Shown here: positions 1 through 64,000 of the stretch, piece after piece
How the letters are laid out: each line of letters begins with the position of its first letter
Position numbering within the stretch: position 1 is the stretch's first letter
NCBI GenBank assembly: GCA_017432825.1
Contig: JAFRIJ010000004.1
Coordinates: forward strand, 1 to 64,000
Direction of reading: 5' to 3'
Origin: Bacilli bacterium
GTDB taxonomy: Bacteria > Bacillota_I > Bacilli_A > RF39 > UBA660
DNA: 64,000 bases
Translations under genes and position numbers: made by a program
Notes under the pieces: generated by a model
Told to the model about the DNA's origin: nothing
Seen by the model: the letters and a program-made list of their open reading frames with translations, nothing else
Database searches by the model: none

Positions 1-1
1 T

Positions 2-163
2 AAAAATAATTGGAGTAATTATTTAGATAAAAAAGAGAAAGATGAAGAAAGAAGAAATGGTTATGAAAGCAGAATTAATGAATTGGAGCAGCAAAATCTT
101 GAATTACAACAAAAAGTATATGATTTACAAGAACAATTAAAAAACAAAAGCTTTTCGCAATAG
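2..163 (+). CDS. C-terminal end of a coiled-coil protein (5' cut by window)
   Basis: An open frame runs from the window edge to a TAG at 161-163 and gives about 53 residues. It is strongly charged and ends in a heptad-like stretch rich in Leu, Glu and Gln (INELEQQNLELQQKVYDLQ), typical of a coiled coil. No domain can be named because the N-terminal part lies outside the window. A strong terminator follows at 220. Confidence 0.6.
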   Translation, partial: KNNWSNYLDKKEKDEERRNGYESRINELEQQNLELQQKVYDLQEQLKNKSFSQ

Positions 164-219
164 GTTGCTAATGTTAAAACATTAATAAATTAAATAATCG
201 GAAGATTAAGATATATAGA

Positions 220-239
220 ACGGATGAAAATCCGTTTTT
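220..239 (+). terminator. Rho-independent terminator
   Basis: Perfect 6-bp stem ACGGAT/ATCCGT with a GAAA loop followed by five T. It closes the upstream partial gene. Confidence 0.85.
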
Positions 240-242
240 GTG

Positions 243-251
243 TGGTATAAT
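243..251 (+). promoter_or_regulatory. Extended -10 promoter
   Basis: TGGTATAAT directly after the terminator and 21 nt before the TfoX-N start. No convincing -35 is seen. Confidence 0.6.
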
Positions 252-271
252 TAGTTATAGGAGTTGATAGT

Positions 272-523
272 ATGGCTACTACAAAGGATTATAGAGATTT
301 TATTTTAGAACAATTAAACATATTAGATAACATAACCTGTAAATCTATGATGGGAGAATATTTACTTTACTATAATGGATTATTATTTGGTGGTATTTAT
401 GATGATAGATTACTTGTTAAGGTGGTTGATAGTAATAAAAAATATAATATGCAAGAATCTATTCCATATGAAAGTACTAAACCAATGTATTTAGTAGACA
501 CTATAGATAATAGAAATAATTAA
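272..523 (+). CDS. TfoX N-terminal domain protein
   Basis: This 83-residue protein matches the TfoX-N family, small cytoplasmic proteins related to the competence regulator TfoX/Sxy. Seen features are the opening YRDFILEQL, the core KSMMGEYLLYYNGLLFGGIYDD, and a VDTIDN segment near the end. Family members usually continue about 20 residues further with a conserved helix that is missing here, so the protein is C-terminally short. It starts at ATG with a weak GGAG 12 nt upstream. No competence partner lies nearby, so its function is unknown beyond the family. Confidence 0.75.
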   Translation: MATTKDYRDFILEQLNILDNITCKSMMGEYLLYYNGLLFGGIYDDRLLVKVVDSNKKYNMQESIPYESTKPMYLVDTIDNRNN

Positions 524-567
524 GAAATATAGTATTAGATACTTATAAAATTTAGGAGGAAAGAAAA

Positions 568-1074
568 ATGAAAGACAAAAAAAGTTTAATAATTTATTTT
601 AGTAGAGCAGCTGAAAACTACTTTGGTGGAGAAATGAGACATATAGATAAGGGTAATACTGAGGTTATTGCTGAATATATTAGAGATTTAACTGGTGCTG
701 ATATGTTTAAAGTAGAACCATTAAAACCTTATTCAACTAATTATATGGAATGTATAGAAGAAGCAAAGATTAGGACAAGAGAACATAATGCTCCAATTAA
801 AGAAAATGTTCCTGATATATCATCTTATGAAGTAATTTATATAGGTTCACCAATTTATTGGGGAGGTATGCCAGAAGAATTATTTACAGCATTAAAGGAA
901 TTAGATTATTCTGGAAAAATAATAAGGCCATTTGTAACTCATGAAGGATCAGGACTATCCGGAGTACCAAGACAGTTAGCAAGTATTTGTGTAGGTGCAA
1001 AAGTACTTGATGGATTAGCAATCGTTGGTTCTCAAGCAAATAGTTCTAAATCAAAAGTAGAAGAATGGATATAA
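568..1074 (+). CDS. Flavodoxin family protein
   Basis: A 168-residue single-domain flavodoxin-like protein, expected to bind FMN and carry electrons in the cytoplasm. The N-terminal strand and phosphate loop (IIYFSRAAENYFGG) and the IYIGSPIYWGGMPEEL segment around residue 95 are the FMN-contact regions of the flavodoxin_4 group. The start has an ideal AGGAGG. It is followed by a second, lipidated flavodoxin and a flavin reductase, suggesting a small flavin redox group. The electron partner is not known. Confidence 0.85.
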   Translation: MKDKKSLIIYFSRAAENYFGGEMRHIDKGNTEVIAEYIRDLTGADMFKVEPLKPYSTNYMECIEEAKIRTREHNAPIKENVPDISSYEVIYIGSPIYWGGMPEELFTALKELDYSGKIIRPFVTHEGSGLSGVPRQLASICVGAKVLDGLAIVGSQANSSKSKVEEWI

Positions 1075-1099
1075 AAAAGAAAGGTATAAAAATAATAAT

Positions 1100-2041
1100 A
1101 TGAAAAGAATACTTTTATTAATAGTAATATCGATATCTTTATTAACAATATCTGGTTGTAATAAAAAAGAACCACTTAATAGTAATATAGATAATACATC
1201 TAAAGAAAAAATTAGTTCGATAGTTCTATATTTTTCCGTAACAAACAATACAAAAAGAATTGCCAACCTAATAAGTGAAGAAACTAATTCAGATTTAATA
1301 GAGATAATTCCTAAAGAAAAATATACAGATAAAGATATTAATTATAATGATAATGATAGTAGAGCTAATAAAGAACAAAATAATCCTAATATAAGACCAA
1401 AAATAGAAAATAAACTAGATTTATCACAATATGACACCATCTATTTAGGGTATCCTATATGGTGGGGAACAGTACCAAAAATAATATATACATTATTAGA
1501 TAATTATGATTTAACAAGTAAAAAAATAGTATTATTTTGTACATCAGGTAGTACAGGTATAGAAACAAGTGTAAATGATTTAAAAAAATATAATAATAAA
1601 TTAAACATAATTGATTCAAAAAGATTTTCTGCAAACACATCTTCAAAAGAAATAAAAGAATGGATAGAAGAACAAAATCTTCCTAAAGGAGAAAAAAGTA
1701 TGATGACGAATCAAATAAAAGTATTAATTGATAATAAAGAATATAATCTTACTTTAGAAGATAATGAAACAGCAAAAAGTTTTATAAAACTATTACCAAA
1801 AGAATTTAATATGAGAGAATTAAATGGTAATGAAAAATATATATATTTAGATAACCCTTTACCAACCAATGAATATAATCCTAAAAAAATAAATAAAGGA
1901 GATATAATGCTATATGGTAATGACTGTTTAGTTATATTTTATGAATCATTTGATACAAACTATAGATATACCAAAATAGGACATATTGATAGTTTAGATA
2001 ATTTAGAGAATAAGAATATAACAGTTAGATTTGAAAAATAA
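1100..2041 (+). CDS. Lipoprotein: flavodoxin domain fused to cyclophilin-like domain
   Basis: A 313-residue predicted lipoprotein. Residues 1-20 form a signal peptide ending in the lipobox TISGC, so Cys20 is the likely lipid anchor. Residues about 38-195 are a flavodoxin fold (SIVLYFSVTNNTKRIA, then YLGYPIWWGTVP). Residues about 203-313 match the bacterial cyclophilin-like (TM1367-type) fold, with conserved YNPKKINKGDIMLY and TKIGHID segments. Both domains would lie outside the membrane, which is unusual for an FMN protein. It probably works with the neighbouring cytoplasmic flavodoxin and flavin reductase, but that is inference. Confidence 0.8.
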   Translation: MKRILLLIVISISLLTISGCNKKEPLNSNIDNTSKEKISSIVLYFSVTNNTKRIANLISEETNSDLIEIIPKEKYTDKDINYNDNDSRANKEQNNPNIRPKIENKLDLSQYDTIYLGYPIWWGTVPKIIYTLLDNYDLTSKKIVLFCTSGSTGIETSVNDLKKYNNKLNIIDSKRFSANTSSKEIKEWIEEQNLPKGEKSMMTNQIKVLIDNKEYNLTLEDNETAKSFIKLLPKEFNMRELNGNEKYIYLDNPLPTNEYNPKKINKGDIMLYGNDCLVIFYESFDTNYRYTKIGHIDSLDNLENKNITVRFEK

Positions 2042-2077
2042 AATAAGATAAAGATTATTAATAAAGGTGGAATAATA

Positions 2078-2635
2078 ATGAAAAAGAAAATAAAAACTAC
2101 TGAAGCAATATTTCCAATGCCCGTATTGATGATAGCAACATATAATGAAGATGGAACAGTTGATGTTATGAATGCTGCATGGGGAACAATGTTTGAAAGA
2201 GATCAAGTAATACTTAATTTAACTGAAAGCCACAAAACAGTTAAAAATATAAGAAAAAGAAAAGCCTTTACTGTATCAATAGCAAATGCCAAAAATGTAG
2301 TAGCAGCAGATTATTTTGGAATTGCATCAGGAAATAATACACCAAATAAATTTGATAATAGCGGTCTAACATATGTAAAAAGTGCAAATGTTGATGCTCC
2401 TATCATTAATGAGTTTCCAATATGTATGGAATGCGAACTATTAGAAGGAGAAAGCAATTGGGGAATTGTAGGAAAAGTAATAAATACCCTAGCAGATGAA
2501 TCAGTAATAAATAATGATAATATAGATATTAATTTATTAGAAGCAATAGCATTTGATCCGTACACTCACGGATATTATAAAGTATCTGAAAGAGTTGGTA
2601 ATGCCTTTAAAGATGGATTACAATTTAAAAAATAA
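2078..2635 (+). CDS. Flavin reductase family protein
   Basis: A 185-residue protein of the flavin-reductase-like split-barrel family (flavoredoxin type), which binds FMN and reduces flavins or passes electrons from them. The hallmark N-terminal core PMPVLMIATYNEDGTVDVMN and the later HKTVKNIRKRKAFTVSI are visible. Length is normal. An AAGGTGG ribosome site precedes the ATG. It is the last gene of the flavin group; a terminator begins at its stop codon. Confidence 0.85.
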   Translation: MKKKIKTTEAIFPMPVLMIATYNEDGTVDVMNAAWGTMFERDQVILNLTESHKTVKNIRKRKAFTVSIANAKNVVAADYFGIASGNNTPNKFDNSGLTYVKSANVDAPIINEFPICMECELLEGESNWGIVGKVINTLADESVINNDNIDINLLEAIAFDPYTHGYYKVSERVGNAFKDGLQFKK

Positions 2636-2659
2636 AAAACAGAAAAAATCTGTTTTTTT
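2635..2659 (+). terminator. Rho-independent terminator
   Basis: AAAAACAGA/TCTGTTTTT stem with an A5 loop and a T-run, starting inside the stop codon of the flavin reductase gene. Confidence 0.85.
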
Positions 2660-2664
2660 ATTTT

Positions 2665-2697
2665 TTCAAGATTATTTCAAGAATATTTTATTAATAT
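2665..2697 (+). promoter_or_regulatory. OmpR-type direct-repeat box with -10 (site 1)
   Basis: Two TTCAAGA heptamers (2665-2671, 2676-2682) separated by TTAT, an 11-bp period. A -10-like TAATAT (2692-2697) begins exactly 9 nt after the second repeat. The identical 18-bp box with the same 9-nt gap lies upstream of the OmpR-family regulator gene at 7187. It probably places the surface-polymer cluster under that regulator. Confidence 0.7.
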
Positions 2698-2757
2698 TAA
2701 ATTATCAAAAAAAAGGAGGAATTATATCGAAAATAAACAATGTAATAAATAAAAATA

Positions 2758-2766
2758 TGATATAAT
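2758..2766 (+). promoter_or_regulatory. Extended -10 promoter before the VTC gene
   Basis: TGATATAAT about 50 nt before the VTC gene. It would be a second, box-independent promoter downstream of the TTCAAGA box. Confidence 0.55.
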
Positions 2767-2814
2767 TATATTAAGTAACTATATTTAAATAGTATCTAGA
2801 AAGTAGGTGATAAC

Positions 2815-3513
2815 ATTAAAAAATATCGTAACGAATGGAAATATAGTTTAACAAATGGAGAATTAACACTCTTAAAATCAAGAATAGAGGAGATAATGGA
2901 ATTAGATCCACATACTCCTCCCAAAGGAAGATATGTTATTCACTCACTTTATTTTGATGATTATAAAGACACATCGGTATATACAACAGAATCAGGATTA
3001 TCAAAAAGATTTAAGTGGAGAATTAGATATTATGATGAAGATTTAAATTATATTGTACTTGAAAGAAAAGAAAAAATAAATAGTAGATGTCACAAAAAAA
3101 GTTGTATACTTACATTAGATGAATATGAAAAAATAGTATCTGGTAATATAACAGACATTTTATATGATACAAACAAAAAATTAATTAAAGAATTAGCAAG
3201 AGATATAATGTTATATAACTACAAACCCAAAGTAATTATTGATTATGAAAGGATTGCTTATGTAGAAGAAATAACTAATGTAAGAGTAACTTTTGATATA
3301 AACATATCAGCATCGTATGATTTAGATCATTTTTTAGATAGAAATTATATTAAATACTATATAAATACAAAAGGAATAAATATTTTAGAGGTAAAATTTG
3401 ATGATATATTACCATCTTACATAAGAAGAATAGTAGAATCATATGGATTTAAACAAACATCTTTCTCAAAATATTATTATGGAAGAAAGATAATAGATTC
3501 ATATATGAGATAG
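2815..3513 (+). CDS. VTC-domain polyphosphate polymerase-like protein (AUU start proposed)
   Basis: A 232-residue protein with the VTC domain, the tunnel-shaped fold that makes polyphosphate in yeast Vtc4 and is found in bacteria beside CotH and DUF4956 genes. Basic and acidic tunnel motifs are visible: EWKY, SLYFDDY, RFKWRIRYY, LERKEK, VIIDYERIAY and ILEVKFDD. An ATG at 2896 would delete the conserved YRNEWKY opening strand. The upstream in-frame ATT at 2815 sits 4 nt after AGGTGA, the same spacing as in neighbouring genes, and restores it. Substrate is inferred from the family; it could bind another polyanion. Confidence 0.8.
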   Translation: MKKYRNEWKYSLTNGELTLLKSRIEEIMELDPHTPPKGRYVIHSLYFDDYKDTSVYTTESGLSKRFKWRIRYYDEDLNYIVLERKEKINSRCHKKSCILTLDEYEKIVSGNITDILYDTNKKLIKELARDIMLYNYKPKVIIDYERIAYVEEITNVRVTFDINISASYDLDHFLDRNYIKYYINTKGINILEVKFDDILPSYIRRIVESYGFKQTSFSKYYYGRKIIDSYMR

Positions 3514-3523
3514 GAGAATTAAA

Positions 3524-4186
3524 ATGATAGAAATATTTGAAAATATATTTAACACATATTCAAATGAGAGTATAACAACTATAACAATAATATCTGTATT
3601 ATTAATGGTATTATTCTTAGCAGTTTATGAATTTTTAGTTTATAGATTTGTTTCACACAGATCTTTCTATAACAAATCATTTAACATTACAATAGCAATA
3701 TTACCATTCTTTATATCAACAATAATATTATGTTTACAATCTAATATTATAATTACACTTGGTACAATTGGAGCTTTAGCAATTATTCGTTTTAGAACAG
3801 CAATTAAAGATCCAGTAGATATGCTATATTTATTATGGAGTGTATATATTGGTATAATATGTGGATGTCAATTATTTGAAGTAGGAGTATTAACATCAAT
3901 ATTAGTAACTATAGTATTAGTAGTACTAGATAATATTAATTTTGGAAGAAAACCATTTATATTAATTCTACATAGTAATGAAGATATAGAAAGTGAATTA
4001 ATAGATTCATTTAAAAATAAAAAGATTAGTAATAAATTTAAATCAAGAAATTATACAAATAAAGGCTATGACTATGCTATTGAATTAAGAACAAAAGATA
4101 TAGAAGGATTAAAAAGTGAACTATCTAATAATAAAAATGTAAGTAAATATTCTATTATTGAATATGATGCTGATGATATAGTATAA
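3524..4186 (+). CDS. DUF4956 membrane protein
   Basis: A 220-residue integral membrane protein with about four hydrophobic segments in its first 140 residues and a soluble C-terminal domain of about 80. The segment GALAIIRFRTAIKDPVDMLYLLW is the signature of DUF4956. No biochemical function is established. Family members usually sit beside VTC-domain and CotH proteins, as here, so a role in assembling or exporting an extracytoplasmic polymer is inferred. It lies 10 nt after the VTC gene and 1 nt before the next ORF. Confidence 0.85.
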   Translation: MIEIFENIFNTYSNESITTITIISVLLMVLFLAVYEFLVYRFVSHRSFYNKSFNITIAILPFFISTIILCLQSNIIITLGTIGALAIIRFRTAIKDPVDMLYLLWSVYIGIICGCQLFEVGVLTSILVTIVLVVLDNINFGRKPFILILHSNEDIESELIDSFKNKKISNKFKSRNYTNKGYDYAIELRTKDIEGLKSELSNNKNVSKYSIIEYDADDIV

Positions 4187-4187
4187 C

Positions 4188-4988
4188 ATGAATAAAAAAA
4201 GGTTATTTGGAATTATACTAATACTAACATATTTAGCTATAATAATAATCTTAGTACTTAATACCAGCATCAAATATAACACACTTATATTAAGTGAATC
4301 TGAATGGAATAAAATAATTAGTAATAGAAATATGAGTACTAGTATAAGTATTGAAAGTATAGAATTTAATGATTATAATTTATTAGTTGATAATAAAAAC
4401 AGTATTATTTATTATTCAGTAGTAAATTCTAATCATAAATATAATCCTTCAATTAAGTATAAAACAAACAAAAAAGTTAATATAAAAATAAATGGTAGTA
4501 TAACTGATGAAAAAATAGAACAAAGTGATAGCTTAAAAATAATTATATACAATAATAAAGAATATAGAATTTATTCATTAGTAGCAACAAATTATCCAAT
4601 TATAAATATAATTTATAAAGAAAATAAAAATGACACAAAGAAAATACCAATAGAATTAGAAATATTTGATAATCATACTCATTCAACACGAAGAGTAATA
4701 AAATCAGATGGAATTTTTAATATTATTGAAGAAAATAAAACATATGGTTTTTCTCTTATTAAGAAATCCTTAGGTAACAATAAAAGAGAGAATCATATAT
4801 CTATATTTAGTGAAGAAAAACAAGATGAATATATATTAAAACAAGTTGAATACACAATAGATAGTAGTGAAAGACATGAAAATAATATAAAACTATTTAT
4901 TAATAATAAATATATTGGCCTATATTCACTTAGACCTAAAGAAAGGAGGATAAATAATTTTGAACGAAACAAAGAAAACAATAGATAA
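4188..4988 (+). CDS. Membrane-anchored CotH-like protein (short, no kinase half seen)
   Basis: A 266-residue protein with one N-terminal membrane helix (residues about 6-26) and an extracellular domain. Its last third (HSTRRVIKSDGIFNI, then VEYTIDSS and IKLFINNKYIGLYSLR) resembles the start of the CotH fold, where an 'NGxYxGLY' hairpin precedes the nucleotide-binding core. The protein stops just after that hairpin, so the catalytic half of CotH is absent. It occupies the CotH position between DUF4956 and the beta-helix protein. The assignment is tentative; it may be a different extracellular domain. Confidence 0.5.
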   Translation: MNKKRLFGIILILTYLAIIIILVLNTSIKYNTLILSESEWNKIISNRNMSTSISIESIEFNDYNLLVDNKNSIIYYSVVNSNHKYNPSIKYKTNKKVNIKINGSITDEKIEQSDSLKIIIYNNKEYRIYSLVATNYPIINIIYKENKNDTKKIPIELEIFDNHTHSTRRVIKSDGIFNIIEENKTYGFSLIKKSLGNNKRENHISIFSEEKQDEYILKQVEYTIDSSERHENNIKLFINNKYIGLYSLRPKERRINNFERNKENNR

Positions 4989-6309
4989 AAAGAAACTAGT
5001 ATTTTATATTATAGGAATTATTATTTTAATATTTATGGTAATATGCTTCATGATAGCATTTAAAAATTATAATTCTAACTCATCATCAAAAACAACTAAT
5101 TCAAATACAAATAGTGAAAACTCAAATAATATATCTAGAAGTACAATAACAAAGGGAGGTAATTATAATATAACAGGTGATAACAGCTGTATTGTTATTA
5201 ACACAACCGATAGTGTAGAACTTTCTTTAAATAATGCAACAATAACTTGTGAAAACGGTCCTGCTATAAACGTAGAATCAGCGGGAAAATTAAGTATTAC
5301 TCTAACAGGTGAAAATAAAATTGTAGCAACTACAACAGAAGAATTAGATGCTGCTATTTATTCAAAAGATGACTTGATTCTATCAGGAACAGGGAGTTTA
5401 TCTTTAACATCTAATTATGATGGAATTGTTTCAAAAGACGATTTAGTTATTAATGGTGGAACATACACAATTAATTCAGAAGATGACGGAATAAAAGGAA
5501 GAGACAGTGTTCAAATAACAGATGGAACATTCAATATAACTACTGGTGGAGATGGCATAAAATCAACCAATGACGAAGATAAAGAAAAAGGATATATCAC
5601 TATTTCAGGAGGGACATACATAATAAACAGTATAAATGATGGTATTCAAGCAGAAACTAATTTAACAATAAAAAAAGGAACCTTTACTATTAAAACAACA
5701 GGAAATGCTGACAACGACTCAGCAAAAGGTTTAAAAGCTGTTACTCTAGTTACAATAGAAGCAGGAACTTATAATATTAACACAACAGATGATGGTATTC
5801 ATTCAGATGGAAATATAACCATAAATAAAGGTGAAATAACAATTAATTCAAAAGATGATAGTATACACGCTGATGGTATGGTAGAAATAAATGATGGAAC
5901 ATTCAATATAACAGCTGCTGAAGGAATTGAAGGAACTTATGTTAAAATTAATGGCGGAAAAATAAACATATCAGCAACTGATGATGGAATAAATGCTGGG
6001 AATAAATCTAATGCTTATTCCGTAAAAGTTGAAATAAATGGTGGAAATATAACAATCAAGATGGGACAAGGAGATACAGACGGAATAGATTCTAACGGAG
6101 ACATATATATAAATGGCGGAACAATAGATATAACAGCACAATCACCATTCGATTATGACGGCACAGCTAAATACACAGGAGGTACAATAATTGTAAATGG
6201 AACAACAACCAACCAAATAACTAATCAAATAATGGGAGGACCTGGTGGAAATATGAATGAAGGAGGTCAATCAAGTTCTAATAGAAGTCAAAATCGTGGA
6301 ATGAGATAA
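4960..6309 (+). CDS. Cthe_2159-type beta-helix carbohydrate-binding protein
   Basis: A 449-residue exported protein with one N-terminal membrane helix (about residues 12-33), a Ser/Asn/Thr linker, and a long array of roughly 20-25 residue coils repeating the pattern GTYxI...DDGI. This is the parallel beta-helix of the Cthe_2159 family, whose founding member binds cellulose and pectin and carries calcium sites; the paired Asp residues fit calcium binding. The C-terminus is Gly/Ser/Asn-rich. Translation begins at TTG 9 nt after AAAGGAGG and overlaps the upstream gene by 29 nt. Confidence 0.85.
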   Translation: MNETKKTIDKKKLVFYIIGIIILIFMVICFMIAFKNYNSNSSSKTTNSNTNSENSNNISRSTITKGGNYNITGDNSCIVINTTDSVELSLNNATITCENGPAINVESAGKLSITLTGENKIVATTTEELDAAIYSKDDLILSGTGSLSLTSNYDGIVSKDDLVINGGTYTINSEDDGIKGRDSVQITDGTFNITTGGDGIKSTNDEDKEKGYITISGGTYIINSINDGIQAETNLTIKKGTFTIKTTGNADNDSAKGLKAVTLVTIEAGTYNINTTDDGIHSDGNITINKGEITINSKDDSIHADGMVEINDGTFNITAAEGIEGTYVKINGGKINISATDDGINAGNKSNAYSVKVEINGGNITIKMGQGDTDGIDSNGDIYINGGTIDITAQSPFDYDGTAKYTGGTIIVNGTTTNQITNQIMGGPGGNMNEGGQSSSNRSQNRGMR

Positions 6310-6310
6310 T

Positions 6311-7138
6311 ATGTCTAAAAAAGGAAAAATAATAATATTGATATTAATAATTGCTTTGCTTATTTTTGTAATATATAGAAATAAAAATATTAGTAGTGAT
6401 TATAACTTTAAAATATATTTCTTCAATGCTGGAAAAGCAGATGCAATATTAATTTCCAAAAATAATAAATATATAATGATTGATACTGGTGAAGAATCAT
6501 TATCTAATAATATTTTAAGATATTTTAAAAACAATAACATAACAAAATTAGAATATTTAATTATAACCCATTTTGATAAAGATCACGTTGGTAGCGCATC
6601 AAGTATAATAGAAAATATTGAAGTAGGAGAAGTACTTCAAAGTAATTATCCAAAAGAAAGTGAATACTATACTAACTATCTTAACTCCCTTTCCAAAAAA
6701 TCTATTACACCAATAACCGTAATTGATAAATATGAATTATCATTAGAAGACGTAAATATAGTTGTAACTGGACCAAATAAAACATATGAAAATAGTGAAA
6801 GCAATAATTCTTCACTAATAGTATCAATTAACAATGGAAATAATAAATTTTTATTTATGGGAGATTCAGAGAATGCCAGAATAAAGGACTTTACTAATAG
6901 TAATACTGAAACTTATGATTTTCTAAAAATACCTTATCATGGTAATTATTTAAAAAGATTAGATAGTTTATTAGAAAATACTAACCCTAAATATGGGATA
7001 ATGACATGTTCATACGCCGAAGGATGTGAGGATGAAACGTTAGAAATATTAGATAAATACAATGTTAAATATTATATGACAAAAAATGGTTCAATCTCTG
7101 TATTATCAAACGGAAAAAATATAATCATAAAACAATAA
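6311..7138 (+). CDS. ComEC/Rec2-like metallo-beta-lactamase fold protein
   Basis: A 275-residue protein with an N-terminal membrane helix (about residues 5-21) and a metallo-beta-lactamase domain. Metal ligands are visible in ITHFDKDHVG; further conserved elements are IDTGEES, FMGDSE and KIPYHGN. It matches the soluble hydrolase domain of ComEC without the channel part. The single helix suggests anchoring outside the cell. It follows the beta-helix gene by 1 nt and ends the cluster. Its substrate is unknown; in this context a phosphate polymer or nucleic acid is possible. Confidence 0.85.
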   Translation: MSKKGKIIILILIIALLIFVIYRNKNISSDYNFKIYFFNAGKADAILISKNNKYIMIDTGEESLSNNILRYFKNNNITKLEYLIITHFDKDHVGSASSIIENIEVGEVLQSNYPKESEYYTNYLNSLSKKSITPITVIDKYELSLEDVNIVVTGPNKTYENSESNNSSLIVSINNGNNKFLFMGDSENARIKDFTNSNTETYDFLKIPYHGNYLKRLDSLLENTNPKYGIMTCSYAEGCEDETLEILDKYNVKYYMTKNGSISVLSNGKNIIIKQ

Positions 7139-7142
7139 AATT

Positions 7143-7172
7143 AGATTTAAGTATAAAACTTAAATCTTTTTT
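7143..7172 (+). terminator. Rho-independent terminator
   Basis: Perfect 9-bp stem AGATTTAAG/CTTAAATCT with a 7-nt loop and a T-run. It separates the polymer cluster from the two-component operon. Confidence 0.85.
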
Positions 7173-7186
7173 ATTAATTTAAATAA

Positions 7187-7219
7187 TTCAAGATTATTTC
7201 AAGATAACATTGATACAAT
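7187..7219 (+). promoter_or_regulatory. OmpR-type direct-repeat box with -10 (site 2)
   Basis: TTCAAGA at 7187-7193 and 7198-7204 separated by TTAT, identical to site 1. TACAAT (7214-7219) begins 9 nt after the box. It lies upstream of the response-regulator gene, which fits autoregulation. Confidence 0.7.
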
Positions 7220-7261
7220 TAATTCGTAAACAAAAAAATTGCTAAATTAGAAAGTTTACAA

Positions 7262-7293
7262 AAGGAGGATGATAAATGAAACAAAAAAAATAG
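7262..7293 (+). other. Strong ribosome site followed by a five-codon ORF
   Basis: AAGGAGGA then ATG AAA CAA AAA AAA TAG. It lies between the box promoter and the response regulator. A similar AAGGAGGA followed by a degenerate ORF without an ATG lies at 2713 after site 1. This may be a leader peptide or the remnant of a small gene. Confidence 0.4.
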
Positions 7294-7336
7294 TAATAAC
7301 ATTATTAGATGTCTAAAATAATATTTACAAAACATA

Positions 7337-7345
7337 TGGTATAAT
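7337..7345 (+). promoter_or_regulatory. Extended -10 promoter
   Basis: TGGTATAAT 25 nt before the response-regulator start; probably the basal promoter of the two-component operon. Confidence 0.6.
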
Positions 7346-7370
7346 ATAGGTAAAAAAAGAAGGTGATTAT

Positions 7371-8051
7371 GTGAAAGTATTAATTATAGAAGATGAATAT
7401 AGCTTAGCAGATGCAATTAGAGAAATCTTAGAAAAAGAACATCTAGATGTTAAAATTGTTACTAATGGATTAGATGGAGAAGATGAAGCATTGACTAATA
7501 TATATGATTTAATATTACTTGATATTATGTTACCTAAAAAAAATGGTTTTGAAATATTAAAGACACTAAAAGAAGAAAAAATTAAAACACCTATTATTAT
7601 TTTAACTGCAAAATCAGAAATGAATGATAAATTAAATGGATTAGAAAACGGAGCAGATGATTATATAACTAAACCATTCCATATGAAAGAATTGCTAGCA
7701 AGAGTAAAGATAATACTAAAAAGAAGTGCAAATATTGAAGATACAAATATTTTATCATATGGAGATTTAACACTAGACTTATCAACAGGAAATTTAAAAT
7801 GTAATAATAACGAAGTTAGAGTAAACGGAAAAGAACTAAAATTAATAGAATTGCTTCTTATTAATAAAGAACAAATAGTTGCAAAGGAGGTATTAACAGA
7901 TAAAATCTGGGGATATGATAGTGAAGCAGAATATAATAGTGTAGAAGTATATGTATCATTTTTAAGAAAAAAAATAAATCTTTTAAAATCATCTGTTAAA
8001 ATATCAACAATAAGAGGAATTGGATATAAATTGGAGGCTAAAAATGATTGA
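7371..8051 (+). CDS. OmpR/PhoB-family response regulator
   Basis: A 226-residue DNA-binding response regulator. The receiver domain (1-115) has the acidic pair E7-D8, phospho-acceptor Asp51 in LILLDIMLP, and the TKPF lysine near residue 101. The C-terminal winged helix (about 130-225) shows ELKLIELLL, VEVYVSFLRKKI and the closing IRGIGYKL. It starts at GTG after AAGGTGA. It is paired with the overlapping kinase gene. Two TTCAAGA-N4-TTCAAGA boxes with the 11-bp period typical of this family lie upstream of this operon and of the polymer cluster, so both are likely targets. Confidence 0.93.
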   Translation: MKVLIIEDEYSLADAIREILEKEHLDVKIVTNGLDGEDEALTNIYDLILLDIMLPKKNGFEILKTLKEEKIKTPIIILTAKSEMNDKLNGLENGADDYITKPFHMKELLARVKIILKRSANIEDTNILSYGDLTLDLSTGNLKCNNNEVRVNGKELKLIELLLINKEQIVAKEVLTDKIWGYDSEAEYNSVEVYVSFLRKKINLLKSSVKISTIRGIGYKLEAKND

Positions 8052-9225
8052 AAAATTAAGAAAAAAAATATCTTTAATTATACTAATTGCAATATCAATT
8101 CCTCTATTGTTTATTATTATTTTTTATAATATTTCATATTATAATAACATAATTAGAGCTAATACTAAGTTTGTTGATAGATTTATTGGTGAACCTAATG
8201 GAGGACCAGTAGATAGAAGAGAAAATAAAATTGAATCATCAGAAATAAATGGAATATATTCTATTTCAATAAATAACGGTAATATATATAAATCAAGTAG
8301 TAATGTTACTGATAAGATAAAAAAATATGCTCTTAAAACAATTAATAAGAAAAATGAAAATGGAATAATAGGAAATTACATATATAAAAAAATAATCCAT
8401 GATAAAGATATAGCAATAATATTAATTGAGAGTTCAAGTGAAATTAATAAAATAAAAATGGTTATTATATCATCAATAATAGTATTAGTAATAGGGATTA
8501 CTATATTTTATATTATATCTAAAAAAATAGCTGAATTAATTGTAAAACCAGTAGAAGAAACATTTACAAAACAAATTGATTTTATTTCCGATGCATCTCA
8601 CGAATTAAAAACTCCTCTAGCAGTCATTAGAGCAAATGCTGATGTGTTAGAAGGAGAAATAGGGAAAAATAAATGGTTATCTTATATTCAAAATGAAACA
8701 GACAACATGACTAAACTTATAAGTGAATTATTATTACTCACAAAGATAGAAAACATAGATAAATTAAGAAAACCAGAAAGATTTAACATATCAGATCATA
8801 TTGAATTAACAGTATCATCTTTTGAAAGTATAGCATTTGAAAAAAAAATTAAAATTGAAACAAAAATACAAAAAGACATTATAGTAAATAAATTCAATAA
8901 AGATGATATTACTCATATTCTATCTACTTTAATAGATAACGCAATAAAACATACAGATGAAAAAAAGAAGGTAATAGTAGAATTAGAAAAAAACAAAGAT
9001 AAAATAATAATTGATGTAAAAAATAAAGGAATAGAAATACCTATAAGTGAAAGAGAAAAAATATTTGATAGATTCTATCGCATAGATAAATCAAGAAACA
9101 GAAATGAAAAAAGATATGGCTTAGGTCTTTCTATTGCAAAGGCAATTACATTAAAAAATAGTGGTACAATAGATGTTGATTATAAAGACGGATATACAAT
9201 ATTTAGAGTAGAATTACCACTATAA
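8044..9225 (+). CDS. Sensor histidine kinase
   Basis: A 393-residue membrane kinase, partner of the OmpR-type regulator it overlaps by 8 nt. It has a transmembrane helix near residues 9-29, a short extracellular sensor of about 110 residues, and a second helix near 140-160. The dimerisation domain has SDASHELKTP with phospho-His186. The ATPase domain has the N-box LIDNAIKHT, a G1 region reduced to KNKG as in many Gram-positive kinases, FDRFYRIDKSR and GLGLSIAKA. The start at 8044 follows a GGAGG. The signal sensed is unknown. Confidence 0.92.
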   Translation: MIEKLRKKISLIILIAISIPLLFIIIFYNISYYNNIIRANTKFVDRFIGEPNGGPVDRRENKIESSEINGIYSISINNGNIYKSSSNVTDKIKKYALKTINKKNENGIIGNYIYKKIIHDKDIAIILIESSSEINKIKMVIISSIIVLVIGITIFYIISKKIAELIVKPVEETFTKQIDFISDASHELKTPLAVIRANADVLEGEIGKNKWLSYIQNETDNMTKLISELLLLTKIENIDKLRKPERFNISDHIELTVSSFESIAFEKKIKIETKIQKDIIVNKFNKDDITHILSTLIDNAIKHTDEKKKVIVELEKNKDKIIIDVKNKGIEIPISEREKIFDRFYRIDKSRNRNEKRYGLGLSIAKAITLKNSGTIDVDYKDGYTIFRVELPL

Positions 9226-9250
9226 ATAATAAATGAAAGGAAAAGATAAA

Positions 9251-9478
9251 TTGAAAGAAAAAATAGTATTATTTATTATTGGCTTATTAGCAGGATCAAT
9301 TACTGCTACTGGAATCTTCTACATATATTTAACAACCAATAATTGTAATAATAAAGCAATAAAAAATAGTAGCAACATTTTATCAAGGAAAAAAGAAAAA
9401 GATAATAGTAAACACACAAAAAAAACTAATAGTGAAAATACCAAAGATGAACAAACAACAGAAAAAAAAGAAAATTAA
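9251..9478 (+). CDS. Small single-pass membrane protein
   Basis: A 75-residue protein with one hydrophobic helix (IVLFIIGLLAGSITATGIFY) followed by a Lys/Asn/Glu-rich tail with no fold apparent. The TTG at 9251 is preferred because it follows AAAGGAAAA at suitable spacing; an ATG at 9233 has no ribosome site. It sits 25 nt after the kinase gene and is probably co-transcribed with it, so it could tune the kinase, but that is only context. No family is recognised. Confidence 0.55.
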   Translation: MKEKIVLFIIGLLAGSITATGIFYIYLTTNNCNNKAIKNSSNILSRKKEKDNSKHTKKTNSENTKDEQTTEKKEN

Positions 9479-9502
9479 TTGCTTACAAAAAAATAAGAAA
9501 AA

Positions 9503-9511
9503 TGATATAAT
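9503..9511 (+). promoter_or_regulatory. Extended -10 promoter
   Basis: TGATATAAT with a possible -35 TTACAA at 9483-9488 (17-nt gap), upstream of the inverted repeat and the CarD-like gene. Confidence 0.55.
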
Positions 9512-9557
9512 TTACTTGTTGAGAAAAATAAGTCAATTATATTCAATGTGTAGCTAT

Positions 9558-9593
9558 AATGCGTAAGTCCAATTGTATAAGGACTTACGCATT
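9558..9593 (+). promoter_or_regulatory. Perfect 13-bp inverted repeat in the CarD-like leader
   Basis: AATGCGTAAGTCC and its exact reverse complement flank a 10-nt centre. A TATAAT (9555-9560) overlaps its left edge. The following ATTTCTTATA is too weak for a confident terminator. It may be an operator, an RNA hairpin or an attenuator for the CarD-like gene. Confidence 0.6.
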
Positions 9594-9617
9594 TCTTATA
9601 TAAAAAGGAGAAATAAA

Positions 9618-10112
9618 ATGTATAAAGAAAATGATTATTTAATATATAAAAAAGACGTATGTAGAGTAAAAGAAATAAGAAAGAATAAAATAAATGGTCT
9701 TGATTATTATATACTAGTTCCAATAAGTGACGAATCTTTAATAATAGATGTTCCTACTGATAATAGAATGGGATATATTAGGAGTATAATAACAAAAAAA
9801 GAAGCAGAAAATTTAATTAATAAAATACCTATAATAGAACCACTAACAAATATAGATGATAAGTATATAGAAAAGACATATAAAGAATTACTATATAATG
9901 GAACAAATGAAGATTTAATAAAAATAATTAAAACAACATATTTAAGAAATGATAATAGAATCAAAAATAATAAAAAAATAAGTGATAAAGATAGAATATT
10001 TTTTGAAAAAGCAGAAGAATACTTATATAATGAATTGTCTATAGCATTAAATATAAGTGTTGCTGAGACAAAAAAATATATACTTAACAAAGTAGAAAGT
10101 CTAATAAAATAA
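9618..10112 (+). CDS. CarD/CdnL-family transcription regulator
   Basis: A 164-residue protein of the CarD_CdnL_TRCF family, which binds the RNA polymerase beta subunit and stabilises open promoter complexes. The N-terminal Tudor-like part reads YLIYKKDVCRVKEI and YYILVPISDESLIIDVP. The remainder is helical (KEAENLINKIP, LIKIIKTTYLRN, FFEKAEEYLYNELSIAL). The start at 9618 follows AAAAGGAG; an earlier in-frame ATG at 9573 falls inside the inverted repeat and lacks a ribosome site. A perfect inverted repeat lies 24 nt upstream. Confidence 0.88.
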   Translation: MYKENDYLIYKKDVCRVKEIRKNKINGLDYYILVPISDESLIIDVPTDNRMGYIRSIITKKEAENLINKIPIIEPLTNIDDKYIEKTYKELLYNGTNEDLIKIIKTTYLRNDNRIKNNKKISDKDRIFFEKAEEYLYNELSIALNISVAETKKYILNKVESLIK

Positions 10113-10121
10113 TCATTTAAG

Positions 10122-10147
10122 GATGTAAGTAGTATCACATTTTTTTA
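10122..10147 (+). terminator. Weak terminator candidate
   Basis: GATGT/ACATT stem with a 10-nt loop followed by a T-run, just after the CarD-like gene. Confidence 0.35.
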
Positions 10148-10151
10148 TATA

Positions 10152-10160
10152 TGTTATAAT
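10152..10160 (+). promoter_or_regulatory. Extended -10 promoter
   Basis: TGTTATAAT 21 nt before the acetyltransferase start. Confidence 0.6.
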
Positions 10161-10180
10161 ATTCAATAGGAGTTGATACT

Positions 10181-10789
10181 ATGGATAAATTTTATTTAGA
10201 AAGACCATCAATAGATAGAAAAGAAGAAATAATAGATTACATTAATGAATTTGTAAAATATAAATCTAATATTAATGGAACTGGACAATTAGATAAATTT
10301 TTAAATGGATATACTTTTGAAGAAACCTTAGAAAGAGATTTAAATATGGAAAATAAAGAATATGCTTTACAGAACGGAAGATGTCCTGGAAAAACATTTT
10401 TACTAATTAGAGAAAGTGATAATAAAATAGTTGGTACTATTAATTTAAGATGGGATTTAAATGAAAGATTATTACGTTTTGGCGGTCATATAGGTTATGG
10501 AATTAGACCAACTGAGAGAAGAAAAGGATATAATAAGATAAATTTATATTTAGGTTTAATCGAAGCAAAAAAAATAGGGTTAGATAATGTTATGTTAGAT
10601 TGTGATGTAAATAACATAGGTTCAGATAAGACTCTAAAAGCATTAGGAGGAAAATTAGAAAGAAAAGAAATAAATCCATATGATGGAGTATTAACTAATG
10701 TATATTGGTTTAATGTAGAAGATACTTTAAACAATTATAAAAATGTATATGAACCATTTATAAGTATTAAAAATATAAAAAAAAGATAA
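10181..10789 (+). CDS. GNAT-family N-acetyltransferase
   Basis: A 202-residue cytoplasmic acetyltransferase that would use acetyl-CoA. Beta strand 4 (KIVGTINLRWDL) and the acetyl-CoA loop around IGYGIRPTERRKGYNKINL define the GNAT fold; the later DNVMLDCDVNNIGSDKTLKALGGKLE is the usual strand-helix closing pair. The acceptor is unknown. It has its own extended -10 promoter and an AGGAG site. The N-terminal 80 residues are longer than in minimal GNATs. Confidence 0.88.
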   Translation: MDKFYLERPSIDRKEEIIDYINEFVKYKSNINGTGQLDKFLNGYTFEETLERDLNMENKEYALQNGRCPGKTFLLIRESDNKIVGTINLRWDLNERLLRFGGHIGYGIRPTERRKGYNKINLYLGLIEAKKIGLDNVMLDCDVNNIGSDKTLKALGGKLERKEINPYDGVLTNVYWFNVEDTLNNYKNVYEPFISIKNIKKR

Positions 10790-10884
10790 TATTATGAATT
10801 TAAGAAATATGAAAAAAAGTAGGAGAATATATAAATATATATAAAATCATACAAATTATTAACAAAAAAAGATGAATAAAATAA

Positions 10885-10906
10885 CGGATGAAAAATCCTC
10901 TTTTTT
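10885..10906 (+). terminator. Weak terminator candidate
   Basis: GGAT/ATCC four-pair stem with a short A-rich loop and six T. It resembles a decayed version of the terminator at 220. Confidence 0.4.
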
Positions 10907-10907
10907 A

Positions 10908-10916
10908 TGTTATACT
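10908..10916 (+). promoter_or_regulatory. Extended -10 promoter
   Basis: TGTTATACT 19 nt before the acyltransferase start, touching the preceding T-run. Confidence 0.5.
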
Positions 10917-10935
10917 ATTAATAATAGGAGAGTAT

Positions 10936-11985
10936 ATGGAAGTAAAAGAAAGAGAATCAAATATTGAATTACTAAGAATATTTTCTATGTTTTTAATAGT
11001 ATTATTTCACTTAGGATATCATGGGATAATACTATCAAATACATTTATAGAAAGCAATATTTATATAAATAATATATATTTATATTTTATTAATATACTT
11101 GGGAAGATAGGCGTAAATTTATTTGTATTAATATCAGGATATTTCCTAGTAACTAAAAAGAAATATAACTACAAAAAAATACTATTATTTTGGTTACAAA
11201 TACTATTATATTCCATAATTATATATCTTGTATTAACTCTAGTATTTAAAAATAATAGTATAAGATTAATAGAAGCTTTAATGCCACTATCTTATAAAAA
11301 ATGGTGGTTTGCAACATCATATTTTATTTTATATTTAATATATCCATATATTAATATACTCATAAATAATCTATCTAAAAAAGATTATAAAAAGTTACTA
11401 ATAATATTAACAGTAATACTAAGCATATGGCCAATGATGATAAATAAAGATATAGAATGTAATAACTTAGTTTGGTTTATATATCTATACTTAATAGGAG
11501 CATATATAAAATTATATATAAAACACACACGCAATAAGAAATGGTTTATATATACAGCAATATCTTTTATAGCAGCATTATTATTAATTATTGTATTATA
11601 TAGATTTAAAATAGATTACAATATTATATTTGGAGAATATAAATATCCAACACTATTAATATCTATTATTCTGTTTCTAAGCTTTTTAAATTTGAAAACA
11701 AATAATAGTAAAATAATAAATACAATAGGAAAAAGCACCTTTGGAATCTATTTATTACATGATCACATAATACTAAAAAACTATATATGGTATAAATTAT
11801 TTAAAGTAAATGAATTATACTATCAGAAAAACTTTATACCTAAAAGCCTATTAATAGTACTAATTGTATTTATAGCATGTTTTATAATTGAATTAATAAG
11901 AATGACTTTAGAAAAATATATATTATTATTTATTGATAAAAAGAAGAAAGAGGATAAATATGAAAAAAAAGAAATTAATATATGA
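10936..11985 (+). CDS. Acyltransferase-3 family membrane protein
   Basis: A 349-residue integral membrane O-acyltransferase (acyltransferase-3) with about ten hydrophobic segments. The N-terminal RESNIELLRIFSMFLIVLFHLGYHG holds the catalytic-site arginine and histidine of the family; SYKKWWFATSYFILYLIYPYIN and GIYLLHDHIIL are typical later motifs. It would transfer acyl groups to a surface polysaccharide or lipid. The start at 10936 follows ATAGGAGAG; an upstream in-frame ATG at 10888 lies inside the terminator and promoter. It overlaps the uracil permease gene by 26 nt. Confidence 0.85.
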   Translation: MEVKERESNIELLRIFSMFLIVLFHLGYHGIILSNTFIESNIYINNIYLYFINILGKIGVNLFVLISGYFLVTKKKYNYKKILLFWLQILLYSIIIYLVLTLVFKNNSIRLIEALMPLSYKKWWFATSYFILYLIYPYINILINNLSKKDYKKLLIILTVILSIWPMMINKDIECNNLVWFIYLYLIGAYIKLYIKHTRNKKWFIYTAISFIAALLLIIVLYRFKIDYNIIFGEYKYPTLLISIILFLSFLNLKTNNSKIINTIGKSTFGIYLLHDHIILKNYIWYKLFKVNELYYQKNFIPKSLLIVLIVFIACFIIELIRMTLEKYILLFIDKKKKEDKYEKKEINI

Positions 11986-13246
11986 TACATATGAAAAGCC
12001 ACCATTAAAAGAATGGATTATTTTATCATTACAACACGTATTTGCCATGTTTGGAGCTACTATATTAGTACCAATATTAGTAAATAAAGCAGCAGGCGCA
12101 GAGATAATGAGTGTACCACTTGCTCTTATTTGTAGTGGAGTAGGAACAATAATTTACATTATATGTACTAACGGGAAATCACCAGTATATTTAGGGAGCT
12201 CTTTTGCATTTATCGCTCCTATAGCATCTGTTTATTTAAAAGATGGTGTATCAGGCTTTGCTACAGGGATAATTTCCGTTGGATTAGTATATATCTTGTT
12301 TTCTTTATTAGTAAGATTTTTTGGTAATGATTGGATAAAAAAATTATTGCCTCCAATTGTAACGGGGCCAATGATAATTATAATAGGATTATCTTTAGCA
12401 CCTAATGCAATTAATCAAATAGGATTAAGTGATGGAATAATAGAATGGAAAAGCTTATTTGTAGCAACAATATCTTTTCTTATGACATCATTAGTAGCAA
12501 TATATGGTAAAGGATTTATTAAGGTAATACCATTTCTTTTTGGAATAATAGTAGGTTATTATTTATCAGTATGTTTAGGATTAGTAGACTTTACTAATGT
12601 AAATAATTCGTCATTTTTTGCAATTCCTAAACTATTATTACCTTTTAAAGATTATTCTTTTAGTATGGTAGGATTACTAACAATGCTTCCCATAGCAATA
12701 GTATCTATATCAGAACACATTGGAGATCATATGGCTTTATCAAGTATAATTGATAAAGATTTAATTAAAGATCCAGGTCTAGATAAAACATTATTAGGAG
12801 ATGGTCTAGCAACAACATTTGCTGGATTAATAGGAGGGCCTGCTAATACAACTTATGGAGAAAATACCTCAGTAGTAGGAATGTCTAAAGTAGCTTCTGT
12901 ATGGGTAATAGGATTAGCAGCAGTTATTTCCATATTACTAGCTTTCTTTGGTAAAGTAACAGCCTTATTTCAAACAATACCAGATGAAGTATTAGGTGGA
13001 GTATCTTTACTATTATATGGATTTATCTCTGTAAATGGATTAAAAGTATTAATAGAAAATAGAGTAGATTTTAGTAAAATAAGAAATGTTATCATAGCCT
13101 CAACCATGTTAATATTAGGTTTAGGTGGTGCTGTAATAACAATATATACTAAAAATTTATCTATATCATTAACAGGAATATCTCTAGCAGCAATAGTTGG
13201 AATATTACTAAATATATTATTAAAAGATAAGGAAAAAACCATATGA
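11960..13246 (+). CDS. uraA: Uracil permease (NCS2 family)
   Basis: A 428-residue transporter with about 14 membrane segments, importing uracil with a proton. The opening LQHVFAMFGATILVP and the signature GPANTTYGENTSVVGMSKV near residue 300 are diagnostic of the NCS2 uracil/xanthine group, and the SEHIGDHMALS helix carries the substrate-binding glutamate. A start at 11960 after AAGAGGA gives the normal length. It overlaps genes on both sides, and translational coupling is likely. The gene symbol is by family; a xanthine relative is less likely. Confidence 0.85.
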   Translation: MKKKKLIYDTYEKPPLKEWIILSLQHVFAMFGATILVPILVNKAAGAEIMSVPLALICSGVGTIIYIICTNGKSPVYLGSSFAFIAPIASVYLKDGVSGFATGIISVGLVYILFSLLVRFFGNDWIKKLLPPIVTGPMIIIIGLSLAPNAINQIGLSDGIIEWKSLFVATISFLMTSLVAIYGKGFIKVIPFLFGIIVGYYLSVCLGLVDFTNVNNSSFFAIPKLLLPFKDYSFSMVGLLTMLPIAIVSISEHIGDHMALSSIIDKDLIKDPGLDKTLLGDGLATTFAGLIGGPANTTYGENTSVVGMSKVASVWVIGLAAVISILLAFFGKVTALFQTIPDEVLGGVSLLLYGFISVNGLKVLIENRVDFSKIRNVIIASTMLILGLGGAVITIYTKNLSISLTGISLAAIVGILLNILLKDKEKTI

Positions 13247-13722
13247 TAAGATTAGCTAAAGAAAAAGATTTAGAAATAATAATAAACATATATAATTATG
13301 CAAGAGAATATATGAAAAAAACAGGAAATACTACCCAGTGGCACGAAAATTATCCTAATAAAGAAATAGCAATAAATGATATTAACAATAATAATCTATA
13401 TGTCTATGAAGAAGATAATATAATTCATGGCGTATTTACCTTTATAATAGGTGAAGATAAAACGTATAAGATAATTGAAGAAGGTTCTTGGCTTTCTAAT
13501 GAATTATATGGAACAATTCATAGATTAGCAAGTGATGGAAAAATAAAAGGATTATTTAATGAAGTATTAAATTATTGTGAAAATATCATATCTCATATAA
13601 GGGTAGATACACATGAAAATAATAAAGTAATGCAGCACTTATTATTAAAAAACGGATTTAAGAGATGTGGAATAATATATGTAGAAGATAAAACTCCAAG
13701 AATAGCTTATGAAAAAATATGA
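13243..13722 (+). CDS. GNAT-family N-acetyltransferase
   Basis: A 159-residue acetyltransferase. MIRLAKEKDLEIIINIYNYAREYM is the usual first strand and helix; GVFTFIIGEDKTYKII, then ISHIRVDTHENNKVMQHLLLKNGFKRCGIIYVED, match strands 3-7 with the asparagine-containing acetyl-CoA helix. The substrate is unknown. The ATG overlaps the stop of the uracil permease (ATGA), so it is translationally coupled to it. Confidence 0.85.
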   Translation: MIRLAKEKDLEIIINIYNYAREYMKKTGNTTQWHENYPNKEIAINDINNNNLYVYEEDNIIHGVFTFIIGEDKTYKIIEEGSWLSNELYGTIHRLASDGKIKGLFNEVLNYCENIISHIRVDTHENNKVMQHLLLKNGFKRCGIIYVEDKTPRIAYEKI

Positions 13723-13740
13723 TTTATACTATTAATAATA

Positions 13741-13749
13741 TGTTATAAT
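13741..13749 (+). promoter_or_regulatory. Extended -10 promoter
   Basis: TGTTATAAT 20 nt before nagZ. Confidence 0.6.
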
Positions 13750-13768
13750 AACTGCGAGGAGTGTTACT

Positions 13769-14827
13769 ATGAATAATAATATGATAAAAAAAATAGGTCA
13801 AATGTTCATTGTGAGAATGCAAGGAAAACAAATAACAGAAGAACTTGAACAATTAATTAGAGATTATAATATTGGAGGAATATGTTTATATTCTAAAAAT
13901 TATGATACGTATGACGAAATGATAACACTTGTAAATAAATTAAAACAATTAAATAAAAAATATAATAAAGAAGCACTATTCATAGCAATAGACCAAGAAG
14001 GTGGCAGAGTAAACAGATTACCAAAAGATATAAGAAATATCCCAGCGGCTAAAAATATTAGTGTAAATAAAGAATACATAATTGAAGCAGGAAATATTAT
14101 TGGAGAAGTACTATCAAAAACGGGAATAAATATGAATTTTGCTCCGGTATTAGATATCCAAAGATTTGCAGATAATCATCCTATAGGAAATAGATGCTTT
14201 GGAACAAACGCTAATGATGTATCTAAAAAAGGTATTCTTATGATGAAAACACTAAAAGATAATAATGTTATATCTGTAGTTAAACATTTTCCAGGTCATG
14301 GCATGATAAAGTATGATAGCCATATTTTTTTACCAGTTACAAATAAGAATATAGATAATACAGAAGATATAATTCCATTTAAGGATGCTATAGAGCAAAA
14401 CACAGACGCTATTATGATAAGTCACATATTATTATCTAAAATAGATATGTTTAATCCAGCTAGCCTATCTAAAAAAGTAATAAAGAATTATTTAAAAGAA
14501 AAACTAAATTATAAAGGATTAGTAATAACAGACGATTTAAAAATGAAAGCAGTTAATTTATTATATGGGTATAAAAGATCTTCAATAAAAGCAATAAAAG
14601 CCTCGGCAGATATAATTCTTATAGGATCAGATTATAATATAGTAACAAAGTGTATTAATAACATAAATAATAAACTAAATACGGAATTAGAAACAAATAT
14701 TAATGATTCATATAATAAAATAATAGAAATAAAAAATAAATACAAAATAAATGATAATATAAATAATAATATAAATATTGATAAATATAATGAAAGAATA
14801 TTAGTTTTAAATAAAAAATGTAATTAA
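13769..14827 (+). CDS. nagZ: Beta-N-acetylglucosaminidase (GH3, NagZ type)
   Basis: A 352-residue glycoside hydrolase family 3 enzyme that removes N-acetylglucosamine from muropeptides during wall recycling. AIDQEGGRVNRLP, KHFPGHGMIKYDSH (the acid/base His-Asp loop of NagZ) and the nucleophile Asp in VITDDLKM are all present. There is no signal peptide, so it acts in the cytoplasm. It has its own promoter and ends at a two-way terminator shared with yggS. Confidence 0.9.
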   Translation: MNNNMIKKIGQMFIVRMQGKQITEELEQLIRDYNIGGICLYSKNYDTYDEMITLVNKLKQLNKKYNKEALFIAIDQEGGRVNRLPKDIRNIPAAKNISVNKEYIIEAGNIIGEVLSKTGINMNFAPVLDIQRFADNHPIGNRCFGTNANDVSKKGILMMKTLKDNNVISVVKHFPGHGMIKYDSHIFLPVTNKNIDNTEDIIPFKDAIEQNTDAIMISHILLSKIDMFNPASLSKKVIKNYLKEKLNYKGLVITDDLKMKAVNLLYGYKRSSIKAIKASADIILIGSDYNIVTKCINNINNKLNTELETNINDSYNKIIEIKNKYKINDNINNNINIDKYNERILVLNKKCN

Positions 14828-14851
14828 AAAGTCCTATATCTAGGACTTTTT
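14826..14851. terminator. Bidirectional terminator (nagZ / yggS)
   Basis: Perfect 11-bp stem AAAAAGTCCTA/TAGGACTTTTT with a TATC loop, T-rich on both strands, overlapping the yggS stop codon. Confidence 0.9.
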
Positions 14852-15478
14852 ATAATCTCTTTCTCCAAATATTTTAGTACCGATTCTTATATAAGTACTA
14901 CCTTCTTCAATAGCAGACTTATAATCACTACTCATTCCCATAGATAAAGTATTATAATTATACTTATTAGCAAATTCTCTCATTTTTTTAAAATATTTTC
15001 TATTATCAGAATGATTACTTGTATTAGGTGCTACACACATAAATCCAAGTATTTTAATGTTATTTAAAATATTAATATTTCTTATAGCATTATCTAATTC
15101 ATTAATTCTAAATCCATATTTAGATTCTTCGTTAGCAATATTTATTTCAAGTAGAATATTAACTACAATATTCTTTTTTTTAGCTTCTTTATCAATAACA
15201 TTAGCTAACTTAATACTATCAACAGAATGTATAAGAAAGACACGACCAACAATATCTTTAACTTTATTAGTTTGTAAGTGACCAATCATATGCCAATTTA
15301 TATCACTAGGTAACATATCTATTTTAGAAAGTAATTCTTGCACCTTATTCTCACCAAAATCTCTAATACCTGCTTCATATGCTTCTCTAATCATTTCTAC
15401 AGGTTTAGTTTTACTAACAGCAATTAATGTAGCGTTATTAGCGTCTTTTAATATACAATTAATATTATCTTTTATCAT
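14840..15478 (-). CDS. yggS: YggS-family pyridoxal-phosphate homeostasis protein
   Basis: A 212-residue PLP-binding barrel protein that keeps free pyridoxal phosphate in balance. The PLP lysine lies in LIAVSKTKP; DFGENKVQEL, WHMIGHLQTNK, SKYGF and the closing SMGMSSDYKSAIEEGSTYIRIGTKIFG are the family signature. It is slightly short at the N-terminus (no long helix before the first strand). It is one of three minus-strand genes here, transcribed from an extended -10 at 15494 and convergent with nagZ. Confidence 0.92.
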   Translation of the reverse strand: MIKDNINCILKDANNATLIAVSKTKPVEMIREAYEAGIRDFGENKVQELLSKIDMLPSDINWHMIGHLQTNKVKDIVGRVFLIHSVDSIKLANVIDKEAKKKNIVVNILLEINIANEESKYGFRINELDNAIRNINILNNIKILGFMCVAPNTSNHSDNRKYFKKMREFANKYNYNTLSMGMSSDYKSAIEEGSTYIRIGTKIFGERDYKKS

Positions 15479-15493
15479 ATTCTCACCAATATT

Positions 15494-15502
15494 ATTATAA
15501 CA
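15494..15502 (-). promoter_or_regulatory. Extended -10 promoter for yggS
   Basis: Minus strand TGTTATAAT 16 nt before the yggS start. Confidence 0.6.
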
Positions 15503-15529
15503 TTAATTAAGAATAGGTGATATTAAAAT

Positions 15530-15913
15530 ATGAATTATAAAGAAATAAGTAATAAATTAAAAGAAATAAATAATGAAGAAATAATATGGGTAATATATAT
15601 TGGAATAATAATATTAAGCTATTACTCTAATGATCTAGAAAGAAAATATTTTATAAATAAAGATTTAAATAGTAAAGAAAAATATAGAAGTATTATGATA
15701 TTAATATTCTTAATACTAGTAATAGTATATTTTTATTTTTTAAGTGATTCATATAGTGGAATAAAAGAATTAAAAATAAATGATAATAGTAAGAAAAGAA
15801 ATCTAACTTATCTATCTTTCGTAGCGTCCTTATTAATATTTATTAGTGGAATAATATTTTTATACATAGCAATAGAAGATGAAGATTTAAATGTAGAATT
15901 AGCATTTAATTAA
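15530..15913 (+). CDS. Small membrane protein, unknown
   Basis: A 127-residue protein with three hydrophobic segments (residues about 18-32, 55-72 and 93-113) and charged ends. It starts at ATG after ATAGGTGAT. No family is recognised. It is divergent from yggS. The 178 nt that follow are AT-rich, with only the promoter of the next gene visible. Confidence 0.6.
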   Translation: MNYKEISNKLKEINNEEIIWVIYIGIIILSYYSNDLERKYFINKDLNSKEKYRSIMILIFLILVIVYFYFLSDSYSGIKELKINDNSKKRNLTYLSFVASLLIFISGIIFLYIAIEDEDLNVELAFN

Positions 15914-16028
15914 AATATACATAAAATGTCAATAAATATTTTTTTTATAAAATTGTATAAAATAAAGAAAAATAACATAAAATTATCTTGTAGCATATAA
16001 TATTATGATTTACTTTAAGTATTAATAT

Positions 16029-16057
16029 TTGACATTTTTAACCATTTTTGATACAAT
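16029..16057 (+). promoter_or_regulatory. Sigma-A promoter
   Basis: TTGACA, exact 17-nt gap, TACAAT; 34 nt before the NlpC/P60 gene. Confidence 0.75.
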
Positions 16058-16091
16058 ATTAAACGTCCGTCTGAAAAAGGAGAGGAAAAAA

Positions 16092-17165
16092 ATGAAAATA
16101 TTAAATGATCCCCTCTCGGTTAAGAGAGTGATCAAAAAGAATATATCTAAATATAAAATTGTAGCTATTTTAGTGTTTATAACACTATCAATTGCCATTA
16201 TAACTTATAATATTTGTGATATGAATCATAGACAACAAGTATTTAATAAGTTAGATGTAACATTTACTGAAGTAAAAGCTGTAGAGTATGGTACAGAAAA
16301 CTATGACCCAATAGATTTAGTTGAAAATGTACCATATGGTAAAATAGTAAAATATACTAATTATGTAGATACCAATTCAATAGGTACACAAAAACTTATG
16401 TTCGTAGTAGAAGATGAAAACGTAACTAAAGTAATTAATGTTGAAGTAGAAGTAGTAGATACAGAAAAACCAGAAATCTCTATGGAAGAAGAAACAATAT
16501 CTATTGAAGAAGGTAACGAATACGATATAAAAGAAAATATTAAATCAGTAGTTGATAAAGTTGACGGTGAACTAGAATATGTTGAAAATGAGACAGAAGA
16601 ACAAAAGTCTTATTATACAATAACTAGTGATTTAGATACTAATGTAGCAGGAAACTATACAGTTAGTGTTAAAGCCGTAGATAACAGCGGTAATATAAAC
16701 GAAAAGGTTTATAACATAAATGTTGTGGAAAAGCCAAAACCAGCACCAGTAGTATATTATAATGATAATATAAATAATAATGCTACTGCTTCTGTAGATA
16801 CATCTTCAGTAGTTTCAGCAGCTTATTCATTTGTAGGTTATTATTATACACCTGGTGGAGCAAGTCCAAGTACTGGATTTGACTGTAGCGGCTTTGTTCA
16901 ATATATTTATAGTTTATTCGGTAAAAGTGTAGGTAGAACAACTTATGATCAAGCATATGTAGGATCTGGTATATCAAGAGATAATATGGAACCAGGAGAT
17001 ATAATAGTATGGAGTGATAATGGATATTCTCCAACACACTCAACATTGTACGTAGGTAATGGTATGATGGTACATGCTGCTAACTCTAATGATGGAGTAA
17101 TAGTAAGTAGTGTAGATTCTTGGGAAAGATATGCTGGAAGAATAGTTGCAATTAGAAGGGTATAA
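16092..17165 (+). CDS. Secreted NlpC/P60 (C40) peptidoglycan hydrolase
   Basis: A 357-residue wall hydrolase. A membrane helix (residues about 22-40) anchors it. Residues about 55-225 form immunoglobulin-like repeats of the DUF5011 type (VEVVDTEKPEI, GNYTVSVKAVDNSGN). The C-terminal NlpC/P60 domain (about 240-357) has the catalytic Cys in FDCSGFVQYIY and His in PTHSTLYVG. It would cleave stem-peptide bonds, perhaps the D-Glu-diamino-acid link. ftsEX lies 3 kb away; FtsEX activates the P60 hydrolase CwlO in Bacillus, so a link is possible but unproven. Confidence 0.88.
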   Translation: MKILNDPLSVKRVIKKNISKYKIVAILVFITLSIAIITYNICDMNHRQQVFNKLDVTFTEVKAVEYGTENYDPIDLVENVPYGKIVKYTNYVDTNSIGTQKLMFVVEDENVTKVINVEVEVVDTEKPEISMEEETISIEEGNEYDIKENIKSVVDKVDGELEYVENETEEQKSYYTITSDLDTNVAGNYTVSVKAVDNSGNINEKVYNINVVEKPKPAPVVYYNDNINNNATASVDTSSVVSAAYSFVGYYYTPGGASPSTGFDCSGFVQYIYSLFGKSVGRTTYDQAYVGSGISRDNMEPGDIIVWSDNGYSPTHSTLYVGNGMMVHAANSNDGVIVSSVDSWERYAGRIVAIRRV

Positions 17166-17192
17166 CAATTAATTATTTAGAAAAAGTAAATT

Positions 17193-17226
17193 AAGAAAGT
17201 AACGTAAAGTTCTTTCTTTTTTTTTG
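17193..17226 (+). terminator. Rho-independent terminator
   Basis: AAGAAAG/CTTTCTT stem extended by AAC/GTT across a bulged T, followed by a long T-run. Confidence 0.8.
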
Positions 17227-17235
17227 ATAATAAGT

Positions 17236-17241
17236 TATAAT
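17236..17241 (+). promoter_or_regulatory. -10 element of prfB
   Basis: TATAAT 27 nt before the prfB ATG; no clear -35. Confidence 0.45.
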
Positions 17242-17267
17242 ATTAAATGTAAGTAAGGAGTGTTTAT

Positions 17268-18354
17268 ATGGAACAAAAAGAATTAACAATAGAATATATA
17301 AATATGAAAAACGATTTACAAGATATCAGGAGGTCTCTTTGACTTAGATAATAAAGAAATAGAATTAAACAAATTAAATGAGGAAACTAAGGTATCTAAT
17401 TTTTGGCAAGATAAAGATAACGCTAATGAAATAATAAATAGAATAAATGAATTAAATAAAATAATTACTCCTATTAATGAATTAAATAATACCATTAATA
17501 ATAATTTAGAATTATTAGAATCTAATGAATTAGATAATGATTTATTATTATTAATAGAAGAAGAATATAAAAACAATTTAAAAATAATAGAAGATTTAAA
17601 AATAGAAACATATTTATCAGGAGAATATGACTCTAATAATTGCATATTAGAAATACATGCCGGAGCCGGAGGAACAGAATCATGCGATTGGGTAAGTATG
17701 TTATATAGAATGTATACAAGATATTTAAATAAAAAAGGATATAAAATAGAATTAATAGATAAACAAGATGGTGAAGAAGCAGGAATAAAGAGTGTAATGA
17801 TAAAAGTTATTGGCCATAATGCATATGGATATCTAAAGAATGAAAAAGGAGTACATAGATTAGTAAGAATAAGTCCATTTGACGCTAATAAAAGAAGACA
17901 CACATCATTCGCTTCTGTAGAAATTACACCTGAAATAAATAAAGATATAGATGTAGTAATAAATGATAGTGATTTAAAAATAGATATTTATAGAAGTAGT
18001 GGGCCAGGAGGACAAGGTGTAAATACCACTGATAGTGCCGTAAGAGTAACACATTTACCTACTGGAATAGTAGTAACGTGCCAAAATGAAAGAAGTCAAA
18101 TTCAAAATAAAGAACACTGCTTGGAAATATTAAAAAGCAAATTATATGTTCTAGAATTAGAAAAAAAGAATAAAGAGTTATCTGATTTAAAACAGGGAAG
18201 AATGGCAAATGCCTTTGGATCTGGAAAAAGAAGTTATGTAATGTGTCCGTATACTAGAGTAGTGGATAATGACTCTAAATATGAAACAAGTAATGTAGAA
18301 GATGTATTAGATGGAAACCTAGATGACTTTATCATAAAAGGGTTAAGGAAGTGA
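17268..18354 (+). CDS. prfB: Peptide chain release factor 2 with programmed +1 frameshift
   Basis: Release factor 2 (361 residues after frameshifting) frees the peptide at UGA and UAA codons. The first 24 codons end at an in-frame TGA (17340-17342) in the context CTT-TGA-C, with an internal AGGAGG at 17328-17333. This is the classical autoregulatory site where low RF2 causes a +1 shift; reading resumes at 17341 with GAC TTA GAT. The SPF motif (VRISPFDANKRR) that reads UGA, and GGQ in SSGPGGQGVNTTDSAVR, are present. An intact site shows TGA is a real stop. YitT and ftsEX follow, as in Bacillus. Confidence 0.96.
17328..17343 (+). promoter_or_regulatory. RF2 programmed frameshift signal
   Basis: AGGAGG, TCT, CTT, TGA, C: a stimulatory Shine-Dalgarno element, slippery Leu codon and stop at the standard spacing. 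Confidence 0.95.
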
Positions 18355-18358
18355 TACT

Positions 18359-19267
18359 ATGGAGTTAAAATTCATAAGAAAGATAAGAGAGAAAAAGATT
18401 AATAAAATACTAGACCAAATAGATAAAAGAGATTTATTTAAAAGATATTCTCTATTACTATTAGGTTGTTTTATTGTAGCTTTTTCTTTTAATATCTTTT
18501 TTGATCAATATAATATAGTATGTTTTGGAATATCTGGGTTATCTCTAGTATTTAAGCAATTTGGAATACCTACTTATATATTTATTTTAGTAGGTAATGT
18601 TATATTACTAACAATAAGTCATTTTGCCTTAGGAAAGAAAAAGACCCAACACGCTATAGTTGGTAGTTTATTATACCCTTTATTAGTATATTTAACTAGT
18701 TTTTTAAAACCATATTTTTATTTTGAAAACATAGAATTATTAGTAATAGCAATATTTGGTGGAGTATTAACAGGATTAGGCTATGGATTAATATATAAAA
18801 CTAATTTTAATACAGGTGGAACAGATGTAATAACAGAAATAGTATCAAAATATACTAAAATTAGTTTAGGTAAAGCAACTTGGGTATCTGATGGATTAGT
18901 AGTATTATCTAGTCTAATAGTATTTTCCTGGGAAATAGTATTATATGGATTTTTAGTATTATATATAATAAGCTTTATGACTGATAAAGTAGTAATAGGT
19001 ATATCTCAAAGTAAAGCCTTCTATATTGTTACTCAAAAAGAAAGCGAGGTACGAGACTTCTTATTATCTATAGCAGATGGTGGAGTAACGATAATTAATG
19101 CAAGAGGAGGTTATACAAATGAGAAAGAATCACTATTATTAGGAGTAGTACCAACTAGACAGTATTTTTTAGTAAAAGAAGGACTAAAAACAATAGATAA
19201 TAAAATATTTTTCTTAGTATGTGACTCTTATGAAGTAAGTCCTAGGAGGAAACATCATGAAAAATAA
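18359..19267 (+). CDS. YitT-family membrane protein (copy 1)
   Basis: A 302-residue YitT-family protein with five to six membrane segments in residues about 28-215 and a C-terminal soluble DUF2179 domain (IVTQKESEVRDFLLSIADGGVTIINARGGYTNE). The GLGYGLIYKTNFNTGGTDVITEIVSKY loop is the family hallmark. Transport of an unknown solute is suspected for the family but not shown. It begins 4 nt after prfB and overlaps its paralogue by 11 nt. A YitT gene beside prfB is also found in Bacillus. Confidence 0.88.
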   Translation: MELKFIRKIREKKINKILDQIDKRDLFKRYSLLLLGCFIVAFSFNIFFDQYNIVCFGISGLSLVFKQFGIPTYIFILVGNVILLTISHFALGKKKTQHAIVGSLLYPLLVYLTSFLKPYFYFENIELLVIAIFGGVLTGLGYGLIYKTNFNTGGTDVITEIVSKYTKISLGKATWVSDGLVVLSSLIVFSWEIVLYGFLVLYIISFMTDKVVIGISQSKAFYIVTQKESEVRDFLLSIADGGVTIINARGGYTNEKESLLLGVVPTRQYFLVKEGLKTIDNKIFFLVCDSYEVSPRRKHHEK

Positions 19268-20117
19268 AATAGTTAAAGGATTAGAAAGAGATAGTTTCCT
19301 AAAAAAAGCAGCTTTATTTATATGGGGAGTATTACTTTATAGCATTTCATTTAGTTTATTCTTTTCAAACAATGATATAGTAACAGGAGGATCAACTGGA
19401 ATAGCCTTAATAATAAATGAAATATATAAAATAGATGTAAGTACCTTTGTATTTGTATTTTCAGTAATAGCGCTAATAATAGGCTTTTTCTTCTTAGGAT
19501 TAGAAAATACACTTAAAACAATAAGCGGAGTATTAATATTACCAATATTTTTAAAATTTACTAGCATATTTCCCAGATATATTGACTTAAGCAACTTACC
19601 AATGTTTATGATTATATTATTAGGTGGAATAATAATGGGCCTTGGTAATGGAATTATTTTAAGAAGTGGATATTCTGTAGGAGGATTTCAAACAATATAT
19701 CAAATCCTATATAAGTGTTTTTATATATCGATAGGTAAATCAACACTAATATTAAATGGTATATTAGTATTAATAAGTTCATTTATATTTGGATGGGATA
19801 AAGCATTATATGCCATATTAGGATTATTTATAGCGTCTAAAGTAACTGATAAAGTAATGCTAGAAACATCTATTTCAAAATCATTCTTTATAATTACAGA
19901 TAAATATAAAGAAATAAATGACTATATTATTACAATATTAGGAAGAAGCGCTACGATAGTAAATGCAACAGGAGGTTATAGCAATAGTAAAAAGAAAATA
20001 CTATTATGTGTTATGCCAACTAGACAATACTTTTTAGCAAAACAAACAATTCAAGAAATAGATGAAAATGCCTTCTTTTTAATAACAGATACATATGAAA
20101 TATATGGTGGAGTATAA
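19257..20117 (+). CDS. YitT-family membrane protein (copy 2)
   Basis: A 286-residue paralogue of the preceding gene with the same order: membrane part, a GLGNGIILRSGYSVGGFQTIYQI loop, and a C-terminal DUF2179 domain ending near CVMPTRQYFLAKQ. The glycine-rich loop differs from copy 1 (SVGGFQ instead of NTGGTD), so the two have probably diverged in specificity. It starts at ATG after AGGAGG inside the end of copy 1, and the two may act as a pair. Confidence 0.87.
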   Translation: MKNKIVKGLERDSFLKKAALFIWGVLLYSISFSLFFSNNDIVTGGSTGIALIINEIYKIDVSTFVFVFSVIALIIGFFFLGLENTLKTISGVLILPIFLKFTSIFPRYIDLSNLPMFMIILLGGIIMGLGNGIILRSGYSVGGFQTIYQILYKCFYISIGKSTLILNGILVLISSFIFGWDKALYAILGLFIASKVTDKVMLETSISKSFFIITDKYKEINDYIITILGRSATIVNATGGYSNSKKKILLCVMPTRQYFLAKQTIQEIDENAFFLITDTYEIYGGV

Positions 20118-20143
20118 AAATAGTTTTAAAAAGAAACTTAATA

Positions 20144-20152
20144 TGCTATAAT
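20144..20152 (+). promoter_or_regulatory. Extended -10 promoter of ftsEX
   Basis: TGCTATAAT 29 nt before ftsE. Confidence 0.6.
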
Positions 20153-20180
20153 ATTTAATAGCAGTAAAGGTGGAATATAG

Positions 20181-20876
20181 ATGGAATTAATAAGAATAGA
20201 AAATGTACAAAAAACATATAAAAATGGAGTAGTAGCCCTATATGATTTTAATTTAACCATAAAAAAAGGTGAATTTGTCTTTGTAATTGGAGCTTCAGGT
20301 TCTGGTAAGTCAACATTAATAAAAATGCTTTATAGAGAAGAAAAACCAGAAAAAGGTTCTATTATTATAGGTGGAATAAATGTAGCTAAACTTAAAAATA
20401 GAAAAGTATATATATTAAGAAGAAAAATAGGAGTAGTATTCCAAGATTTTAAATTATTACCAAAATTAACTGTATTTGAAAATGTAGCCTTTGCTCTAGA
20501 ATTATTTGGATATGATAAACAATCAATTCAAAGAAGAGTAATAGAAGTCTTAGATTTAGTTGGATTAAAAAATAAAATAAGACAATATCCAGACCAATTA
20601 TCTGGAGGAGAACAACAAAGAGTAGTAATAGCAAGAGCTATAGCAAATAATCCCAAATTATTAATATGTGATGAACCAACTGGAAACTTGGATCCAGACA
20701 CATCAATGGAAATAATGCACGTATTAGAAAACATAAATAGATTAGGAACAACCATTATAATGGCAACTCATGATAGAGAAATAGTTAATAAGTTACAAAA
20801 AAGAGTTATATTGATTGAGCAAGGAAGATTAAAGAAAGATTTTGAGAAAGGAACATATTATAATGAGAGGTATTAG
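20181..20876 (+). CDS. ftsE: Cell-division ATP-binding protein FtsE
   Basis: A 231-residue ABC ATPase of the FtsEX complex, which links ATP hydrolysis at the membrane to activation of wall hydrolases during division or elongation. Walker A GASGSGKST, the Q-loop VFQDFKLLPKLTVFENV typical of FtsE, signature LSGGEQQRV, Walker B LLICDEPTGNLD and switch His in ATHD are all present. It overlaps ftsX by 14 nt. Confidence 0.95.
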   Translation: MELIRIENVQKTYKNGVVALYDFNLTIKKGEFVFVIGASGSGKSTLIKMLYREEKPEKGSIIIGGINVAKLKNRKVYILRRKIGVVFQDFKLLPKLTVFENVAFALELFGYDKQSIQRRVIEVLDLVGLKNKIRQYPDQLSGGEQQRVVIARAIANNPKLLICDEPTGNLDPDTSMEIMHVLENINRLGTTIIMATHDREIVNKLQKRVILIEQGRLKKDFEKGTYYNERY

Positions 20877-21765
20877 AACGATAAGAAGGTATTTTAGAGA
20901 TGCCGCTAAAAGTGTTGTAAGAAACTTTTCACTATCACTAGCTTCCATTTCTTGTATAACAATAACTCTAATAGTAGTAGCATTCTCAATAGTACTATCA
21001 TATAATGTAGAAAACTTTGCCGAATCAATAAGAAAAGACGTAACTATAATAATATTCCTAGATAGTGATGCCACCACAGAAGATGCATCTAGAATAGAAA
21101 AAGAAATAAAATCCACAGGTAATGTGGAAAAGCTAACATTTAAAAGCAAAAAACAACAAGCAGAAGAAACAGCCAATGAAAATGAAATATTTAAAACAAT
21201 AATAAACGAATGGACTGATGAAACAAATCCATTATTAGATAGTTTTGAATTAAAAGTAAAAGATGTTGAAATTATAAAAAATACTGCCAATAAGATAAAA
21301 GAAATAAAAAAAGTAAATACAGTAAGCTATGGTGAAGAATTAGTAGACAAACTAATAACTATATTTAATGTTGTTAAAAAAATATCTATAGCAGCTGTAG
21401 TAGCTTTAATAGTAGTAACTGCCTTCCTAATAACGAATACAATTAAACTAGCAATATATGCTAGAAAAAGAGAAATAGAGATAATGAGATTAGTAGGAGC
21501 ATCTAATCTATCAATAAAAATACCATTTGTTATAGAAGGATTATTTTTAGGATTGTTAGGTTCTATAGTACCAGTATTAATAACAATATATGGTTATATA
21601 GGATTATATGATTTCTTTGGAGGTAAGCTATTTAATTCAGCTTTAGCAAAACTAATAACGCCAAATCCATTTATATATCTATCATCACTATTATTAGTAA
21701 TAATAGGAATATTAGTAGGTATGTTTGGTTCATGGCAAGCAGTAAGAAAGTATCTAAAAATATAA
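20863..21765 (+). CDS. ftsX: Cell-division permease-like protein FtsX
   Basis: A 300-residue FtsX. It has a first membrane helix at residues about 21-43, an extracellular loop of about 120 residues (DVTIIIFLDSDATTEDASRIE onward) that would contact the hydrolase, and three C-terminal helices with the coupling segment RKREIEIMRLVGASNLSIKIPFVIEG. The ATG at 20863 after AAAGGA is chosen over the TTG at 20842 because it starts directly with RTIRRYFRDA, the normal FtsX beginning. Confidence 0.94.
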   Translation: MRGIRTIRRYFRDAAKSVVRNFSLSLASISCITITLIVVAFSIVLSYNVENFAESIRKDVTIIIFLDSDATTEDASRIEKEIKSTGNVEKLTFKSKKQQAEETANENEIFKTIINEWTDETNPLLDSFELKVKDVEIIKNTANKIKEIKKVNTVSYGEELVDKLITIFNVVKKISIAAVVALIVVTAFLITNTIKLAIYARKREIEIMRLVGASNLSIKIPFVIEGLFLGLLGSIVPVLITIYGYIGLYDFFGGKLFNSALAKLITPNPFIYLSSLLLVIIGILVGMFGSWQAVRKYLKI

Positions 21766-21791
21766 GGAGAATATTTAATTATTCTCCTTAT
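21762..21791. terminator. Bidirectional terminator
   Basis: Perfect 12-bp stem ATAAGGAGAATA/TATTCTCCTTAT with a TTTAAT loop between ftsX and the convergent small gene. The stop codon of the minus-strand gene lies in the loop. Confidence 0.8.
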
Positions 21792-22032
21792 ATTTTAAAT
21801 AAATATTTAATAATTTATTAAAATTATCTTTACTTAATATTAAAGAAGCATCCTTTATAATGGAATCAATGTCTAAATAACCATTAAAGTATTTATCATG
21901 ATTATCTTTAATATAATTAAATACACTAGATGCTTCGTTATCATTTAGAGTAATATTATATTTATTAGCAATTTTTTTAACATCTAATAAAGATAAATTT
22001 TTAATATATATTTTTAATAAATTTTGATTCAT
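21775..22032 (-). CDS. Small DUF2624-like protein
   Basis: An 85-residue helical protein. The pattern LSLLDVKKIANKYNITLNDNEASSVFNYIKDN followed by ILSKDNFNKLLNIYLKYKEN resembles the DUF2624 family (Bacillus YqfT), whose function is unknown. The start at 22032 follows TGGTGAT; a longer reading from 22086 lacks a ribosome site. It is convergent with ftsX across a shared terminator. The assignment is by pattern only. Confidence 0.55.
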   Translation of the reverse strand: MNQNLLKIYIKNLSLLDVKKIANKYNITLNDNEASSVFNYIKDNHDKYFNGYLDIDSIIKDASLILSKDNFNKLLNIYLKYKENN

Positions 22033-22106
22033 ATTAATCACCATTATATTATATGAATTACTTCTATAAAACAACAATATTTTCAATTGAATTTAATATA
22101 TATTTT

Positions 22107-22115
22107 TGTTATAAT
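22107..22115 (+). promoter_or_regulatory. Extended -10 promoter
   Basis: TGTTATAAT 25 nt before the penicillin-binding protein gene. Confidence 0.6.
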
Positions 22116-22140
22116 AAAATTAATTTGAAAGGAGGATAAC

Positions 22141-24390
22141 ATGACAAAAGAAAAGAAAATTAAATTAAAAGGATCAAGTTTTTTTGATAAAAGAAAACCC
22201 ATAAATAAAACTAGAAAAGTTAAAAATAATAAAGTAAAAATTGATAAATTATCCTCCAAAAAACCAATAAATAAAATATCTAAACCCAAAAATAATAAAG
22301 GAAATACCTATAAGAACACAAGACCATTAAATAACGCTAATAAAAACCAAACTAAAATAAGATATTTACCAGACATAATAGAAAAAAGATATGTATTAAT
22401 TATCATAGTAACTTTTTTAGCATTTACTTCCATTGGAATTAGATTAGCTAAATTACAAGTAATTGAAACAGAAGAATATAGTAAAAAATTAGTAGAAGCA
22501 ACAGAAACTATAATAGAAGGACCATCTACTCCTAGGGGAAGAATATATGATAGAAATCATAAATTATTAGTAGATAATAAAGCTGTAAAAACAATTTATT
22601 ATAAAAAGGAAGATAATATAACTACAAAAGAAGAAATAGAACTAGCATATAAAGTAGGAGATTTAATAAATGTTGATTATAGTAAACTATCAGAGAGAAT
22701 GCTTAAAACATTTTGGTATAAAAATAATAAAGAAAAAGCAGAAGCAAAAATAACGGAAAAAGAAAGAAAAAAATACCAAGAAAGAAAATTAACTGATGAT
22801 GATATAAATAGTATGATATATGAAAGAATAACTAAAGAAGATTTATCTATATATGAAGAAAAAGATAAAAAAGCAGCTTATATCTATTATTTAATGAATA
22901 AAGGATATTCATATGCCGAAAAAATAATTAAGAATAAAGAGGTAACAGATGAAGAATACGCTAAAATTTCTGAAAATATTGATTCATTAAAAGGATTTAA
23001 TACTAAACTAGATTGGGAAAGAATATATTTGTATAATAATTACTTTAGAGCAATATTTGGTAACGTATCATCATCATCTCAAGGAATACCAGCAGAATTA
23101 GCAGAAACGTATTTAAAAAATGGTTATAGTATGGATGACAGAGTAGGAATAAGTTACCTAGAATATCAATATGAAAAATATTTAAAAGGTACTAAAGCAA
23201 AATATAAAATAAAAAATGGCAATTATGAATTATTAAGTGACGGATCAAGAGGAAACGATTTAGTACTTACAATTGATATAGATTTACAAATATATTTAGA
23301 AGACTTACTAGCAAGAGAAGTATTAGAAACAAAATACGAAATAAATACTCAATACTATGATCATAGCTTTGCAATAATATCAGATCCTAGAACAGGAGAA
23401 ATATTAGCAATGGCTGGAAAACAGGTTAAAAGAGATAATAACGGGGAATATTATGTAGTTGATTATACACCAGGAATAATTACTATGTCTGTAACCCCAG
23501 GATCTATTGTAAAAGGAGCGTCTATGTTAGTTGGATATAAATATGGAGCAATATCCATAGGAGAATATCAAGTAGATGAATGCATAAAAATTAAAGCAAC
23601 ACCAGAAAAATGTTCTTGGAGAACTATGGGCTATATAAATGATATTTATGCCCTAGCATTTTCTTCAAACGTATATCAATACAAAACAGCAATAAAAGTA
23701 GGAAGAGGAGTATATCGCTATGATGAAAGTTTATCATTAGACGAAAGTGCTTTTACAAAATATAGAGATATGTATGCATCATTTGGTTTGGGAGTTAAAA
23801 CAGAAATTGATCTCCCAAGTGAAGGACATGGATATAAAGGAAATTCTAAACTACCAGGACATTTACTAGATTTTTCTATAGGACAATATGATACATATAC
23901 ACCAATAGAAATATCTCAATACATAAATACTCTTGCTAATGGAGGAACGAGATTAAGACCATTTTTATTAAAAGAAATATATGATTCTAAAGATGAAAAA
24001 ACACAAAATTTTAAAAATAAAATATATACCACAGAAGTAACAAAGTTAAATACAGTGGATGTAGAAAAACAATATATAGATAGAGTAAGAGATGGATTTA
24101 GAGCTGTTATAGAATATGGATTAGGAACAACATATATGGGAGATTATCAATATATAGGAGCAGGAAAAACAGGTACTAGTCAAAGTTTCATTGATACAAA
24201 TGGAGATGGAAAAGTGGATACAGAAACAATATCAACAAGCTTCATTGGATATGCTCCATACGATAATCCAAGGATGAGTGTAGTAGTAGTTAGTCCAGAT
24301 GTAGCAGTATCTACAGCAGAACAAACAAGTACTATAAATAAAAGAATATCTTCACAAATTATAAATAAATACTTTGAAATTTACCAATAG
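22141..24390 (+). CDS. Penicillin-binding protein 2-like class B transpeptidase
   Basis: A 749-residue class B PBP that cross-links peptidoglycan. It has a very Lys/Asn-rich cytoplasmic tail of about 80 residues, one membrane helix (about 84-104), a dimerisation domain starting at EGPSTPRGRIYDRN, and a transpeptidase domain. The active-site triad is SIVK (Ser455), SSN (508-510) and KTG (676-678). The long insertion of about residues 180-290 and absence of PASTA domains point to the PBP2/RodA-type elongation group. The basic tail is longer than usual. Confidence 0.92.
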   Translation: MTKEKKIKLKGSSFFDKRKPINKTRKVKNNKVKIDKLSSKKPINKISKPKNNKGNTYKNTRPLNNANKNQTKIRYLPDIIEKRYVLIIIVTFLAFTSIGIRLAKLQVIETEEYSKKLVEATETIIEGPSTPRGRIYDRNHKLLVDNKAVKTIYYKKEDNITTKEEIELAYKVGDLINVDYSKLSERMLKTFWYKNNKEKAEAKITEKERKKYQERKLTDDDINSMIYERITKEDLSIYEEKDKKAAYIYYLMNKGYSYAEKIIKNKEVTDEEYAKISENIDSLKGFNTKLDWERIYLYNNYFRAIFGNVSSSSQGIPAELAETYLKNGYSMDDRVGISYLEYQYEKYLKGTKAKYKIKNGNYELLSDGSRGNDLVLTIDIDLQIYLEDLLAREVLETKYEINTQYYDHSFAIISDPRTGEILAMAGKQVKRDNNGEYYVVDYTPGIITMSVTPGSIVKGASMLVGYKYGAISIGEYQVDECIKIKATPEKCSWRTMGYINDIYALAFSSNVYQYKTAIKVGRGVYRYDESLSLDESAFTKYRDMYASFGLGVKTEIDLPSEGHGYKGNSKLPGHLLDFSIGQYDTYTPIEISQYINTLANGGTRLRPFLLKEIYDSKDEKTQNFKNKIYTTEVTKLNTVDVEKQYIDRVRDGFRAVIEYGLGTTYMGDYQYIGAGKTGTSQSFIDTNGDGKVDTETISTSFIGYAPYDNPRMSVVVVSPDVAVSTAEQTSTINKRISSQIINKYFEIYQ

Positions 24391-24392
24391 TA

Positions 24393-24401
24393 TGTTATAA
24401 T
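24393..24401 (+). promoter_or_regulatory. Extended -10 promoter touching the upstream stop codon
   Basis: TGTTATAAT begins 2 nt after the TAG of the PBP gene and serves rpmG. Confidence 0.6.
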
Positions 24402-24432
24402 ACCTACATATGTGCTTAAAAGGAGGGAAATT

Positions 24433-24606
24433 ATGGCTAAAAAAACAGAAAATAGAGTTTTAGTTACATTAACTTGTAGTGAGTGTAAAAAACCTAATTA
24501 TAGAGTAAGTAAAAATACAAAAAACACTGCTGACAAATTAGTATTAAATAAGTATTGTCCAGAGTGTCGTAAAACAACAGAACATAAAGAAACAAAAACA
24601 AAATAA
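24433..24606 (+). CDS. rpmG: 50S ribosomal protein L33
   Basis: A 57-residue ribosomal protein L33 of the zinc-binding (C+) type: [14 protein letters not shown] and [13 protein letters not shown] carry the two CxxC pairs. The ATG at 24433 after AGGAGG gives the canonical MAKKTENRV start. It is followed by efp in the same transcription unit. Confidence 0.95.
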
Positions 24607-24623
24607 TTTAAGGAAGTGAAATT

Positions 24624-25181
24624 ATGATAAACGTTAATGACTTCAAAACAGGATTAACAATTAATTATGATGGAAATATCTATCAAGTATTAGAATTTAA
24701 TCATGTAAAACCAGGAAAAGGTGCCGCAATAGTAAAAGCAAAACTTAAAAATTTAAGAACTGGATCTATTGCAGAATATTCTTTCGGTGCAGGAACTAAA
24801 GTTCCAACAGCACATATAAATAAACAATTAATGCAATATCTATATTCAACAGGTTCAACATATAGTTTTATGAATATGGAAACATATGAACAAATAGATA
24901 TAGATGAATCTAGCATTTCTAACGAAGTAAAATTCTTAAAAGAAGGATTAGAAGTATATGTAACATTTTTTGAAGCAGAAATGTTAGGATTAGAATTACC
25001 AGAAAAAATAGATTATAAAATTACGAGTACAGAACCTGCTATTAAAGGTAATACTGCAACAAATGCAACAAAAGATGCCATAATAGAAACAGGATTACTT
25101 GTTAAAGTTCCATTATTTATTGATGAAGGTGAAGAAATAATAGTATCAACAAAAGATGGAAAATATGTATCTAGAAAATAA
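24624..25181 (+). CDS. efp: Translation elongation factor P
   Basis: A 185-residue EF-P that relieves ribosome stalling at consecutive prolines. The KPGKGAA loop carries the tip lysine, and the three-domain order (N-terminal KOW-like, central OB, C-terminal OB ending in GEEIIVSTKDGKYVSRK) and full length match the family. The genes for EpmA-type modification are not in the window. It is co-directional with rpmG, yceD and rpmF. Confidence 0.95.
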   Translation: MINVNDFKTGLTINYDGNIYQVLEFNHVKPGKGAAIVKAKLKNLRTGSIAEYSFGAGTKVPTAHINKQLMQYLYSTGSTYSFMNMETYEQIDIDESSISNEVKFLKEGLEVYVTFFEAEMLGLELPEKIDYKITSTEPAIKGNTATNATKDAIIETGLLVKVPLFIDEGEEIIVSTKDGKYVSRK

Positions 25182-25196
25182 CTAAATGGTGATAAA

Positions 25197-25709
25197 ATGA
25201 TAATTGATTTAACTAGTTTAATTACTAATTCAAAATCACAAATTACATTTGATATAGACGTAAGTTTTGCTGATGAATTATTAAATGATACAAATATAAA
25301 AAAAATAAATAATTCTAAATTTATTGGAAAAATAAAAAAATTATATTCAGATGAATTTGAAATATCAGGTATATTATCGGGAACAATGATATTACCAGAT
25401 GATATTACACTAGAAGATACAAAATATAATTTTAATACTGAAATAGAAGAAAAGTTTATTGAAAATGACACAAGTATAGATAATAATTTAAAGATTATTC
25501 AAAATAAACTTGATATTACAGATTTTTTATGGCAAAATATATTAGTGGAAATTCCCATGAAAATTGTAAATAAAAAAAATGAAAATTTAACAATACAAGG
25601 AAATGGATGGAGACTAACAACTGAAGAAGAATTGAACAAAGAAAGAGAAAGTAATAATTCTCCATTTAAAGACCTTTTAGAGAAATTCCCAAAAGGAAGG
25701 AGTGAATAA
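25197..25709 (+). CDS. YceD/DUF177 protein
   Basis: A 170-residue DUF177 (YceD) protein. The family is nearly always encoded directly before rpmF and is implicated in ribosomal RNA accumulation; that order is kept here with a 2-nt gap. Visible elements are [18 protein letters not shown] in the middle and a C-terminal helix region ending [12 protein letters not shown], both typical. The two zinc-type cysteines of some members are absent. Confidence 0.87.
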
Positions 25710-25711
25710 TA

Positions 25712-25891
25712 ATGGCAGTTCCATTTAGAAAAGTAAGTAAAACAAGTAAAAGAATGAGAAGAACTCATTACAAAGTAAAAGCTAATGGTTTAGTAAAATG
25801 TTCAAACTGTGGAGAAATGATTAGATCTCACAGAGCATGTCCAAAATGTGGATATTACAAAGGTGAACAAGTTACAAAAGTATCTGAATAA
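25712..25891 (+). CDS. rpmF: 50S ribosomal protein L32
   Basis: A 59-residue ribosomal protein L32. [21 protein letters not shown] is the classic start, and [22 protein letters not shown] carries two CxxC zinc pairs. An AAGGAGTG site lies 10 nt before the ATG. A terminator begins in its stop codon, closing the rpmG-efp-yceD-rpmF run. Confidence 0.95.
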
Positions 25892-25910
25892 GTCCGTATG
25901 GGCTTTTTTT
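25890..25910 (+). terminator. Rho-independent terminator
   Basis: AAGTCC/GGGCTT stem (one wobble pair) with a GTAT loop and seven T. Confidence 0.85.
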
Positions 25911-25986
25911 GTTTACGTTAAGTGAAAAAAATAGCTAAATATAGAAAAAATATTGTATTAAAAATAAAATTATGTTAGAATTGTAG

Positions 25987-25992
25987 TATAAT
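25987..25992 (+). promoter_or_regulatory. -10 element of sepF
   Basis: TATAAT 20 nt before the sepF ATG, with no strong -35. Confidence 0.45.
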
Positions 25993-26012
25993 CAAAGATA
26001 GGAGATGAAATA

Positions 26013-26432
26013 ATGGCTTTAAGTAAATTTAAAAAGATGTTAGTAGATGATGAATATGATGATGATAATGAAGAAGAAGAAACAAAAGAAACAAAATCAA
26101 AATCAAAAGTAGTATCAACACCTGGAAATATAAGTGGTAAAATGATATTATTAGAACCACGTGCATATTCAGAATCTCAACAAATAGCAGACCATTTAAA
26201 AAAGAAAAATACAGTAGTAGTAAATATGAAAAGAGTAACTCCTGATCAAGCTAAAAGAATAGTAGATTTCTTAAGTGGTACAGTATACGCTCTAGAAGGT
26301 GATTTGCAAAAAATAGGAGCAGGAATATTCCTATGTACACCAAAGAATGTAGATGTAGAAGGTGCTATTACTGATGACGAAGATAAAGCAAAGAGTAAAA
26401 AGAGTACAGATGATAATTATATAGAGTGGTAA
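26013..26432 (+). CDS. sepF: Cell division protein SepF
   Basis: A 139-residue SepF, a membrane-tethered protein that aligns FtsZ filaments in the division ring. An acidic linker ([13 protein letters not shown]) joins the N-terminal amphipathic start to the SepF core ([64 protein letters not shown]). The ylm-divIVA neighbourhood is reduced here to sepF-divIVA-ileS. Confidence 0.95.
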
Positions 26433-26448
26433 GAAAAGTGGTGTAATT

Positions 26449-26901
26449 ATGAAACGCTTTAGCATTGTAAATAACGGATATAATATTGAAGAAGTAAACG
26501 AATTTATCGATTTAGTAATAAAAAGATTAGAACAATTAAGTGCTGATAATAGTAATTATTTAATTCAATTAGACGAATTAAGACGTCAAGTAGAAATAGA
26601 AAAAAATAAAGATAAAGAAACAAATAATAATGATACAGAAAACAAAGTAACTAAAGCACTTATAGCAGCACAAGAAACAACAGATAAAATGAAAGAATTG
26701 GCTAAAGAAGAAGCTGATTTGATATTAAGAGAAGCAAAAGAAAATGCTAATGCCATAATCCACGAAGCTCTAATAGATGCAGAAAAGAAAGAACAAGAAT
26801 ATGAATTGTTAAAAAAAGATTATAATGTCTATAAAACTAAAATAGAAACTTTAGTAAAAGCACAACTAGAATTATTAGAAAGTAATAAAGAAGATAAATA
26901 A
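26449..26901 (+). CDS. divIVA: DivIVA-domain protein
   Basis: A 150-residue coiled-coil protein with a DivIVA-type N-terminus (RFSIVNNGYNIEEVNEFIDLVIKRLEQL) that binds curved membrane, then a long heptad region rich in Ala, Glu and Lys. DivIVA proteins mark poles and septa and recruit division or wall enzymes. The position between sepF and ileS is the conserved one. It is shorter than Bacillus DivIVA, and GpsB-like roles are also possible. Confidence 0.87.
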   Translation: MKRFSIVNNGYNIEEVNEFIDLVIKRLEQLSADNSNYLIQLDELRRQVEIEKNKDKETNNNDTENKVTKALIAAQETTDKMKELAKEEADLILREAKENANAIIHEALIDAEKKEQEYELLKKDYNVYKTKIETLVKAQLELLESNKEDK

Positions 26902-26904
26902 ATA

Positions 26905-26933
26905 TTGACTTTTATTTTCTTTTTTTCTATAAT
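26905..26933 (+). promoter_or_regulatory. Sigma-A promoter of the ileS T-box transcript
   Basis: TTGACT, 17-nt gap, TATAAT. Confidence 0.75.
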
Positions 26934-26949
26934 AAACTAGTATTTATTT

Positions 26950-27157
26950 TAAAGCACATGTTGAAGACGATATTTAATAACACTTATAGAGAGTCTATGG
27001 TTGGTGAAAATAGATAAGTTAGTTAAATATAGATCACTTCAGAAGTGAGTTTCCGATATGTAGGAAATATCCGGATATAATCCGTTATCAAAATAAGAGC
27101 ACTTATGTGAATTAAGGTGGTACCGCGGTTATTCGTCCTTAAACTTAAGTGTTTTTT
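26950..27157 (+). ncRNA. T-box riboswitch (isoleucine)
   Basis: A T-box leader that senses uncharged tRNA-Ile. AGAGAGTC and GGTTGGTGAAAATAG mark the distal part of stem I. The specifier is the Ile codon ATC at 27033-27035. The T-box AAGGTGGTACCGCGG lies at 27114-27128, with TGGT able to pair with the ACCA end of tRNA-Ile. A terminator stem formed by CACTT...TTAAGG and CCTTAA...AAGTG is followed by seven T (27152-27158). Uncharged tRNA-Ile would favour readthrough into ileS. Confidence 0.92.
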
Positions 27158-27176
27158 TATATTATTAGGAGGAATT

Positions 27177-30100
27177 ATGAAAAAATTTGAAAGTTTAGAA
27201 AAAAAGACTGCTTATGAAGTAGAAAGTAAAATTCTAGAAAAATGGAAGAAAATGGATATTCTAAAAAAGACAACAGAAAATAGAGATGATAAGGATAGCT
27301 TTGTATTTTATGATGGTCCAATATATGCTAATGCTAAACCAGGAATACACCATGTCTTTGCCAAAACAATAAAAGATTCATTTTGTAAATATAAAGTAAT
27401 GCAAGGATATAAAGTATTAAGAAAAATAGGACTTGATACCCATGGATTACCAATAGAAGTAAACGTAGAAAAGAAATTAGGATTTAATTCAAAGTCAGAT
27501 ATAGAAAAATTTGGTATAGAAAATTTTTGCCGTGAATGTAATAATGAAACAGCATCTAATATAGATGAAGTTAAAAAAGTAACAGATATGATGGGGCAAT
27601 TTATAGACTGTGACAATCCATATATAACATGTGAAAATGATTACATAGAGTCTGAGTGGTGGATTATTAAAGAAATGGATAAAAAAGGATTAATCTATCA
27701 CGGAAATAAAGTATTATGGTATTGTCCTAGATGTGGAACAGAATTATCTTCAAATGAAGTATCACAGGGGTATCAAGAAGATTCAGTTAATTCTATAATA
27801 ATACCATTTAAAAAGAAAGATGAAGATGTATATTTTTTAGTATGGACTACAACACCATGGACACTAATAGCAAACGTTGGTTTATGTGTAAACCCATCTT
27901 TAGAATATAATTTAGTAGAATCAATGGGATATAAATTTATATTAGCTAATTCTTTAATTAATAAAGTATTAGGTGATGATGTAAAAATAATTGAGTCTTA
28001 TAAAGGTAAAGATTTAGTAGGATTAAAATATGAACAATTAATGCCTTTTGTTAAAGTAGAAGGAAAGTGTTTTGAGGTAATATCTGATAACTATGTAAGT
28101 GATTCTGATGGTACAGGAATAGTACATATAGCACCAGCATATGGTGAAGACGATAACAGAGTATGCCGCGAAAATAACGTAGGATTTGTAAATCCAGTAG
28201 GTCCAGATGGCTGTTATACAGAAGGACCATGGAAAGGTAGACTAGTTACAGATAAAGAATTAGAAATAGATATAATTAAATGGTTAAAAGAAAATGATAA
28301 ACTATTTAAGAAAATAAAAATAAATCACGATTATCCACACTGTTGGAGATGTAAAAGCGCACTAATATCATATCCAAAACCAGCATGGTACGTAAAAACA
28401 ACTGCCTATAAAGATAAAATAATTGAAGCAAATAAAAAAATTAATTGGTTCCCAGAGTTTGTTGGAGAAAAAAGATTTGCTAATTGGCTAGACAATATGG
28501 TTGATTGGGGAATATCAAGAAATAGATACTGGGGATGTCCTATGCCTATATGGGAATGTTCTTGTGGACATAAAGAAGTAATAGGAAGTAGAAAAGAATT
28601 ACAAGAAAAATTAATTGAAAAAGTAGATGTTAATAAAATAGAATTACATAGACCATATGTAGATGAACTACATTTGACATGTCCAAAGTGTAAAAAAGAA
28701 ATGACACGTGTTAAAGATGTAATGGATGTATGGTTTGATTCAGGAGCAATGCCATATGCTCAATATCATTATCCATTTGAAAATAAAGAATTATGGGATT
28801 CACAATTTCCAGCAGACTTTATTGCAGAAGGAGTAGACCAAACTAGAGGATGGTTCTATGTATTATTAGTAATATCAACAATATTATCAGGAGAATCTAG
28901 TTTTAAAAATGTCGTAGTAAATGATATGATGTTAGACGCTAATGGTAAGAAAATGAGTAAGTCTTTGGGAAATATTATAGATCCTGTAGAAATAATGCAA
29001 AAATATGGAGCAGATGCTATAAGATTCTATATGTTATATGTTTCACCAGTATGGACACCATTAAAATTTGATGAAGAAGGAATTAAAGAAGTACATAGTA
29101 AATTCTTTAATCCATTAAAAAACACATACACTTTCTTTCAAACATACGCTAATATTGATAAAATTGATATTAATAAATGTAATGTAAAAGTAGAACTAAG
29201 AGAAGAAATAGATAAATGGTTATTATCTAAATATAATAAACTAGTTAGCAATGTAACAAATGATATGGATAATTACGATTTAAATCAAGCAACAAGAAGA
29301 ATAACAAAATTTGTATCAGATGATTTATCTAACTGGTACATAAGAAGAAATAGAAATAGATTCTGGGCAAGCGACTTAGATAATTCTAAAAAATCAGTTT
29401 ATATAACAACATATGAAGTATTAACAGGATTATGTAAATTATGCGCTCCAATAATTCCATTTACAACAGAAGAATTATTTACAAAATTAACAGATAAAGA
29501 GTCTGTTCATCTAGAAGATTATCCAGTAGCAAATACAAGTTTAATAGATGAAAAACTAGAAGAAAAGATGGATTTAATAATTGAATTAATATCTTTAGGA
29601 AGAAATGCTAGAGAAGAATCTAAAATAAAAGTAAGACAACCAATACAAAGTGTAATATTAGATAAAAAAATAGAACCAATTATTAAGGATATAGATGAAT
29701 TAATTAAAGAAGAATTAAATGTAAAAGAAATAATCTATCTTGATGACTTATCAGAATACATGAATATAGAATATAAACCAAACTTCAAAGTATGTGGACG
29801 TATATTTGGTAAAGATATGTCTAGATTTACAGAATATCTAACTACAATATCATCTGAAGAATTAAAACTATTAAATGAAGATAAACTAGAAATATCATTA
29901 AATGGAACAGATTATAAATTACAATCTGATTACATAGAAACTAGAATTAATTCTAAAGAAGGATATGATGTAGCAGTAGAAAATAATAACCTAATAATAT
30001 TAAATACTAAATTAACTCCTGAATTAATAGGAGAAGGATTAGCTAGAGAAACTATATCTAAAATACAAAACATAAGAAAATCTAATGATTATGAAATAAT

Positions 30101-30281
30101 GGATAGAATAATTATTCATTATAGTAGTAATGAAGAATATACAAATTCTATAAATAATTATTTAGACTTTATAAAGAAAGAAACCCTAGCAAATGACATA
30201 ATTAAAGAAGATAATATAGATAACATAATAGATATTAATGATTATAAAGTAGGAATTAAATTAGAAAGAGTGGATAAATAA
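27177..30281 (+). CDS. ileS: Isoleucyl-tRNA synthetase, type 2
   Basis: A 1034-residue enzyme charging tRNA-Ile. The HIGH-type motif is GIHHV in the context KPGIHHVFAKTIKD, and KMSKS occurs in GKKMSKSLGN. The start FESLEKKTAYEVESKILEKWKK, the segment GLDTHGLPIEVNVEKKLG and a CPRCGTELS motif match the eukaryote-like type-2 IleRS rather than the Bacillus type-1 enzyme. Type-2 enzymes are generally insensitive to mupirocin. The ATG at 27177 after AGGAGG is used; upstream in-frame codons lie in the T-box terminator. Confidence 0.96.
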   Translation: MKKFESLEKKTAYEVESKILEKWKKMDILKKTTENRDDKDSFVFYDGPIYANAKPGIHHVFAKTIKDSFCKYKVMQGYKVLRKIGLDTHGLPIEVNVEKKLGFNSKSDIEKFGIENFCRECNNETASNIDEVKKVTDMMGQFIDCDNPYITCENDYIESEWWIIKEMDKKGLIYHGNKVLWYCPRCGTELSSNEVSQGYQEDSVNSIIIPFKKKDEDVYFLVWTTTPWTLIANVGLCVNPSLEYNLVESMGYKFILANSLINKVLGDDVKIIESYKGKDLVGLKYEQLMPFVKVEGKCFEVISDNYVSDSDGTGIVHIAPAYGEDDNRVCRENNVGFVNPVGPDGCYTEGPWKGRLVTDKELEIDIIKWLKENDKLFKKIKINHDYPHCWRCKSALISYPKPAWYVKTTAYKDKIIEANKKINWFPEFVGEKRFANWLDNMVDWGISRNRYWGCPMPIWECSCGHKEVIGSRKELQEKLIEKVDVNKIELHRPYVDELHLTCPKCKKEMTRVKDVMDVWFDSGAMPYAQYHYPFENKELWDSQFPADFIAEGVDQTRGWFYVLLVISTILSGESSFKNVVVNDMMLDANGKKMSKSLGNIIDPVEIMQKYGADAIRFYMLYVSPVWTPLKFDEEGIKEVHSKFFNPLKNTYTFFQTYANIDKIDINKCNVKVELREEIDKWLLSKYNKLVSNVTNDMDNYDLNQATRRITKFVSDDLSNWYIRRNRNRFWASDLDNSKKSVYITTYEVLTGLCKLCAPIIPFTTEELFTKLTDKESVHLEDYPVANTSLIDEKLEEKMDLIIELISLGRNAREESKIKVRQPIQSVILDKKIEPIIKDIDELIKEELNVKEIIYLDDLSEYMNIEYKPNFKVCGRIFGKDMSRFTEYLTTISSEELKLLNEDKLEISLNGTDYKLQSDYIETRINSKEGYDVAVENNNLIILNTKLTPELIGEGLARETISKIQNIRKSNDYEIMDRIIIHYSSNEEYTNSINNYLDFIKKETLANDIIKEDNIDNIIDINDYKVGIKLERVDK

Positions 30282-30296
30282 CTATTCATTCTTTTT
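30254..30296 (+). repeat. Direct repeat copy A (ileS 3' end plus terminator)
   Basis: 43 nt covering the last nine ileS codons and its terminator. It is repeated with two mismatches at 31348-31390, so the two copies bracket the two HAD genes. Confidence 0.85.
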
Positions 30297-30297
30297 T
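30265..30297 (+). terminator. ileS terminator
   Basis: AAAGAGTGGATA/TATTCATTCTTT stem (wobble pairs allowed) with a 6-nt loop and a T-run, starting in the last ileS codons. Confidence 0.7.
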
Positions 30298-30317
30298 AAT
30301 ATATTATAAAAAAGGTG

Positions 30318-30345
30318 TTGACAAATAATGTAAAAAATATACAAT
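30318..30345 (+). promoter_or_regulatory. Sigma-A promoter
   Basis: TTGACA, 16-nt gap, TACAAT, 29 nt before the first HAD gene. Confidence 0.7.
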
Positions 30346-30374
30346 AATTTAAAGAAATATAAAAAGGAGAAAAC

Positions 30375-30815
30375 ATGAATAAGCAATTTTTTATAGATCA
30401 CGAGCCAGCTCAATGTACTTTAAGCGGAATCCCAAAACAAAAAAAAATCATAGAAAATATAATAAATGAATTAGGCTTAGTATGTAGTATTAAAATAGCA
30501 AGTAATAATATTTTTTTAAAAGACGAAATATTAGAAAAAACAAATATATACTGTGATATCGTAAATATAAATACTGATAAAGAGAATGCTGCAATATATT
30601 TAATGAAGATACTGAATATTACGCCAACACAAGCAATGGTAATATGTGATGGAATAAATGATTTGAAGTTATTCAATCTGGTAAAACATAGAATTGCCAT
30701 GGAAAATGCAGTTGAAGATATAAAAAAGCAAGCTACATTTATAACAGATTCAAATAACAATGAAGGAGTAAAAAAAGTATTAAAAAAAGTATTAAAAAAT
30801 GGAGTGTGTGATTAA
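30375..30815 (+). CDS. Truncated HAD-family (Cof-like) protein lacking motif I
   Basis: A 146-residue protein matching only the C-terminal half of Cof-type HAD phosphatases: NTDKENAAIYLMKILNITPTQAMVICDGINDLKLFNLVKHRIAMENAVEDIKKQATFITDSNNNEGV holds the motif IV region. The N-terminal DxD nucleophile motif is absent, and the usual GD of motif IV reads CDGIND. It begins at ATG after AAAAGGAG with its own promoter, so it is expressed as is. It is likely catalytically dead or a remnant, and could act with the HAD protein encoded 1 nt downstream. Confidence 0.7.
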   Translation: MNKQFFIDHEPAQCTLSGIPKQKKIIENIINELGLVCSIKIASNNIFLKDEILEKTNIYCDIVNINTDKENAAIYLMKILNITPTQAMVICDGINDLKLFNLVKHRIAMENAVEDIKKQATFITDSNNNEGVKKVLKKVLKNGVCD

Positions 30816-30816
30816 A

Positions 30817-31353
30817 ATGAAAATAGGTATTGATATGGATAACACTATTTGTTCAACAATAGAAAAAATAAATGAATATCAAAAAAAGTATATTGAAAAA
30901 GAAAAAATTACACTAGAAGAACTATGGAACACGAAAGAACACAAAGAAAAGTTCTTAAAAAAATATTTAGAAAGAATATATAACGAAGCAAAACTAAAAG
31001 AAAACGCCAATTCAACCATAAATAAATTAAAAGAATGTGGTTATAAAATATACATAATTACAGCAAGAAGTGAAAAATATGTTTCAAATATTTATAACAT
31101 TATAAATAATTACTGTACAAAGAATAATTTTACAATTGATGGTATATTTATAGATGCAAAAGATAAAGCTGATATATGTAAAAAAAACAAAATTAACATA
31201 ATGATAGAAGATAATAAATATAATTTTGACAAACTAACTGATAATAATATTAAAACAATTTTATACGATGAAAATAACACATATAACGAAATTGATAATA
31301 GAATTAATTCCTGGAATGAATATACAAAAATAATTGATATTATTAATAATTAA
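30817..31353 (+). CDS. HAD-superfamily 5'-nucleotidase-like protein (NT5C type)
   Basis: A 178-residue HAD hydrolase of the 5'(3')-deoxyribonucleotidase type. The nucleophile motif is IGIDMDNTIC near the N-terminus, motif II is YIITARS, and the closing acidic motif is IMIEDNKYNF. It would dephosphorylate a nucleotide or similar small phosphate. The start at 30817 lies 1 nt after the stop of the truncated HAD gene. Both genes lie between two copies of the ileS 3' end. Confidence 0.8.
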   Translation: MKIGIDMDNTICSTIEKINEYQKKYIEKEKITLEELWNTKEHKEKFLKKYLERIYNEAKLKENANSTINKLKECGYKIYIITARSEKYVSNIYNIINNYCTKNNFTIDGIFIDAKDKADICKKNKINIMIEDNKYNFDKLTDNNIKTILYDENNTYNEIDNRINSWNEYTKIIDIINN

Positions 31354-31390
31354 ATTAGAAAGAGTGAATAAATAATTATTCATTCTTTTT
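31348..31390 (+). repeat. Direct repeat copy B (ileS tail remnant plus terminator)
   Basis: Differs from copy A at two of 43 positions. Read in the ileS frame it encodes IKLERVNK followed by a stop, against IKLERVDK in ileS, although no ileS gene precedes it here. Confidence 0.85.
31359..31390 (+). terminator. Terminator after the HAD pair
   Basis: AAAGAGTGAATA/TATTCATTCTTT stem with a 6-nt loop and a T-run; the second copy of the ileS terminator. Confidence 0.75.
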
Positions 31391-31391
31391 A

Positions 31392-31400
31392 TGTTATAAT
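31392..31400 (+). promoter_or_regulatory. Extended -10 promoter
   Basis: TGTTATAAT immediately after the T-run of repeat copy B, for the CYTH gene. Confidence 0.6.
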
Positions 31401-31418
31401 TTATTAAAGGAGTATATT

Positions 31419-32060
31419 ATGGAAACAGAAATAAGATTTTATTATTCACTCGAAAGTGAAGAAAAAATAATTAATAAACTAAAAAAGATAAAAGAATTAG
31501 AATATGATGATAAATATTATGAAACAACAGAACAATATAATCATCCAATGAAAGAATATGATTTTTATACTAAAGAAATAGATGGAAGATTTAGAATAAG
31601 AAAGACCCAAAGTGATAATATTTCTAAATGTATGATTACCTGGAAAAAAAGATTACCAAATAGCGATACTCAAATTCATGAGGAAGAAGAAGTAGAAGTA
31701 TCTATAAATATAGATGAATATGATAAATTAATATACTTATTAAATAATGTATTACATATGAAATTAGTAGAAAAATATGAAAGATATAGAACCATATTTC
31801 ATAATAAAGATATAGAAATAGCAGTAGATAAATATCCATTCGGAATAGCATTAGAAATAGAAAATAAAAGTAAAAATAAAAATCCAAAAGAAGTAGTAGA
31901 ATATTGGATTAATAAAATAGGATTAAATATAAAAGATTCATACCCATTATCATGGGATGATAAATATTCTGAATTATGTAAAGAACAAAATATGAAAGTA
32001 GAAAATATTGTAACTTATGATAAAGATATGCCTAAAGAAAATAATAAATTTATGTTATAA
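31419..32060 (+). CDS. CYTH-domain phosphatase/cyclase
   Basis: A 213-residue CYTH (class IV adenylate cyclase / thiamine-triphosphatase) protein. The family's charged tunnel is seen in [44 protein letters not shown] and [15 protein letters not shown]. These enzymes bind triphosphates with divalent metal; triphosphatase activity is the commonest role in bacteria. VTC domains share the same tunnel fold, so the window holds two members of that superfamily. The eno promoter overlaps its stop codon. Confidence 0.87.
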
Positions 32061-32061
32061 T
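32053..32061 (+). promoter_or_regulatory. Extended -10 promoter overlapping the CYTH stop codon
   Basis: TGTTATAAT built from the last codons and TAA of the CYTH gene, 18 nt before eno. Confidence 0.6.
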
Positions 32062-32079
32062 GTTTATGGAGGAATAAAG

Positions 32080-33309
32080 ATGAAAATAAAAAATGTAATT
32101 GGAAGACAAATATTAGATTCAAGAGGAAACCCTACTGTAGAAGTAGACGTAATATTAGATAATGGTGTATTAGGTAGAGCAGCTGTACCTAGTGGAGCTT
32201 CCACAGGAGAAAGAGAAGCCTTAGAATTAAGAGATGGTGGAACAGAATATATGGGTAAAGCTGTAACAAAAGCAGTTTCTAATGTAAATGGTCCATTAAG
32301 AGAATTAGTAATAGGAATGGATGCAGAAAATCAACAAGAACTAGATTATGCTATGATTAAGGCTGATGGAACTGAAACAAAATCTAAATATGGAGCTAAT
32401 GCCATATTAGGAATATCAATGGCAGCATTAAAAGCATCAGCAATCGAAAAAGGACTACCTTTATATAAATATATAGGTAATGGTACTACATTACCAAAAC
32501 CAATGATGAATATCTTAAATGGTGGAGCTCATGCTGATAATAAATTAGATTTTCAAGAGTTTATGATAATACCTGAAAGAGATACAATTAAAGAAAGAAT
32601 AAGAGTAGGAAGTGAAGTATTTCATAATTTAAAAGCTGTATTAAAAGAAAGAGGATTACATACTGGTGTAGGTGACGAGGGAGGATTTGCCCCAGATTTA
32701 GAAAGTAATAAAGAAGGATTTGAATTAATAATAGAAGCAATAAAAAGAGCAGGATATATCCCAGGTAAAGATGTAAATCTAGCAATAGATGTAGCAGCAA
32801 GTGAATTTTATAAAGATGGTAAATATAATTTAGTAGGAGAAAATAGAAGCCTAACTACTGATGAATTAATAGATTTCTATGTTGAATTAGTAAATAAATA
32901 TCCAATAATCTCTATAGAAGATCCAGTAGATGAAAACGATTGGGAAGGCTTTACTAAAATAACAGAAAAACTAGGTGATAAAATTCAATTAGTAGGAGAT
33001 GACTTATTTGTAACTAACAAGAAATGTCTACAAATGGGAATAGATAAACACGCTGGTAATGCTATATTATTAAAAGTAAATCAAATAGGTACAATAACAG
33101 AAACACTAGAAACAATAGAATTAGCAAGAAATAATGGTTATAAAACAATAATTTCTCATAGAAGTGGAGAAACAGAAGATACAACAATAGCAGACTTAGC
33201 AGTAGGTCTTAATCTAGGACAAATTAAAACAGGATCTATGTCAAGAACAGATAGAATCTGTAAATATAATCAACTAATTAGAATAGAAGAAGACCTAGAA
33301 AATAAATAA
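32080..33309 (+). CDS. eno: Enolase
   Basis: A 409-residue enolase that converts 2-phosphoglycerate to phosphoenolpyruvate. [50 protein letters not shown], the metal-binding acidic residues in [21 protein letters not shown] and [10 protein letters not shown], catalytic Lys in LLKVNQIGT and [17 protein letters not shown] are all present. It is about 20 residues shorter than typical enolases, with no catalytic block missing. The ATG at 32080 follows GGAGG. Confidence 0.96.
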
Positions 33310-33351
33310 AATTGTTAATGAATTGTTAAATATAATGCAAATAAACTCTAA

Positions 33352-33388
33352 AAATGTTATATTCATATAAAGGATATATCATTTTTTT
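33352..33388 (+). terminator. Rho-independent terminator of eno
   Basis: AAATGTTATAT/ATATATCATTT stem with one mismatch, an 11-nt loop and seven T. Confidence 0.65.
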
Positions 33389-33434
33389 AATAACAATTAG
33401 AATATAACATTAATCAAATTAGAGGTGATACAGA

Positions 33435-35330
33435 ATGGATTTAAAAGAATATCAATTAAAAAATGGGAAATTATCAATTAATGAACAAAAGTTAAGAGAT
33501 TTATATCTAAGAGATTTAGCTTTGGGAAATATTCAAGGACCACATGCAGGGCTTGCAAGCATAGACAAACCATGGCTAAAGCATTATAGCGAAGAAGCAA
33601 TAGATTTTGATCTTCCTAAATTGACAGCATATGATTTTATTCATAAAAGTAACGGAGATAAACTAGATTCATATGCAATTAATTTTTATGGCAATAGAAT
33701 AACTTATGAAGAGCTATTTAAAAAAATTAGCGAAGCAGAATTGGCATTTATAAAAATGGGAATAGAAAAGGGCGATTTTGTAACCTTTTGTATGCCAACA
33801 TTACCTGAAACAGTTTATTCATTTTATGCCCTAAACAAAATAGGAGCTGTATGTAATTTCATAGATTTAAGAATGAATAAAGAAAGAATTTTAAAATATA
33901 TAAATGATACAAATTCAAAATTAGTTGTTTCATTTAATGGTGTAAGTGAAAAAGTTTATAGCATATTAAAAGACTCTGCCGCAACAAAACTAATAGATGT
34001 TGATGTAACAGAATCACTAACCGGAGTTAAAAAGATACTATATAACCTAAAGGTTAAAAATAGATTTCAGTGCGATAAAAACGATACATTACCTTGGAAA
34101 GATTTAATCAAAGAAGGAAAGCAACTAGATAGAAGAGAAATGAATAAACACGCCTTTCTACATTATAATCCAGAAGTTCCTGCTGCAATTGTTTATACTG
34201 GTGGAACAACAGGAGAACCTAAAGGAGCAATACTTTCAAATAATAGCTTAAATATATCTGCAATACAATATGGGTTAGCAGACATTCCACGTGGATACAA
34301 CGATAGATTTTTAGATATAATGCCTCCATTTATTGCATATGGCTTGGTAAACGGAATTCATTTTCCAATCTCCTTAGGTATGGAAGATGTCTTAGTTCCT
34401 AAATTTACCCCAGAAGATTTCAGCCAACTTCTAAAAAAATATAGAACACCACATTTTGTAGGAATTCCACTACATTTTGAAAAATTAATGCATGATAAAA
34501 AATGTGAAAATTTAGATCTATCATTCATCAAAAATGCTGGCTGTGGAGGAGATACAATTCCTGAACTACTAGAAACGGAATTTAATGAGTTTTTAGCAAA
34601 GCATAACTGTACTCAAAAAATGAGAACTGGATATGGAATGACAGAAAATGCAGCTATGTCAATTTTAGACCTTAATAATACAGTATCAAAAGTTGGTAAA
34701 CTAGGTGTTCCACTACAAAAAATGAATATTGGTGTCTTTGATGAAAACGGAAATGAATTAGGATATAATGAAGTAGGAGAATTAAGAATATCATCTCCTT
34801 CCATTATTGATGGTTATTTTAATAATGAAGAGGAAACAAATAAAGCAATAATAACAATAAATAATGAGAGATGGATTAAAACAGGAGATATTGTAAGCAT
34901 CGACGAAGACGGATTTGTTAAAATAATTGGAAGAAAAAAAGATATGATTATTAGACCAGACGGACATAACGTATGGCCAGATTTAATAAGAAACAACTTA
35001 TTCTCATGTCCAATTATCAAAGATGTTTGTGTTATTGGAGTAAAATCAAAACACAATAAAATAGGAGAAATTCCAACCGCAGTAGTTGTTTTAAAAGATC
35101 CGCAAATGAATCAAGACGAAGCAAGACAACAAATATTTGAATACCAAAGTCACCTTCTAGGTGAAAGAGATGGAGTAAGTGAAATAAGATTTAGAAATGA
35201 ATTGCCATTAACTCCAATTGGGAAAATAGATGTTATGAAATTAACCGAAGAAGAGAATAAAAACTTGAGTAACGTTGATTTCAAAGAATTAACTAACAAT
35301 AAAGATAAAAAGAAAGTTTTAAAAATATAA
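33435..35330 (+). CDS. AMP-forming acyl ligase (ANL superfamily)
   Basis: A 631-residue class I adenylate-forming enzyme that activates a carboxylic acid as acyl-AMP, usually then loading CoA or a carrier protein. The P-loop is YTGGTTGEPKGA; GYGMTENAA, then KTGDIVSIDEDGFVKIIGRKKDMII (hinge), and the catalytic C-terminal Lys in TPIGKIDVMKL are present. The substrate cannot be read from sequence; length and arrangement fit medium- or long-chain acids. No carrier protein gene is adjacent. A hybrid sensor kinase follows after a terminator. Confidence 0.9.
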   Translation: MDLKEYQLKNGKLSINEQKLRDLYLRDLALGNIQGPHAGLASIDKPWLKHYSEEAIDFDLPKLTAYDFIHKSNGDKLDSYAINFYGNRITYEELFKKISEAELAFIKMGIEKGDFVTFCMPTLPETVYSFYALNKIGAVCNFIDLRMNKERILKYINDTNSKLVVSFNGVSEKVYSILKDSAATKLIDVDVTESLTGVKKILYNLKVKNRFQCDKNDTLPWKDLIKEGKQLDRREMNKHAFLHYNPEVPAAIVYTGGTTGEPKGAILSNNSLNISAIQYGLADIPRGYNDRFLDIMPPFIAYGLVNGIHFPISLGMEDVLVPKFTPEDFSQLLKKYRTPHFVGIPLHFEKLMHDKKCENLDLSFIKNAGCGGDTIPELLETEFNEFLAKHNCTQKMRTGYGMTENAAMSILDLNNTVSKVGKLGVPLQKMNIGVFDENGNELGYNEVGELRISSPSIIDGYFNNEEETNKAIITINNERWIKTGDIVSIDEDGFVKIIGRKKDMIIRPDGHNVWPDLIRNNLFSCPIIKDVCVIGVKSKHNKIGEIPTAVVVLKDPQMNQDEARQQIFEYQSHLLGERDGVSEIRFRNELPLTPIGKIDVMKLTEEENKNLSNVDFKELTNNKDKKKVLKI

Positions 35331-35345
35331 CTTTTCTTTTTTTTT
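35311..35345 (+). terminator. Rho-independent terminator
   Basis: AGAAAGTT/AACTTTTCT stem with one bulged base and a long T-run, starting in the last codons of the ligase gene. Confidence 0.75.
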
Positions 35346-35351
35346 GAAATA

Positions 35352-35360
35352 TGATATCAT
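35352..35360 (+). promoter_or_regulatory. Extended -10-like promoter
   Basis: TGATATCAT 28 nt before the hybrid kinase start. Confidence 0.45.
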
Positions 35361-35387
35361 TATTACATATGATAGGGAGTGGTTAAT

Positions 35388-37226
35388 GTGCCAAATTGTA
35401 TAGTTGCAATTTTATCGTTTGTTATAATTCTTTTAATAGCGATAGTATATTTTAGTAAAGAAAGAATTAATAATTTTGAAAACAAAGTATATAAAGCAAT
35501 GATAATTACCGATTTATTATTAACATTTTTTGCTACATTGTTCTATTTTGCTGTAGATTTTCCCAAAGAGCATTATTTATTAAGAGATTTTATTGGTAAA
35601 GGCGTTTGTGCATTATTAACATTATGGTATACATTATTTGGCTTTTATATAACACATTTAATATTTGAAAAAAGATGGGCAAAGAAACGAGATAACATGT
35701 TGGAAGTATCCAGAAAAACGCTATTTGTATTTATATATACTTATTGCCTATTAGTCATACTTATAATTTTTGCACCACTATATTACTACAGTGACAAACT
35801 AGTTAAGTATTCATATGGTCCAGCAGCAAACTTAGTGTTTGTAGGAGCCTTAATAGTTATTACTCTATCAACTGTAATGATTATTCTTAATTATAAAAAC
35901 CTATTAAATAAAAAATATATTCCTATTTATATCAATGTATTACTAGGTGGAGTAATATGGGTCGTTCAAAAAAACAATCCAGGAATGTTACTATCATCTT
36001 TTTGCGATACCTTTTTAACATTAGTTATGTACTTTACCATTGAAAACCCAGATGTTAAATTAATAAATGAACTAGAACTAGCTAAAAGTAATGCTGAAAA
36101 AGCTAATCAAGCCAAAACAGATTTCTTATCTAGCATGTCTCACGAAATAAGAACACCATTAAATGCCATAGTAGGATTTAGTAATGCAATACTAGAAGAT
36201 GAAAAAATAACTGAAGCCCAAGAAGAAGCAAGAGATATAGTTATGGCCTCTGAAAATCTACTTGAAATAGTAAACGGAATATTAGATATTTCTAAAATAG
36301 AAGCAGGAAAAATGGAAGTAGTAGAAGTCGATTATAACTTCAAAGAAATGTGTGAAAACATACTAAAATTAATAAAACCAAGAATAATAGAAAAACCAAT
36401 TGAATTAAAATCAACTTTCCCTAAAGACTTGCCAGCAATACTTCATGGTGATATGGGGAAAATGAAAGAAGTAATAACCAATTTATTAACTAATGCTGCT
36501 AAATACACAGATGAAGGAACAATATCATTAGATGTATCATGTATAAATAACAAGCATAAAACTAATCTAATAGTATCAGTAGAAGATACCGGAAGAGGAA
36601 TTAAACCAGAAAAAATTGATAAATTATTTACTAAATTCCAAAGATTAGAAGAAGATAAAAATACAACCCTAGAAGGAACAGGATTAGGACTAGCTATAAC
36701 AAAAAGCCTAGTAGAAATGATGGGTGGAAAAATAGTAGTTCAATCTAAATACGGAAGTGGATCTAAATTTACAGTTACAATCCCTCAAACAATAGTATCA
36801 ATGAACGAAGTAAAAGAAAAGAAGAAAGAAGATACTGAAGAAAAAGAAATAGACTACTCTAAGAAAAAAATATTAGTGGTAGATGATAATAGTCTAAACC
36901 TAAAAGTAGCATTAAGATTATTAGAAACACATAATATTAAACCTGATACATGTATAAGTGGATTTGAATGTATTGAAAAAATAAAAGATAATACATATGA
37001 TTTAATATTACTAGATGATATGATGCCAAAAATGAGTGGAACAGAAACATTAAAGAAAATTAAGACTGAATACAAAGACTTTAACACTAAAGTAGTAGTC
37101 CTAACAGCAAATGCTATATCAGGAATGAAAGAAAAATATATAAGTGATGGATTTGATGATTATCTAGCAAAACCAATAGATAAATCCGAACTAAAAAGAG
37201 TATTAAAGACGTATTTAAAAAAATAA
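35388..37226 (+). CDS. Hybrid sensor histidine kinase/response regulator
   Basis: A 612-residue membrane protein. Residues 1-215 hold about six membrane helices with no recognised sensor fold. The kinase core has SMSHEIRTPLNAIVGFSN (His252), the N-box LLTNAAKYTDEG, VEDTGRGIKPEKIDKLFTKFQRL and GTGLGLAITKSLVEMMGG. A C-terminal receiver domain has VVDDNSLNLKVA, acceptor Asp543 in LILLDDMMPKMSG and the KPID lysine. No DNA-binding output is attached, so a separate phosphorelay partner is expected. The GTG at 35388 gives the best spacing to GGGAG. Confidence 0.9.
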   Translation: MPNCIVAILSFVIILLIAIVYFSKERINNFENKVYKAMIITDLLLTFFATLFYFAVDFPKEHYLLRDFIGKGVCALLTLWYTLFGFYITHLIFEKRWAKKRDNMLEVSRKTLFVFIYTYCLLVILIIFAPLYYYSDKLVKYSYGPAANLVFVGALIVITLSTVMIILNYKNLLNKKYIPIYINVLLGGVIWVVQKNNPGMLLSSFCDTFLTLVMYFTIENPDVKLINELELAKSNAEKANQAKTDFLSSMSHEIRTPLNAIVGFSNAILEDEKITEAQEEARDIVMASENLLEIVNGILDISKIEAGKMEVVEVDYNFKEMCENILKLIKPRIIEKPIELKSTFPKDLPAILHGDMGKMKEVITNLLTNAAKYTDEGTISLDVSCINNKHKTNLIVSVEDTGRGIKPEKIDKLFTKFQRLEEDKNTTLEGTGLGLAITKSLVEMMGGKIVVQSKYGSGSKFTVTIPQTIVSMNEVKEKKKEDTEEKEIDYSKKKILVVDDNSLNLKVALRLLETHNIKPDTCISGFECIEKIKDNTYDLILLDDMMPKMSGTETLKKIKTEYKDFNTKVVVLTANAISGMKEKYISDGFDDYLAKPIDKSELKRVLKTYLKK

Positions 37227-37242
37227 AAATACTCTTTTTTTT
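37193..37242 (+). terminator. Rho-independent terminator
   Basis: Perfect 12-bp stem AAAAAGAGTATT/AATACTCTTTTT with a 23-nt loop. It starts within the last kinase codons and ends in a T-run. Confidence 0.75.
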
Positions 37243-37254
37243 ATTATAAATATA

Positions 37255-37263
37255 TGTTAGAAT
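37255..37263 (+). promoter_or_regulatory. Extended -10 promoter
   Basis: TGTTAGAAT 25 nt before the repeat-protein start. Confidence 0.45.
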
Positions 37264-37288
37264 TAATTTATAGAAGAAGGTGAATGTA

Positions 37289-38869
37289 ATGTTTGAAGTC
37301 TTTATATTCATATTAAAATACAAAATATTAAAAGATGAAACCTCTTTAGCAAGCCATACCAAAGAATTTTTTAAATTAAAAGATAAATCTAGAGATAAAG
37401 TATTAGATAAGTATTTTAGTAACTTAGAGAAAAACTTTAATATAGATTATTATTTTAATTCCAAAGAATCAAGATATTATGACAACGGAGAAGAATTATC
37501 TTTTTTTAATTATTTTTATTTCTGTAAAAAAGTATTAGAATTAAACATATATAATATTTATTTAATAGATAAATTTAATTTAGATAATAGAAAAATAAGT
37601 TACCTAATAGAATACGCTTTAAAAATAATAAATGATAATAATATAGAATTAGATATAGATAGAATATTAATTAAGAATAATATTTTACCTAGTAGACTAT
37701 CTAAAAATATAGAATTTATGAAATATTTAACTAATATAAATATTTATAATATAAAGTATATAACATTAAATAAGGATAAAAGAGAATCTCAAAGAGAATT
37801 AATTAAAGAAGTAATTAATATTATTAAAAATGAAGAATATGATTTAAAAAAATTTTTTATAAATAATAAAGAAATATCTAGTGTACTAATTAATAATATA
37901 GATTTTCTAAGTTATATAATAGAAAATGATATTGATAATATAGATTATGTAAATGATAGCATATTAGAAAATGAAATAGACGCTAATAAAAAGAAAATAA
38001 ATGATGCTATTATAAAATATTTAGATAATCATAATGCACCAATATCAACAATAGAAGATAATAGAATACTATCTAATTATTTAAACAAAGATTATGATTT
38101 TATAGAATATATGATAAATAAAGATATAGATAATATTACATATGTTGATTGGCATAATATACCAAATAGTAATATAACAAAAATAATAAATAATTTAGCA
38201 CTAAAATTAGTAAAAGAAAAAATAGATTTTGATTATAATAAATATCCTTTTAAGAACATATTTAAACATAATTATATGTTTATGGCATATTTAATAGATA
38301 AAGATAAAAAATATATTAAAGATATAATGGTACCAGATAAAGACGAAGTAAATAAATTAGTTGATATATACTTAAATAAGTACCGTAAAATGAGTTATAA
38401 TATAGAAGATTATATTGATGATACAGGATATATTAATAATTATTTAATAGAAAACAAATACATGCTAACATATTTAATTAGAAATGATAATAATATATTT
38501 AAAAAAATAGATTTTCTTAACATAAGTAATTCTAAAGAAGTTGTAGAAGTAATAGTAAAAGAAATAAATAATAAAACGTTTGAATTTAAAAATGATAATT
38601 TCTTAATAAATGGCAGATATCCAATTCCATTAAGTAATTCATTTCAGTTTATGAAGTATGTAATAGATAAAAACTTTAATAATCTAGCATATATAGATAC
38701 ATCAATGATAGACGAAAAAGAATTAGAAAAGATTATTAATTATGCATTTAGGATGGTATATTTCATAAGGGGAGATAATAAAACGTTAAATTTTGATTTA
38801 GAAGGATATTTTAATAATAGTATGATTATCAATAATGATTATTTCAAAGAATGTTTAAAAAGTTTATAA
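37289..38869 (+). CDS. Helical repeat protein of unknown function
   Basis: A 526-residue protein not assigned to any family. It is built from about seven degenerate repeats of roughly 65-70 residues, each reading approximately 'N..FM.Yhh..Dh.NI.YhD' (h = hydrophobic) followed by a Lys/Asp/Asn-rich helix: for example NIEFMKYLTNINIYNIKYI, NIDFLSYIIENDIDNIDYV, DYDFIEYMINKDIDNITYV, NYMFMAYLIDKDKKYI, SFQFMKYVIDKNFNNLAYID. It has no signal peptide or membrane helix. A solenoid scaffold is likely. The ATG at 37289 follows GAAGGTG. Confidence 0.7.
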   Translation: MFEVFIFILKYKILKDETSLASHTKEFFKLKDKSRDKVLDKYFSNLEKNFNIDYYFNSKESRYYDNGEELSFFNYFYFCKKVLELNIYNIYLIDKFNLDNRKISYLIEYALKIINDNNIELDIDRILIKNNILPSRLSKNIEFMKYLTNINIYNIKYITLNKDKRESQRELIKEVINIIKNEEYDLKKFFINNKEISSVLINNIDFLSYIIENDIDNIDYVNDSILENEIDANKKKINDAIIKYLDNHNAPISTIEDNRILSNYLNKDYDFIEYMINKDIDNITYVDWHNIPNSNITKIINNLALKLVKEKIDFDYNKYPFKNIFKHNYMFMAYLIDKDKKYIKDIMVPDKDEVNKLVDIYLNKYRKMSYNIEDYIDDTGYINNYLIENKYMLTYLIRNDNNIFKKIDFLNISNSKEVVEVIVKEINNKTFEFKNDNFLINGRYPIPLSNSFQFMKYVIDKNFNNLAYIDTSMIDEKELEKIINYAFRMVYFIRGDNKTLNFDLEGYFNNSMIINNDYFKECLKSL

Positions 38870-38904
38870 AGTTAGTTAACAAATATTACAAGAAATGTTA
38901 ATAA

Positions 38905-38913
38905 TGTTATAAT
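38905..38913 (+). promoter_or_regulatory. Extended -10 promoter
   Basis: TGTTATAAT 46 nt before the GT-C-like gene. Confidence 0.55.
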
Positions 38914-38959
38914 ATAAAACACAAAAAGAATAAAATAGTTATAAGTATTGGAGGATAAT

Positions 38960-40450
38960 ATGAAAAAGAACAAAAAAGTATTTATTATAACAAGCATAAT
39001 AATAATAATTATAATTTGTATAGCTTTTACAACTAGAGAATTACAAAATGACACGTTTTATACTATAAAAGTTGGAGAAGTAATAGCAAAAAGAGGAATA
39101 GATATGAAGGATCATTTTTCTATTCATAATTTACCATATACATATCCACATTGGCTATATGATTTATTAATATATAAAATTTATAATAAATTTAATTTTA
39201 ATGGATTATATATATTTTCAATATTAACATTTATGGTTATAGGAATATCTTTTTATTTAATAAATCTAAAAATCAATAAAAGCTATTTCTTATCACTATT
39301 ATTTACTATTTTTGCAACCATAATGCTAGCAAGAAACGTAACAGCAAGAGCACAGTTATTAACATACTTATTCTTTATATTAGAAGTATTTTTTATTGAA
39401 AGATTACTAAATACTGGTAAAAAAAGATATGCAATATATTTATTATTAGACTGCCTATTAATTGCTAATATTCATTCAGCAGTATGGCCATTTTATTTCG
39501 TATTAATGCTACCATATTTGTTTGAAGAATTAATATCTTTAATAAATAAAAAAATAAAATTTAATCCAGATAATAAAATATTTCCTAAAAGATTAATAAT
39601 AGAAAATAATAAAAATATAAGACTATTATTAATTGTATTTGGAATAAGCTTATTTGTAGGATTACTAACTCCTATATTTCCACAACCATATACATATTTT
39701 ATTAATATTATGCATGGAGATAGTATGGAATATATAAATGAACATCAGCCATTAGTATTAATAAAGAACATTTTTACTATAATGTATATATTAATTCTAA
39801 TAACACCATTATTATTAACAAAAGTTAAAATAAAATTATCAGATATTGCAATGATGTCAGGATTACTATTTATGTCATTTTTATCAGTAAGACATACAAC
39901 TTTCTTAGCAATAATAGGTTCATTTTACTTATGTAGATTAATATGTAATATAGGATTAATTAATGATAAAAAAACATTGGATTTTGAAATGCCTATATAT
40001 GGGAGTATAGTAGTATTAATAACAACAATTATATCTTCAACTATAGTATATAGCATTAATTATAAAGAAGACTTTATAAATAAAGATAATTATCCAATAA
40101 CAATGGTTGATTATATATATGATAATATAGATGTAGATAATATGAGATTGTTTAATCAGTATGATTTTGGAAGTTACATATTATATAGAGATTTAAAAGT
40201 GTTTATAGATTCAAGATGTGATTTATATACTAAAGAATTTAATAAAAAAGAAGATATCTTTGATGAAGTAATGAATATTTCTCAGAATTATGGAAGAGTA
40301 TTTAACAAATATGATATAACACATATACTAGTTTATAATGATACAAAAGATTACTTATATCAAATATTAAATGCCTCATCAAATTATAGATTAATAAAAA
40401 AAGAAGGAAGATTCTCTTTATATGAGTATTTAAAAAATAAAGAAGAATAA
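38960..40450 (+). CDS. GT-C-like multi-pass membrane protein
   Basis: A 496-residue protein with about ten membrane helices and a C-terminal soluble part. The first extracellular loop reads NDTFYTIKVGEVIAKRGIDMKDHFS and PHWLYDLLIYKIY, resembling the acidic catalytic loop of GT-C glycosyltransferases that use lipid-linked sugars. The late segment RLFNQYDFGSYILYRDLKVFIDSRCDLYTKEF is common in this poorly described group. The likely role is adding a sugar to a surface molecule, but no acceptor can be named. The ATG at 38960 follows GGAGGAT. Confidence 0.6.
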   Translation: MKKNKKVFIITSIIIIIIICIAFTTRELQNDTFYTIKVGEVIAKRGIDMKDHFSIHNLPYTYPHWLYDLLIYKIYNKFNFNGLYIFSILTFMVIGISFYLINLKINKSYFLSLLFTIFATIMLARNVTARAQLLTYLFFILEVFFIERLLNTGKKRYAIYLLLDCLLIANIHSAVWPFYFVLMLPYLFEELISLINKKIKFNPDNKIFPKRLIIENNKNIRLLLIVFGISLFVGLLTPIFPQPYTYFINIMHGDSMEYINEHQPLVLIKNIFTIMYILILITPLLLTKVKIKLSDIAMMSGLLFMSFLSVRHTTFLAIIGSFYLCRLICNIGLINDKKTLDFEMPIYGSIVVLITTIISSTIVYSINYKEDFINKDNYPITMVDYIYDNIDVDNMRLFNQYDFGSYILYRDLKVFIDSRCDLYTKEFNKKEDIFDEVMNISQNYGRVFNKYDITHILVYNDTKDYLYQILNASSNYRLIKKEGRFSLYEYLKNKEE

Positions 40451-40476
40451 AAATACTTTAATTATTAATAATTTTA

Positions 40477-40485
40477 TGGTAAAAT
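40477..40485 (+). promoter_or_regulatory. Extended -10 promoter of the tRNA
   Basis: TGGTAAAAT 31 nt before the tRNA 5' end. Confidence 0.5.
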
Positions 40486-40514
40486 AATAATGTCTTAAAA
40501 AAAAGACATTATTT
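40486..40514 (+). terminator. Hairpin between the GT-C gene and tRNA-Glu
   Basis: Perfect 11-bp stem AATAATGTCTT/AAGACATTATT with an A6 loop. The T-run is short. It could terminate the upstream gene or shape the tRNA leader, as the tRNA promoter -10 touches its left arm. Confidence 0.55.
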
Positions 40515-40516
40515 AT

Positions 40517-40593
40517 GGCCTGTTGGTGAAGTGGTTTAACACGCGCGCCTCTCAAGCTCGTATTCACGGGTTCAAACCCCGTACAGGCTACCA
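40517..40593 (+). tRNA. tRNA-Glu (anticodon CUC)
   Basis: 77 nt with CCA encoded. The acceptor stem pairs GGCCTGT with ACAGGCT (one G-U). The D arm is GTG/CAC and the T arm is ACGGG/CCCGT around TTCAAAC. The anticodon loop is CT-CTC-AA, reading GAG. The body resembles Gram-positive tRNA-Glu. The anticodon stem CGCGC/GCTCG has a C-U mismatch at 29:41. A terminator follows. Confidence 0.85.
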
Positions 40594-40603
40594 ATAAGTC
40601 TAA

Positions 40604-40633
40604 AAAGAGTTCTCAAACATCGAGAACTCTTTA
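40604..40633 (+). terminator. Terminator of the tRNA transcript
   Basis: Perfect 11-bp stem AAAGAGTTCTC/GAGAACTCTTT with a 7-nt loop. Confidence 0.75.
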
Positions 40634-40759
40634 ACTATATAAAAGAATAATTTAAAATAACATTACTTTACATAATAACATGTCAAATTTAAATTTATGA
40701 TTAATTAGTATAAATTTTAATTTTGGTAAGTAAATGTATGTAATAATATATTCTTTAAT

Positions 40760-41095
40760 ATGATATATAGTTTTAAAATATTTTGTGAACATTTTAAAGT
40801 AGGAGATAATTATAATAAATTTAATGATTATACTTTGTTCCAAGTTAACTTTAATAATTTTAGTAATCCTAACGGTAAAAATATTAATAGATACTATATG
40901 ATAGATATAGATGATATAGAGAATAGATTATCAAATAGTTATAGTATAATGAATATCGATATTGAAAAGTGTTTTAAATTTGTATATAATAATAGTAACT
41001 TAGAAGGCATATCTGATTTAGAAAAATGGGCAGCAAAAATTACTTCTAAATCAATTAAAGATATAAAAAAGATAGAAAAGTCTATGAAGGATTAA
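40760..41095 (+). CDS. Unrecognised ORF, possibly a gene remnant
   Basis: An open frame of 111 codons, rich in Asn, Asp and Tyr, with no recognised family. No ribosome site precedes the ATG; TATGATATAT around it looks more like a promoter -10. A GGAG further in has no suitable start after it. A good terminator begins in its last codons, so some transcribed gene ended here. It may be the 3' part of a decayed gene. The 127 nt before it hold nothing recognisable. Confidence 0.35.
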   Translation: MIYSFKIFCEHFKVGDNYNKFNDYTLFQVNFNNFSNPNGKNINRYYMIDIDDIENRLSNSYSIMNIDIEKCFKFVYNNSNLEGISDLEKWAAKITSKSIKDIKKIEKSMKD

Positions 41096-41107
41096 TCTAT
41101 CTTTTTA
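41066..41107 (+). terminator. Rho-independent terminator
   Basis: AAAAAGATAG/CTATCTTTTT stem with a 21-nt loop. Confidence 0.65.
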
Positions 41108-41150
41108 TTTGTTTTTAAAGATTTTTGTTTAAAAATAATTAATAATGTTG

Positions 41151-41156
41151 TATAAT
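41151..41156 (+). promoter_or_regulatory. -10 element of comN-secDF
   Basis: TATAAT 17 nt before the comN ATG. Confidence 0.45.
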
Positions 41157-41173
41157 TACTTTGTGGTGATTAT

Positions 41174-41425
41174 ATGTATGAATTTAAAACACAGAAAGAA
41201 TTATATCAAAGATTGATACCAGCATTTAATGTAAAACTAAGATTATTAAAACAAAATAATTATAATGATATTACTAAAAAAGATATATGGAATTATTTAA
41301 AAGATAATAAATGGTGTAAAAGTATTGATTTAACTTTAGCAGAAATGGTTAATGATATAATTCATGCAGATAATAAAGCAATCGACATATATTTAAAAAA
41401 GAATAATAAAGAATATTATAGTTAG
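41174..41425 (+). CDS. comN: ComN-type post-transcriptional regulator
   Basis: An 83-residue protein matching the ComN family: LIPAFNVKLRLLKQNNYNDITKKDIWNYLKDNKWCKS then LTLAEMVNDIIHADNKAIDIYL. In Bacillus ComN binds mRNA leaders of comE and interacts with DivIVA. The gene lies directly before secDF there too, so synteny supports the call. divIVA is present 15 kb away. No competence gene is visible here, so the target may differ. Confidence 0.78.
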   Translation: MYEFKTQKELYQRLIPAFNVKLRLLKQNNYNDITKKDIWNYLKDNKWCKSIDLTLAEMVNDIIHADNKAIDIYLKKNNKEYYS

Positions 41426-41436
41426 AAGGAGATATT

Positions 41437-43827
41437 ATGGACATAAGAATTATATACATTGTATTAGGAGCAATTTTTTTAATTAGTATTTTACTATATT
41501 TTACTAATAAAAGCAAAAAACTAAGATTAGTAACAAGTATTATTACAATATTGTGTATTACCACAGCGTGTTTATTTTCATATAAACCATTATTTGATAA
41601 TATTAATTACGGATTAGACTTACAAGGTGGATTTGAAGTATTATATGAAATATCACCAATTAATAAGGAAGAGAAATTAACAAATGAAATGTTAAAAAAT
41701 ACTTATAAATCACTAACCAAAAGAATAGATATATTAGGAGTAAGTGAACCTGAAATTACAATTGAAGGAGATAATCACATAAGAGTAAAATTAGCGGGTG
41801 TTACCAATAAAGAACAAGCTAGAGATATTTTATCTTCTACAGCATCTTTAACATTTAGAGATACTACTGATCATTTACTTATGACAAGTGATGTATTAGG
41901 TGGGAAAGCAAAAGTAACAACAGATCAATATGGAAGACCTGCTGTAAGTTTATCTATAAAAAACAAAGATGAATTTTATGATGTAACAAGTGCTATATCT
42001 AAAAAAGATAATAATTTAATTGTTATCTGGTTAGATTATGATGAAGAAAACGATTCATACAACAAAGAACAAAACAGATGTGGATCATTAAGTAATTCAC
42101 ACTGTTTAAGTGCTGCATCAGTAAGTCAAGGCTTTTCAAGTGATGTAATAATATCTGGAAGTTTTACTTCAGATGAAGTAAAAAGTTTAGTAGATTTAAT
42201 AAATTCTGGAGCGCTACCTACAAAATTAGAAGAAATATCATCAAGAACAGTAGAAGCATCATTTGGTGCTAATAGCCTAGATAAAACTATATCTGCAGGA
42301 ATTATTGGTATTACACTAGTAATAATATTAATGACTATTGTATATAGATTTTCTGGATTTATAGCAAGTATTGGAGTATTATTATATACAACATTAACAT
42401 TCTTGATATTTTATTTAATAAATGGTGTACTAACACTACCTGGCATAGCAGCAATACTATTAGGTATAGGTATGGCTGTAGATGCCAATGTAATTTGTTT
42501 TGAAAGAATTAAAGAACAATTAAAAATAGGGAAAAAACTAGATGAAGCTTTTGAAATAGGTAATAAAAATTCATTAACAAGTATATTAGATGCTAATATT
42601 ACAACTATGATAGCAGCAGTAATAATATTTATTTTAGGAGAAAGTTCTGTAAAAGGATTTGCTACTATGTTAATAATAAGTATTGTTGTTACTATATTAG
42701 TAATGGTAGTATTAGTTAAATTTATTTTAAATATATTTGTTAAAACAAAATATTTTGATAATAAACCTAACTTATTTATTGGAGTAAATAAGAAGAAAAT
42801 AAAAGAAGCTGAAGAAATAGAAATTCCATTTAAAAAATTAGAATTTATTCATAATAAAAAGTATTTTTTAACAATTACTATAATTATAATAGTTATTGGA
42901 TCAATAATTTCATTTACTAAAGGTCTTAGTCTTGGAGTTGATTTTACTGGAGGAACTAGTATAACATTAAATACAAATGAAAAAGTAACACTAAAAGAAT
43001 TAGAAAATGATATAAAGGAATTAAAATATACTATTAAAAAAGAAGATAAATCAAAGAGTGATATTACAATAGTAATAAAAGAAGTATTAGATAAAGATAA
43101 TATAAAAGAATTATCAAATATATTAGAAGAAAAATACAATACAGATTCTAATATATATACAGTAAGTCAGGTAGTTAAACAAAGCCTAACTAAAAATGCA
43201 ATATATTCACTTATAATAGCATCTATTGGTATATTGATATATGTAAGCCTTAGATTTAAATTTAATTATGCCTTAGCAGCAATAGTTGCATTATGTCATG
43301 ATGCAATAATGGTTATTTTATTTTTCTCAATATTTAGATTAGAAATATCAAGTATCTTTATAGCAGCAATTCTAACAATTATTGGTTATTCAATTAACGA
43401 TACTATAGTTACATTTGATATGGTAAGAGAAAACTATAAAAAGTTAATTAATAGAAAAGCAAGACTTGTTTCTAAGAAAGAGAAGAAAAAAAATACAGAT
43501 AAAAATGAAAATGTAATGACTGTATTAACTAATGAAGATTTAACAGAATTAGTAAATAATAGTGTAAGAATTACTTTCTTTAGAAGTATTCTAACAACAA
43601 TTACAACTATAATACCTGTAATATGTTTAATGATATTAGGTGCAAGAGAAATTATTAATTTTAATATAGCACTTTTAGTAGGATTTATAGCAGGTGTTTA
43701 TTCTTCAATATTTATTTCTAACCCAATATGGGTATTACTAGAATCAAGAAGATTAAAAAAGCCACCAAAAGCAAAAAAAGAAGATGACGAAATAGAAGAA
43801 ATTAAAGTTAAGGGAGTTAACTGTTAA
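41437..43827 (+). CDS. secDF: Fused protein translocase subunit SecDF
   Basis: A 796-residue fusion of SecD and SecF, which uses the proton gradient to help pull proteins through SecYEG. The SecD half has NYGLDLQGGFEVLYE, a periplasmic-type P1 domain and GMAVDANVICFERIKEQL; the SecF half begins near LEFIHNKKYFL with GVDFTGGTSI and GYSINDTIVTFDMVREN. There are twelve membrane helices in total. A fused SecDF is usual in Bacilli. It lies between comN and relA, as in Bacillus apart from recJ and apt, which are missing here. Confidence 0.95.
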   Translation: MDIRIIYIVLGAIFLISILLYFTNKSKKLRLVTSIITILCITTACLFSYKPLFDNINYGLDLQGGFEVLYEISPINKEEKLTNEMLKNTYKSLTKRIDILGVSEPEITIEGDNHIRVKLAGVTNKEQARDILSSTASLTFRDTTDHLLMTSDVLGGKAKVTTDQYGRPAVSLSIKNKDEFYDVTSAISKKDNNLIVIWLDYDEENDSYNKEQNRCGSLSNSHCLSAASVSQGFSSDVIISGSFTSDEVKSLVDLINSGALPTKLEEISSRTVEASFGANSLDKTISAGIIGITLVIILMTIVYRFSGFIASIGVLLYTTLTFLIFYLINGVLTLPGIAAILLGIGMAVDANVICFERIKEQLKIGKKLDEAFEIGNKNSLTSILDANITTMIAAVIIFILGESSVKGFATMLIISIVVTILVMVVLVKFILNIFVKTKYFDNKPNLFIGVNKKKIKEAEEIEIPFKKLEFIHNKKYFLTITIIIIVIGSIISFTKGLSLGVDFTGGTSITLNTNEKVTLKELENDIKELKYTIKKEDKSKSDITIVIKEVLDKDNIKELSNILEEKYNTDSNIYTVSQVVKQSLTKNAIYSLIIASIGILIYVSLRFKFNYALAAIVALCHDAIMVILFFSIFRLEISSIFIAAILTIIGYSINDTIVTFDMVRENYKKLINRKARLVSKKEKKKNTDKNENVMTVLTNEDLTELVNNSVRITFFRSILTTITTIIPVICLMILGAREIINFNIALLVGFIAGVYSSIFISNPIWVLLESRRLKKPPKAKKEDDEIEEIKVKGVNC

Positions 43828-43845
43828 GCTAACCCTCTTTTTATA
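43810..43845 (+). terminator. Terminator of secDF
   Basis: AAGGGAGTTAAC/GCTAACCCTCTT stem with two mismatches and one wobble pair, followed by five T. Confidence 0.65.
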
Positions 43846-43853
43846 TTTTTTAC

Positions 43854-43880
43854 TTGACATATAAAAAAATAAAATATAAT
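43854..43880 (+). promoter_or_regulatory. Sigma-A promoter of relA
   Basis: TTGACA and TATAAT separated by 15 nt, slightly short of optimal. Confidence 0.6.
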
Positions 43881-43904
43881 ATTTAATTGAATGGATGTGG
43901 TAAG

Positions 43905-46064
43905 GTGAATGATACAGGAAGAGATATTACAATTAATGATGTAATATATGAATTTAAAAAATACAACCAAAATAAAGATGATATAGATTTAATAAATAAA
44001 GCATATGATTATGCATACAAAAAACATTTTGGAGTAAAAAGAATAAGTGGGGATGACTATATAATCCATCCATTAAATGTAGCAATGATATTAACAGATA
44101 TTAATGCAGATGCTGCATGTATGGCAGCAGCATTACTTCACGATACAATAGAAGATACAGATTCAACTAAAGAAGAAATAGAAGAATTATTTGGAAGTGA
44201 AGTAGCATTATTAGTTGATGGGGTTACCAAAATAAATAAGCTACATTTCTCCAATTCTGGAGAACAAATGGCTGCTAATCAAAGAAAAATATTAGTAGGA
44301 TTATCAGAAGATGTAAGAGTAATAATAATAAAATTAGCAGATAGACTTCATAATATGAGAACACTTTATGTAATGCCAGAAGAAAGACAAAAGAAGAAAG
44401 CAAGAGAAACATTAGAAATATTAACACCCGTAGCAGATAGATTAGGTATTAATAAAATTAAAAGCGAACTAGAAGATTTATCATTAAGATATTTAAAGCC
44501 AGATGCTTATTTTGATATATTAGAAAAATTAAATACTAAAAAAACAGAAATGGATGCATACGTAGGAAAAATGCTTACAGATGTATCAACCTTATTAATA
44601 GAACATAATATTAAACATGAAATATTTGGAAGAAGTAAAAGTGTATATAGTATTTATAAAAAAATGCAAAAAGGGAAAAAATTTAATGATATATATGATA
44701 TTCTAGCATTAAGAGTATTAGTTGATACAGAACAAGAATGTTATCTAGTATTAGGATTAATTCATTCCAAATATAAACCAGTCCCTAACAGATTTAAAGA
44801 TTATATAGCAATGCCAAAAACAAATTTATATCAATCATTACATACAACCATATTTGGAATAGAAGGAAAATTATTTGAAGTACAAATAAGAACATATGAA
44901 ATGCATAAAATAGCAGAATATGGTATAGCATCTCATTGGACATATAAAGCCAAAGGGGCTAGTGTTAAAACAGTAAAAGACTCCATGGAACAAAAATTAC
45001 AAATATTTAGAAGTATAATGGAATTAAATGAAGATACTAATAGTCCAGAAGAATTTATAAACAATATAAAACAAGACGTATTGACAACAGATGCAATATA
45101 CGTGTATACACCAAAAGGAGATGTTATAGAATTACCAGCAGAATCAACTCCAGTAGATTTTGCATATAAAGTGCATACAGAAGTAGGTAATTCAATAGTA
45201 GGAGCAATAGTAAATGATAATATTGTTCCACTAGATTATCATTTAAAAACTGGAGATATAATAAAAATTAATACAAGTAAGGCAAGCAAAGGACCAAATA
45301 AAGATTGGTTAAATTTTGTAGTAACAACACACGCTAAGAATAAAATAAAGTCATTCTATAGCAAGATAGAAAAAAATGATATAATTGACAAAGGACAAGA
45401 ATTATTAGAAAAAGAATTAAGAAAACAAGATTTACCAATAAATGAAACTCTAAATAATAAAAACTTAGAATTAATATTTAATGAATTTAAAATTAAAGAT
45501 ATAAATGATCTATATATGGATTTAGGCACTAATAAATATACACCTCAAGCAGTAATTAAAATAATAACTAAAACTAATGTTGAAGAAGATATAAAAAACA
45601 GAATAAATAATCCAACCCAATTTAAACAATTAGGAAAAAATGATATTTTAGTAGAAGGATTAGATGATGTAAAAGTAAATTTAAGTGGTTGCTGCAAACC
45701 AATTCCAGGAGATAATATAATAGGTTATATTACAAAAGGATCAGGAATATCAGTTCATAGAACAATATGTAGAAATATAATTGATATAGATGAAAGATTA
45801 ATAAATGTTAAATGGAATAATAATATTAATAAAAAGTATTTTACAGATATAATTATACATACAAGTACCGAAGATAATTTATTAGATATAATAACTAAAG
45901 CAAGCACAAATAATGTAATAATAGATAAAATAGAAACAATAAATAAAAGTGAATACAAAATATATAGTTTAACAATATTAATAGAGAATACAGAAAAATT
46001 ACAAAAATTTATCAATGACTTAGATAGTTTAGAATTTACTATTAAAGTAGAAAGAGTTAAATAG
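43905..46064 (+). CDS. relA: Bifunctional (p)ppGpp synthetase/hydrolase
   Basis: A 719-residue long RSH enzyme that makes and degrades the alarmone (p)ppGpp. The HD hydrolase is intact (YIIHPLNVAMIL, ALLHDTIEDTD, KLADRLHNMRTL). The synthetase has GRSKSVYSIYKKM, YDILALRVLV, YQSLHTTIFG and VQIRT. A TGS domain (VYTPKGDVIELPAESTPVDFAYKVH) and a C-terminal zinc-finger region (LSGCCKPIPGD, GSGISVHRTIC) and ACT domain follow. The GTG at 43905 is chosen because the TTG at 43887 lacks a ribosome site. Confidence 0.95.
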   Translation: MNDTGRDITINDVIYEFKKYNQNKDDIDLINKAYDYAYKKHFGVKRISGDDYIIHPLNVAMILTDINADAACMAAALLHDTIEDTDSTKEEIEELFGSEVALLVDGVTKINKLHFSNSGEQMAANQRKILVGLSEDVRVIIIKLADRLHNMRTLYVMPEERQKKKARETLEILTPVADRLGINKIKSELEDLSLRYLKPDAYFDILEKLNTKKTEMDAYVGKMLTDVSTLLIEHNIKHEIFGRSKSVYSIYKKMQKGKKFNDIYDILALRVLVDTEQECYLVLGLIHSKYKPVPNRFKDYIAMPKTNLYQSLHTTIFGIEGKLFEVQIRTYEMHKIAEYGIASHWTYKAKGASVKTVKDSMEQKLQIFRSIMELNEDTNSPEEFINNIKQDVLTTDAIYVYTPKGDVIELPAESTPVDFAYKVHTEVGNSIVGAIVNDNIVPLDYHLKTGDIIKINTSKASKGPNKDWLNFVVTTHAKNKIKSFYSKIEKNDIIDKGQELLEKELRKQDLPINETLNNKNLELIFNEFKIKDINDLYMDLGTNKYTPQAVIKIITKTNVEEDIKNRINNPTQFKQLGKNDILVEGLDDVKVNLSGCCKPIPGDNIIGYITKGSGISVHRTICRNIIDIDERLINVKWNNNINKKYFTDIIIHTSTEDNLLDIITKASTNNVIIDKIETINKSEYKIYSLTILIENTEKLQKFINDLDSLEFTIKVERVK

Positions 46065-46085
46065 AAGATTATTCTTCTATTTTTC
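46061..46085 (+). terminator. Rho-independent terminator
   Basis: ATAGAAGA/TCTTCTAT stem with a TTAT loop and a T-run after relA. Confidence 0.85.
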
Positions 46086-46091
46086 TTTAAC

Positions 46092-46120
46092 TAGACAAAT
46101 ATTACTAAAAGTAGTATAAT
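46092..46120 (+). promoter_or_regulatory. Sigma-A promoter of the tandem alarmone synthetase
   Basis: TAGACA, 17-nt gap, TATAAT. Confidence 0.65.
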
Positions 46121-46150
46121 ACAACCCATCTTATAGGAGTTGGTGCTTAC

Positions 46151-47434
46151 ATGTGTAATATTGACTTTAACGAAGTATATTTTAAATATGAAGCAGCTTT
46201 AAAGTTGCTTCAAACAAAGTTTGAAATAATATCCAATGAATTAAATAAAGGCAATGACTATAATTGCATAGAATATATAAAGTCTAGAATTAAAACAAAA
46301 GAAAGTATATGTAATAAATTAAAAAAACATAATTATGAACTTAATGATGAAAATATAAAAAACATTCATGATATAGCAGGTATAAGAATAATATGCTCTT
46401 TTCTAAATGATATAGATAAAATAGAACAACTTATTATAGAAGATGAAGATATAATTATAAAGAGAAGAAAAGACTACATATCAAATCCTAAAAAAAGCGG
46501 ATATTCATCATTACATTTAAATGTAGAAGTACCAGTTAAATTACTAGATAAAACAGAATACGTTGAAGTAGAAATACAAATAAGAACAATTGCTATGGAT
46601 ATGTGGGCTAGTTTAGAACATAAATTATTCTATAAAAATAATAGTATTATATCAGAATTAACTGAAGAATCAATTAAAAATTTCTCTATAATAATTAAAA
46701 AAATAGACATAATAATGAAAGATCAAATTACAGAAAGCAATAAATATAATATAGAAGAACAAAATGAATTAAAATATTTAAAAGAAACATCTGTAATTGA
46801 ACAAGTGCCAATGTTAAAATATGAATTAGCAAGAAAAATAATAAAAGAAAAAATAGAAAATATTAATTATGAATTATCAATAACTAATGGAATAAGCCCA
46901 ATTGAACATATAAAAACAAGAATTAAAGAACCAAATAATATAGTAAAAAAACTAAAAAAATTAAATTATGATATTACAATAGATAATATGAAAAACCATA
47001 TTCATGATTTAGTAGGAATAAGAATTGTATGTTCATTTCTAAGTGACTTAGAAGAAATAAAAAGCATTTTAGAAAAAGATGATACAATAGAAATAATAAA
47101 AAGAAAAAATTATATTGAAAATCCTAAAGAAAATGGGTATAGAAGTTATCATTTAAATGCTTTAGTACCTGTAAAAATGATAAATAGCGTAGAAAAGGTA
47201 GAAGTGGAAATACAAATAAGAACAATCGCTATGGATATGTGGGCAACTTTAGAACATAAAATCTGTTATAGAAGAGCTGGAAACATTCCAGAAAGTACGA
47301 AAAAAAGATTAAGACTAATATCTAATATAGTTAGTGAAATAGATAAAACCATAGATTCATCTATAAATGATAATAAGGAAATAGATAATAAAGTAGTTAA
47401 AAAATTAGAATTAATACCAAAAAAGAATATGTAA
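46151..47434 (+). CDS. Small alarmone synthetase with two tandem synthetase domains
   Basis: A 427-residue protein holding two complete RelQ/YjbM-type (p)ppGpp synthetase domains and no HD hydrolase, TGS or ACT domain. Copy 1 (about 12-190) has SRIKTKES, HDIAGIRI (Asp74), GYSSLH, VEVEIQIRT (Glu141) and EH 156-157. Copy 2 (about 222-405) has TRIKEPNN, HDLVGIRI (Asp286), GYRSYH, VEVEIQIRT (Glu353) and EH 368-369, offset by about 212 residues. Single-domain relatives are about 210 residues and form tetramers. Both copies keep the metal and GTP-binding residues, though copy 1 has Ser for Arg in the GYRSYH loop. Confidence 0.9.
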   Translation: MCNIDFNEVYFKYEAALKLLQTKFEIISNELNKGNDYNCIEYIKSRIKTKESICNKLKKHNYELNDENIKNIHDIAGIRIICSFLNDIDKIEQLIIEDEDIIIKRRKDYISNPKKSGYSSLHLNVEVPVKLLDKTEYVEVEIQIRTIAMDMWASLEHKLFYKNNSIISELTEESIKNFSIIIKKIDIIMKDQITESNKYNIEEQNELKYLKETSVIEQVPMLKYELARKIIKEKIENINYELSITNGISPIEHIKTRIKEPNNIVKKLKKLNYDITIDNMKNHIHDLVGIRIVCSFLSDLEEIKSILEKDDTIEIIKRKNYIENPKENGYRSYHLNALVPVKMINSVEKVEVEIQIRTIAMDMWATLEHKICYRRAGNIPESTKKRLRLISNIVSEIDKTIDSSINDNKEIDNKVVKKLELIPKKNM

Positions 47435-47450
47435 AAACATATTTTTTTTT
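47426..47450 (+). terminator. Rho-independent terminator
   Basis: AATATGT/ACATATT stem with an AAAA loop and a long T-run over the stop codon of the synthetase. Confidence 0.85.
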
Positions 47451-47495
47451 GTAATTTTCTTTCTTTTTCTACATATTTTTTAATAGGTGATTAAT

Positions 47496-48650
47496 ATGAA
47501 AAAAATAATTATAATACTATTATTATTAATACCAATTAATATATATGCAGAAGAAGAAATAAAACTAGGTGAAAATGCCAAAAGTGCTATATTAATAGAA
47601 TCTACTACTGGAAAAATAATATTTGAAAAAAATGCCCAAGAAGAACTACCAATGGCATCAATGACTAAAATGATGACTCTCCTATTAATAATGGAAAATA
47701 TAGATAATGGTAATTTAAAATGGGATGAAATAATAACAGCATCGGAACATGCAGCATCTATGGGAGGATCTCAAATATTTCTAGAACCCGGAGAAAAAAT
47801 GACAGTAGAAGACCTAGTAAAAGGAATATGTATAGGAAGTGGTAATGATGCATCTGTTGCTATGGCAGAAAGAATAGGGGGAACAGAAGAAAAGTTTGTT
47901 AGTATGATGAATAAAAAAGCGAAAGAATTAGGATTAAAAAATACCAATTTTGTAAATGCATGCGGATTAGATACAGATAATCATTACTCAAGCGCTTATG
48001 ATATGGCTATGATAGCAAAAGAATTAGTAAAGCATAAAAAAATACTAGAATTTACTGGAACCTATGAAGATTATTTAAGAAAAAATACACCTAATAGTTT
48101 TTGGCTTGTAAACACAAACAAGTTAGTAAGATATTATAGTGGAGTAGATGGACTTAAAACAGGATATACCAAAGAAGCGGGATATTGTATAACAACAACA
48201 GCACAAAAAGATAATATGAGATTAATATCAGTAGTAATGGGAGAACCATCATCAAAAATAAGAAATAGTGAGACAATATCAATGTTAGAATATGGGTTTA
48301 ATACATACGAAATGGATAAATTATTATCTAAAGATAAAGTAATAGCAAAAATAAAAATACCATTAGGAATCAAAAAGCAATCAGAAGTAATTTCAAAAGA
48401 AGATATAAATATTTTAAATACTAAAATAGGAACAAAAAGAAATGTAACATATAAAATAGAGTTAAATCAAGTAAAAGCACCAATAAAAAAAGGAGATATA
48501 GTAGGTAGCATTAATGTAATAGAAAATGATAACATAATAATGACAAGAGATGCAACAATAAAAGAAGATGTGAATAAAGCAAATATAATTACAGTATATT
48601 TAAGAAATATATTAGATATAATAAAAGGTAATATATCACTAAATATTTGA
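47496..48650 (+). CDS. D-alanyl-D-alanine carboxypeptidase (S11)
   Basis: A 384-residue DacA/DacF-type penicillin-binding protein that trims the terminal D-Ala from wall peptides. The signal peptide ends near NIYAEEE (residue 18). Catalytic motifs are SMTK (Ser55, Lys58), SGN in CIGSGNDAS, and KTG in GLKTGYTKEAG. A PBP5-type C-terminal beta domain and an amphipathic tail (YLRNILDIIKGNISLNI) for membrane attachment follow. The ATG at 47496 lies after ATAGGTGAT. Confidence 0.93.
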   Translation: MKKIIIILLLLIPINIYAEEEIKLGENAKSAILIESTTGKIIFEKNAQEELPMASMTKMMTLLLIMENIDNGNLKWDEIITASEHAASMGGSQIFLEPGEKMTVEDLVKGICIGSGNDASVAMAERIGGTEEKFVSMMNKKAKELGLKNTNFVNACGLDTDNHYSSAYDMAMIAKELVKHKKILEFTGTYEDYLRKNTPNSFWLVNTNKLVRYYSGVDGLKTGYTKEAGYCITTTAQKDNMRLISVVMGEPSSKIRNSETISMLEYGFNTYEMDKLLSKDKVIAKIKIPLGIKKQSEVISKEDINILNTKIGTKRNVTYKIELNQVKAPIKKGDIVGSINVIENDNIIMTRDATIKEDVNKANIITVYLRNILDIIKGNISLNI

Positions 48651-48675
48651 CAAATAAACAAATAAATGATAAAAT
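48647..48675 (+). promoter_or_regulatory. Sigma-A promoter overlapping the upstream stop
   Basis: TTGACA overlapping the TGA of the carboxypeptidase, 17-nt gap, TAAAAT with an extended TG. Confidence 0.7.
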
Positions 48676-48707
48676 AACCTCCAATTAACAAAGAAGGGGG
48701 AGTTTTT

Positions 48708-49088
48708 ATGAAATATATGATTATTACAAAAACTGAAGATAAAATAGAATTAGAACCATATAATCCAACTCCAAAGCAAAAATATGAATATAATTATCTT
48801 TCAACGAAAGACAAACATTTGTGTTGGGGTTGTAAAAATGGATATCCATCAAAATGTCCTAAAATATTTGATAGAGAAAATACAACAATCGATAAATTTA
48901 AATTTATAAAAGATGGTTATCAAATAGTTGATGAAAATGGAGTAGTTCAAACATTTGTTGTATCCAAATGTGCAAACTTTGAAAAATCAATAGACCTAAA
49001 TAAAAAAGAATCAAAAAGAAAAAGTCTCGTAAGAACATACAGCATAGATAATAGAATCAGGGAAAATAGTAACACGATTGCAAATTAA
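48708..49088 (+). CDS. Small cysteine-containing protein, unknown
   Basis: A 126-residue soluble protein, not recognised. A cysteine cluster LCWGCKNGYPSKCPKIF followed by VVSKCANF gives four cysteines that could hold zinc or an iron-sulphur centre. The tail is basic (KKESKRKSLVR). Its ribosome site AAGGGGGAG could pair with CTCC at the start of the leader. It has its own strong promoter and terminator, so it is a single-gene unit. Confidence 0.6.
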   Translation: MKYMIITKTEDKIELEPYNPTPKQKYEYNYLSTKDKHLCWGCKNGYPSKCPKIFDRENTTIDKFKFIKDGYQIVDENGVVQTFVVSKCANFEKSIDLNKKESKRKSLVRTYSIDNRIRENSNTIAN

Positions 49089-49102
49089 TTGCAATCTTTT
49101 AT
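49076..49102 (+). terminator. Rho-independent terminator
   Basis: Perfect stem GATTGCAA/TTGCAATC with a short loop and a T-run. Confidence 0.85.
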
Positions 49103-49131
49103 TTATAATTTACAATACTTAGTATTTATTA

Positions 49132-49137
49132 TATAAT
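49132..49137 (+). promoter_or_regulatory. -10 element
   Basis: TATAAT 19 nt before the small membrane protein gene. Confidence 0.4.
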
Positions 49138-49156
49138 TAAATAAAGAAGGGATAGT

Positions 49157-49393
49157 ATGAATAAAAAAATATTAGGTGCAGTATTATCTAGTTTATTCTT
49201 TTCAGGGATAATGATATTATATTTAATAATGATAATATATTTTCAAACAACAAAAACAGATAAGATGCCATTACCATTTTTTATATTTATATTATTATTC
49301 TTATTAATTCCTATAATAGGAATAATAACTAGTTTAATTCAAAGAATTAAAGAAATAAAAAATAAAGAGGAAGAAGAATCTTCAAAATATTAA
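49157..49393 (+). CDS. Small two-helix membrane protein
   Basis: A 78-residue protein with hydrophobic segments at about 6-30 and 40-62 and a Lys/Glu-rich tail. It is not recognised. It lies 10 nt before the YbjQ gene, so the two are likely co-transcribed. Confidence 0.6.
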   Translation: MNKKILGAVLSSLFFSGIMILYLIMIIYFQTTKTDKMPLPFFIFILLFLLIPIIGIITSLIQRIKEIKNKEEEESSKY

Positions 49394-49403
49394 GGAGGAA
49401 AAT

Positions 49404-49718
49404 ATGAAATTAGTAACAACAGAAAGCATAATAGGTTCAGAAATTAAAGAATCATTAGGAATAGTAAAAGGAGAAGTAGTACAATCAAAAAATTTAGGTA
49501 GAGATTTTATGGCTGGAATGAAAACAATAGTTGGTGGAGAAATAAAAGGCTATACAGAAATGATTAGAAATGCAAGACAAATTGCTACTAAAAGAATGGT
49601 CGATGAAGCAGAAGAATTAGGAGCAGACGCCATAGTAAATATAAGATATGGCTCATCTTCTGTAATGCAGGGAGCAGCAGAAATAATAGTATATGGTACA
49701 GCAGTAAAATTAAAATAA
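49404..49718 (+). CDS. YbjQ/UPF0145 family protein
   Basis: A 104-residue UPF0145 protein of the 'heavy-metal-binding' YbjQ family, whose cellular role is unclear; members form pentamers. The segments GIVKGEVVQSKNLGRDFMAGMKTIVGGEIKGYTEMI, AEELGADAIVNIRYGSSSVMQGAAEIIVYGTAV and full length match. It starts after AAGGAGG and is closed by a strong terminator. Confidence 0.9.
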   Translation: MKLVTTESIIGSEIKESLGIVKGEVVQSKNLGRDFMAGMKTIVGGEIKGYTEMIRNARQIATKRMVDEAEELGADAIVNIRYGSSSVMQGAAEIIVYGTAVKLK

Positions 49719-49745
49719 CAAATCTTAAAAAGATTTGTTATTTTT
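49713..49745 (+). terminator. Rho-independent terminator
   Basis: Perfect 14-bp stem AAATAACAAATCTT/AAGATTTGTTATTT with an AAA loop. Confidence 0.88.
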
Positions 49746-49746
49746 A

Positions 49747-49755
49747 TGATATAAT
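49747..49755 (+). promoter_or_regulatory. Extended -10 promoter
   Basis: TGATATAAT 23 nt before the coiled-coil gene. Confidence 0.6.
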
Positions 49756-49778
49756 AATAATATGGAAGGTATGATATT

Positions 49779-51158
49779 ATGTTAGATAAAGATTCTTTAC
49801 AAATGAATATATATGATTATCTAAAATACTGCAATAAAAAAGAAACAATAAAAGCAGTAGGTGTAATATCAGATAAACAATATGTATTTTATTCTCAAGT
49901 TAAAAAAAATGATTATCTAACACATGAAGAAATATCATTAAAAATAGAAAATATTATATATAAAAAAGAATTTACCTATAGCACATATACATATAATAAA
50001 AATAATGTTCATCTCTTTTCCTCAGGAGATAACGAAATAATAATAGATTTACCTACGACAGGAATATTTACTAAATCACAATATTCATTCCTAGATGAAG
50101 TATTAACTCAAATAGAAAAATATAATAACGATAATAAAATTAAAGTAAAAATCGCAATATTTACCCCAAATAGACAACACTTTAATAAATTTGATTTAAC
50201 TGACATAAAAGAAATAAAAGAAGAGTTAAAGGAATTAATAACAAGGGAAATAGTATTTCAAGAAGAAAGTATAATAGGTAATACGCTAGATAAAAACAAA
50301 TTAATTACTAATATAATATATCATACAGGAATAAAACAATGTAAAACTACGAAAGATTTAATAAATACACTTATTATTTGTGATAAATATTATAATGATT
50401 CATACTATAGTAAAATATTTAAAGAAATATTTCCTAATTACATTGAAGTAAAAGAAAAAGTACTATTATTAGATCCTAAAGAAGAAATAAGCAATATAAA
50501 TTTTAATAATATACAAAGTAAAATAAACTTGATATTATTAAAAAAAGAAATAAATAAAATAAATAAACAAATAGAACAAAATAATATAATAATACTAGGA
50601 TTAGAAAAAATAATAAGAATTATTAATATTAAAAAAAATATCATAAATAACAAAGATAAATTGACTGAATTGTATAATGAAGATAACAAAACCAAAGAAC
50701 TAATTGATAATGAAAATAGTAAAATAGAAGAAATAGATAGACAAATAAATTTAACAAAATATAATAAAGAATTATCATCTAAAAAAATAAAAATGAATAC
50801 CAGAAATACATTCTTAGAATTAATTAATATATCAAAAAATAATAGAATATTAAAAGTAATAAATCAATATGAAAAAGATATAAATATATTAGAACAAAAA
50901 AAGAACTCCTTAATAGAAGGAAAACAAAAAATAATAGATAAAGAAAAAAGAGTAATAGAAGAATTTAAAAATATATCAGGATTAAATTGCATACCAACTA
51001 ATTTTTTAAATATTAAAATAAATATTTGTAATAGCAATGAAGAAACTATTCAAAAAGAATTATTAAAATTTAAAAAGATAAATGAAAATTTAGAAAAAGA
51101 ATTAAATAATATAAAAGGTAAGTTAATAGATAGTAGTCCAAAGGCAAAGACAAAGTAA
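49779..51158 (+). CDS. Coiled-coil protein of unknown function
   Basis: A 459-residue soluble protein. The first 200 residues are a mixed alpha/beta region (IIIDLPTTGIFTKSQYSFLDEVLTQIEKY, VKIAIFTPNRQHF). Residues about 235-400 are an almost continuous Lys/Asn/Ile-rich coiled coil. No family is recognised and there is no signal peptide. It is followed after 23 nt by the MmcQ-like gene and shares its transcription unit. Confidence 0.6.
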   Translation: MLDKDSLQMNIYDYLKYCNKKETIKAVGVISDKQYVFYSQVKKNDYLTHEEISLKIENIIYKKEFTYSTYTYNKNNVHLFSSGDNEIIIDLPTTGIFTKSQYSFLDEVLTQIEKYNNDNKIKVKIAIFTPNRQHFNKFDLTDIKEIKEELKELITREIVFQEESIIGNTLDKNKLITNIIYHTGIKQCKTTKDLINTLIICDKYYNDSYYSKIFKEIFPNYIEVKEKVLLLDPKEEISNINFNNIQSKINLILLKKEINKINKQIEQNNIIILGLEKIIRIINIKKNIINNKDKLTELYNEDNKTKELIDNENSKIEEIDRQINLTKYNKELSSKKIKMNTRNTFLELINISKNNRILKVINQYEKDINILEQKKNSLIEGKQKIIDKEKRVIEEFKNISGLNCIPTNFLNIKINICNSNEETIQKELLKFKKINENLEKELNNIKGKLIDSSPKAKTK

Positions 51159-51181
51159 CTATTATTAGGAAGTGATAACTA

Positions 51182-51871
51182 ATGATTGAAAATAACATAT
51201 TTAAAAGATGTCATATAGATTATAGTATGCTTCTTAAATACGGTTTTATAAAAGATGGTGGCAAATATATATATACTAAAAACATAATGAATAACAAGTT
51301 TAAAGTTATTATAGAAATAAATAATAAAGATAAAATTAAAGGAAAAATTATAGATATAGAATTAAATGAAGAATACAATAATTACAGAATAAATAATTAT
51401 ATTGGAGAATTTGCTAGTAAAATAAAAGAAGAATATACAGAATTATTAATAGACATTAAAAATAATTGTTTTATAGAAGATTATTTTATATATAATCAAT
51501 CAAATAGAATAACAAAATATATCATAGATAAATATAATAATAAACCAGAATTTTTATGGGAAAAATTTCCAAATTGTGGGGTATTTAGAAATAAAAACAA
51601 TAATAAATGGTATGGAATAATTATGAATATCGATAAATCAAAATTAGATAAATCCAATGGAGAAATTGAAATAATAAATATAAAATTACCAAGAGATATA
51701 ATAAATTATTTATTAAAAAAAGAAGGATATTATAAAGCATATCATATGAATAAATTAGATTGGATATCAATATTATTAGATGATACATTACAAGATAAAG
51801 AAATAATTGATTTAATAGATAAATCATATAATATAGTTAATAATAATCATAAAATAATAAATACAGAATAA
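51182..51871 (+). CDS. MmcQ/YjbR-family protein
   Basis: A 229-residue two-domain protein. The C-terminal half (about 118-222) is the YjbR/MmcQ CyaY-like DNA-binding fold: PEFLWEKFPNCGVFRNKNNNKWYGIIM, INIKLPRDIINYLL and KAYHMNKLDWISILLDD. The N-terminal half (about 5-105; LLKYGFIKDGGKYIYTKN) is the extra domain found in longer Firmicute members. Function is not established; DNA binding is suggested for the family. Confidence 0.82.
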   Translation: MIENNIFKRCHIDYSMLLKYGFIKDGGKYIYTKNIMNNKFKVIIEINNKDKIKGKIIDIELNEEYNNYRINNYIGEFASKIKEEYTELLIDIKNNCFIEDYFIYNQSNRITKYIIDKYNNKPEFLWEKFPNCGVFRNKNNNKWYGIIMNIDKSKLDKSNGEIEIINIKLPRDIINYLLKKEGYYKAYHMNKLDWISILLDDTLQDKEIIDLIDKSYNIVNNNHKIINTE

Positions 51872-51900
51872 TATATAAATTAGAAATTTATATATTATTT
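51870..51900 (+). terminator. Terminator-like hairpin
   Basis: 12-bp stem AATATATAAATT/AATTTATATATT with a 3-nt loop; the T-tract is interrupted. Confidence 0.55.
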
Positions 51901-51922
51901 TCTTTATAAATAGTTAATAATA

Positions 51923-51931
51923 TGATATAAT
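51923..51931 (+). promoter_or_regulatory. Extended -10 promoter
   Basis: TGATATAAT 31 nt before the ABC exporter gene. Confidence 0.6.
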
Positions 51932-51962
51932 ACACTTTTAGTTAAAGAAATTAGGTGATTCT

Positions 51963-54900
51963 ATGTTAAAAGTAAAAAACATTACTAAAATATATAAAAC
52001 AGAAGGTTTTGAACAAAAAGCATTAAATAAAGTATCTATAAATTTTAGAAAAAATGAATTTGTCAGTATATTAGGACCATCTGGCTCTGGTAAAACAACC
52101 CTCCTAAATATTATAGGTGGATTAGATAACTATAATAGTGGGGATTTGATTATTAATAATATAAGTACTAAAAAGTTTACAGATAGAGACTGGGATTCCT
52201 ACCGTAATCATCGTGTAGGCTTTGTTTTCCAAAACTATAATTTAATTAGTCATCAAACAGTATTAAAAAATGTAGAATTAGCCTTAACCTTATCAGGAAT
52301 TAGTAAAATTGAAAGAAGAAACAAATCAATTAAAGTACTAAAAGAAGTAGGATTAAAAGAACATATGAATAAAAGGCCAAACCAATTATCAGGTGGTCAA
52401 ATGCAAAGAGTAGCTATAGCAAGAGCACTAGTAAATAATCCTGAAATAATTTTAGCAGATGAACCAACAGGAGCCCTTGATTCCGATACCAGTATTCAAA
52501 TAATGAAAATATTAAAAAAAATATCCCAAGATAAATTAGTAATAATGGTAACTCATAATCCAGAATTAGCAAAGGAATATTCCAGTAGAATTATAAATAT
52601 AAAAGATGGGAAAATAATATCTGATACTAACCCATATAATGGAAAAGAACAAGAAGAGAAAGAAAAAAATAAAACAAAGAAAACAAAAATGTCTTTTCTA
52701 ACAGCATTATCCTTATCATTTAATAATTTAATGACTAAAAAAGCTAGAACAATTCTTGTATCAGTAGCAGGATCAATCGGTATAATAGGTATAGCATTAA
52801 TATTAGCAGTATCAACAGGATTTCAAAACTACGTTGATTCTATTCAAGAAGAAACCCTAACTTCATATCCGTTAATAATATCAAAAGAACAAGCTGATAT
52901 TACAAGTACATTACTATCAATGAGAGAAGGAAAAGACAAAAGAAGTGGAAATAATAAAGTAAAAGAACAACAATATATTACAAACATGCTATCAAATATT
53001 AGTACCAATGACCTAAAAAGTTTAAAAAAATATTTAGATGATAATAAAAAAACAATAGATCCATATCTATCTAATATATTATATTCTTATAACATAGACC
53101 CTAATATTTATACAATTGATACTACTAATAAATTAGCTAAAGTAAATCCTAGCAATTTATTTAGCAGTATGATGGGTGGAAATAGCATAATGAGCTCATA
53201 TTCTAATATGGCATCTATATTTAACCAAATAGTAGATAATAGAAAAGAAATAGAAGATAATTATGAAATATTAAAGGGAAGATGGCCAAAAGAATACAAT
53301 GAATTGATAATAGTATTATCTGAACCTAATAGCATATCTGATTTATTAATATATTCATTAGGATTAAGAGATAATGAAGAACTAACTACTATGGTAACAA
53401 AAATAATGAGTGGAGAAAATGTAGATATTAATAATAAACCAATGACATTAACATATGATGATTTATTAAATATAGATTTAAGATTAATAATGCCATCAGA
53501 TACATTTAAGTATAATTCAAAATACGATGTATATGAAGATATGACAAAAGATGATAATTATTTAAAAGAATTATATAACAAAGCTATAAAACTAAAAATA
53601 GTAGGTATAGTTACAACTAAAGAAGGAACAAACTCGAGTGCACTAAATCCAGGAGTTGGATATACATCAGGTTTAATAGACTATATAATAAATTATTCCT
53701 CTAATACAGAAATTGTAAAAAAACAAATAGAGAATGATGAAATAGATGTTTTTTCAGGGAATAGATTTGATAGTAAAAAGAGTAATTATTCCTTTGAATT
53801 TTCTGATTTAGTTAAAGTTGACAACAATAAATTACAAAGTGCATTTAATATTAATATTGATGAATCTAAAATAGAAGAAGAAACAAAAAAATATATGGAA
53901 GAAATATCTAATTCCATAACTATTGATACAAAACCAGCTGAAGAATTATTTAATGACAATTTAAAATCATTATCAAAAGAATTATTAAATAGTATTGAAA
54001 AAATAAAAAAAGATAATATAAACACTACTGTGGATAACTTTCTAAGCAAAAAAGAAAATATATTTATAGATATGGAAAACGAATATGTAATACCATCATC
54101 AACATTTAAAACAACTTATAGTGGTCTATTAAAAAGTTTATTGCAAGCATATATAACAGGCTATAAAAAAATAAATCCATCATACGATGAGAATACCGAC
54201 GCTATAATAGTAAAGGAAGCAACTAATAGTACTATAGAATTATTTATTAATAGTGCGCCTATTAAAGAAATAGAGAATAAAATGGCAAATGCCATGACAG
54301 AAGCCAAAATAAAGAAAGAAGTATTAACAAAAGTAGGAGAATTAACTACTAATATTTCAAGTAAATTTGCTAATGCATTTAATATAGACAAGGATAAAAT
54401 AGTAAGTGCTTTCTCATTAAATTTTGGTGAAGATGAATTAGCTAGAATAGTAAATGCTATGACGAATAAAACAGAAACAACTTCCAAAACTAATCTTATA
54501 GCTCTGGGATATCAAGATAAAGAAGATCCATCTTATATATCCTTCTATTTTAACAGCTTTGAAGGAAAAGAGAAGTTTCTTGAGTTTATAGAAAAGTATA
54601 ATAAACAAGTACCAGAAGAGAAAAAAATAAATTACAGTGATACAACAGGAATATTAATGTCATCAGTAAAAACAATAGTAAATGCCGTAAGCTATGTCTT
54701 AATAGCATTTGTATCTATATCATTAGTAGTATCAAGTATTATGATAGGAGTAATTACTTATATTTCTGTATATGAAAGAACTAAAGAGATAGGTATACTA
54801 AGAGCAATAGGAGCATCTAAAGGAAATATATCATCAATATTTAATGCTGAAACATTTATAATAGGATTATTATCAGGATTATTTGGAATAGGAATATCTT

Positions 54901-55091
54901 ATGCTTTAATACCAATAATAAATAAAATATTACATCATTTTATAGGTAATATTCCATTATCAGCAAAATTAGAAATAAATAATGCAATAATATTAATAAT
55001 TTTGGCAATAATATTAACTATAATAGGAGGATTAATACCTGCGAAAAAAGCAAGTAAAAAAGATCCAGTAGAAGCATTAAGAAATGAATAA
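51963..55091 (+). CDS. ABC exporter: ATPase fused to FtsX-like permease
   Basis: A 1042-residue MacB/LolC-type transporter in one chain. Residues 1-225 are the ATPase (Walker A GPSGSGKTT, Q-loop FVFQNYNLISHQTV, signature LSGGQMQRVAIARAL, Walker B ILADEPTGALD). A charged linker leads to the first membrane helix (about 258-282). A large extracellular domain of about 600 residues follows, then three C-terminal helices with the FtsX motif YERTKEIGILRAIGASKGNISSIFNAETF. Such pumps move peptides or lipoproteins by mechanotransmission. No two-component partner is adjacent, and the substrate is unknown. Confidence 0.9.
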   Translation: MLKVKNITKIYKTEGFEQKALNKVSINFRKNEFVSILGPSGSGKTTLLNIIGGLDNYNSGDLIINNISTKKFTDRDWDSYRNHRVGFVFQNYNLISHQTVLKNVELALTLSGISKIERRNKSIKVLKEVGLKEHMNKRPNQLSGGQMQRVAIARALVNNPEIILADEPTGALDSDTSIQIMKILKKISQDKLVIMVTHNPELAKEYSSRIINIKDGKIISDTNPYNGKEQEEKEKNKTKKTKMSFLTALSLSFNNLMTKKARTILVSVAGSIGIIGIALILAVSTGFQNYVDSIQEETLTSYPLIISKEQADITSTLLSMREGKDKRSGNNKVKEQQYITNMLSNISTNDLKSLKKYLDDNKKTIDPYLSNILYSYNIDPNIYTIDTTNKLAKVNPSNLFSSMMGGNSIMSSYSNMASIFNQIVDNRKEIEDNYEILKGRWPKEYNELIIVLSEPNSISDLLIYSLGLRDNEELTTMVTKIMSGENVDINNKPMTLTYDDLLNIDLRLIMPSDTFKYNSKYDVYEDMTKDDNYLKELYNKAIKLKIVGIVTTKEGTNSSALNPGVGYTSGLIDYIINYSSNTEIVKKQIENDEIDVFSGNRFDSKKSNYSFEFSDLVKVDNNKLQSAFNINIDESKIEEETKKYMEEISNSITIDTKPAEELFNDNLKSLSKELLNSIEKIKKDNINTTVDNFLSKKENIFIDMENEYVIPSSTFKTTYSGLLKSLLQAYITGYKKINPSYDENTDAIIVKEATNSTIELFINSAPIKEIENKMANAMTEAKIKKEVLTKVGELTTNISSKFANAFNIDKDKIVSAFSLNFGEDELARIVNAMTNKTETTSKTNLIALGYQDKEDPSYISFYFNSFEGKEKFLEFIEKYNKQVPEEKKINYSDTTGILMSSVKTIVNAVSYVLIAFVSISLVVSSIMIGVITYISVYERTKEIGILRAIGASKGNISSIFNAETFIIGLLSGLFGIGISYALIPIINKILHHFIGNIPLSAKLEINNAIILIILAIILTIIGGLIPAKKASKKDPVEALRNE

Positions 55092-55094
55092 TTT

Positions 55095-55121
55095 TTAGCA
55101 ATTACTATTGACAATTGCTAA
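55095..55121 (+). promoter_or_regulatory. CIRCE-like operator (HrcA type) of hsp20
   Basis: TTAGCAATT, 9-nt spacer, AATTGCTAA. CIRCE is TTAGCACTC-N9-GAGTGCTAA, so spacer length and seven of nine positions per arm agree. The full palindrome reaches 14 bp per arm (55090-55126). It overlaps the -35 of the hsp20 promoter and lacks a T-run. Confidence 0.65.
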
Positions 55122-55136
55122 AAATTATATTATAAT
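55108..55136 (+). promoter_or_regulatory. Consensus sigma-A promoter of hsp20
   Basis: TTGACA, exact 17-nt gap, TATAAT. The -35 lies in the operator spacer and right arm. Confidence 0.8.
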
Positions 55137-55143
55137 GAATACG

Positions 55144-55163
55144 TAATAAGAAAAATCTTATTA
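55144..55163 (+). other. Hairpin in the hsp20 5' leader
   Basis: 8-bp stem TAATAAGA/TCTTATTA with an AAAA loop at the start of the transcript; no T-run. It may stabilise or tune the mRNA. Confidence 0.5.
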
Positions 55164-55224
55164 TAGGTATTAAATTATATAGTGCTACCAAATCGTAACA
55201 CGTTATGAAAGGAAGATGATTTAT

Positions 55225-55641
55225 ATGATGTTAGTACCAAGAAGAAATAGTTTTGATTTATTAGATGATTTTTTTGAAGATGATTTTTTTGGAAGAAAAG
55301 AAAGAAATCTAATGAAAACTGATATTAGAGAAAAAGATGATAAATACATAATAGATATAGATTTACCAGGTTTTGAAAAAGAAAATATCAATTTATCATT
55401 AGAAAATGGATACCTAAACATTCATGCTAAAGTAGAAAAAAACGAACATAATAAAGAAAAAGAAAAATTTATTCATAAAGAAAGATTTTATGGAGAATGT
55501 TCAAGAAGTTTCTACGTAGGAGATGAAATTAAAGAAAAAGATATAAATGCAGAATTTAAAAATGGTATTCTAAAAGTAGAAATTCCTAAAAAGGAAAAAA
55601 ACAAAGAAGACAAAACTATTAAACAAATTGAAATTAAATAG
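55225..55641 (+). CDS. Hsp20/alpha-crystallin small heat-shock protein
   Basis: A 138-residue small heat-shock chaperone that holds unfolded proteins in the cytoplasm. The alpha-crystallin domain runs from MKTDIREKDDKYIIDIDLPGF to the closing AEFKNGILKVEIPKK, with the conserved A-x-x-x-n-GvL motif. The N-terminus LVPRRNSFDLLDDFFEDDFFG is typical. The ATG at 55225 has better spacing to AAAGGAAG than the one at 55216. A CIRCE-like operator and consensus promoter precede it. Confidence 0.92.
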   Translation: MMLVPRRNSFDLLDDFFEDDFFGRKERNLMKTDIREKDDKYIIDIDLPGFEKENINLSLENGYLNIHAKVEKNEHNKEKEKFIHKERFYGECSRSFYVGDEIKEKDINAEFKNGILKVEIPKKEKNKEDKTIKQIEIK

Positions 55642-55645
55642 TATT

Positions 55646-55672
55646 AAAGCTAATCAAATGATTAGCTTTTTT
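55646..55672 (+). terminator. Rho-independent terminator
   Basis: AAAGCTAATCA/TGATTAGCTTT stem and a T-run. Confidence 0.88.
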
Positions 55673-55686
55673 ATTATATAAAAATA

Positions 55687-55695
55687 TGTTATAAT
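55687..55695 (+). promoter_or_regulatory. Extended -10 promoter
   Basis: TGTTATAAT about 60 nt before the SDR gene. Confidence 0.5.
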
Positions 55696-55756
55696 AAATA
55701 AAAATAGTTAAAATAATACTATTAGTAATAATCATATATAAAGTAAGGAGAATTAT

Positions 55757-56551
55757 ATGGAAATAAAAAATAGAAATATTATAGTTACCGGTGCTGCTAG
55801 TGGTGTAGGTAAAGAATTAACCAAACAATTATTAAAAAAAGGAGGAAATGTAGCAGCAGTAGACATTAATGAAGATAACTTAAATATATTAAAAGAAGAA
55901 TTAAATAATGATAAACTAAAAACATATGTAGTTGATATGGGAAGTAATGATTCCATAAAACAGTTTAGAAGTGAATACATAAAAGATTATAGTGACGTTG
56001 ATATAATAATAAACAATGCAGGTATTATTCAACCATTTGTAAATGTAGAAAACATAGATGATAATACAATAAACAAAGTAATGAATGTAAATTTTTTTGG
56101 CCCAGTAAATCTAATTAGATATTTTATGGAAGATTTAACTAAAGATAAAACAGAGCAATATATAGTTAATGTATCTAGTATGGGTGGATTTTTTCCATTT
56201 CCAGGTCAAACTATCTATGGAGCCTCTAAAGCAGCATTAAAGATTTTTACTGAAGGATTATATGCAGAACTAGAAAGAACCAATGTAAGAGTAATGATAG
56301 TATTGCCAGGAGCAATGAATACTAACATAACAGCTAACTCTAAAGTAGAAGTAAAAACATCAAAAGAAGAGTCTCCAATGAAATTATTAGAAGCTGATAT
56401 AGCAGCATATCAAATAATAGAAGGAATAGAAAAAAATAAATTTAAACTATTCCTAGGGCAAGACGCTAAGTTTTTAAAATTTCTATATAAAATAAATTCT
56501 AAATATGCTATAAGTTTTATTAATAAAAAAATGGGTAACATAAAACAATAA
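55757..56551 (+). CDS. Short-chain dehydrogenase/reductase
   Basis: A 264-residue SDR oxidoreductase using NAD(P). The nucleotide loop is VTGAASGVGKEL; AAVDINEDN suggests an acidic residue that would favour NAD. IINNAG, the catalytic Ser region NVSSMGG and YGASKAALK (Tyr and Lys) are present. The C-terminus extends past the fold (LFLGQDAKFLKFLYKINSKYAISFI) and may touch the membrane. The substrate is unknown. Confidence 0.9.
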   Translation: MEIKNRNIIVTGAASGVGKELTKQLLKKGGNVAAVDINEDNLNILKEELNNDKLKTYVVDMGSNDSIKQFRSEYIKDYSDVDIIINNAGIIQPFVNVENIDDNTINKVMNVNFFGPVNLIRYFMEDLTKDKTEQYIVNVSSMGGFFPFPGQTIYGASKAALKIFTEGLYAELERTNVRVMIVLPGAMNTNITANSKVEVKTSKEESPMKLLEADIAAYQIIEGIEKNKFKLFLGQDAKFLKFLYKINSKYAISFINKKMGNIKQ

Positions 56552-56580
56552 GAAACTAATAATTCTTATTGTTTTATTAA
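56542..56580 (+). terminator. Rho-independent terminator
   Basis: 13-bp stem AAAACAATAAGAA/TTCTTATTGTTTT with an 8-nt loop, over the SDR stop codon. Confidence 0.8.
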
Positions 56581-56586
56581 TTTTTA

Positions 56587-56595
56587 TGGTATAAT
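56587..56595 (+). promoter_or_regulatory. Extended -10 promoter
   Basis: TGGTATAAT 24 nt before the OatA-like gene. Confidence 0.6.
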
Positions 56596-56619
56596 ATTAA
56601 TAGAATACGGAAGTGCAAA

Positions 56620-58821
56620 ATGAATAAAAAGAATGAATATTATAAATATTTAGATATATTAAGAATAATATCTTGTATTGGAGTGTTATTTTATCACTTA
56701 GATATATTAAAAGGTGGATATTTAGCAGTATGTACCTTTTTTACATTAAGCGGATATCTTTCTTGTTATTCTCTCTTAAATAAAGAAAAAATAAGTATAA
56801 AAGACTATTATTTAAATAGATTAAAAAAGTTATATTTACCATTACTTATAGTAGTATTTATAACAATAACAATTATATCATTTATACCTAATATTATATG
56901 GCTAAATCTGAAACCAGAAACCACATCGATATTATTAGGATATAATAATTTTTGGCAACTAACTGCTAATTTAGATTATTTTGCAAGACATATAGATTCA
57001 CCATTTATACATTTATGGTATCTATCTATATTATTTCAATTTGATTTAATATTCCCTTTTGCTTTTATACTATTAAATAAAATAAAAAAGAAAGAAATAT
57101 CTTCTTTAATAGCATTAATTATATCATTTATAAGTTATGGATATTTTATAGAAGCAACCACTACTGGAAATATAATGATTTCTTATTATCATACATTATC
57201 AAGAGTATTCTCTATATTACTAGGAGTATCTTTAGCATTTATATTACCTAAATATCAAAAAAATATATCATTAAAAATAAAAGAAAAAAATCTAGATAAA
57301 ATAGTATTCTATTTATATACAATACTCTTAGTAGGATTATTCTTACTAATTGATTCTAAACATCATTTATTTAAAATAAGCATGCTACTAACATCTGTAC
57401 TAACAATAAGATTAATAGATTACAGTACTATAATAGAAAGCAAAAAAAGAAAACAAGATAAATTTATTAAATCACTATCAAGCATATCTTATGAAATATA
57501 TTTAGTTCAATATCCAATTATATATATATTTCAAAATATAATGATGAATAACTATATAAAAATAATAATAATAGTATTATTAACTATAATTATTTCCTAT
57601 ATAATTCATTTAAGTATTAATATAAAGAAAGAAGATAAATATAAAATAATTAAAATAATAATATGCATATTAATATCTATAATATCATTATTTGGCCTAT
57701 ATAAATATATAGTAACAAAAGATTATACAAAAGATATGAAAAAATTAGAAAAAGAACTTGCTAACAACAAGTTACTAACTGAACAAAAACAAAAAGAATA
57801 TTCCGAAAAACAAAAAGAAGAAAAAATAAATTGGGAAAATGAATTAAAAGATTTGGAAAATAATGAAAAAAAATTAAAAGAAATAGTAACTAACTTAAAT
57901 ATAATAGGAGTTGGAGATTCCGTAATGTTAGGAGCCATAAACAGTTTATACCAAACATTTCCTAATGGATATTTTGATGCTGCAGTAAGTAGAACAGATT
58001 TTGAAGCCAATCCAATATTGGTAGATTTAAAGAATAAAGGACTTTTAGGAGATATAATAGTATTTAATTTAGGAACAAATGGAGAAGGACCAGAATATAT
58101 AAAAAAACAAATATTAGAAACAATAGGAGATAGAAAATTATTTTGGGTAAATGCAACTAAACCAGATTTTCCAAGCTTTAACACAGATTTAATAGAATTA
58201 GTAAATAAAAAAGATAATATTTACTTAGTAGATTGGATAAGCGTAGCTAAAGAACATCCAGAATATTTAGTAGCAGACGGAATACATTTAACAAAAGAAG
58301 GAAGTGACGCTTATGCAAATACTATATATAACACCATTTATAACATGTATTTAGAAAAATATAATAAACAGAAAGAAGAAAAAATAAAAGAACACGAAAA
58401 CAATATAAAAAATAAAATAACATTTATAGGAAATGATCTATTAATAAATAGTTACGAATACATAGAATCTAATTATCCAAGTAGTGAATATATAACTAAT
58501 GATAAATACACATTCGAAAGCTTAAAGAACGAATTAGAAGAAAAAATAAAAGATAACAATTTATCATATAATATTGTATTTATTTTTGATAATAGTTTTA
58601 ATATAACATTAAAAGAATATCAAGATTTATCTAAAATCTGTAAAGATTACAACATATATATTTTAACGCTTAAAAAAATATCAATTGATAATATTAAAAC
58701 AATAGATTTCTCAAAAGAGTTAGAACAAAATAATAATTACTTAATGCCAGATAGAATACACTTAACCAAAGAAGGAAATATGGCATTATCAAATATTATT
58801 AAAGAAAACATTAAAATATAA
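56620..58821 (+). CDS. OatA-like acyltransferase with two SGNH domains
   Basis: A 733-residue membrane O-acyltransferase. Residues about 5-370 are the acyltransferase-3 domain (YLDILRIISCIGVLFYHL, HLWYLSILFQFDLIFPF). An extracellular coiled linker follows. The first SGNH domain (about 425-575) has GDS with Ser434 and the D553-x-x-H556 pair in DGIHLTKEG. A second, shorter SGNH-like domain (about 598-733) has GND at 604-606 in place of GDS but keeps DRIHLTKEG (Asp711, His714). OatA O-acetylates peptidoglycan and gives lysozyme resistance; that role is likely here. The second domain is unusual. Confidence 0.88.
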   Translation: MNKKNEYYKYLDILRIISCIGVLFYHLDILKGGYLAVCTFFTLSGYLSCYSLLNKEKISIKDYYLNRLKKLYLPLLIVVFITITIISFIPNIIWLNLKPETTSILLGYNNFWQLTANLDYFARHIDSPFIHLWYLSILFQFDLIFPFAFILLNKIKKKEISSLIALIISFISYGYFIEATTTGNIMISYYHTLSRVFSILLGVSLAFILPKYQKNISLKIKEKNLDKIVFYLYTILLVGLFLLIDSKHHLFKISMLLTSVLTIRLIDYSTIIESKKRKQDKFIKSLSSISYEIYLVQYPIIYIFQNIMMNNYIKIIIIVLLTIIISYIIHLSINIKKEDKYKIIKIIICILISIISLFGLYKYIVTKDYTKDMKKLEKELANNKLLTEQKQKEYSEKQKEEKINWENELKDLENNEKKLKEIVTNLNIIGVGDSVMLGAINSLYQTFPNGYFDAAVSRTDFEANPILVDLKNKGLLGDIIVFNLGTNGEGPEYIKKQILETIGDRKLFWVNATKPDFPSFNTDLIELVNKKDNIYLVDWISVAKEHPEYLVADGIHLTKEGSDAYANTIYNTIYNMYLEKYNKQKEEKIKEHENNIKNKITFIGNDLLINSYEYIESNYPSSEYITNDKYTFESLKNELEEKIKDNNLSYNIVFIFDNSFNITLKEYQDLSKICKDYNIYILTLKKISIDNIKTIDFSKELEQNNNYLMPDRIHLTKEGNMALSNIIKENIKI

Positions 58822-58853
58822 CAATCTGATAACTAACAAAATAGGAGGCATAT

Positions 58854-59708
58854 ATGAAGGTAGGAATAGTATTAGAAGGTGGAGGGATGAGAGGTATTTG
58901 GACCTGTGGAGTCCTAGATACCCTAATGGATAACAATTTAGATGTAGATGGCATTATTGGTACTTCTGCTGGTGGTATATTTGGAGTAAATTATTTTTCT
59001 AAACAAAAAGGAAGAGTAATTAGATATAGTAAGAAATATTGTAGAGATATTAGATATATGAGTTTATTATCTCTAATATTAACGGGAAACATTATCAATA
59101 AAAAATTTGCCTATTACAAAGTATCAAAAAAATATGATATATTTAACAATAACGAATTTATAAAAAATAATAAAGATTTTTATGTAAGCGCTACTAACAT
59201 TAAAACAGGAAATACTGAATATTTTAAAATAACAAATCCTATGGAGCAACTAGAAGAATTAAGAGCAACTTCTGCACTACCGCTAGTATCAAGACCTGTA
59301 AAAATTAATGGAAATAAATATTTAGATGGTGGTGTAAGTGATAGTATTCCTTTAGAAAAAATGATATCATTAGGATACAATAAAATAATAGTTATACTAA
59401 CTCAACCATTAAATTATAAAAAAACACAATTAAGCTTAAAAAAACAAAGAATAGTAAAATTAAAATATAGAAAATATCCTAACTTAGTAAATAAAATGCT
59501 AAATAGATATAAAGAATACAATGAAGAAATAGATAAAATATTAAAATTAGAAAACAATAAAGAAATATTTGTTATTAGACCAAGTAAAAGTCTTAATATA
59601 AAAAGACTTGAAAGAAATAAAAACAAATTACAAGAAATATACGACTTAGGAATAAAAGACACAAATAATATACTAAATAATTTGAAAGAATTTTTAAAAA
59701 AGGAATAA
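58854..59708 (+). CDS. Patatin-like phospholipase
   Basis: A 284-residue patatin-family acyl hydrolase. The oxyanion loop is LEGGGMRGIW, the nucleophile serine lies in GTSAGG, and the dyad aspartate is in YLDGGVSDS. It is close to Bacillus YjjU-type proteins. It would hydrolyse a lipid ester at the inner membrane face. It has an AGGAGG site, and its stop lies 5 nt before the next ORF, so the two genes are coupled. Confidence 0.92.
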   Translation: MKVGIVLEGGGMRGIWTCGVLDTLMDNNLDVDGIIGTSAGGIFGVNYFSKQKGRVIRYSKKYCRDIRYMSLLSLILTGNIINKKFAYYKVSKKYDIFNNNEFIKNNKDFYVSATNIKTGNTEYFKITNPMEQLEELRATSALPLVSRPVKINGNKYLDGGVSDSIPLEKMISLGYNKIIVILTQPLNYKKTQLSLKKQRIVKLKYRKYPNLVNKMLNRYKEYNEEIDKILKLENNKEIFVIRPSKSLNIKRLERNKNKLQEIYDLGIKDTNNILNNLKEFLKKE

Positions 59709-59713
59709 ATAAT

Positions 59714-60349
59714 ATGATAGATAATATATCTTTGATTAGTCAAAGTGCTATAAAAATAATAACAAATAATAACAAAATAGTATATTTTGATCCATTTAAA
59801 ATAGATAATATTGATTATGCAGACTATATATTTATAACTCACTCTCATTACGATCATTATTCAGAAGAAGATATTCTTAAAATAAAAAAAGAAAGTACTA
59901 TAATAATTATTCCTACAGAATTAGAGATGAAAGTAAAAGAATTAGGATTTAAAGATGATAATATTATTTTAGTTAATCCTAATGAAGAATATACTATAGA
60001 TACAATTATATTTAAAACAATACCAGCATATAATAAAAAGAAAATATTTCATCCCAAAGGATCTAATTGGGTAGGATATATACTAAATATAGATAATTTT
60101 AAAGTATATGTAGCGGGAGACACAGACAACATAGAAGAGGCCCAAAAAATTAATTGTGATATAGCATGTGTACCAATAGGCGGAACGTATACTATGGATT
60201 ATAAAGAAGCATCGGAATTGATAAAAGTAATAAAACCTAAAATAGCAATACCAACGCATTATAAAACAATAGTAGGTACAGTAAAAGATGCTTATAAATT
60301 TAAAAAAATATTAAATGGTATAGTTGAAGTAAAAATATTAATGGATTAA
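59714..60349 (+). CDS. UlaG-like metallo-beta-lactamase fold hydrolase
   Basis: A 211-residue metal-dependent hydrolase of the L-ascorbate-6-phosphate lactonase-like group. Metal ligands are visible in THSHYDHYS, GDTD (Asp) and PTHYKT (His). FDPFKI at the N-terminus and YVAGDTDNIEEAQ match the group. There is no signal peptide. It is coupled to the patatin gene; a joint role in lipid or phosphate-ester turnover is only inferred. Confidence 0.88.
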   Translation: MIDNISLISQSAIKIITNNNKIVYFDPFKIDNIDYADYIFITHSHYDHYSEEDILKIKKESTIIIIPTELEMKVKELGFKDDNIILVNPNEEYTIDTIIFKTIPAYNKKKIFHPKGSNWVGYILNIDNFKVYVAGDTDNIEEAQKINCDIACVPIGGTYTMDYKEASELIKVIKPKIAIPTHYKTIVGTVKDAYKFKKILNGIVEVKILMD

Positions 60350-60382
60350 TAAAAGAAGTACACAAAGTACTTCTTTTATTAA
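60346..60382. terminator. Bidirectional terminator
   Basis: Perfect 16-bp stem TTAATAAAAGAAGTAC/GTACTTCTTTTATTAA with an ACAAA loop between two convergent genes; it overlaps the minus-strand gene's stop. Confidence 0.9.
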
Positions 60383-62061
60383 AGTATAAATCTTTCTATA
60401 GCATTAATTAATTTAGGATGATAAATAACAAAATGAATAGAAGGATTATTCTCTTTAGAAATAATAACTTGCTTATTTTTAATAATATGAATATTTATAT
60501 TTTTAAATATATTAGTATTTCTAATTTTATAGTGATAATTCTTATATTGAATACTGTATTCTTTTATTAATTCAATGTGTTCTAAATATTCATCATAATT
60601 ATATAGAATTTTTTTATCATAAAAAATATTAGATAAAGATAAAGATACATTGTAAAAATCATCTTTAGAAATAATATTTATTTCATCAACAATTTTATTT
60701 TTATTAAGAGTTTTTTTAATTCTCTTTTTTTCACTTTCTATATAATTAATAATAATCTTTTTATCTTCTTCACTAATATTATTTCTATTTAAGATTCTAT
60801 TTAACAATTTATTGCTAATTGTATAAATAGGCAAATTATAAAAAATATTTCTTCTATCATCAAGTATATTATCATTTAATAATTTTAAAAAAATCTCTTT
60901 TCTAGAAGAAGTATAAATGTCCATTAAAATATTAGCTCTCTTTAATAATAATTTAGCATTTTCTCTATAATAATTAACTTCTTCTTTTTTATTAGTAACA
61001 TAATATTTAGATTGTTTAATATTATTAGACATAGAAGAACCTGATAAAGCAGTAGTACCACCAACACATTCAATTTGAGAATATAATAAATTAGAATTAT
61101 CTTTAAAATAATAAGGATTAATTTGTCCAGTCATATATAAAGGAATCCACCCTTCTAAACCTAACATTAATTCTTTCCAAGGTCTATCTAAATCATGTAT
61201 TATGTTTAAATGTAGTCCTTTCTTTAACATTAAAGCAAGTCCAATCATAAATTTTTTAGTAAATTCCTTATCCTTACTTCCTTCTATAATAGACATATTA
61301 GAATAAAAAAATACATCATCTGTGGATTTAGATAAAACAATAGATTTTAAAGCATCAATTTGAGAATCTTTAAAGCCTTCAATACCATAATAGGTCTTTG
61401 ATTTAGGTATTTGAATAGGAACAGTAGGTACTTTTAATTTATCAAACTTTATGGATTTAATATATTCATTTAATTCAAATTCATCTAATTTTACTAAAAA
61501 TGATTGTATACCATTATCGTAATTTACAGCTTTATTCTTAAACCAAGTATCTAAATTAAAAATATATTCATCATTAGAATTAATTTCAGAATCTACTAAA
61601 GAACTTACTAATTCAATCGATTTATTGTCTTTATAATTATCCACTATGTATTTAATTACCGCATTAACAAATTCATCTAAATGCTGTGGAATACGAATAC
61701 CTTTTCTTATCTTGGATAAATAAGAAGAATCAAATCCTAAATATCTAGCTAAATCAGATACATTAACATTAAGAGTGTTTATAATAATATTTAAATTATC
61801 TTTAAATATATCAAAATTAATATTACTTTTACCTAAAGAATATTCTAAATCAGTTTTTATTTCTTTAATATCAAAATCCTTACATAGTAAGCTTAATCCA
61901 TCTATTAACTGATTAAATTGTTTACTATTATACTTAGGAATTCTTTCACCACTTCGATATCTACTAATAACAGAAGTAGATATACCAGAAGCTTCGGATA
62001 ATTCTTTAGCACTACACCCAATCATATCAATATAATTATTTAATTTATTACCAAAACTCAT
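60379..62061 (-). CDS. Large double-HTH (XRE-type) regulator
   Basis: A 560-residue protein. Two XRE-type helix-turn-helix domains are visible: residues about 5-60 (CSAKELSEASGISTSVISRYRSGERIP) and about 83-140 (VNVSDLARYLGFDSSYLSKIRKGIRIP). The remaining 400 residues have no named domain; SKTYYGIEGFKDSQIDALKSIVLSKSTDDVFFYSNM and LHLNIIHDLDRPWKELMLGLEGWIPLYMTGQI look like an alpha/beta ligand-binding core. It faces a secreted-protein operon across 143 nt that holds an inverted repeat on its own -35, so it probably controls both sides. Confidence 0.78.
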   Translation of the reverse strand: MSFGNKLNNYIDMIGCSAKELSEASGISTSVISRYRSGERIPKYNSKQFNQLIDGLSLLCKDFDIKEIKTDLEYSLGKSNINFDIFKDNLNIIINTLNVNVSDLARYLGFDSSYLSKIRKGIRIPQHLDEFVNAVIKYIVDNYKDNKSIELVSSLVDSEINSNDEYIFNLDTWFKNKAVNYDNGIQSFLVKLDEFELNEYIKSIKFDKLKVPTVPIQIPKSKTYYGIEGFKDSQIDALKSIVLSKSTDDVFFYSNMSIIEGSKDKEFTKKFMIGLALMLKKGLHLNIIHDLDRPWKELMLGLEGWIPLYMTGQINPYYFKDNSNLLYSQIECVGGTTALSGSSMSNNIKQSKYYVTNKKEEVNYYRENAKLLLKRANILMDIYTSSRKEIFLKLLNDNILDDRRNIFYNLPIYTISNKLLNRILNRNNISEEDKKIIINYIESEKKRIKKTLNKNKIVDEINIISKDDFYNVSLSLSNIFYDKKILYNYDEYLEHIELIKEYSIQYKNYHYKIRNTNIFKNINIHIIKNKQVIISKENNPSIHFVIYHPKLINAIERFIL

Positions 62062-62090
62062 ATTACACCTCTAAAACAATTATAAAACAT

Positions 62091-62119
62091 ATTATACAAT
62101 AAAAATGTCATATTGTCAT
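62091..62119 (-). promoter_or_regulatory. Promoter of the double-HTH regulator
   Basis: Minus strand ATGACA, 17-nt gap, TATAAT. The -35 lies inside the TTGTCAT arm of the inverted repeat. Confidence 0.6.
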
Positions 62120-62133
62120 AAAGTCAATGACAA
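62106..62133. promoter_or_regulatory. Operator candidate: TTGTCAT-N7-ATGACAA
   Basis: Inverted repeat at 62113-62119 and 62127-62133, with a further TGTCAT at 62106-62111. It sits between the divergent promoters of the HTH regulator and the secreted-protein gene. Confidence 0.6.
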
Positions 62134-62166
62134 AAAAGCAAATAACAAAATAATATACAATTTATA

Positions 62167-62175
62167 TGTTAAAAT
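62167..62175 (+). promoter_or_regulatory. Extended -10 promoter
   Basis: TGTTAAAAT 29 nt before the secreted-protein gene, with no clear -35; it may need an activator. Confidence 0.45.
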
Positions 62176-62204
62176 GATAATATCAAAAATAGGAGGAGTA
62201 TGAT

Positions 62205-63944
62205 ATGAAGGAATTTAAAAAGGTAATAAAGAAATTACCAAAGAAAATAATAGCTATAGTATTAGTAATAGCATTATTATTAAACTACATTACACCATTA
62301 ACTAAGGTATTTGCCGATAACAACAACACATATACATTAACATTTACAATTAATTCAAATGCAGAATACAATCATACAATGGTAGTTGATAATGGACACT
62401 TAGTAATTGATGGCCAATTTGTAGAATTAAGAGATGAAAACAATCCAAATCAAGCAGTAGGGACAGCAAATTGTGTAGAAGAACCAACACTAATATGTAC
62501 AATTTCTGTAACAGATGGACCAAGAGCCAAATTAAACTACAACGGAAATAATACTTATACATTATTTATGCAGGGACATGATGTTAGCTTAGAACACGCT
62601 TTTTCAGCAGATGAAGATATTTCTGTAGAAGATTATGTAACACCAAATCCAAATCAAGGACAAGGTGGTGAAGATGAACAAGGACCAATAAACGCTGTAG
62701 TATTGTGGTCATGTGGTAATGGAGTGTGTTACCACTTAGTTGAAAACATACCTGATTTTAATGACGGAAATAGTACATTCTATAAAGATACTGAGATAGA
62801 AGCTGACAATAAACCAGGAACAACATTTGATGTAGATGCTGAATACAAAGAATGGTATCTAAAAGATGAATTTGATGAATGGATATCCGATTATGAACTA
62901 GCTACAGGACATGAAGTAGAATGGACTACATTAGATCCAGAAATAATCATGGGAGCACCAGAACAAAACATAGGACAATATGAAGAAGCAAGTAGCTGTG
63001 ATAGGCCAGCAGAAGATGCTCATTGGAGTGAGTGGAAAGCATTTGAAAAATGCGTTAACCATTATGCCGCAACACAAGGACATATTTGGACACGTGAATT
63101 ACAACCAGTAGGAGAGCCCAAAGAAGCTAACGCCTACGTTTCATATGGAGATAGAAACTTTAAAGTAGTAATATATAATAGTGACTATAAAGGAATATCT
63201 ACTACAGCTGATTTTGGTGGATTAAATTATTATCCAGCAAGCTGGGCAGATCCATTCACAAGAAGAGATCAATATGATGTATCTGAAACTGATGAATTTA
63301 ATCCAGCTTATTTAGAATCAATATTACTTGAAGATACAATAAATATTGATGTATTACCTTGGAATAATTATCAAGTAAGTACTATTGAAGCCTTAGATGT
63401 TCCTGATGATGCAGTAACTATTACTAAAGAAAATAATCGTAAATTCAAAATAGAATTCACATCTAATTTCTATGATCATGTTGTGTTCAAAATAACAGAT
63501 ACTGATAATGGAGAATCATATATTCAAATTAAAAGATATACAATAGATGCTTGGATTAGAGATGGTGATACATTATCTGCTGATTTCTACTTTGATAGGG
63601 AAAAATCATATGAAGAATTTGAAATAACTGCTAAAATAATATATAATGATGGAACCGTTGAAAATGTTAAATTAGAAGCAGTAGAAACATTCCTAGATGC
63701 CTTAGGTAATCCAATTCATAACTACGAGGCTGATCAGGAAGAATCAGAAGGACCATTCCAAGGAAAAGGATTAAAACAAGCTGTATTTGAATATAACTTA
63801 GGACCAAATGCTGCAAAAAGAGTAAAAGATATATATTTAAATGCTGAATACAAAGGAAGCAATGCTTCTACTTATGCTGGAGCCTATACAGGTTCAGGAG
63901 AAGGAACTCCTGCAAACATATATCATCCAGAAGGAGGCGAATAA
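62205..63944 (+). CDS. Large secreted protein, unknown
   Basis: A 579-residue exported protein. A long basic start (KEFKKVIKKLPKKIIAIVLVIALLL) leads to cleavage near VFADNN. The rest is acidic, Asn/Thr/Trp-rich and beta-like, with no named domain, no LPxTG motif and no obvious catalytic motif. Four cysteines in two pairs (SCGNGVC; SSCDRPAEDAHWSEWKAFEKC) could form disulphides. It ends in a Gly/Glu tail. A second exported gene starts 3 nt later, so it heads an operon facing the HTH regulator. Confidence 0.7.
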   Translation: MKEFKKVIKKLPKKIIAIVLVIALLLNYITPLTKVFADNNNTYTLTFTINSNAEYNHTMVVDNGHLVIDGQFVELRDENNPNQAVGTANCVEEPTLICTISVTDGPRAKLNYNGNNTYTLFMQGHDVSLEHAFSADEDISVEDYVTPNPNQGQGGEDEQGPINAVVLWSCGNGVCYHLVENIPDFNDGNSTFYKDTEIEADNKPGTTFDVDAEYKEWYLKDEFDEWISDYELATGHEVEWTTLDPEIIMGAPEQNIGQYEEASSCDRPAEDAHWSEWKAFEKCVNHYAATQGHIWTRELQPVGEPKEANAYVSYGDRNFKVVIYNSDYKGISTTADFGGLNYYPASWADPFTRRDQYDVSETDEFNPAYLESILLEDTINIDVLPWNNYQVSTIEALDVPDDAVTITKENNRKFKIEFTSNFYDHVVFKITDTDNGESYIQIKRYTIDAWIRDGDTLSADFYFDREKSYEEFEITAKIIYNDGTVENVKLEAVETFLDALGNPIHNYEADQEESEGPFQGKGLKQAVFEYNLGPNAAKRVKDIYLNAEYKGSNASTYAGAYTGSGEGTPANIYHPEGGE

Positions 63945-63947
63945 TAA

Positions 63948-64000
63948 TGAAAAAATTATTTTATAGTTTATTAATATTATTCTTAATTCCTCTTGCTGTA
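63948..64000 (+). CDS. Start of an exported protein (cut by window)
   Basis: ATG 3 nt after the previous stop, with AAGGAGG inside the end of the upstream gene. The first 17 residues (MKKLFYSLLILFLIPLA) are the start of a signal peptide. The window ends here. Confidence 0.65.

Follow-up and report, generated by a model that had tools for sequence, protein, structure and literature searches.

A CiaR-type box predicted to link a two-component system with an envelope-polymer operon and htrA in a small A+T-rich genome of the Bacilli

In the 64,000-nucleotide stretch of DNA analyzed here (hereafter the window, with about 76% A+T), the 18-mer TTCAAGATTATTTCAAGA occurs at both 2665–2682 and 7187–7204, and the two copies are identical including their spacer. 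A third perfect copy is present on another contig of the same genome, before htrA. We propose that these three boxes are predicted binding sites of the OmpR-family response regulator encoded at 7371–8051, which together with its kinase would form a CiaR-type two-component system activating its own operon and an envelope-polymer operon, as well as htrA in this species. Judged from sequence, we assign this reading a probability of about 0.83.

Both boxes in the window lie on the plus strand, read TTCAAG-ATTAT-TTCAAG-A and stand upstream of an operon. Box 1 (2665–2682) precedes five genes, all on the plus strand, starting with a VTC-domain protein of the polyphosphate-polymerase type (2815–3513; PF09359, E 1.3e-34). 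An apparent ATT at 2815 is the only plausible start of this gene: after the in-frame stop upstream, ATG, GTG and TTG do not occur before the conserved N-terminus (2797–2820), which aligns with the homologue from another genome (G057), and the Shine-Dalgarno distance equals that of the GTG start of the response regulator. The VTC gene is followed by genes for a DUF4956 membrane protein (3524–4186; PF16316, E 2.8e-10), a predicted membrane-anchored protein (4188–4988) with no Pfam match and no homologue in the loci compared, a Cthe_2159-type beta-helix carbohydrate-binding protein (4960–6309; PF14262, E 2.5e-83) and a hydrolase of the metallo-beta-lactamase fold (6311–7138; PF00753) that resembles the C-terminus of ComEC, with ComEC_Rec2 scoring below the cut-off. 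Two flavodoxin-like genes, one of them a fusion with a cyclophilin-like domain, and one flavin-reductase-like gene are located just upstream of this cluster (568–2635). Box 2 (7187–7204) precedes the genes of the response regulator (7371–8051, plus strand) and of a membrane histidine kinase with HisKA and HATPase_c domains (8044–9225, plus strand). Exactly 9 nt after each box starts a -10-like hexamer, TAATAT at 2692–2697 and TACAAT at 7214–7219, both imperfect. The original prediction had placed the boxes and hexamers in just this way, and every position is borne out.

The response regulator belongs to the OmpR/PhoB family, its receiver (PF00072) and Trans_reg_C winged helix (PF00486) both scoring over the cut-off, while NCBIfam gives it no specific regulator name above the cut-off. 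Its recognition helix is CiaR-like: SVEVYVSFLRKKI compares with VVEVYVSKVRKKL in CiaR, the core VEVYVS..RKK being the same and the flanks different (VEVYVSFLRKK vs. VEVYVSKVRKK). In a maximum-likelihood tree of 95 regulator sequences, the regulator falls in a clade (support 96/97) that includes other VTC-linked regulators, and the genes of this clade often adjoin the VTC/DUF4956/beta-helix operon. Streptococcal CiaR (the named loci L254 and L262) is placed in a separate clade (99/96), which also holds box-bearing regulators of the window's own class; the joining of the two clades is poorly resolved. We therefore rejected the regulator as an orthologue of CiaR, since the tree sets it in a separate, supported clade. 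Full-length alignments of the kinase were obtained with several members of its own clade; with streptococcal CiaH the alignment is confined to the core (residues 130–391), and a CiaH-type sensor domain was not recognizable in the window kinase.

The tie between the response regulator/kinase operon and the VTC/beta-helix operon, first proposed from the window alone, is seen again in other families of the class. A search for VTC genes covered 395 genomes of the class, and 100 regions were scanned alongside regulator loci; in 1.56 Mb this gave 28 sites combining box and -10 vs. 1 for the reversed control. A strict box with its -10 precedes the VTC gene and/or the regulator gene at 10 of the 14 loci with a linked OmpR-type regulator, compared with 5 of the 89 VTC loci that have no linked regulator (Fisher p 1e-7, a generous value because related genomes are not independent). 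Four of these five boxed but unlinked genomes encode a regulator of a box-bearing clade elsewhere; the fifth locus is on a short contig, and the other member of its genus has a linked regulator. Four linked loci lack a strict box; degenerate versions were recognized in three of them, by eye and post hoc, and the fourth has an unlike regulator. Many bacteria of the class that are only distantly related thus have this arrangement of box plus operon, and related regulators have autoregulatory boxes upstream. In genomes of several families the box is also present upstream of a beta-helix gene, ABC transporter genes and genes for small membrane proteins. As a separate observation, in three genomes (G057, G070 and G078; loci L342, L355, L339, L341 and L356) a box stands before genes for MacB-like permeases or for a family of small membrane proteins, and these genes are further target candidates there.

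These data also bear on the question of which regulator reads the boxes. Another factor might bind them, either a second OmpR-type regulator or an unrelated protein, the neighboring two-component system being merely a target, and the genome does encode one other OmpR-type DNA-binding regulator (on contig G000:C8). That protein, however, has a dissimilar recognition helix (VTVYFKRIREK), and across the class the box accompanies regulators of two CiaR-like clades, some of which are boxed in their own promoter. We consider this alternative improbable and favor the adjacent regulator as the protein that would bind the boxes.

Two molecules of this regulator would occupy the same face of the DNA head-to-tail, each on one of the two TTCAAG half-sites, which have a period of 11 bp. 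Between the second half-site and the -10 there are 10 nt, so that the bound regulator would sit about where a -35 is expected, from where it may recruit RNA polymerase in the manner of streptococcal CiaR. An OmpR-type tandem site in place of the -35 had been part of the original prediction, and the sequence comparisons argue for it. Once activated by the kinase, the regulator would increase expression of its own operon, of the VTC/DUF4956/beta-helix/hydrolase operon and of htrA, presumably a small regulon for envelope maintenance; the VTC, DUF4956, beta-helix, hydrolase and HtrA products suggest envelope upkeep. The opposite sign of control, in which the regulator mainly represses because the box overlaps the promoter and the bound protein blocks polymerase, has a precedent in pneumococcus, where the CiaR target manLMN is under negative control (PMC8317062). 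By eye, neither -10 in the window has a good -35 at the proper spacing, so that the promoters look activator-dependent, and the 10-nt gap between box and -10 is that of strongly CiaR-activated promoters (PMC3091779); repression appears even less probable to us than binding by another factor.

Each operon has a second promoter-like site, so that activation through the box promoter need not account for all expression. Between box and gene, independent of the box, TGNTATAAT occurs at 2758 and 7337 within extended -10-like sites (TGATATAAT at 2758–2766 for the VTC operon, TGGTATAAT at 7337–7345 for the regulator operon, both on the plus strand), which could give basal expression; this motif is counted 21 times on the plus strand of the window and 7 times on the minus strand. 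The leader of the regulator gene further contains a strong Shine-Dalgarno sequence followed by a five-codon mini-ORF (MKQKK; 7263–7293), and a similar element, AAAAGGAGGA, is present at about 2711 in the VTC leader.

Activation of htrA is proposed from the third perfect box (G000:C6:36360–36377, minus strand), which a whole-genome search revealed outside the window. It overlaps the final bases of the preceding PAP2-like gene, TATAAT starts 9 nt after it and htrA lies 33 nt downstream. The spacing to the -10 is identical at all three boxes, and no other exact match exists in the 1.16-Mb genome, which at 93.5% completeness may lack an additional regulator or target. The earlier impression of no other intergenic copy thus holds within the window, where no further copy with fewer than three mismatches was found, and fails genome-wide; with a perfect box before htrA, autoregulation plus the cluster is not the whole regulon, as had been supposed. 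The box nevertheless does not occur in many unrelated places. An order-3 Markov model of the window (20 simulations, expressed per genome and for both strands) predicts 0 copies of TTCAAGA-N4-TTCAAGA where 3 are observed, and 0.05 matches to TTYAAG-N5-TTYAAG-N10-TANNNT where again 3 are observed, those of the regulator/kinase operon, the VTC operon and htrA, with 0 for the reversed-pattern control. Allowing one mismatch adds 3 genome matches, two of them within long open frames. That the boxes are chance repeats of a very A+T-rich genome, in which the pattern with up to three mismatches indeed occurs in the window at no more than chance frequency, is next to impossible given the near-zero expectation for exact copies, the near-zero counts of the reversed-pattern controls, the constant -10 spacing at three sites and the conservation of the box across families.

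The htrA box is absent from the orthologues in the relatives examined and from this genome's second htrA, and we therefore rejected htrA as an ancestral target. Being peculiar to this species among those relatives, it would have been recruited recently or have arisen by convergence with streptococci. The box is mostly kept in relatives that retain both operons, with a drifted half-site in some. A search for the exact TTCAAGA box in 60 relatives returned scattered matches only, a misleading result because the TTTAAG form is also in use. The window's own family keeps the architecture while its half-sites have drifted to TTTAAT or TTTAAC (L068, L249, L072 and L069–L071, before the regulator or a Cthe_2159 gene), and the helices there are of the LEAYLS type. 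The correlation between helix and box is suggestive only, as the sites ending in T or C all belong to one clade and may reflect a single event. It is conceivable, at somewhat less than even odds, that a CiaR-type regulator and its box drove one envelope-polymer operon across many families, and that the drift of the half-site within the window's family (from TTTAAG to TTCAAG here and to TTTAAT/TTTAAC elsewhere), alongside helix changes (VEVYVS vs. LEAYLS), represents a series of regulator–site coevolution.

With this work a likely regulator can be named for the VTC/DUF4956/Cthe_2159 operon and its promoter code becomes readable; we found no earlier account of the control of this operon in the literature searched. 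CiaR-type regulation is carried far outside the streptococci, into small genomes rich in A+T, in which targets predicted from the box can be tested directly, and the natural variants of the drifting half-site lend themselves to studying joint change of regulator and site. We found neither the half-site variant nor the conserved target operon described, and a full-text search combining the operon's terms with two-component systems gave no match; such absences are weak evidence, the coverage including few subscription papers.

The kind of mechanism is already known. Concerning the target operon, streptococci and clostridia have groups of accessory cotH, polyphosphate polymerase and DUF4956 genes adjoining their Pel loci (PMC7112168). 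There, too, VTC-type and DUF4956 genes are contiguous and linked to surface-polymer genes, whereas no Pel genes are seen in the window cluster; the passages of that study that were consulted mention neither a CiaR-type box nor a linked two-component system. Outside streptococci, the CiaRH homologue BAS0540-BAS0541 of Bacillus anthracis binds NTTAAG-N5-TTTAAG in gel shifts, and its box is present before its own gene, as here; the predicted regulon, as far as the consulted sections give it, differs (FtsA, a CAAX protease and efflux genes) and does not name the VTC operon (PMC4938410). The closest likeness is with CiaRH of Streptococcus, whose box TTTAAG-N5-TTTAAG lies 10 nt from the -10 (PMC3091779), has a third T and a final G in each half that are invariable in the csRNA promoters used for the consensus (PMC3091779), and has been mutated in S. 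agalactiae (PMC9603419). The VTC/DUF4956/beta-helix operon is absent from the portions of the published CiaR target lists that we compared (PMC3091779, PMC8317062). CiaRH also differs in its half-sites (NTTAAG-N5-TTTAAG vs. TTCAAG in both halves of all three sites here, with C replacing T at the third base of each half), in the separate clade of CiaR and in a CiaH alignable to the window kinase in the core only. Tandem hexamers with an N5 spacer, 10 nt from the second hexamer to the -10 at all three sites, and boxes before both its own operon and htrA are common to the two, so that by its sequence features the system described here probably works like CiaRH, yet is not classed as CiaRH.

Follow-up and report, generated by a model that had tools for sequence, protein, structure and literature searches.

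The gene of interest, from a gut bacterium, is one open frame of 427 amino acids on the forward strand of the window, by which we mean the whole 64,000-nucleotide stretch of DNA that was analyzed. A Pfam search matched PF04607 (RelA_SpoT) to this protein twice (2.1e-58, 195.9 bits), and in the genome search each of the two stretches lies above the curated cut-off. No HD domain was found in the protein by the Pfam search; the synthetase domains are likewise without TGS or ACT, and nothing else rises over the Pfam cut-off. The two halves are 51% identical across 177 residues (E of 2e-57), and the invariant alignment columns D74/D286, G117/G329, and E141/E353 are all exactly 212 positions apart. 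The original prediction, of two complete synthetase domains offset by about 212 residues that both keep the Asp and Glu and have no hydrolase, is therefore borne out in each of its parts. At the DNA level the halves are 64% identical and the GC3 of the gene resembles that of its neighbors, which rules out a repeat made by the assembly and gives no obvious sign of recent import. The features of the locus are collected in the table.

Table. Features of the tandem synthetase locus (window coordinates; G002 to G005 are other genomes of the same genus)
Feature	Position	Strand	Basis or remark
Tandem small alarmone synthetase gene, 427 aa, two RelP-type SYNTH domains, no hydrolase	46151..47434	+	single ORF, two PF04607 stretches, double-domain orthologues in G002-G005
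N-terminal synthetase half, residues 1-198, PF04607 core 46283-46642	46151..46744	+	nearest solved structure Bacillus subtilis RelP/YwaC 6fgk; helix H169-198 closes fold in model
Linker, residues 199-221	46745..46813	+	predicted structure: low confidence 201-208, short helix 210-216
C-terminal synthetase half, residues 222-427, PF04607 core 46916-47278	46814..47431	+	nearest solved structure also RelP/YwaC 6fgk; model
D74, Mg-binding Asp of N half (SaRelP D107)	46370..46372	+	alignment
E141, Mg-binding Glu of N half (SaRelP E174)	46571..46573	+	alignment
D286, Mg-binding Asp of C half	47006..47008	+	alignment
E353, Mg-binding Glu of C half	47207..47209	+	alignment
Neighboring long RSH Rel (HD + SYNTH + TGS, ACT-like end)	43887..46064	+	catalytic motifs present by eye
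Neighboring D-Ala-D-Ala carboxypeptidase (DacA-like)	47487..48650	+	adjoins tandem gene in G002 and G004 too
Intrinsic-terminator-like hairpin after rel, then T-rich run	46058..46090	+	-9.7 kcal/mol, z -3.5
Promoter-like CTAGACA-N17-TATAAT	46091..46120	+	upstream of tandem gene in 5/5 genomes having the gene
Ribosome-binding-site-like AGGAG, 11 nt before ATG	46135..46139	+	sequence
Terminator-like hairpin with T-run at stop codon of tandem gene	47424..47452	+	-5.1 kcal/mol, z -2.7

The gene starts 86 nt after the end of rel, and this gap holds a promoter-like TAGACA-N17-TATAAT that agrees at 11 of 12 positions. The 30-base element has the same length in all five genomes and precedes the tandem gene in G004 as well, where a gene other than rel comes before. 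Its CTAGACA-N17-TATAAT form is the sole exact match in the assembly of the window genome, and the other four genomes contain 0 to 2 further matches each, while the generic TTGACA form is found at 26 sites in the window genome. Since a terminator-like hairpin and this conserved promoter-like site separate the two genes, the tandem gene is most likely transcribed as a unit of its own, and its place after rel is no evidence of an operon. The location directly downstream of relA that had been noted is thus correct as a position, but does not extend to cotranscription.

Two RelP-type domains in one chain

Although the two domains had been described as RelQ-like, both match RelP much better among solved structures. 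The N half matches RelP 6fgk at 2.1e-48 versus 6.4e-29 for RelQ 5f2v, and the C half gives 7.1e-45 versus 2.6e-33 for the same pair; the best solved relatives are 6fgk, 6ewz, and 6fgj, with RelP chains ranking first and each match spanning about one half. The residues that separate RelP from RelQ were described by Steinchen et al. 2018 (PMC5794853), where the flexible G-loop of RelQ is attributed to H111 and a proline in its place gives a rigid, pppGpp-insensitive G-loop, the same substitution made in RelQ abolishing the stimulation by pppGpp. Both halves carry the G-loop proline (SaRelP P146, absent from RelQ), within SNPKKSGYSS and ENPKENGYRS, respectively. At RelQ positions 42, 44, 148, and 111, the alignment places Y, K, D, and P in the N half and H, K, D, and P in the C half, so that F42, T44, and N148 of the RelQ pppGpp site are missing from both. 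Membership in RelQ (SAS1, YjbM), with which the halves share superfamily and synthetase fold, was rejected on these residues together with the best structure matches.

The residues corresponding to SaRelP R78, K80, K88, D107, R112, Y151, H155, E174, and H190 are intact in both halves. The residues expected of a RelP-type enzyme for binding ATP, Mg, and guanosine are therefore in place with two exceptions: R91 is Lys in both halves, as it is in 16 of the 33 single-domain relatives from the family, and S84, a Ser in the N half, is Asn in the C half, a residue also seen in 4 of 107 single-domain relatives. Each half thus resembles RelP (SAS2, YwaC) in its fold, in nearly all catalytic residues, in the G-loop proline, and in having no RelQ-type pppGpp site, and on these residues each has the look of a normal, working RelP enzyme. 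In the N half, a Ser stands in place of the Arg that RelP has in its G-loop (GYRS). RelP has one domain per chain and forms a homotetramer, whereas here two diverged domains share a chain. Because of these two domains we class the protein as a variant of RelP and not as an ordinary RelP; on its sequence it is an architectural variant of the RelP-type small alarmone synthetases with a narrow distribution, likely to function as a (p)ppGpp synthetase. The NCBIfam model GTPPhKinYjbM matches it below the cut-off (273.8 versus 320 bits).

A single-chain model of the window protein gave a mean pLDDT of 84.6 and a pTM of 0.82, and one of G182, a tandem from another lineage, gave 83.7 and 0.79; these pTM values come from six-sequence alignments, and because the G182 alignment also includes the window lineage, the second prediction is partly dependent on the first. 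The models suggest that the two domains are confidently placed relative to each other and form a compact two-domain unit, which makes the covalent dimer of the original prediction plausible. RelP and RelQ are homotetramers held together by helix alpha1 and the C-terminal helices (PMC5794853). For this reason, the simplest assembly would be an intramolecular dimer, two chains of which build a pseudo-tetramer.

Known multidomain synthetases differ from this arrangement. RelZ (MS_RHII-RSD) of Mycobacterium smegmatis is also a dual-domain small alarmone synthetase, but its second domain is an RNase HII and not a synthetase (PMC7591505). CapRel likewise places a synthetase-fold domain in a multidomain protein; unlike in the tandem, the second part of CapRel/toxSAS is an antitoxin-like regulatory domain, and the target is tRNA (PMC11782079). 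A search of the openly licensed literature turned up no protein with two small-alarmone-synthetase domains, which is not proof of absence. The tandem two-synthetase architecture is real, conserved, and apparently undescribed.

Distribution, origin, and divergence of the halves

The same double-domain open frame occurs in five of the seven genomes of the genus, namely, the window genome (G000) and G002 to G005. It follows rel in G002, G003, and G005, as in the window, and precedes dacA in G002 and G004. The gene was not found in G001, a genome that is 58% complete and where absence says little, or in G006 (92% complete), where an amidase-like gene and dacA come after rel. An artifact of sequencing or assembly that fused two adjacent genes, a concern raised with the original prediction, might be suspected given that the genome is a 17-contig draft assembly, probably metagenome derived. 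We consider the chance of this negligible: the frame recurs without internal stop in four other genomes of the genus, the halves are merely 64% identical in nucleotides, and both domains are in frame in ten tandem genes from three genera. Fusion by sequencing error was excluded on the first two of these points.

Between species of the genus, the tandem protein is 35 to 41% identical to that of the window, whereas Rel is 77 to 78% identical between the same species. Across window 41437-48650 and its counterparts in relatives, identity is about 67 to 78% for the adjacent Rel and SecDF, against the 35 to 41% of the tandem protein. By these comparisons the tandem protein diverges far faster than the neighboring Rel, which is compatible with relaxed or changing constraint.

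The domain search for tandem synthetase architectures proposed with the original prediction was extended to 193 genomes of the family and 385 of the order, two overlapping sets in which some candidates per genome were scored. Tandems were recovered in two more genera of the family, g44 (G182 and G288) and g39 (G177, G286, and G370), bringing the total to 10 genomes in three genera. No further tandem was found in a phylum-wide sample of 392 genomes, though the search could have passed over one that is more divergent. Among the matches listed in a class-level PF04607 survey, most were long Rel. The remaining small synthetases recovered from the family have one domain, including one each in g39 and g44, and none of the 28 single-domain loci read with their flanks has an adjoining rel gene. 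No single-domain form of the lineage of the window's tandem was found in the family surveys and trees.

Two further observations concern other RSH proteins. The window genome encodes a second, shorter RSH of 482 amino acids (L004:793-2241, on contig G000:C15), in which HD, SYNTH, and TGS were judged by eye and by alignment to Rel; it keeps the HDTVEDT motif and has KILIRT where Rel has EVQIRT. This protein is a probable hydrolase-only paralogue of Rel whose synthetase looks dead, and relatives of similar size, about 40 to 50% identical to Rel, are present in the other genomes of the genus. At L140:4996-6362 (G185), the gene for a single-domain RelP-type synthetase ends two bases before that of an HD-only protein, and the two are a putative synthetase-hydrolase pair.

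In the trees, which contain several long branches and whose deeper order is unsure, the tandem halves stand apart from the single-domain clade of the family. A tree with every N half in one clade is rejected (p-AU 0.0009), and with it a single duplication as the common origin of the tandems in all three genera. Within the genus, neither one N clade (p-AU 0.35) nor one C clade (p-AU 0.46) is rejected. The phylogeny of the two halves, also suggested at the outset, separates N and C lineages in most of the genus, but pairs the two halves of the window protein with each other with weak support (87/54); convergence of these two through gene conversion is a possible reading of the pairing.

The G-loops of the two halves, GYSSLH and GYRSYH, had been taken to suggest that one half could be catalytic and the other regulatory, or that the halves could prefer different nucleotides. 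For the window protein this is unsupported, since the loop varies freely among single-domain relatives and both halves keep nearly all catalytic residues; comparison with 107 such relatives led us to reject the catalytic/regulatory reading of the loop. The 33 from the family have GYSSYH (13), GYTSYH (9), GYISYH (4), GYMSYH (3), GYRSYH (2), GYYSYH (1), and GYKSYH (1), and the exact string GYSSLH is found in none of the 107.

Relatives of the window protein present another picture. In all three g39 C halves, Lys has replaced both R112 and the G-loop His, and H190 is lost as well in two of the three, while the N halves keep R112 and the G-loop His, with an H190W change in G177_N. We regard the C halves of these tandems (L126:7246-8637, L144:1405-2844, and L145:1354-2748) as candidate pseudo-synthetase domains. 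Both halves look intact in the g44 tandems, where R91 is variable, and in the sister species G002 the C half has H190 replaced by Glu and S84 by Arg. Given the losses in the g39 C halves and the departures in that of G002, asymmetry between halves, as read from aligned residues, exists in relatives although it is not visible in the window protein.

Weighing the explanations

The reading we favor, and consider probable, is that the gene encodes a RelP-type (p)ppGpp synthetase that was duplicated in tandem and in frame within the lineage, giving two competent-looking domains with some 20 residues of linker between them. After such a duplication the two halves would pack together as a covalent dimer, and two chains would together make a pseudo-tetramer with four sites, resembling the homotetramer of RelP. 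Each site would transfer pyrophosphate from ATP to GDP or GTP, activity would be set mainly by transcription from the gene's own promoter rather than by pppGpp, and turnover would be left to the hydrolase domain of the neighboring bifunctional Rel.

Whether such a fusion brings any new property is a separate matter. It is quite possible, if short of probable, that an in-frame duplication of a homo-oligomeric enzyme was neutral and that the product acts like two ordinary RelP subunits: both halves look ordinary, the rejection of an all-N clade (p-AU 0.0009) fits more than one origin within one family, as expected of an easily tolerated fusion, and the failure to find the gene in the 92% complete G006 makes it seem dispensable. 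Neutrality sits less well with an architecture that has persisted in five species while their sequences diverged by about 60%, and for whose lineage no single-domain form was found. An asymmetric, internally regulated synthetase, with one half catalytic and the other mainly regulatory or structural, is suggested by the residues missing from the g39 C halves and retained in their N halves, by the decayed G002 member of the C lineage in the window's own genus, and by the separation of N and C lineages in most of that genus. We find it unlikely for the window protein, in which both halves have the compared catalytic residues, the exceptions being a shared R91K and, in the C half, S84N, and whose G-loop differences lie inside the range seen among single-domain relatives.

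A toxic small alarmone synthetase or anti-phage effector, acting by tRNA pyrophosphorylation or (pp)pApp synthesis, was considered because the PADLOC model PDC-S33 matches both halves (1e-46) and fast divergence would fit conflict. PDC-S33 is, however, just a candidate model that probably matches through the generic synthetase domain, CapRel is weakly similar by sequence (E about 7e-4), and RelP-type residues are found throughout. Neither an antitoxin gene nor a fused antitoxin domain was recognized at the locus among ORFs, Pfam, and PADLOC matches, the neighbors being Rel, DacA, and a 126-amino-acid protein without a family. We therefore judge this explanation very improbable.

Returning to the in-frame RelP duplication, a broader proposal, which we put forward tentatively and think rather doubtful, is that tandem fusion is a recurrent route from a homotetrameric alarmone synthetase to an obligate hetero-assembly. 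The halves would then diverge, one tending to lose catalysis, as in g39 and partly in G002, to yield an internally regulated synthetase, and the window protein would represent an early stage, in which both sites are still catalytic but differ in function.

A putative covalent dimer that is kept across species and recurs in three genera, and of which one half has decayed in one lineage, would be a natural test of whether the four sites of the well-studied RelP and RelQ homotetramers act independently, and also of whether noncatalytic subunits can regulate a synthetase. It adds to the alarmone enzymes an architecture that single-domain annotation would overlook, the NCBIfam model for small alarmone synthetases scoring it below the cut-off.
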